From Corallococcus sp. EGB (GTDB lineage: Bacteria; Myxococcota; Myxococcia; Myxococcales; Myxococcaceae), in the NCBI RefSeq assembly GCF_019968905.1, contig NZ_CP079946.1:3286001-3350000 (forward strand): a stretch of DNA of 64,000 nucleotides, written 5' to 3'. Under the pieces are notes generated by a model, which was not told the DNA's origin, ran no database searches, and saw only the letters and a list, made by a program, of their open reading frames with translations. Numbering within the stretch: position 1 is the stretch's first letter; the number at the start of each line of letters is the position of its first letter. Made by a program: the position numbers and the translations under genes. Below are positions 1-64,000 of this stretch, in pieces.

Positions 1-3000
1 CGATGAGGCGCAGCGCGACGGGGAGGTTGTACGAGGCGTCGTCTGGAGTCAGCTGATCGAGGAACCAGAGGCGCTGCTGCGCGAACGAGAGCGGCAGGGG
101 GCCTTCGGTGCAGGTGCGCGTCAGGGATGGCAGACGCGAGCCGGTCGCGGCGCGCTGGAGGCGTTCAGCGAGGCTCGCGATGGTGGGGGCCTCGAAGAGG
201 GCGCGGAGGGGCAGTTCCACGTCGAGCGCGGCGCGCACGCGGGCCACCAACTGCGTGGCCAGCAGGGAGTGGCCTCCCAGCTCGAAGAAGTTGTCGGTGC
301 GGCCCACGGTGGGCACGCGAAGCACTTCGCTCCAGAGGGCCGCGAGCTTCTCCTCCAGCGGAGTCGAGGGAGCCTCGTAAGCATTCGAGGCGCGAAGCAT
401 GCTCGCGTCCGAAGCAGGAAGGGCCTTGCGGTCCACCTTGCCGTTGGCCGTCAGAGGCAGCGTCTCCAGGGAGACGAAGGCGGCGGGCACCATGTACTCG
501 GGCAGGTGCTGCTTGAGGTGGGAGCGCAGGGCCGTGACGTCGAGGGCGTCCCCGACGACGTAGGCGACGAGGCGCTTGTCGCCCGGGGAGTCCTCACGGG
601 CGATGACGACGGCGTCCTTCACGGCAGGGGCGGAGCGCAGGGCGTTCTCGACTTCGCCCAGCTCGATGCGGAAGCCGCGCACCTTCACCTGGGCGTCGAT
701 GCGGCCGACGAAGTCCAGCTGGCCATCCGCGCGCCAGCGCACCACGTCGCCCGTGCGGTAGAGGCGCTCGCCCGGAGTAGAGGAGAAAGGGTCCGGAATG
801 AAGCGCTCGGCAGTGAGGCCCGGCCGTCCCGCATACCCACGCGCCACGCCCACGCCGCCAATGTGCAACTCACCACGCACGCCGACGGGCACGGGCTGCC
901 CGTGCGGGTCGAGGACGTAGGCGCGCACGTTCGCCAGTGGCTTGCCGATGGACGGCACGTTCCCATCCGCCACCACCTCGCCGAAGGTGGCGATGACGGT
1001 GGCCTCAGTAGGGCCGTAGGTGTTGAGCAGGCGGCGCCCCGGCGCCCAGCGAGCGACGACGTCCGCGGGCAGGGCCTCACCGCCAGAGATGACGGTGCGC
1101 ACCTTGGGCAGTCCTTCAGGGGACGTCGCAGCCAGCGCGGCCGGCGTGAGGCTGACGACACTCAACTCCTGCTCCCGCAGCAGCACGGGCAGCGGGGCGC
1201 CCGGCATCAACTTCTCCAGCGGCGCGAGCACCAGCGTGGCGCCGTTGCAGAGCGTGGTGAAAATCTCCTCCACCGAGAGGTCGAAGCTGAGGCTGGCGAA
1301 CTGAAGCACGCGGCTGCCCGGGCCGATGCCGTACGCCACCGCCTCGTGGGTGACGAGGTTGGCGACGCTGCGGTGCTGCACCGCCGTACCCTTGGGCGTC
1401 CCCGTGCTGCCCGACGTGTAGAGCAGGTACGCCAGGTTCGCCGGCGTCACGCCCGTCACGGGTGCATCTGCCTGCTCAGCAGCGAGAGCGTCGCGCTCCG
1501 TATCAAGGCAGAGGGCACGGGTATGCAGTGCCTCCGGGAACCGGTCCACCAGTGCCTGCTGGGTAACGAGCACCTGCGCGGCGCTGTCCTCCAGCATGAA
1601 GGCCAGGCGCTCCCGGGGCAGGAGCGGATCCACGGGCACCCAGGCACCACCGGCCTTGAGGATGCCAAGGAGGCCGATGACGATATCGAGGGAGCGCTCG
1701 ACACTGAGTGCGACGCGGACCTCCGGGCCCACGCCGCGACGGCGCAGGGCATGGGCGAGCTGATTGGCGCGCGCGTCCAGCTGCGCGTACGTCAACTGCG
1801 TCCCCTCGAAGACAGCCGCCACGGTGTCGGGAGCGCGGTGCACCTGCGCCTCGAAGAGCGAGTGCATGCACGCCTCGGGGAACGGCGCCCGCGTGGCGTT
1901 CCACTCCACCAGCACCTGCTCGCGTTCCTCTCCCGCGAGCAACTGCAGCGACGAGACCTGCGCGTCAGGCTGCATGACTGCTTCTTCCAGAAGCACGCGG
2001 AGGTGCTCGGCCATGCGAGCGGCGGTGGAGGGGGTGAAGATGTCGGTCGTGTACTCGAGGTAGCCCTTGAGGCCGGCGTCGGACTCGAGCACCTGGAGTG
2101 TGAGGTCGAACTTGGCGGCGAAGGTGTCGAGCTCGAGTGCCTCCATCTTGACGCCCTCGATGGAGGAGGAGGCGCGGAAGGAGGCCTGGTAGGTGAGCAT
2201 CACCTGGAAGAAGGGAGTGCGGCCCGGAATGCGCTCGGGCTTCAACTCCTCCACGAGGCGCTCGATGGGGAGCTCCTGGTGCTCCTGGGCGGCGAGCACC
2301 GTCTCGCGCACCTGCCGCAGCAGGGTGCGGAAGGAGGAGCTGCCCGTGACGCGAGTGCGAAGCACCTGGGCGTTGACGAAGAGGCCGATGAGGCCCTCCA
2401 CCTCGCCGCGAGTGCGGCCCGCCATGGGGGAGCCGACGGTGACGTCGTCCTGGCCGGAGTAGCGGGCCATCAGCACCTGCCAGCCCGTCAGCAGCGCCAT
2501 GTAGAGGGATGCGCCCTCCTGCTGGGCGAGTGCCTTCAGTGAGTCCGTCAACTCGCGAGGCAGCAGCACGTCATGGCGTGCGCCTCGCCCGTCGCGCGTG
2601 GCGGGGCGAGGGAAGTCCGTGGGCAACTCCAGGGCGGAGGGCACGCCGGCCAGCTGGCGCTTCCAGTAATCAAGTTGCTTCTCCAGCCGGGGCCCCTGCA
2701 GCCACTCGCGCTGCCAGACGGCGAAGTCCGCGTACTGCACGGCCAGCGGAGGCAGGGGCACGGCCTGGCCCCGAGCGAGAGCGCCGTAGGCGAGCGCCAC
2801 CTCGCGCACCAGCAGCGTCATGGACCAACCGTCGGAGACGATGTGGTGCACCACCACGACGAGCAGGTGCTCCGTCGGCGAGGACGTCAGCAGTTGCGCG
2901 CGCAGCAGCGGCCCCTTCGCGAGGTCGAAGGGCTGAGCGGCGGCCTCACGTGCCAGACGCCACGCTTCTTCCGGAGGCGAGCCCGAGACGTCCTTGCGCT

Positions 3001-3373
3001 CCAGGGTGAGCACCGGCTCCGGGGACACCACCTGCACGGGCCCGGAAGCATCTTCGCGGAAGGTGGTGCGCAGCACCTCGTGACGGCGCACCACTTCGCG
3101 CAGCGCGCGCTCCAGGAGGGCCACGTCGAGCGGGCCTTCCAGGCGCACGGCCATGGGCACGTTGTAGAGCGAGGTGCCGGGCTGAAGCTGGTCAATGAAC
3201 CAGAGGCGCTGCTGGGCGAAGGCGAGGGGCAGGGGACGCGAGCGGTCCTGCACCGGGATGAGGCCCTGGGCGGAAGTGCCGGCGGTGGCCTTCTGCGCGG
3301 CCATCTTCTTGAGCAACTCGGCGCGCTTCTCCGGTGAGAGGTTCGCGATCCGCTTCGACAGCTCCTGGCTCAT
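1..3373 (-). CDS. NRPS 3 of the tandem array, partial (C-A-T then start of next C)
   Basis: Partial gene: 5' end at 3373, 3' end beyond the left edge, about 1124 codons visible. The start is ATG at 3373, with GGAG 8 nt upstream in a context shared with the two other NRPS genes. Domains in order are a 25-residue basic N-terminal stretch (LSKRIANLSPEKR), a C domain with HHIVSDGWS, an A domain with the TSGSTGTPKG core and NGKVDRKALP, and a carrier domain with GGHSLLA near nt 265. The first motif (SFAQQRLWFLDQL) of a second C domain is at nt 50-90. The A-domain pocket reads DLESIGTVI (X, Lys-like), as in module 1 of the neighbouring NRPS. The DNA matches 20241-23613 at a constant offset of 20,240 bp. 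It assembles the start of a peptide, possibly N-acylated because the first domain is a C domain. By collinearity with NRPS 2 the next residue may be Leu, but that part is not in the window. Confidence 0.95.
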   Translation of the reverse strand, partial: MSQELSKRIANLSPEKRAELLKKMAAQKATAGTSAQGLIPVQDRSRPLPLAFAQQRLWFIDQLQPGTSLYNVPMAVRLEGPLDVALLERALREVVRRHEVLRTTFREDASGPVQVVSPEPVLTLERKDVSGSPPEEAWRLAREAAAQPFDLAKGPLLRAQLLTSSPTEHLLVVVVHHIVSDGWSMTLLVREVALAYGALARGQAVPLPPLAVQYADFAVWQREWLQGPRLEKQLDYWKRQLAGVPSALELPTDFPRPATRDGRGARHDVLLPRELTDSLKALAQQEGASLYMALLTGWQVLMARYSGQDDVTVGSPMAGRTRGEVEGLIGLFVNAQVLRTRVTGSSSFRTLLRQVRETVLAAQEHQELPIERLVEELKPERIPGRTPFFQVMLTYQASFRASSSIEGVKMEALELDTFAAKFDLTLQVLESDAGLKGYLEYTTDIFTPSTAARMAEHLRVLLEEAVMQPDAQVSSLQLLAGEEREQVLVEWNATRAPFPEACMHSLFEAQVHRAPDTVAAVFEGTQLTYAQLDARANQLAHALRRRGVGPEVRVALSVERSLDIVIGLLGILKAGGAWVPVDPLLPRERLAFMLEDSAAQVLVTQQALVDRFPEALHTRALCLDTERDALAAEQADAPVTGVTPANLAYLLYTSGSTGTPKGTAVQHRSVANLVTHEAVAYGIGPGSRVLQFASLSFDLSVEEIFTTLCNGATLVLAPLEKLMPGAPLPVLLREQELSVVSLTPAALAATSPEGLPKVRTVISGGEALPADVVARWAPGRRLLNTYGPTEATVIATFGEVVADGNVPSIGKPLANVRAYVLDPHGQPVPVGVRGELHIGGVGVARGYAGRPGLTAERFIPDPFSSTPGERLYRTGDVVRWRADGQLDFVGRIDAQVKVRGFRIELGEVENALRSAPAVKDAVVIAREDSPGDKRLVAYVVGDALDVTALRSHLKQHLPEYMVPAAFVSLETLPLTANGKVDRKALPASDASMLRASNAYEAPSTPLEEKLAALWSEVLRVPTVGRTDNFFELGGHSLLATQLVARVRAALDVELPLRALFEAPTIASLAERLQRAATGSRLPSLTRTCTEGPLPLSFAQQRLWFLDQLTPDDASYNLPVALRLI
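1..3373. repeat. 5' NRPS repeat, copy in NRPS 3
   Basis: Near-identical to 20241-23613 at a fixed offset of 20,240 bp. It covers the first C-A-T module and the start of the next C domain. Visible divergent patches are the T-C linker (about 90-180) and about 1455-1535 in the A domain. Confidence 0.9.
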
Positions 3374-3526
3374 CTCGTGTACTCCGCACTCGGGGATGCC
3401 ATTGCGCACGAGCACCACCCGGGTCGGAGGGGCTCGTGAGAACTCGGACTGCTGGTGATACTGAATTGCCGATCTGGGCCGCTCTCACGGGGGAAGCGCG
3501 GCGGTGGGCATATTCGCGGTGGTTAC

Positions 3527-3554
3527 ATTATTCGCTAACGACAAGACGTGTCAT
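3527..3554 (-). promoter_or_regulatory. Predicted sigma-70-like promoter of NRPS 3 and its leader
   Basis: On the minus strand ATGACA (3554-3549) and AATAAT (3532-3527) are separated by 16 nt, a good match to housekeeping -35/-10 boxes. The same pair with the same spacer length lies at the same distance (150-155 nt) from the start codon of the two other NRPS genes. The roughly 150-nt leader that follows (3374-3526) is partly conserved in all three, chiefly next to the promoter and around GGAGTACAYGAG before the start codon. In 3555-3733 I see only a small inverted repeat, GGGGAT-N6-ATCCCC, near 3588-3605. Confidence 0.6.
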
Positions 3555-3733
3555 GAGGGCGGCTCGACGCTCCTGGAGCGCAACCCGGGGATGAATAAAT
3601 CCCCGCGTTTACAGCCCTCACCATAGGAGGGGGCTCTGACGTTGGAGTGCCCGCACGACCCAAAAAGCCGGATCTCATGTGAGACCCTGGCGAGTTGGGA
3701 CTACCAGGAAACCCGGTGGGTGATTGGTGCGGT

Positions 3734-3765
3734 GCGCGGGGCTTCCTGGCGAGGAATCCCCGCGC
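3734..3765 (-). terminator. Hairpin after NRPS 2
   Basis: An 8-bp stem (GCGCGGGG/CCCCGCGC) is extended past one mismatch by a 5-bp stem (TTCCT/AGGAA) closed by a GGCG loop. It lies 30 nt beyond the NRPS 2 stop codon and upstream of the NRPS 3 promoter. No T-tract follows on the minus strand, so it may be a weak terminator, an RNA-stabilising structure or both. Confidence 0.5.
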
Positions 3766-3795
3766 CCGCATGTCCGGGGACAAGAAGGACGGGAT

Positions 3796-23613
<19,818 letters not shown>

Positions 23614-23614
23614 C

Positions 23615-23758
23615 TCATGTACTCCGCACTCGGGGCCGCCACTGCGCACGAGTCCCCCTGAGCCGGAGGCGCTCACGGGAACCCGGGCATGTTTCTGGTG
23701 CCGGATTGCCACCCTGCGCTGCTCTCCCGGGAGCAGTGCGAAGGTGGGGTAAATTCAT
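23615..23758 (-). other. Possible leader ORF before NRPS 2
   Basis: A 47-codon ORF (MNLPHLRTAPGRAAQG...) starts 9 nt after the predicted -10 box, so it would be nearly leaderless. It ends in TGA one base before the NRPS 2 ATG (TGAGATG). The NRPS 1 leader has an ORF of the same length whose first half is similar (VDLPHPRASPGRAAQG). The second halves are in different frames, and the NRPS 3 leader has a frameshift here, so conservation may be of DNA or RNA rather than peptide. It has no ribosome binding site. Confidence 0.25.
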
Positions 23759-23767
23759 ATGGATGAG

Positions 23768-23795
23768 ATTATTCCGCCTACAGTGGTCCTGTCAT
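23768..23795 (-). promoter_or_regulatory. Predicted sigma-70-like promoter of NRPS 2 and its leader
   Basis: ATGACA (23795-23790), a 16-nt spacer and AATAAT (23773-23768) on the minus strand, 155 nt before the start codon. This matches the promoters of NRPS 1 and NRPS 3. The leader contains the perfect palindrome CTCCCGGGAG, within the inverted repeat CTGCTC/GAGCAG near 23721-23738, which is also present (as CTCCCGGGAG) in the NRPS 1 leader. The element ATGAATAAATCC at 23816-23827 recurs upstream of the NRPS 3 promoter at 3591-3602. In 23828-24038 I see no further gene. Confidence 0.6.
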
Positions 23796-24038
23796 GAGGG
23801 TGGAGATACGCCCACATGAATAAATCCAGGTATTTGCGGGATTGTTATGGTTCCCCGAGTACATGGATGGAAGGACGCCGGATGTCTTCCCGGGTGAGGC
23901 CTTCTCCCCGCGTCTTCTTTGTCGCGGAGGAAGACGAAAGGAGCCGGACCCCACGCGTCGGCCATCCACGATCCATCGCCTGAGCAGTGCGGATCACGTC
24001 GTGAAACATGAATCGAAGGCAGCGCCGAGCGAAGCGTA

Positions 24039-24068
24039 CCCACCGTCGTGATGAGCCACGACGGTGGG
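24039..24068 (-). terminator. Strong hairpin after NRPS 1
   Basis: A perfect 12-bp stem (CCCACCGTCGTG/CACGACGGTGGG) with a 6-nt loop begins 27 nt after the NRPS 1 stop codon. There is no clear T-tract, but the stem strength and position suit a transcription terminator. With the NRPS 2 promoter downstream, it makes NRPS 1 and NRPS 2 separate transcription units. Confidence 0.65.
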
Positions 24069-24095
24069 GCACCTGGCTTCACTCCGGACCTGGAT

Positions 24096-47101
<23,006 letters not shown>

Positions 47102-47105
<4 letters not shown>

Positions 47106-47245
47106 CTCATGTACTCCGCGCTCGGGGACGCCATCGCGGACGCCCACGGGCCGTGGCGCGCGCGAAAGGTCAGGCCTGCTGCTGATTCCGGATTGACGCC
47201 CTGCGCTGCTCTCCCGGGAGAAGCGCGAGGGTGGGGCAAATCCAC
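47102..47245 (-). other. Possible leader ORF before NRPS 1
   Basis: A 47-codon ORF with a GTG start 9 nt after the predicted -10 box (VDLPHPRASPGRAAQG...). Its TGA overlaps the NRPS 1 ATG by 3 nt. Start position relative to the promoter, length and the first ~16 residues resemble the leader ORF of NRPS 2. It has no ribosome binding site, so it could only be read as a nearly leaderless message. Confidence 0.25.
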
Positions 47246-47254
47246 AATGGCCAC

Positions 47255-47282
47255 ACTATTCCGTGGGAAGACGGACTGTCAT
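47255..47282 (-). promoter_or_regulatory. Predicted sigma-70-like promoter of NRPS 1 and its leader
   Basis: ATGACA (47282-47277), a 16-nt spacer and AATAGT (47260-47255) on the minus strand, 150 nt before the NRPS 1 start. The leader shares CTCCCGGGAG, GGATTG and the ribosome-binding context with the NRPS 2 leader. In 47283-47425 I see nothing beyond a C5/G5 inverted repeat near 47404-47420. Confidence 0.6.
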
Positions 47283-47425
47283 GGGGCCCATCCACCGAAA
47301 GTCCGAGTGAATTCGCGTATCTACGGGAAGAGAAGGGATCCCCGAACATGCCACCGGAAGGACTCACGGTGTCGCTCAGAGGGGAACCTGCTCGCGGAGT
47401 CGTCCCCCCGCCTGGAGGGGGATCA

Positions 47426-47453
47426 GGCGGGACGCCTCCTGAGGCGCCCCGCC
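47426..47453 (-). terminator. Hairpin after the MscS-type gene
   Basis: The stem GGCGGG-A-CGCCTC pairs with GAGGCG-C-CCCGCC: 12 bp with one mismatch and a 2-nt centre. It begins 20 nt after the stop codon of the mechanosensitive channel gene. It should separate that gene from the NRPS 1 promoter downstream. Confidence 0.6.
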
Positions 47454-47473
47454 CAAGAAACCGGGTCCTGCGG

Positions 47474-48304
47474 TCAGCCCGCCTTCGCGAGCGGCGGCGC
47501 CCCGGCCAGCAGGGCCGGCGTGGGCACGGTGTAGCCCACGAGCAGGAGGACCTCCGCGATGGCATCACCGACGTTGGCCTGCGTGTCGTTGAACTCGGTG
47601 GGCTTGCAGAAGATGCACACCGCGAGGATGGGGCCCTGGAGGGTGAACTCCGCGATCTCCACCTGGGGCGCGGGCGTGGCCTGGACGCCCTTCACCGTGG
47701 GCAGGCGCTCCAGCAGGACCTGCTGCAGCACCCGTACGTCCACGCCGTGCATCAGCGGCACCTTGACCGTCATCTTGCGGTGCGGGTGGTGGCTGTAGTT
47801 GATGATGTTGTCGCTGAACATCTGGTTGTTGCCCACGGAGATCCGCACGTTGTCGGACGTGTCCATCGTGGTGACGAACAGGCCGATCTCCTGGACGATG
47901 CCCACGACGCCACCGGCTTCGATCTCCTCGCCCACGCGGAAGGGGCGCAGCACCAGGAGGAAGATGCCCGCGGCGAAGTTGGCCAGCAGCCCGGACCACG
48001 CGGCGCCAATGGCGATGCCCGCGGCGGCGATGAGCGCGGCGAAGGACGTGGTCTCCACGCCCATCAACCCCAGGATGCCGACGATCAGCATCAGGGTGAG
48101 CGAGCCGGTGAAGAGCGACCCGACGTAGCGGATCAGCGTGGCGTCCAGCTGCCGCCGCTGAAGGCCCATGTCCAGCACCTTGCGGAAGCCGGCGATGACC
48201 GTCCGCCCGATGAACCAGATGAACAGCGCCCCGATGACCTTGAGCAGCAGCGGGAGCGCTTCGGTCAGGGCCAGTGACTTCAGTTGAACAATGACTTCAT
48301 CCAT
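47474..48304 (-). CDS. Small-conductance mechanosensitive channel (MscS family)
   Basis: A 276-aa inner-membrane protein, close to the length of E. coli MscS (286 aa). Three hydrophobic segments lie in the first ~125 residues. The third is the pore helix (GIAIGAAWSGLLANFAAG), followed by the family motif around FLLVLRPFRVGEEIE that starts the beta domain. The C-terminal cytoplasmic domain (PLMHGVDVRVLQQVLLER onward) completes the fold. MscS channels open under membrane tension and release osmolytes during hypo-osmotic shock. The ATG at 48304 is the first Met and fits the family start. The gene is not part of the NRPS transcription unit: a hairpin and then the NRPS 1 promoter follow it. Confidence 0.93.
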   Translation of the reverse strand: MDEVIVQLKSLALTEALPLLLKVIGALFIWFIGRTVIAGFRKVLDMGLQRRQLDATLIRYVGSLFTGSLTLMLIVGILGLMGVETTSFAALIAAAGIAIGAAWSGLLANFAAGIFLLVLRPFRVGEEIEAGGVVGIVQEIGLFVTTMDTSDNVRISVGNNQMFSDNIINYSHHPHRKMTVKVPLMHGVDVRVLQQVLLERLPTVKGVQATPAPQVEIAEFTLQGPILAVCIFCKPTEFNDTQANVGDAIAEVLLLVGYTVPTPALLAGAPPLAKAG

Positions 48305-48455
48305 GCGGCGAACCCCCTTGACCCGGGACCGGGTGTGCGCCGTGCGTTTTGCACGGGGCCGGCCACGGCATGCAAGCCGAGCCGCATGGAATCCACAGCT
48401 GTCCCGGAGGGCATTCCTGACCCGTCCTCGCGGGGCAGGCGCGCCCGGGGCGGCT

Positions 48456-49103
48456 TCAGTCGCCCTGGATGGCGGCCTGCCAGTCGCCGTCCGCGGAGAT
48501 GCCCACGCGCATGCCGATGTAGCTCTTCTCCTTGCGCATGTCGGCGATCATCTCCTCTGGGTAGATGCCATTGAGCAGCGCGAAGTCCCCGTCGGTGGCG
48601 TCCTTCCGGAAGGCCGTGGGCCACCAGTACAGGTCACCCTCCTGGTAGAAGGGGAGGTTGAGGACGTGGACCAGCCGCGCCAGCACGGGCTGCGGGCTCT
48701 CCGTCCACTCCTCCTGGATGCGCCAGGTGGTGGCCATGTCCTGGTCGGGGTCGTAGGAGAAGCGCACGCCCTTGCCCTTCTCGTCGCCCAGCTTCTGGAG
48801 GGCCGCGTAGTCGCACGCCACGGCGGCCTTGATGATGCGCTCGCGCATGGACGCCACCGCCGGGGGCAGGGGCTTCGCGGTGGGCTTGGGGATGGGACTC
48901 AGCCGGCTCGCCGAGCACGACGCCGCGGCCGGAGCGCTGGCCTCTTGGGGCTTGGACGCAGGCGGGGCAGGTGGCGGGGCGGGCTTGGGCGGGGTGGGCA
49001 TGGTCGGGCTCGGGGCGGGGGACGCCGCGGGCGTCCGGGGTGACTCCGTGCAGGCCAGGCAGGCGGCGACAAGGGCAGCGGATAGCAGGGGAGCGCGGTT
49101 CAT
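48456..49103 (-). CDS. Predicted lipoprotein, function unknown
   Basis: A 215-aa protein starting at ATG 49103 (MNRAPLLSAALVAACLAC). The first ~18 residues form a lipoprotein signal with lipobox LVAAC, so the mature protein should be lipid-anchored at Cys16. A proline- and alanine-rich linker of about 50 residues (TPPKPAPPPAPPASKP) leads to a folded domain (about 80-215) with many aromatics (YWWPTAF, WRIQEEW). A TTG start 12 codons upstream is in frame but would bury the signal sequence. I do not recognise the C-terminal domain. Confidence 0.85.
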   Translation of the reverse strand: MNRAPLLSAALVAACLACTESPRTPAASPAPSPTMPTPPKPAPPPAPPASKPQEASAPAAASCSASRLSPIPKPTAKPLPPAVASMRERIIKAAVACDYAALQKLGDEKGKGVRFSYDPDQDMATTWRIQEEWTESPQPVLARLVHVLNLPFYQEGDLYWWPTAFRKDATDGDFALLNGIYPEEMIADMRKEKSYIGMRVGISADGDWQAAIQGD

Positions 49104-49130
49104 GTCCCCCAAGGTCTGATCCAGCACGCG

Positions 49131-49180
49131 AAAAGGCAAAGGCCCGGAACCCTTGGGATTTCTCCCAATGATTCCGGGCC
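49131..49180 (-). terminator. Rho-independent terminator of the tRNA gene
   Basis: The stem GGCCCGGAA/TTCCGGGCC encloses a second stem TTGGGA/TCCCAA. A T-rich stretch (TTTGCCTTTT) follows on the minus strand, 10 nt after the tRNA. Confidence 0.85.
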
Positions 49181-49190
49181 CTTACGTCTG

Positions 49191-49264
<74 letters not shown>

Positions 49265-49382
49265 AGAACTGCTTTCCGGTGCCGGAGGAGTAACCGAAGT
49301 CCCCAGACGACGCAAGCACACATTCCAGGTCCGGCAGGAGGTGTCTGGGAGCCCATGCCTCCCTCCAGTGGGCGGCTCCCGC

Positions 49383-50480
49383 TCAGACGCCCGTCACCTG
49401 ACGGATGAACGCGAGCATCCGCGAACACGCCATGTCCAGATCCATGTGCGCCTCCGCCATCCGGCGGGCCTCCCGTCCCATGGCCTCCAGCGTCGCGGGG
49501 CACTGCACCAGCGCGTCCAGCGTGTTCGCCAGGGCCGCGTAGTCGCCCACCGGCACGATGCGCCCATCCACGCCGTCACGCACCAGCTCGCCCACGCCGC
49601 CCGCGGGCGTCGTCACCACCGCGAGCCCCGCCGCCTTCGCCTCCGCGATGGCCCAGGACGACATGTCCGCCATCGTCGGCAGCACGAAGAGGTCCGCCTC
49701 CTGCGCCAGGCCAATCAGCTCCGGCGAGTTCGGCTTCACCCCCACGTGGACGCGCACGCCCGGCGGCGCCTCGAAGGGCGTGGACGTCACCACGTCCAGC
49801 CGCCAGTGCTCGCGCCGCGTCTCCCGCGCCCAGCGCAACAGCAGCTTGCCGCCCTTGCGCCCCAGGTCGCCTCCCACGAAGAGCAGCCGCACCACGCCAT
49901 CCCTCGGCTTCTTCTCCGGCGCGGGCCGCCACAGCGTCGTGTCCACGCTGGGCCAGACGACGTGCACGCTCGCGTCGGGCACGCCGTACTCCTCCACCAG
50001 CGAGCGCTTGGTGAACTGAGAGAAGGACAGCATCCCCTTCGCGATGGCGTACGTGCGCCGGTGCAGCGCGTTCTTCGCCCGGCCCACCCAACCGGCGTGC
50101 TGCGTGCGCAGGCCGTAGTAGCGCAGGTAGTCCTCCAGCCCGCTCGGCGTCGCGTCCGTGGAGATGACGCTCGGCACCCGGCGCATGAAGTCGTGCGACA
50201 GGTGCGCCAGCCGCTGCGTGTGCACCACCGCGGCCCGCACCGGCTCCTCTGCGGAGGCCCGGTGCAGCGCGCTGCGCGCCCTCAAGCCCCCGCGCACGGA
50301 CAACTTCGAGCGCACCAGCGGCAGCTGCTCCCAGACGTCATCCGCGTGCTCGTCGATGGGCAGCCACACCGGCACGACGTCGTTCCGGCGCGCCATGGCC
50401 CGCTGCAGGTTGTGCAGGAACACCGCGTTGCCGAGCGTCGTCTCGATGGCGAAGGCGATACGTGGGGGCGATGACGACAT
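49383..50480 (-). CDS. GT4-family glycosyltransferase
   Basis: A 365-aa GT-B fold enzyme. The N-terminal half is the acceptor-binding domain. The C-terminal half has the GT4 hallmarks: VRLLFVGGDLGRKGG at the start of the nucleotide-sugar domain, and ADLFVLPTMADMSSWAIAEA, an EX7E-like element near residue 260-290. It is predicted to transfer a hexose from a nucleotide sugar to a cell-envelope or exopolysaccharide acceptor on the cytoplasmic face. No other polysaccharide genes adjoin it, so the acceptor cannot be named. Start is ATG 50480 (MSSSPPRIAFAIE). Confidence 0.88.
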   Translation of the reverse strand: MSSSPPRIAFAIETTLGNAVFLHNLQRAMARRNDVVPVWLPIDEHADDVWEQLPLVRSKLSVRGGLRARSALHRASAEEPVRAAVVHTQRLAHLSHDFMRRVPSVISTDATPSGLEDYLRYYGLRTQHAGWVGRAKNALHRRTYAIAKGMLSFSQFTKRSLVEEYGVPDASVHVVWPSVDTTLWRPAPEKKPRDGVVRLLFVGGDLGRKGGKLLLRWARETRREHWRLDVVTSTPFEAPPGVRVHVGVKPNSPELIGLAQEADLFVLPTMADMSSWAIAEAKAAGLAVVTTPAGGVGELVRDGVDGRIVPVGDYAALANTLDALVQCPATLEAMGREARRMAEAHMDLDMACSRMLAFIRQVTGV

Positions 50481-50608
50481 CCGCTGCGTGTCCCTCCCGG
50501 AGACCTGGGTGTCCTCCCGGGCATATAGAGGCCCCGCGCGTCATCACCAACAGGTCTTTCGGTGTACCCGTCCGGATTCGCACGGAGGGGGTGGACTCCG
50601 GGCCCGCC

Positions 50609-51886
50609 TCACGCCTCCGGCTGCAAGGGCTGCCGCGGCAGGTGGACGCGCACCTCGCGCACGCGGCGCGGCGACGCCTCCATCACCTCCAGCACCGTGC
50701 CGTCCGCCAGGGACAGCTTCGCGCCCGGCTCCGGGATGGCGCCCCCCGCGAGCGCGATGCACAGGCCCGCGACGGTGGAATAGTCCTCGCTCTCCGCCAG
50801 CTCCAGCCCCAGCGCGCGGTTCACCTCGCGCAGGCTCGCCTCGCCCTGCACCACCGCGACGGAGGGCCCCTCGCGCCGCACGCGCACCTCGGGCGTCTCG
50901 GACTCGCTGAGGATGTCCCCCACCAGCTCCTCCACCAGGTCCTCCACCGTCACCAGCCCCACCACCCCGCCGTGCTCGTCCACCACCACGGCCAGCTGCA
51001 TCCGCCGGCGCTGCAGCTCCTTCATCGCCGCGATGGCGCGCATGGACTCCACCAGGAACAGCGGCGGGCGCAGCACGTCCTCCAGGACGATGAGGTGCCC
51101 CTCCCAGGCCACGCCCAGCAGGTCCTTGGCCACGATGTAGCCCACCACGTTGTCCAGCGTGCCCTCGTACACCGGCATCCGCGAGTGCCCGTGCTCCAGC
51201 AGCACCTGGCGGATCTCCTCCGTGCTCGCGTGCCGGCGCAGCGCGACGATGTGCTCGCGCGTCACCATCACGTCGCCCAGCGTCAAATCCCCCAGCTCGA
51301 AGGCCCGCGACGCAATCTCCCCCGCGCGCGGATCCAACGTGCCCTGCTTCGAGGCCTCCTCCACCAGCTGCTGCAATTCGTCCGGAGACAGGCGCGACTC
51401 GGAGAAGTTCGTCTTGTCCCCGAAGAGCTTCAGCACCAGGTTGGAGCTCGCGGTGAGAAACCACACCAGCGGCCGCATCACCCACGCGAGCGCCTTGAGC
51501 GGCCGCCCCAGCGTCAGCGCATACTGTTCGGAGTAGCGCAGCGCCAGGGACTTGGGGACCAGCTCCCCCAGCACCAGCGACAGGTACGACACCAGCGCGA
51601 CCACGCCCGCGAACGACACCTGGCTCGCGGTGGCCTCCGGCACGCCCAGCCCGGTCAGCGCGACGGCCAGCCGCTGCGCGATGCTCGCGCCGCCGAAGGC
51701 CGCCGCCGTGGAGCCAATCACCGTGATGCCAATCTGCACCGTGGCGAGCAGCCGCTCCGGATCATCCCGCAGCGCCGTCACCGCCTTCGCGGACTTGCTG
51801 CCCTGTTCGAGCAGCTCCTTCAGCCGCGTCTTGCGCACGGACAGCAGGCCCAGCTCAGCGCCCGCGAAGACGCCGTTGGCCAGCAC
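50609..51886 (-). CDS. CNNM/CBS-domain membrane protein (HlyC/CorC family)
   Basis: A 425-aa protein with three parts. An N-terminal DUF21/CNNM membrane domain (about 1-180, several hydrophobic segments, LANGVFAGAELGLLSVRK) is followed by a pair of CBS domains (about 190-320, DVMVTREHIVAL and QLAVVVDEHGGVVGLVT) and a C-terminal CorC_HlyC domain (about 335-420). Members of the family act in Mg2+ or Co2+ efflux or in its control. The annotated GTG start at 51886 removes the first part of the usual N-terminus. The frame stays open upstream and reads I-V-T-E-L-V-I-I-L-L-L, with ATC at 51919 exactly 6 nt after AGGAGG, so translation may begin at that unusual codon (436 aa). Confidence 0.9.
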   Translation of the reverse strand: MLANGVFAGAELGLLSVRKTRLKELLEQGSKSAKAVTALRDDPERLLATVQIGITVIGSTAAAFGGASIAQRLAVALTGLGVPEATASQVSFAGVVALVSYLSLVLGELVPKSLALRYSEQYALTLGRPLKALAWVMRPLVWFLTASSNLVLKLFGDKTNFSESRLSPDELQQLVEEASKQGTLDPRAGEIASRAFELGDLTLGDVMVTREHIVALRRHASTEEIRQVLLEHGHSRMPVYEGTLDNVVGYIVAKDLLGVAWEGHLIVLEDVLRPPLFLVESMRAIAAMKELQRRRMQLAVVVDEHGGVVGLVTVEDLVEELVGDILSESETPEVRVRREGPSVAVVQGEASLREVNRALGLELAESEDYSTVAGLCIALAGGAIPEPGAKLSLADGTVLEVMEASPRRVREVRVHLPRQPLQPEA

Positions 51887-51975
51887 CAGCAGCAGGATGA
51901 TGACGAGCTCCGTGACGATGGCGGACCTCCTGGCTGGATCCTCCCCGCCCGGGTCGGCGGGGGACGCCTCCCGTC

Positions 51976-52359
51976 CTACACCCCCAGCGACTGCAGGAGC
52001 AGCGACAATTGGTCGCGGCTCGCTCCCTTGGGCAGGTAGTAGTGGGGACCGGACATGAGGGCGCTGCCCACGTCCTGGGCCGCCGCGGAGGTGAGGAAGA
52101 CGATGCGCGGGTTCGTCGCCGCGCGTGGCAGCTTCTCCACCACCTCCAGGCCGCTCATGCCCGGCATGTTCAGGTCCAGCAGCATGACCCCGAAGCGCTC
52201 GCCCCGCTTCAGCGAGTCGAGCGCCTCCTGTCCGTCCGCCGCCTCGGTGGTCTCATAGCCGAGGTCCTCCAGGCTCACCCGGAGGAACTCCCGCCAGTCC
52301 GCGTCGTCGTCCACGACCAGGACCTTCCGAGTACCGTCATCCACCGCGAGTCGCCCCAA
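51976..52359 (-). CDS. Single-domain response regulator (CheY-like receiver)
   Basis: About 127 aa with only a receiver domain. The acidic pair is in VVDDDADW, the phospho-acceptor Asp is in LLDLNMPGMSG, the switch residue is in FLTSAAAQ and the conserved Lys is in YLPKGAS. The TTG at 52359 lies 4 nt after AGGAGG and is the preferred start; a GTG 5 codons later is possible. Longer in-frame starts upstream overlap the next gene and add low-complexity residues. It has no output domain, so it should act by protein-protein contact or as a phosphorelay step. No partner kinase is adjacent. Confidence 0.8.
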   Translation of the reverse strand: MGRLAVDDGTRKVLVVDDDADWREFLRVSLEDLGYETTEAADGQEALDSLKRGERFGVMLLDLNMPGMSGLEVVEKLPRAATNPRIVFLTSAAAQDVGSALMSGPHYYLPKGASRDQLSLLLQSLGV

Positions 52360-52454
52360 GCGTCCTCCTGACCTGGGGAGAAACTCTCGGGGCACCCCTG
52401 GCATTCGCGACACCTGGGCGTCGTTGCTTCCAGGAGCAGGCGGCCGGACAGGCG

Positions 52455-53306
52455 CTAGAACAGCGCGATGCCCAGCTGGCCCACCAGGTACTGGAGGGCG
52501 GGCCTGACGTTGTGGACCGCCGTGCGCGGTCTGGCGGGTTCCGCCGCCTGGCACCACGTGGGCTCGCCCACCAGCCGGCCGGCCATGTGGTGGAAGACGC
52601 GGAAGCGCATCAGGTCCGCGCTGCTGCCCGAATTGTAGACGCGCAACGCGCGCTCGCCCGGCGTGCCCAGGTCCGCCTCGCTGGGGATGTGGCGGTGGCC
52701 GTGCAGCACCAGGTCACACCGGCCGCCCACGCGCTCCAGCAGCGGCTTGCCCAACGCGAGCTCCGACGCGTGGGGCAGGCCGAACTTCGTGGCGATCCAC
52801 TCCGGGAAGCTCTCCAGCGGCAGCGGCAGCACGTGGTGGTGCAGCAGCACCGCGACCAGCGCGTCCCTGGGCGCGGCCTCCAGCGCGCGGTCCACCTCGT
52901 CCACGACGCCTTCCGTCAGCTCTCCGTGGCTGTGGAAATAGTTGCGGTTGTGCTCACCGGTGGAGTCCACGCAGACCAGGAAGAGTCCCGCCGTCTCCAC
53001 CGTGTGGACCTTGCGGCCCTGCATGAACCCGCTGCCCACATCCTCGCCGGGCCGGTCATGGTTGCCTGGGATGAAAGTGAGGCGTCCGGTCTCCAACCAG
53101 GGCGCGAAGTGTTCACGGAAGCGCTGGAACTCGGCGCGGGATCCGCGGTGCGTGAGGTCTCCCGTGACCACCACGTGATCCACCTCCTGCGCCGCGAGGG
53201 CCTTCACCAGGGAGGACGCGGAAGCATCACTCTCGCGGCTCATGTCCAGGTGGAGATCCGAAAGATGCGCCAGCTTCAGGGAGGGCATACCGAAGGAGAT
53301 AGGCAT
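52455..53306 (-). CDS. Calcineurin-like metallophosphoesterase
   Basis: A 283-aa cytoplasmic phosphoesterase with all metal-binding motifs in order: SDLHL (D-x-H), VVTGDLTH (GD), PGNHD (GNHD), LLHHHVLP and HGHRH (GHxH). The layout resembles CpdA-type cyclic-nucleotide phosphodiesterases, but the substrate cannot be read from the sequence. The start is ATG 53306; a second ATG 6 codons later (MPSLKLAHLSDLHL) fits the family equally well. The roughly 60 C-terminal residues after the last motif are unassigned. Confidence 0.85.
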   Translation of the reverse strand: MPISFGMPSLKLAHLSDLHLDMSRESDASASSLVKALAAQEVDHVVVTGDLTHRGSRAEFQRFREHFAPWLETGRLTFIPGNHDRPGEDVGSGFMQGRKVHTVETAGLFLVCVDSTGEHNRNYFHSHGELTEGVVDEVDRALEAAPRDALVAVLLHHHVLPLPLESFPEWIATKFGLPHASELALGKPLLERVGGRCDLVLHGHRHIPSEADLGTPGERALRVYNSGSSADLMRFRVFHHMAGRLVGEPTWCQAAEPARPRTAVHNVRPALQYLVGQLGIALF

Positions 53307-53379
53307 CGAAGCTTCGAGCGGCGAGGGTGGGTGTTCGAAGTGCTGTACGAAGGGCCGTCAAAAGTTGTGCCCGCGTCGT

Positions 53380-54567
53380 TCACCCCACCCCATTGCTCGC
53401 GAACCACTCCGCCGCGGGCGTGTTACGCGCGCGCATCGGCACCAGGCGCGTGCCGGAAATCACGCGCAGCCGCGTGCCGCGCCAGTTCACCGTGCGCCGG
53501 AACGCGCCATGCCACCATGCGGCGAAGAGCAGCGCGTCCTTCACCAGCACCGCGGGCGCCGCGCGCAAGGACACCGGCTGGGGACGCAGCGAACGGAACA
53601 CCGTCACGTCCACCCAGACCTTGCCCAGCGCCACCGACAACGCCGCCAGGCCCGTGAGGGCGGACGGGTGGAGGAGCGCACCCAGCACCGCGAGCGGAAC
53701 CGGGTTGAGCAGCGCCTGCGCAATGTACGTGGAGGGCGCTACCGCTGTGCGGTGGATGACGCTCCAGCGCAGGTAGCGCTGGAAGAAGGCGTCCACGCTC
53801 TTGCGCAGCGAGACGTTGAAGACAGGGGCGTGCGCCAGCACCACGCGCTTGCCCAGCTTGCGCGTCACCCACTGGCCAATGACGTAGTCCTCCGCCAGCA
53901 CGTCCTTCACGGAGAAGAAGCCGCCCAGCGCCTCCACGTCCTCGCGGCGCAGCGCCATGGACTTGCCCACCACGATGTCGCGGTCCGCCGCGTGCTTCGC
54001 GGCGATCATCCCCGCCGCCGCGCTGGAGGACAGGTGCAGGTTGTCCAGCAGCGAACCGAAGCTCTGCTCCCCCAGGCCGGCCACCGGGTGCGTCACGCAG
54101 CCCACCGAGGGGTCCTCGAAGGCCGCGGCGATCTCCTCCAGGTAGCCGTCCCCCACGCGGGTGTTGCTGTCGCTCACCACCCAGATGTCATGGCGGGCCT
54201 CCGCCGACAGCGTCACCAGCTGGTTCACCTTGGGATTCAGCCCGGGCTCTCCCTCCTGGAGCACCACGCGCATCACCTGGGGCCACTTCGCCTCCGCGGC
54301 CCGCGCCACCGCGTAGGCCGGGTCGCGCGTGTCCTTCACGCCCAGGAGCACCTCGTAGGTGGGGTAGGGCAGCCGCGCGAACTGGGCGAGGTTGGCCTCC
54401 AGGTCGTCATCCACGCCGCACAGCGGCTTGAGGATGGACAGGCCGGGGCGCCGCGTGGGGGCGGCGGGGGAGGTGCGGCGGTGGCGGCGCACGAACAGCG
54501 CCTGGAGGAGGAGGGCGACGAGGCCCACTGCGGACGCGGCCAGGAGGAGGCTGGATGCGATGAGCAT
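53380..54567 (-). CDS. GT21-like glycosyltransferase (ceramide glucosyltransferase family)
   Basis: A 395-aa membrane-bound GT-A enzyme. An N-terminal membrane helix (about 3-25) is followed by SILKPLCGVDDDLEANL, typical of ceramide glucosyltransferase and HpnI-like proteins. Catalytic elements follow: VVSDSNTRV (nucleotide-sugar Asp), LAEDYVIG (catalytic Asp) and QRYLRW (QxxRW). Two or more hydrophobic segments lie near the C-terminus (about 280-330). It is predicted to glycosylate a lipid, either sphingolipid or hopanoid. Sphingolipids are known in myxobacteria, but no other lipid gene adjoins it here. Start is ATG 54567. Confidence 0.85.
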   Translation of the reverse strand: MLIASSLLLAASAVGLVALLLQALFVRRHRRTSPAAPTRRPGLSILKPLCGVDDDLEANLAQFARLPYPTYEVLLGVKDTRDPAYAVARAAEAKWPQVMRVVLQEGEPGLNPKVNQLVTLSAEARHDIWVVSDSNTRVGDGYLEEIAAAFEDPSVGCVTHPVAGLGEQSFGSLLDNLHLSSSAAAGMIAAKHAADRDIVVGKSMALRREDVEALGGFFSVKDVLAEDYVIGQWVTRKLGKRVVLAHAPVFNVSLRKSVDAFFQRYLRWSVIHRTAVAPSTYIAQALLNPVPLAVLGALLHPSALTGLAALSVALGKVWVDVTVFRSLRPQPVSLRAAPAVLVKDALLFAAWWHGAFRRTVNWRGTRLRVISGTRLVPMRARNTPAAEWFASNGVG

Positions 54568-54581
54568 GCCGCCACCCTAGA

Positions 54582-54600
54582 GGTCCCACAAGGCGGGACC
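54582..54600 (-). terminator. Hairpin after phoU
   Basis: GGTCCC/GGGACC stem with a 7-nt loop, 54 nt after the phoU stop and just upstream of the glycosyltransferase gene. It is short and has no T-tract. Confidence 0.35.
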
Positions 54601-54654
54601 GGGGCGGCGGGGCGGCGGGACGGCCAACTCGCCGTGACACCGCCGTGAAGCCGC

Positions 54655-55338
54655 CTACTCCAGGTCGCGGCTGCGCGGGTGGCGCACGTCCTTGCCGCGC
54701 ACCATGTAGATGACCATCTCCGCCACGTTGAGCGCGTGGTCGCCAATGCGCTCCAGGTGCTTCGCGATGAACATCAACGCCGTGGCCCGGCGGATGTTGC
54801 GCGAGTCCTCCATCATGTAGGCCAGCAGCTCGTTGAAGATCTTCAGGAAGAGGGCATCCAGCAGGTCGTCCCCCTTGAGGACGTCCTCCGCCTTGGCCGC
54901 GTCCCCGGACACGAACGCGTCCAGCGCCATCTTCACCTGCTGCTGCGCCAACTCCGCCAGCTTCGGCGTGTCCACGTAGGGGGCGAGCGGCGGCACCTGG
55001 TTCAGGTCCATGGCGCGCTCGGCGATGTTCACCGCCAGGTCACCAATGCGCTCCAGGTCGGTGACGATCTTCAGCGCCGTGGTGATGAGGCGCAGGTCGG
55101 ACGCGGCCGGCTGGCGCAGCGCGAGGATGCGGCGGCACAGGTCGTCGATGTCGACCTCCAGCCGGTTCACCTCGCGGTCCGCGCCCACGACCTTCTCCGC
55201 CAGCGTGGAGTCGCGGTCGGTGAGGGCCTTGGTGCTCTGCGCGATGAGGGCCTCCACCTTGGCCCCCATGGCCAGCAGCTTCTCGCGCAGGTTGCGCAGG
55301 TCCTGCTCGAATGCCTTGTCGGTATGCATCGCGGCCAT
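54655..55338 (-). CDS. phoU: Phosphate-specific transport accessory protein PhoU
   Basis: A 227-aa all-helical protein with two PhoU repeats. Each carries the metal-binding E/D-rich signature: LERIGDLAVNIAE near residue 85-100 and LERIGDHALNVAE near 190-205. PhoU links the Pst transporter to the PhoR/PhoB signalling pair and represses the Pho regulon when phosphate is plentiful. The start at ATG 55338 (MAAMHTDKAFEQDL) has GAGGA 5 nt upstream; longer in-frame ORFs upstream lie inside pstB. It is the last gene of the pst cluster, 26 nt after pstB. Confidence 0.96.
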   Translation of the reverse strand: MAAMHTDKAFEQDLRNLREKLLAMGAKVEALIAQSTKALTDRDSTLAEKVVGADREVNRLEVDIDDLCRRILALRQPAASDLRLITTALKIVTDLERIGDLAVNIAERAMDLNQVPPLAPYVDTPKLAELAQQQVKMALDAFVSGDAAKAEDVLKGDDLLDALFLKIFNELLAYMMEDSRNIRRATALMFIAKHLERIGDHALNVAEMVIYMVRGKDVRHPRSRDLE

Positions 55339-55364
55339 GTGGTCCTCTTCCGTCGCGCGCGGGC

Positions 55365-56141
55365 TCAACCGAACTTCCCGGTGACGTAGTCCTCCGTGCG
55401 CTTCTCGTGGGGGTTGGTGAAGATCTGCTCCGTGGGGCCGCACTCCACCAATTCCCCCATGTAGAAGAAAGCCGTCTGGTCGCTCACCCGCGCGGCCTGC
55501 TGCATGTTGTGGGTCACGATGGCGATGGTGTACGTGGCCTTGAGCTCGTGGATGAGCTCTTCAATCTTCGCCGTGGCGATGGGGTCCAGCGCGGACGCGG
55601 GCTCGTCCATCAGCAGCACCTCCGGCTCCACCGCCAGCGCCCGCGCGATGCACAGGCGCTGCTGCTGGCCGCCGGACAGGCCCAGGGCGCTTTCCTCCAG
55701 GCGGTCCTTCACCTCGTCCCACAGCGCCGCGCCGCGCAGGGACTTCTCCACGCGCGCGGCCAGCTTCGCCCTGTCCTTGAGCCCGCCCACGCGCAGGCCG
55801 TAGGCGACGTTCTCGAAGATGGACTTGGGGAAGGGGTTGGACTTCTGGAACACCATGCCCACGCGGCGGCGCAGGTCCACCACATCCAGGGAGCGGTCGT
55901 GGATGCTCCGGCCGTCCAGGAACACGCTGCCGTCGTGGCTCGCGCCGGGGATGAGGTCGTTCATCCGGTTGAGCGAGCGCAGGAAGGTGGACTTGCCGCA
56001 CCCGGACGGGCCGATGAGCGCCGTCACCTTGTGCTCGGGGACGGCCAGGCTCACCTGCTTGATGGCCACCTTGCTGCCGTAGCGCAGGGTGAGCTCGCGG
56101 GCTTCCATCTTGTTGCGCGGCGTGGCGGAGGAGAGGGGCAT
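55365..56141 (-). CDS. pstB: Phosphate ABC transporter ATP-binding protein PstB
   Basis: A 258-aa ABC ATPase of the high-affinity phosphate importer. Walker A is GPSGCGKST (44-52), the Q-loop is in VFQKSNPFP, the signature is LSGGQQQR, and Walker B is [12 protein letters not shown], with the switch His in IVTHNM. The ATG at 56141 is taken as start; an internal ATG at codon 12 ([11 protein letters not shown]) is a fair alternative. A longer open frame upstream is an out-of-frame shadow of pstA. The gap to pstA is 14 nt. Confidence 0.96.
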
Positions 56142-56155
56142 GGGAGCAGGGAACG

Positions 56156-57067
56156 TCAGTGTCCGGCCGCGGCCTTGCGGCGCGTGCGCGTGCGGATGAG
56201 GACCGCGACCAGGTTCAGGGCGAAGGTGAGCAGGAGCAGCACCAGCACCGTGGCGTACAGCAACGGGCGGGTGGCCTCCACGTCCGGCGACTGCGTGGCC
56301 AGCACGTAGGTGTGGTAGCCCAGGTGCATGAACTGCGAGTTCAGGCTCGTGGGGAGATCCGGCAGGAAGTACGCAGCGCCGGTGAAGAGGATGGGGGCCA
56401 CCTCGCCCGCGCCGCGGGAGATGGCCAGCACCGCGCCGGTGAGGATGCCCGGCAGCGCGCCCGGCAGCACCACCCGCGCCAGCGTCTGTGACTGGGTGGC
56501 CCCCAGCGCGAGGCTCGCGGTGCGCTGCTCCTGCGGCACGGCGCGCAGGGCCTCTTCCGTGGACACGATGACGACGGGCAGGGTGAGCACCGCCAGCGTC
56601 AGCGACGCCCAGAGGATGCCCGGCTGGGCCCAGTGCAGCTCCTGGTAGCCCAGCGCGTGGTCCAGCCCCTTGCCCACGAAGAGGATGAAGAAGCCCAGGC
56701 CGAAGAGGCCGAACACGATGGAGGGCACGCCCGCCAGGTTCGCCACCGCCACGCGCACCGCGCGGGCCAGGAAGCTGGAGGGCGGCGCGTACTCGTGCAG
56801 GTACACCGCCGTGAGCACGCCCACCGGCATCACCGCCAGGGTCATGAGCAGCGTGAGCGCGGCGGTGCCGAAGAGGGCGGGGAAGATGCCGCCGCCCATC
56901 ATCCCGTCCGTGGGCGCCTCCGTGAGGAAGCGCCAGGAGACGTGGCTCCAGCCGCCCCGGACGATGTCCAGGAGGATGAGGCCCAGCATGGCCACGATGA
57001 CGAACGCGGCCAGCCCCGTGAGCGACACGAGCGACAGGCCCACGACCTTGCGCGTGGTGTGCTTCAC
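56156..57067 (-). CDS. pstA: Phosphate ABC transporter permease PstA
   Basis: A 303-aa inner-membrane permease with about six membrane segments and the binding-protein-dependent transport loop ([24 protein letters not shown]). Start is GTG at 57067 ([14 protein letters not shown]) with GGAGG upstream. The GTG overlaps the pstC stop codon (GTGA), indicating translational coupling. PstA pairs with PstC to form the channel. Confidence 0.96.
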
Positions 57068-58080
57068 CCCGCACCTCCCTTGAGCCGCTGGATGACCTTG
57101 CGCGTCCACATCCCGGCGAGCATGTTCAGCACGAAGGTGAAGAGGAACAGCTCCACGCCGATGAAGAAGAGCAGCGCGTAGTGCGGGCTGCCCACCACCA
57201 CCTCGCCCATCTCCGCGGCGATGGTGGCCGACAGCGAGCGCACGGAGTCCCCCAGGTTCCACGACACGATGGCCGCGTTGCCGGAGGCCATGAGGACGAT
57301 CATCGTCTCACCGATGGCGCGCCCGAAGCCCAGCACGCACGCGGCGAGGATGCCGGGGGCCGCCGCCGGGAGCACCACCTTCCACGCCGTCTCCCAGGGC
57401 GTGGCCCCCAGCGCCAGGGACGCCTCGCGGTAGCTGCGCGGCACGGCGGTGAGCGCGTCCTCCGTCACCGTGAAGATGACCGGCACGATGGCCAGCGCCA
57501 GGCCCAGCCCCGCCACGACGGCGTTGAGCCGGGAGGTGAAGCCGAAGACGTCCTGGAGGAAGGTGGCCATCACCATCAGCGCGAAGAAGCCCAGCACCAC
57601 GGACGGGATGCCGGCGAGCAATTCGATGGTGGGCTTGAGGACCTCGCGCAGGCGGCGCGGGGCGAACTCCGCGGCGAACAGCGCGCCGAAGATGCCCAGG
57701 GGGACCGCCACCACCATGGACACGAGCGTCGTCTTCAGCGTGCCGACGAACAGCGGAATCATGCTGACCTTGGGCACGCTGGACACCGGCTGCCACACGT
57801 AGGCCAGCGGCTTTCCCTTCCGCACCACCTGCGGAAGGAACATCTTGGAGAAGCTGGCCTCCTCGCGCGCCGCCGCGTCGGTGACGAGCGTGAGCGCCTC
57901 CTTCGCCACGAAGACGAGGATGAGCACCAGCGCGGCGATGCCGGTGAAGGCCACCACGGTGATCAACCCCGCGATGGCCCTCTCCTTCCATTGCCGTCGC
58001 CGGGCCGCGGGCGACAGCGTGGGCTGCGCCACCGGGGGCGCGAGGTCCTGCTCCTGCATGACGGCCTGTCTATCCAACAT
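57064..58080 (-). CDS. pstC: Phosphate ABC transporter permease PstC
   Basis: A 338-aa permease with a cytoplasmic N-terminal tail of about 35 residues, then six or so membrane segments. The periplasmic part between the first two is longer than in PstA. The EAA-type loop is [23 protein letters not shown]. Start is ATG 58080; a second ATG at codon 8 is possible. It lies 37 nt after pstS, and that gap contains a candidate Pho box. Confidence 0.96.
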
Positions 58081-58095
58081 GGGACCCCCGCGCCG

Positions 58096-58113
58096 GGTGA
58101 CAATCGCGTGACG
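58096..58113 (-). promoter_or_regulatory. Candidate Pho box between pstS and pstC
   Basis: CGTCACG-CGAT-TGTCACC on the minus strand has the 7-4-7 direct-repeat spacing of PhoB sites, with the GTCA core in both repeats. Its place inside the operon could give pstCAB extra PhoB-dependent expression, or the match may be chance in GC-rich DNA. Confidence 0.4.
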
Positions 58114-58117
58114 CCGA

Positions 58118-58942
58118 CTACTTCACAGGGAAGTAGCCGACCTGCGTGACGATGGCCTGACCTTCCGCGGACAGCGTGAAGTCGATGAAGGCCTTGGCCT
58201 CGCCGGCGGGCTTGTTGCGCAGGTAGAAGAAGAGGTCGCGCGACAGCGGGTACTTGCCGCTCTTCACGTTCTCCGCGTTGGGGGCGAAGGCCTCGTTGCC
58301 CTTCTTCACCTTCAGCTCCTTGATGCCCTTGGCGTACGCGGCGCCGCCGTAGCCAATGCCGTTCTTCTCCTTGGCCACCGCGTTGACGACGGCGGCGGTG
58401 CCCGGGAGCGTCTGCGCGGAGGCCGCGAAGTCGTCCCCGCCCAGCACGGTGTCCTTCACGAACACGTAGGTGCCGGAGGAGTTCTCACGCGAGTACAGGA
58501 CGATGGGGGCGTCCGCGCCGCCCACGGCCTTCCACGACGTGGTGTCGCCCAGGTAGATGTCCTTGAGCTGCTCCACGGAGAGCGCGTCCACCTTGTTGGA
58601 CTCGTTGACGTAGAAGGTGACGCCGTCCTTGGCCACGGAGATGGCGGTGGGCGGCGTGTTGTAGCGGGCGCGCAGCTTCTCCTCCTCCGCCTCCTTGATT
58701 TCACGGCTGGACATGGCGATGTCCGTGGTGCCGTTCTGCAGGGCCGCCAGGCCCGTGCCGGAGCCGCCGCCCGTCACCTGGATCTTCGTGGCGGGGTTCT
58801 TCTTCATGAACGCCTCGGCCCAGCGCTGGACGAGGATGACCATGGTGTCCGAGCCCTTCACGGTCACCGTGCCTGCCTGGGCGGTGAGCGGGAGGACGAC
58901 GAGCCCGAAGGCGACGAAGCTGGAAAGCAGTGTCTTCTTCAT
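58118..58942 (-). CDS. pstS: Phosphate-binding protein PstS
   Basis: A 274-aa periplasmic binding protein. A signal peptide (MKKTLLSSFVAFGLVVLPLT, cleavage after AQA near residue 23) precedes the mature protein. Phosphate-binding elements of the family are visible: KGSDTM, GGGSGTG, MSSREIK and NSSGTYVFVK. The ATG at 58942 has GAGGAG 7 nt upstream. The gene begins 12 nt after the porin stop, so the two are probably cotranscribed. It delivers phosphate to PstCAB. Confidence 0.97.
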   Translation of the reverse strand: MKKTLLSSFVAFGLVVLPLTAQAGTVTVKGSDTMVILVQRWAEAFMKKNPATKIQVTGGGSGTGLAALQNGTTDIAMSSREIKEAEEEKLRARYNTPPTAISVAKDGVTFYVNESNKVDALSVEQLKDIYLGDTTSWKAVGGADAPIVLYSRENSSGTYVFVKDTVLGGDDFAASAQTLPGTAAVVNAVAKEKNGIGYGGAAYAKGIKELKVKKGNEAFAPNAENVKSGKYPLSRDLFFYLRNKPAGEAKAFIDFTLSAEGQAIVTQVGYFPVK

Positions 58943-58954
58943 GGGGTGACTCCT

Positions 58955-60217
58955 CTAGAAACGGGCCTGCATCTGCAGGGTGAACAGGTTGTCGTGCGGG
59001 TCCAATGCCTGGGCCACGACGTGCGTGATGGGGATTTCGTAGATGGCGGAAACCTTCAGGTTCTCCCCGAAGTGGTGCTGGAGGACGAAGCCCAGCGTGT
59101 CGACGGTGTTGTCCGCGCCCGGCACGTCACCCACGGCGACGTTCGCCTGGCCGTTGTGCGGGTCGAAGGTGTCGTAGCGGACGGCCACCGCGTCGTTGAG
59201 CCCGATGTTCTGCACGAGCAGCAGGTACCAGCCGTGCGCGGGCACGTTCAGGTGGGTGGCGTTGTTGGCGGCGCCGTAGGTGCGCCCGGCGATGAACTCG
59301 CCCTTGATGGCGGTGCCGCCCAGGGGAATCACGTCGAAGTAGGCCTGGAGGTCCGCGCCGATGCGGGTGCGCTCGTAGGCGCGGCGGAAGGGGTCCGTGG
59401 CCAGCCGGCCCATGTCATGGCCGTACCAGCCGGAGATGCCACCGGAGAGCCACTTCAGGTCGAAGCCCAGGTGCCCGACGATGTCCTTCTCCTTGTCGTT
59501 GTCCTGGGTGGTGCCGCTGTCGGTGCCGTTGCCGTCGAAGACGCCCACCGCGAGCCGCAGGAACTTGTAGCGGCCGTTCACCTTCGCGCCGCGGTCGCGC
59601 TCGCTGGGGAGCATGTTGCGCACCACGCGGCTGCGCTCGGGGAACTCGCGGTCGCTGGAGGACTGGGGGCCCTCGTAGCCGAAGGGCCACTTCATCTGGC
59701 CCAGGGTGACGGACAGCTGCTGCTTGGTGCCGGGGACGAAGAGGGTGGCCTCCGCGTCCTTGAGCGTCACGCCCGCGGGCACCGCGTCGATCTGCAGCAT
59801 GAACTGCGACCACTCGGTGGTGTACGTGGCCTTCAAGCGGCCCCGGCGGACGCCGAAGCGGCTGTAGCCGCCCGCGCCGGTGTCATCCAGGTCCTGCAGG
59901 TACTGATAGCGGGCCTGGACATAGCCGGAGATGCGCAGCTTCTTGAGCGCGGACAGGTCGTTCTTCGTCTCGACGTTCTGCTCCTCCAGCGCCTCCACGC
60001 GGTGCTCGTCCGCCGTCAGCCGCTCGTCGATGGAGGGCGACATCTCCGGGACGGTGGGGGCGTTGGCGCGCGGGGGGGCGGGCTCCGTGGAGGACGGCTC
60101 CGCCGCCGCGCGCGGCTCGGAGGCCGGCGGGGTGGAGACCGCTTCCTGGGAGGTGGTGGCCTGGGCCATGGAGGTGCTGGAGCTCAGCAGGGTGAGGGCA
60201 ACGAGGAGTGGGCGCAT
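58955..60217 (-). CDS. Outer-membrane porin, OprP/OprO-like (phosphate-selective family)
   Basis: A 420-aa outer-membrane protein: signal peptide (about 1-19, ending SMAQA), a Pro/Ala-rich stretch (about 25-60), a short coiled-coil (EHRVEALEEQNVETKNDL), then a beta-barrel starting at ISGYVQARYQY and ending in the C-terminal Phe (QMQARF) used by the barrel assembly machinery. WPFGYEG and RDRGAKVNGRYKFL resemble OprP-family barrels. Its place directly before pstS and behind a Pho box argues that it brings phosphate or polyphosphate across the outer membrane; the anion specificity is inferred. Confidence 0.88.
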   Translation of the reverse strand: MRPLLVALTLLSSSTSMAQATTSQEAVSTPPASEPRAAAEPSSTEPAPPRANAPTVPEMSPSIDERLTADEHRVEALEEQNVETKNDLSALKKLRISGYVQARYQYLQDLDDTGAGGYSRFGVRRGRLKATYTTEWSQFMLQIDAVPAGVTLKDAEATLFVPGTKQQLSVTLGQMKWPFGYEGPQSSSDREFPERSRVVRNMLPSERDRGAKVNGRYKFLRLAVGVFDGNGTDSGTTQDNDKEKDIVGHLGFDLKWLSGGISGWYGHDMGRLATDPFRRAYERTRIGADLQAYFDVIPLGGTAIKGEFIAGRTYGAANNATHLNVPAHGWYLLLVQNIGLNDAVAVRYDTFDPHNGQANVAVGDVPGADNTVDTLGFVLQHHFGENLKVSAIYEIPITHVVAQALDPHDNLFTLQMQARF

Positions 60218-60296
60218 AGAAGGTCGGCGGGCGTCTCGGGGGTGTCGAGAACGCGTGACGATCTATGGGCTGGATGTGGCCGTTTAACGGCCCTTT

Positions 60297-60314
60297 CGTG
60301 ACAAATGCGTAACG
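60297..60314 (-). promoter_or_regulatory. Candidate Pho box upstream of the porin-pst operon
   Basis: CGTTACG-CATT-TGTCACG on the minus strand is a 7-4-7 direct repeat like the PhoB consensus, 80-97 nt before the porin start. The perfect dyad GGCCGTT-A-AACGGCC (60278-60292) follows 4 nt downstream and could be part of the promoter, an operator, or the 3' end signal of the regulator gene. Confidence 0.55.
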
Positions 60315-60329
60315 GAAGGGCCCGGGGGC

Positions 60330-61019
60330 CTACCCTGCGGCCGGATCCACGATGCGGTAGCCGACACCGCGAACCGTCTCCAGGAGGGAGCGTGCGGGGC
60401 CCAGTTTGTCGCGCAGCCGCATCACGTGCGTGTCGATGGTGCGCGTCTCCAGGGCACTGGACAGGCCCCAGACCTGCTCCAGGAGCTGCTCGCGCGTCTG
60501 CACCCGGCCCAGCCGCGCCATGAGGAACTCCAGCAGGCGGAACTCCAGCGCGGTGAGGGGCGTCTCCTTCTCCTCCACGAAGAAGCGGTGCTGGGTGACG
60601 TCCAGGCGCAGGGGGCCCAGCGCCAGGGGCGGCGTGCCCTCCTGGGGCGAGGAGGTGCGCCGGAGGATGGCCTTGAGCCGGAGCACCAGCTCGCGCACGG
60701 AGAAGGGCTTGACGACGTAGTCGTCCGCGCCGACCTCGAAGCCCCGGATGCGGTCCGCCTCCTCGCTCTTGGCGGTGAGCATGACGATGAGCACGTCACG
60801 CAGGCGGGGGTTGGCGCGCAGGTGGCGGCAGACCTCGATGCCGGACAGGTCCGGCAGCATCAGGTCCAGCAGCACCACGTCCGGGGGCTGCTCGCGGGCG
60901 GCGGTGAGCGCCGCCTCCCCGGTGAAGGCCACGCGGGTGGTGAAGCCCGCGCCGCGCAGGTTGAAGTCGATGAGCTCGGCGAGGTCACGCTCGTCGTCGA
61001 CGATGAGTACGTGGGACAT
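60330..61019 (-). CDS. phoB: PhoB-type response regulator (OmpR family)
   Basis: A 229-aa two-domain regulator. The receiver domain (about 1-120) has IVDDERDL, phospho-acceptor Asp in LLDLMLPDLSG, MLTAKSEE and VVKPFSV. The winged-helix DNA-binding domain (about 130-228) has the recognition region TRTIDTHVMRLRDKL and ends in VRGVGYRI. The length equals that of E. coli PhoB. Start is ATG 61019 (MSHVLIVDD); ATG 61028 is 3 codons earlier. It lies 112 nt upstream of the porin-pst genes, which supports a phosphate role. No PhoR kinase gene is in the window. Confidence 0.88.
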   Translation of the reverse strand: MSHVLIVDDERDLAELIDFNLRGAGFTTRVAFTGEAALTAAREQPPDVVLLDLMLPDLSGIEVCRHLRANPRLRDVLIVMLTAKSEEADRIRGFEVGADDYVVKPFSVRELVLRLKAILRRTSSPQEGTPPLALGPLRLDVTQHRFFVEEKETPLTALEFRLLEFLMARLGRVQTREQLLEQVWGLSSALETRTIDTHVMRLRDKLGPARSLLETVRGVGYRIVDPAAG

Positions 61020-61107
61020 GGCGGGCATGTACTGTGCGCGCACCGCTTCGCGCCCACGTGACGCGCTGGCAACAAGTGCGTCACGTCCGTCACGCCCGAA
61101 GAGGGAG

Positions 61108-61587
61108 TCACGGGCGCCGCAGGGAGCGGCCCGGTGCCGCCATCCATTGCAGGGCGAACTCGCGGCCCTCGGCGCGCAGGGCGACGGCGCAGCCCTTGCG
61201 GAGCTTGTCCGGCAGGGCATGGCCCAGCGCCAGCGCCGCGGCGCGTTCCAAGGAGGGATTGTGTCCCACCAGCGCCCAGCCCGGGCCCACGTCGCGCGCC
61301 AGCTTGAGCACGTTGCGCGCCGCGCCCTTCATGGGGACGAGCGCGGGGTGGACCTCCACGTGGGACAGCCCGAGCGCGTCCGCGAGCAGCTCCGCGGTCT
61401 GCACCGCGCGCACCAGCGGGCTGGTGATGATGCCCATGAGCGGCGTGAGGCGCGTGAGCTTCTTCGCGTGCTGACGGAAGGCGGCGCGGCCCTGGGGCGT
61501 GAGGGCGCGGGCCTCGTCGCCCAGGGCGTTGGAGTCCTCGGCCACGGCGTGGCGCACGAGGAGGAGGGGCAGGTCGCGTTCAGCCAT
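61108..61587 (-). CDS. sixA: Phosphohistidine phosphatase, SixA family
   Basis: A 159-aa histidine-phosphatase-superfamily protein. The catalytic motif is LLVRHAVAEDS (RHxxA), the second Arg is in SPLVRAVQTAE and the second His is in LVGHNPSLE. The length fits SixA, which removes phosphate from phosphohistidine of phosphorelay or phosphotransferase proteins. It is 88 nt upstream of the PhoB-type gene in the same direction, so a link to that signalling pathway is possible but not shown. Confidence 0.87.
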   Translation of the reverse strand: MAERDLPLLLVRHAVAEDSNALGDEARALTPQGRAAFRQHAKKLTRLTPLMGIITSPLVRAVQTAELLADALGLSHVEVHPALVPMKGAARNVLKLARDVGPGWALVGHNPSLERAAALALGHALPDKLRKGCAVALRAEGREFALQWMAAPGRSLRRP

Positions 61588-61652
61588 GGGCGCGCGTTGT
61601 AGTGCGTTTCGCGCCGGCGTGGATGTGACGAACCGGTGGACTGCTCTGTGGA

Positions 61653-62099
61653 CTACTCCACGCCGCCCAGCAGGAAGGCGAGCAGCAAGAGCGCGAGCAC
61701 GCCCGTGGTGATGGCGGCGAAGGTGCGGTCCTTCTGGGCGCGGAAGATGCCCAGGGACAGGGCCACGCGCAGCACGGGCACGGTGATCATCACCAGGAGC
61801 CCCGCCATCACGAAGGACTGGCCGCGCACCGCCATGACGCCCTCGAAGACGTCCGTCAGCCGGTGCGGCGCGGCGTCCGGGTCCGTCAGGCGCTGGAGCG
61901 CGTCCGGAGACGAGAAGTAGTCCGGGTGGCGGAGGAAGGTCATCACCATGCCGCAGGTGACCAGCGACATGCTCAGCAGCACGCCGCCGCGCAGCAGCTG
62001 GCTGATGAGCAGCTCCGGCGTGAGGGGGACCACCTCGTCCGGCGCGGCGGCGGTGGTGGTCACCTCTCGAGGAGACGGAGGTTCAGCGGGCCCGGTCAT
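61653..62099 (-). CDS. DUF1634-family membrane protein
   Basis: A 148-aa protein with three hydrophobic segments (about 38-58, 95-118, 127-146) after a charged N-terminus. The region LISQLLRGGVLLSMSLVTCGMVM is typical of DUF1634 proteins, which commonly lie beside TauE/SafE transporters. The ATG at 62099 overlaps the stop of the TauE/SafE gene by 4 nt (ATGA), so the two proteins are probably made together. Function unknown; accessory subunit is inferred. Confidence 0.85.
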   Translation of the reverse strand: MTGPAEPPSPREVTTTAAAPDEVVPLTPELLISQLLRGGVLLSMSLVTCGMVMTFLRHPDYFSSPDALQRLTDPDAAPHRLTDVFEGVMAVRGQSFVMAGLLVMITVPVLRVALSLGIFRAQKDRTFAAITTGVLALLLLAFLLGGVE

Positions 62100-62959
62100 C
62101 CGTGGATCCCCTTGGACAGCATCTCGTAAGACACCCACAGCAGCACGGCGACGAAGAGCATGCGCAGGGAGCCGCTCTTGAGCTTCGTGAGGTAGCGCGA
62201 GCCCATGAACGCGCCCAGCGTGACGCCCACGCAGACGGGGCCGGCGATGAACGGATCGATGTCCCCCCGCGCGAAGTAGATGCCCGCGCTGGCCGCCGCC
62301 GTGACGCCGATCATGAAGTTGCTGGTGGCGGTGGAGACCTTGATGGGCAGCCCCATGGCCAGGTCCATGGCCGGGACCTTCAGCGCGCCGGAGCCGATGC
62401 CCAACAGGCCGCTCACCGTGCCCGCGACGTACATGAGCCCCAGGCCCACGAGCGGCCGGTGCACGCGGTAGGACACCTCGCCGCCGGCGGACACGTCGTA
62501 GTAGCTGCCGTGCAGTCCCAGCCGGTCCGCGATGGCGTTGCGCGGCGGCTCCGCGCGGGGGCTGCCGTCCTCGCGCAGCTTGCGCAGCATCGCGAGCGCC
62601 GAATAGGCCATCACCGCGCCGAAGAGGAAGTAGAGCGCGCGGCCGCCCACCATGCCCGCGAGCATCGCGCCCGACACGGCGCCCGCCACGGTGGCCAGCT
62701 CCAGGAACATGGCCACGCGCATGTTGGCCAGGCCGTCGCGCACGTACGCCGCCGCCGCGCCGCTGGACGTGGCGATGACGGACACGATGGAGGCACCCAC
62801 CGCGTAGCGGATGTCCACCTTGAGCACGAGCGTGAGGACGGGGATGAGGATGAGGCCACCGCCCAGGCCCAGGAGCGAGCCCAGGAGGCCCGCTCCCACG
62901 GAGACACAGAGCACGATGGCGACGAAGTTGAACGGAGTGGCGTCCAAGACGGAGGCCAT
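62096..62959 (-). CDS. TauE/SafE-family permease (predicted anion or sulfite exporter)
   Basis: A 287-aa membrane protein with two glycine-rich repeats: GAGLLGSLLGLGGGLILIP near the N-terminus and GTVSGLLGIGSGALKVPAM in the middle. This duplicated half is diagnostic of the TauE/SafE family, whose members export sulfite, sulfonates or similar anions. About eight membrane segments are visible. Start is ATG 62959 (MASVLDATPFNFVAI); the longer open frame upstream has no membrane or family features. Confidence 0.88.
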   Translation of the reverse strand: MASVLDATPFNFVAIVLCVSVGAGLLGSLLGLGGGLILIPVLTLVLKVDIRYAVGASIVSVIATSSGAAAAYVRDGLANMRVAMFLELATVAGAVSGAMLAGMVGGRALYFLFGAVMAYSALAMLRKLREDGSPRAEPPRNAIADRLGLHGSYYDVSAGGEVSYRVHRPLVGLGLMYVAGTVSGLLGIGSGALKVPAMDLAMGLPIKVSTATSNFMIGVTAAASAGIYFARGDIDPFIAGPVCVGVTLGAFMGSRYLTKLKSGSLRMLFVAVLLWVSYEMLSKGIHG

Positions 62960-63054
62960 CTTCCACCCGGCCCTCCCGCTTGCAAGCAGTTCACGCGGAG
63001 CCTGACTGGTTGCCCGCTCCGGACCATCCCGCGGTGCGAGGTGCTGCCGGACCC

Positions 63055-63312
63055 TCAACGTTGCTGGGGTGCGTCGGACGGCTTTCCGTCGTGCGAAGGG
63101 GCCTTGTCCGGAGGCTGAGGCAGGGGCCACCCCTGGAACAGCGGCCAGCCCCGGTAGGGATTTCCCTGGGCCGGCTCCTCGGCGGGCTCCGGGGGCTCTT
63201 GAGGGTGCTGGCCGGGGTGCGGCGGCGAGCGCAGCAGCACCCACGTCAGCACGATGCACAGAAGGCTCATGACGACGATGCTCCACGCGCGCGTGCGAGG
63301 CTCCAGCTCCAT
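63055..63312 (-). CDS. Small membrane-anchored protein, function unknown
   Basis: An 85-aa protein with one membrane helix (about 10-27, WSIVVMSLLCIVLTWVLL) and a Pro/Gln-rich tail that repeats GWPLFQGWPLPQPP. Its ATG follows the ClC stop codon with no gap (TAGATG), which suggests termination-reinitiation coupling to the channel gene. No family recognised. Confidence 0.6.
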   Translation of the reverse strand: MELEPRTRAWSIVVMSLLCIVLTWVLLRSPPHPGQHPQEPPEPAEEPAQGNPYRGWPLFQGWPLPQPPDKAPSHDGKPSDAPQQR

Positions 63313-64000
63313 CTAGAAGCGCCCCCGCTTGAGCAGGTCGCCCTTGGAGAGCGAACCCAGCAGGCGCCGGCGCCCGTCCACCACGGGCAGCCGCTCCAGC
63401 TCCGTGTGGCCGAATCTCGAGGCCACCTCCGACAGCGACAGGTCCGGGGTGATGGCCTGAACGCTGGAGTCCATCACGTCCGCGGCCACGGTGGCCTGGA
63501 GCAGCGAGTGGTCCGGCAGGTGCCCCTTGAGCGCGTCCAGGGTGATGACGCCCAGCAGGCGCCCCTCCGCGTCGGTGACATACAGGTCCGCGCCCGCGGG
63601 CTGCTCCAGCAGCAGCACCACCACCTCGTCGAAGGTCGCGGACGGAGGCACGCGCTGCGTGGCCGGGGACAGCAGCGAGCGCACCCCTTCCTCCCGCAGC
63701 CAGTGCGGCACGGAGTCCGGCACGCGCACGTCGCGCTTCACGAGCACCGACGTGTAGAGCGACTCCGGCTCCAGCCGGCGGCTGACGACGGCGGCCACCA
63801 CCGCGGCGAGCATCAGCGGGAGGATGAGGTCGTAGTCGCCGGTCATCTCGAAGATCATCAGCACCGCGGACACGGACGCGTGCGTGGTGCCCGCGAGGAC
63901 CGCGCCCATGCCGAGCAGCGCATAGGCTCCGCTGGGCGCCGCGCCCCCCGGGAGCGCCAGCTCCACCACCCTCCCGAACGCGCCGCCCAGGAGCGCGCCG
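63313..64000 (-). CDS. ClC-type chloride channel/transporter, C-terminal part
   Basis: The 5' part lies beyond the right edge; about 229 codons are visible and the frame stays open to base 64000. The visible part begins with GALLGGAFGRVVE and continues through GMGAVLAGTTHASVSAVLMIFEMTGDY, the conserved region of ClC helices near the second half of the pore. It ends with two CBS domains (about the last 140 residues, VYVTDAEGRLLGVIT and LPVVDGRRRLLGSL). ClC proteins move Cl- passively or in exchange for H+; which type cannot be told without the missing N-terminal part. Confidence 0.9.
   Translation of the reverse strand, partial: GALLGGAFGRVVELALPGGAAPSGAYALLGMGAVLAGTTHASVSAVLMIFEMTGDYDLILPLMLAAVVAAVVSRRLEPESLYTSVLVKRDVRVPDSVPHWLREEGVRSLLSPATQRVPPSATFDEVVVLLLEQPAGADLYVTDAEGRLLGVITLDALKGHLPDHSLLQATVAADVMDSSVQAITPDLSLSEVASRFGHTELERLPVVDGRRRLLGSLSKGDLLKRGRF

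What the first reader, a model, noticed from the sequence alone, without database searches (positions are those of the whole stretch)
1..47105. Tandem array of three giant NRPS paralogs, with the two complete ones each a stand-alone assembly line
Three head-to-tail genes start with the same ~255 residues and the same promoter. Both complete ones (6605 and 7669 aa) end with their own thioesterase. In ordinary NRPS clusters consecutive genes encode successive parts of one line, and only the last has the release domain. Here the layout implies a family of related peptides made in parallel from one locus by paralogous single-protein synthetases, which I do not recognise as a described cluster type.
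Basis: partly seen in the sequence, partly recalled or inferred. Interest (0 to 1): 0.85.

Follow-up and report, generated by a model that had tools for sequence, protein, structure and literature searches.

The report
Three parallel giant peptide-making enzymes
A soil predator bacterium (Corallococcus) carries, side by side, three sister genes for giant enzymes that each appear to build their own short peptide from start to finish; they share a rare switch and seem to swap building-block selector parts with each other, which offers a natural model for how such assembly lines evolve.

Summary
The array is 7 + 6 + 9 plain C-A-T modules with three thioesterases. The same three-gene array lies on one contig in three other Corallococcus genomes, so it is no assembly error; two species have a natural site without it between the same flanking genes. 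All 12 genes start about 180 bp after a CATGACA-N14/15-GAATA box; in the window's 9.43-Mb genome a slightly wider form of that box, within 2 mismatches, occurs only before these three genes and one distant paralogue. Selectivity codes predict related all-L 6-9-mers, e.g. Gly-basic-Leu-Glu-Val-Ala-Val and basic-Leu-Ala-Val-Ala-Ala. A domains of one code are homogenised within each genome across the three genes, C and T domains much less; thioesterases of the two Val-ending lines are homogenised too. Most likely these are three parallel, co-expressed lines kept by selection and rearranged by A-domain exchange. The type is not undescribed: Streptomyces cpp and ergot lpsA1/lpsA2 are precedents. 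New here are three lines with release in cis, a dedicated promoter box and array-limited concerted evolution. Products and co-expression are inferred only.

The parts
24096..47105 (-). NRPS gene 1 (first in transcription order), 7669 aa, seven C-A-T modules + TE; codes Gly - basic - Leu - Glu - Val - Ala - Val
3796..23613 (-). NRPS gene 2, 6605 aa, six C-A-T modules + TE; codes basic - Leu - Ala - Val-like - Ala - Ala
1..3373 (-). start of NRPS gene 3, which continues left of the window to genome base 3260028 (window base 1 is genome base 3286001); 9781 aa, nine C-A-T modules + TE; codes basic - Leu - Glu - Val - Val-like - Glu - Ala - Ala - Val
47253..47283 (-). promoter-like box of gene 1 (CATGACA-N15-GAATAGTGT), 178 bp before the ATG
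23766..23796 (-). promoter-like box of gene 2 (CATGACA-N15-GAATAATCT), 183 bp before the ATG; matches the sigma-70 consensus at 10 of 12
3525..3555 (-). promoter-like box of gene 3 (CATGACA-N15-GAATAATGT), 182 bp before the ATG
46347..47105 (-). first 253 codons of gene 1 (leader + donor half of the first C domain), near-identical in the three genes
22855..23613 (-). first 253 codons of gene 2, same
2615..3373 (-). first 253 codons of gene 3, same
42526..45706 (-). unit present in gene 1 only (Gly A domain, T1, C2; about 3.2 kb, ends approximate): an A-T-C unit between the first C domain and the basic-residue A domain that follow each other directly in genes 2 and 3
   Evidence: about 80% identity to genes 2/3 up to gene-1 base ~1400, about 60% or less alike after it, 97-100% again from base ~4590
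24147..24905 (-). thioesterase domain of gene 1
3853..4608 (-). thioesterase domain of gene 2
47474..48304 (-). flanking mechanosensitive-channel gene (not part of the array): next to gene 1 in G000, G003, G007, G013 and G014, and next to the array-free site in G010 and G015; found in 9 of 10 genomes asked

Best explanation
A 73-kb chromosomal locus that consists only of three paralogous single-protein NRPS assembly lines working in parallel. Each line loads the same kind of N-terminal donor with its first C domain (the donor half is near-identical in all three), elongates with 6, 7 or 9 plain C-A-T modules that use a small alphabet (Gly, a basic residue, Leu, Glu/Gln, Val, Ala), and releases its own peptide with its own thioesterase. 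The three are switched on together from copies of one promoter box that the genome otherwise carries only before a fourth, distant family member. The locus evolves like a gene family: module number and order change between species, and A-domain cassettes of the same specificity are exchanged among the three genes, which keeps them alike within a genome while the peptides diverge. Shown: anatomy, conservation, box copies, homogenisation pattern, purifying selection on the two parts tested (first 253 codons and TE). Inferred: specificities, box function, co-expression, parallel products, N-terminal cap, all-L configuration, biological role.
For: Anatomy of three complete lines, each with TE. Same three-gene array on one contig in four genomes; all 12 genes open, 94 of 94 modules with C, A and T motifs (T: 87 LGGHS, 7 MGGHS) and 12 of 12 TEs with GWSLGG. 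First 253 residues at 80% identity or more in 14 of 16 genomes of the genus and in 0 of the 80 other family genomes (up to 28 candidates scored per genome); 2 genomes of a sister genus at 69-70%. Box before 12 of 12 genes at 176-184 bp; 3 sites in the genome for the strict form, 4 for the wider form within 2 mismatches, all before family NRPSs; the sister genus has a one-mismatch site 177 bp before its homologue. Concerted evolution: nearest neighbour in the same genome for 75 of 94 A domains, against 47, 48 and 48 of 94 for C N-lobe, C C-lobe and T; by 100-codon window 78-81 of 94 over most of the A domain, 41-48 over the first 400 columns (C) and 48.5 over T, permuted means 18-19, permuted maxima 30-38. 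TEs of genes 1 and 3 (both end on Val) are 97.0, 93.9, 86.2 and 93.1% identical within a genome, gene 2 (ends on Ala) 77.8-82.8% to them. Exchange does not reach the paralogue about 260 kb away (Ala A domains 0.751 to the own array, 0.752 to other genomes' arrays). Ka/Ks 0.15-0.45 for TE, 0.18 for the first 253 codons.
Against: No product, transcript or activity is known; nothing here measures expression. No transporter, resistance, MbtH or tailoring gene was found next to the array (one MbtH match in the genome, at 5.84 Mb). Codes rest on the ten-residue rule and partly on recall; the basic residue may be Lys or Arg, and DAQDLGVVDK reads as Glu or Gln. Whether the first C domain is a true acyl-starter C is not settled: first-position C domains of the array and the paralogue form one clade, and two solved C domains that I recall as starter type score slightly better with C1 than with internal C2 (7c1h 67.5 against 62.3 bits; 4jn3 63.1 against not listed at 1e-13), but both C1 and C2 are far nearer to Txo1 (185 and 201 bits). 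C and T domains too have same-genome nearest neighbours more often than permuted labels, so exchange is not A-only. One-mismatch box sites of untraced context exist in G007, G081 and G085.
Confidence: 0.8

Rival explanations
1. The three genes are successive parts of one 22-module line, and the internal thioesterases are idle or used for intermediate release.
For: Head to tail on one strand with only 422-482 bp between them; each begins with a C domain that could in principle take an upstream peptide.
Against: Every gene has a TE with GWSLGG in all four genomes, its own box and the same donor half of the first C domain in the window genome; module counts vary gene by gene between genomes, with the gene-1 type at 8 modules in draft G005 and 7 in draft G012.
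Confidence: 0.05
2. Three lines exist but are used alternately (conditions or life stages), or only one is active; the array is a store of variants rather than a co-produced family.
For: No expression data; DNA around the three boxes differs outside the core.
Against: Same core box at nearly the same distance in 12 of 12 genes and no broken frame or lost motif in any of the 12.
Confidence: 0.15
3. Assembly artefact: collapsed or duplicated modules.
For: Exact repeats of up to 1195 bases lie inside the array, and in several drafts of the genus the gene starts lie at contig ends.
Against: Three other assemblies have the same three genes on one contig between the same flanking genes, with other module counts.
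Confidence: 0.02

Closest known systems
cpp cluster of Streptomyces cacaoi (BE-18257 A-C and pentaminomycins), PMC7827011 (abstract and passages)
   Same: Two NRPS genes in tandem in one cluster, each a whole five-module line shown by heterologous expression to make its own peptide family.
   Different: cpp lacks any TE domain; one stand-alone PBP-type enzyme is proposed to release both; E domains are present, and P450, regulatory and other genes lie in the cluster; two lines, not three; no homogenisation in the passages read.
Ergot alkaloid lpsA1/lpsA2 of Claviceps purpurea, PMC8704706 (passages)
   Same: Tandem-duplicated paralogous NRPSs with different A-domain specificities yield related peptides; recombinational shuffling between copies is suggested.
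   Different: Fungal, trimodular, part of a larger pathway, lpsA2 reported broken in some strains; here three open 6-9-module lines in all four genomes read.
Wollamide/desotamide bifurcated pathway, PMC9205934 (abstract and passages)
   Same: Whole-gene duplication plus intragenomic A-domain recombination creates a second product.
   Different: Only the last, bimodular NRPS is duplicated and shares the rest of the line; here entire lines are duplicated.
Concerted evolution in daptomycin/A54145/CDA clusters, PMC4256081 (passages)
   Same: Domains of one cluster resemble each other more than domains in related clusters.
   Different: There A and most C domains within one product's cluster; here between three parallel lines and strongest in A.

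Membership tests
Type I (linear, colinear) NRPS assembly line | ordered C-A-T modules with catalytic motifs | tested here: met
   94 of 94 modules in 12 genes
Type I (linear, colinear) NRPS assembly line | release domain at the end of the line | tested here: met
   TE on each of 12 genes
Type I (linear, colinear) NRPS assembly line | product follows the codes | not testable with these tools
   needs mass spectrometry of deletion mutants
Single cluster with parallel NRPS lines (cpp, lpsA1/lpsA2 kind) | two or more paralogous complete lines side by side | tested here: met
Single cluster with parallel NRPS lines (cpp, lpsA1/lpsA2 kind) | each line makes its own peptide | not testable with these tools
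   inferred from separate TE, box and codes
Single cluster with parallel NRPS lines (cpp, lpsA1/lpsA2 kind) | shared accessory or release gene in the cluster (seen in cpp; not needed for the kind) | tested here: not met
   no gene between the three; Pfam of 20 neighbouring frames on both sides shows no release, tailoring or MbtH gene beside them
Lipopeptide NRPS | starter-type first C domain | tested here: inconclusive
   one clade with the paralogue's C1, apart from internal C; only a slight preference for solved starter C domains
D-residue-containing NRPS | epimerisation domains | tested here: not met
   module spacing and motifs leave no room for E in the 22 modules; dual C/E activity was not tested

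The most novel reading that the evidence does not exclude
A dedicated, co-regulated family of giant NRPS genes (three in tandem plus one distant) that behaves like a diversity-generating locus: each species maintains several parallel lines from one promoter type and re-deals A-domain cassettes among them, with exchange largely between same-code cassettes and between thioesterases that release the same last residue, so that a small mixed library of related peptides, not one compound, is what selection maintains.
Probability: 0.3. Interest if true: 0.8.

Novelty: new variant of a known kind. Interest (0 to 1): 0.6.

Why it matters
NRPS engineering asks where nature cuts and pastes. Here are three parallel lines in at least four genomes that exchange parts, giving many natural before-and-after pairs: the homogenised unit runs from about the C-A linker through the A domain, gene 1 holds one extra A-T-C unit whose two joints both lie near the C-A linker, and TEs track the last residue. 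The locus also predicts a family of related peptides in most Corallococcus species, findable by mass spectrometry.

Tried and rejected
Self-BLAST of the three genes at 95-96% identity returned nothing beyond self hits and was replaced by exact matches and 600-bp windows. An early reading, that gene 1's private stretch begins inside its first C domain, was dropped: one search shows C1 still about 80% alike to its end, so the sharp drop after base 760 marks the end of a homogenised tract, and the extra unit is A-T-C. A search for published ten-residue codes found no paper, and the tables of PMC12283262 are not in the held text, so several code assignments stay recalled. Papers on this locus or its product were sought in searches, and on the layout in 27 and 60 (listings and starts of abstracts only); I recognised none that describes this locus. 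That is no proof of absence: only open-licence papers are held. Solved A domains helped little, because chains with two A domains score twice; for the Ala code the best chain with one A domain was McyA (506.9 bits). Considered and rejected: assembly error, one 22-module line, decaying duplicates. Not done: expression analysis, structure prediction, Pfam on genes 1 and 3, domain annotation of the other giant NRPSs.

Full report
What is there. The window is bases 3286001-3350000 of a single 9,431,171-base contig. Three NRPS genes lie head to tail on the minus strand: gene 1 (window 47105-24096, 7669 aa), gene 2 (23613-3796, 6605 aa) and gene 3, which starts at 3373 and was followed out of the window to genome base 3260028 (9781 aa). 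They hold 7, 6 and 9 modules, each with one C, A and T motif, and each gene ends in a thioesterase (Pfam on the last 4934 residues of gene 2 only). Spacing leaves no room for epimerisation or other inserted domains. The array's 22 C domains are part of 96 over Pfam's cut-off found in this genome (100 candidates were scored). Single-gene giants are common here: 7 of the 14 thioesterase hits over the cut-off, three of them the array's, lie in open frames of 6652-12349 aa.

Who it is. The best named hits to the first 253 residues, 83-86% identical, are Corallococcus carmarthensis and Corallococcus sp. CA053C (own or very near genomes may be left out there), so the organism is a Corallococcus.

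Not an artefact. Of 16 genomes of the genus, 14 have this start at 80% identity or more; none of 80 other family genomes does, and two genomes of a sister genus have one match each at 69-70% (cut-offs 1e-90 and 1e-92). I read the loci of the three other genomes in which the three starts lie on one contig (G003, G013, G007): each has exactly three genes in the same order, between the same flanking genes, all with TE. The two genus members without a match, G010 and G015, have those flanking genes about 3 and 2 kb apart: homology to our genome stops 57-288 bp short of the end of gene 3 and resumes about 370 bp before gene 1. The DNA in between is alike in these two (85% over 1235 aligned bases) and absent from ours, so the array may have replaced something. 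The array is a discrete 73-kb block of three genes.

Predicted peptides. Ten-residue codes (B = basic, DLESIGTVIK, nearest to a Lys code I recall and also like an Arg code quoted in PMC12283262; V includes Val-like codes). Gene 1: window genome G-B-L-E-V-A-V; G003 and G013 G-B-L-E-A-A-E-V; G007 G-B-L-E-V-V-E-A-V. Gene 2: window genome and G007 B-L-A-V-A-A; G003 B-Q-V-V-A-A-A; G013 B-L-A-V-A-A-A. Gene 3: window genome B-L-E-V-V-E-A-A-V; G003, G013 and G007 B-Q-V-A-V-E-A-A-V. Five complete genes or paralogues from other stretches were also read: drafts G005 G-B-L-E-V-A-E-V, G012 G-B-L-E-V-A-V and B-L-V-V-A-A-A-V, G008 B-L-V-V-A-A-A-V (in the last two the basic code ends in VK instead of IK, and 7 of 8 C domains carry HHxxxDG), and the 2.97-Mb paralogue below. 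Leu, Val and Gly are close to codes quoted in PMC12283262 (DAWFLGNVVK, DALWIGGTFK, DILQLGMIWK); DAQDLGVVDK is said there to read Glu or Gln; Ala and Glu are recalled.

A rare switch. Upstream DNA of the 12 genes aligns around CATGACA-N14/15-GAATA, 176-184 bp before the ATG; before gene 2 it scores 10 of 12 as a sigma-70-type promoter. The strict form with a 14-17 spacer occurs 3 times in the genome, before the three genes, and 0 times backwards. A wider form, drawn up to include the paralogue's box seen, gives 4 sites within 2 mismatches: the three and the start of a nine-module paralogue at 2.97 Mb (codes V-V-V-A-A-A-B-A-V). Because the pattern was made from these sites, the informative part is that there is no fifth. 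In 59 family genomes (5 of the genus), its 14 zero-mismatch sites all fall in the four array-bearing Corallococcus genomes of the sample (G000 4, G005 4, G007 3, G014 3) and none in G010, which lacks the array; gene 1 of G007 is missed because its spacer is 14. One-mismatch sites are one in G014, 177 bp-type sites before the homologues of the two sister-genus genomes, whose first code is also Gly-like, and three of untraced context (G007, G081, G085). Two-mismatch sites are scattered through many genomes, and the backwards control also gives some. Some zero-mismatch sites in the drafts lie at contig ends and were not traced to a gene.

How it evolves. Within the window genome the first 253 codons have Ks 0.025-0.030, against a mean of 0.337 between genomes; in the other three genomes gene 1 differs from genes 2 and 3 by Ks 0.20-0.31, and genes 2 and 3 from each other by 0.07-0.12. 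In the window genome gene 1 is 95-100% identical to the others up to base about 760, about 80% to the end of C1 (base about 1400), then holds a unit the others lack (Gly A domain, T, C2) and is 97-100% identical again from base about 4590: one A-T-C unit gained or lost near the C-A linker. Since the sister genus also starts with a Gly-like code, loss from an ancestor of genes 2 and 3 is as likely as gain. Within the window genome same-code A domains are mostly 91-99% identical across genes, C domains mostly 77-90%, with exceptions such as the last C of genes 1 and 3 (99-100%). Over 94 modules of four genomes the nearest neighbour lies in the same genome for 75 A domains, but for 47, 48 and 48 of the C N-lobes, C C-lobes and T domains. 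In 100-codon windows (Val-like codes pooled) the figure is 78-81 of 94 over most of the A domain, 71 at its end, 59 at the C-A linker and 41-48.5 elsewhere, while labels permuted within code classes give means of 18-19 and maxima of 30-38. C and T values also exceed the permuted ones, so exchange or duplication within a genome touches them too. Thioesterases of genes 1 and 3, whose last code is Val in all four genomes, are 97.0, 93.9, 86.2 and 93.1% identical within a genome, above any same-gene value between those genomes for the genome concerned, while gene 2, ending on Ala, stays at 77.8-82.8% to them. A domains of the paralogue about 260 kb away are not drawn in: Ala 0.751 to the own array, 0.752 to foreign arrays. 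TE Ka/Ks is 0.15-0.45.

Mechanism. From this I infer three parallel lines, co-expressed from one promoter type, with a common N-terminal donor (near-identical donor half of C1) and separate release. The donor may be an acyl group, making lipopeptides, but C1 could not be classed: it forms a clade with the paralogue's C1, yet solved C domains that I recall as starter type score only slightly better with C1 than with C2 and far below Txo1. No transporter or tailoring gene was found beside the array, and the one MbtH match lies about 2.5 Mb away. A biological role, such as predation or surface activity, is not addressed by the data.

What is known. Tandem whole NRPSs in one cluster with separate products are published (PMC7827011: abstract and passages; PMC8704706: passages), duplicated NRPSs with A-domain recombination too (PMC9205934: abstract and passages), and concerted evolution within NRPS clusters (PMC4256081: passages). 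I therefore call it a new variant of a known kind: three lines with release in cis, no accessory genes beside them, a dedicated promoter box, wide conservation in the genus, and exchange that largely respects the code.

Noticed in passing
G000:C1:2971316-3000569 (L105, L106): Fourth family member: nine-module single-gene NRPS with TE, codes V-V-V-A-A-A-basic-A-V, with the same promoter box; its own four Ala A domains are 92-98.5% identical to each other but about 75% to those of the array.
   Followed up: partly
G013:C1:4816253-4817014: The start of a similar paralogue in G013 (66% identical to the query) has one in-frame TGA inside the matched stretch.
   Followed up: no
L117 about 3415-5424 (G010), L118 about 2798-4038 (G015): At the array-free site both genomes carry DNA, 85% alike between them, that has no match in our genome's region (bar 36 bases in G010); the array may have replaced it.
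   Followed up: partly
G000, whole genome: Very rich in giant NRPSs: open frames of 12349, 11005, 10518 and 9782 aa with thioesterase matches besides the array.
   Followed up: no
window 55365-61220 (-): Beyond the array lies a phosphate-uptake-like set: ABC ATPase, permease, PBP-like binding protein, porin O/P-like protein and a response regulator.
   Followed up: no
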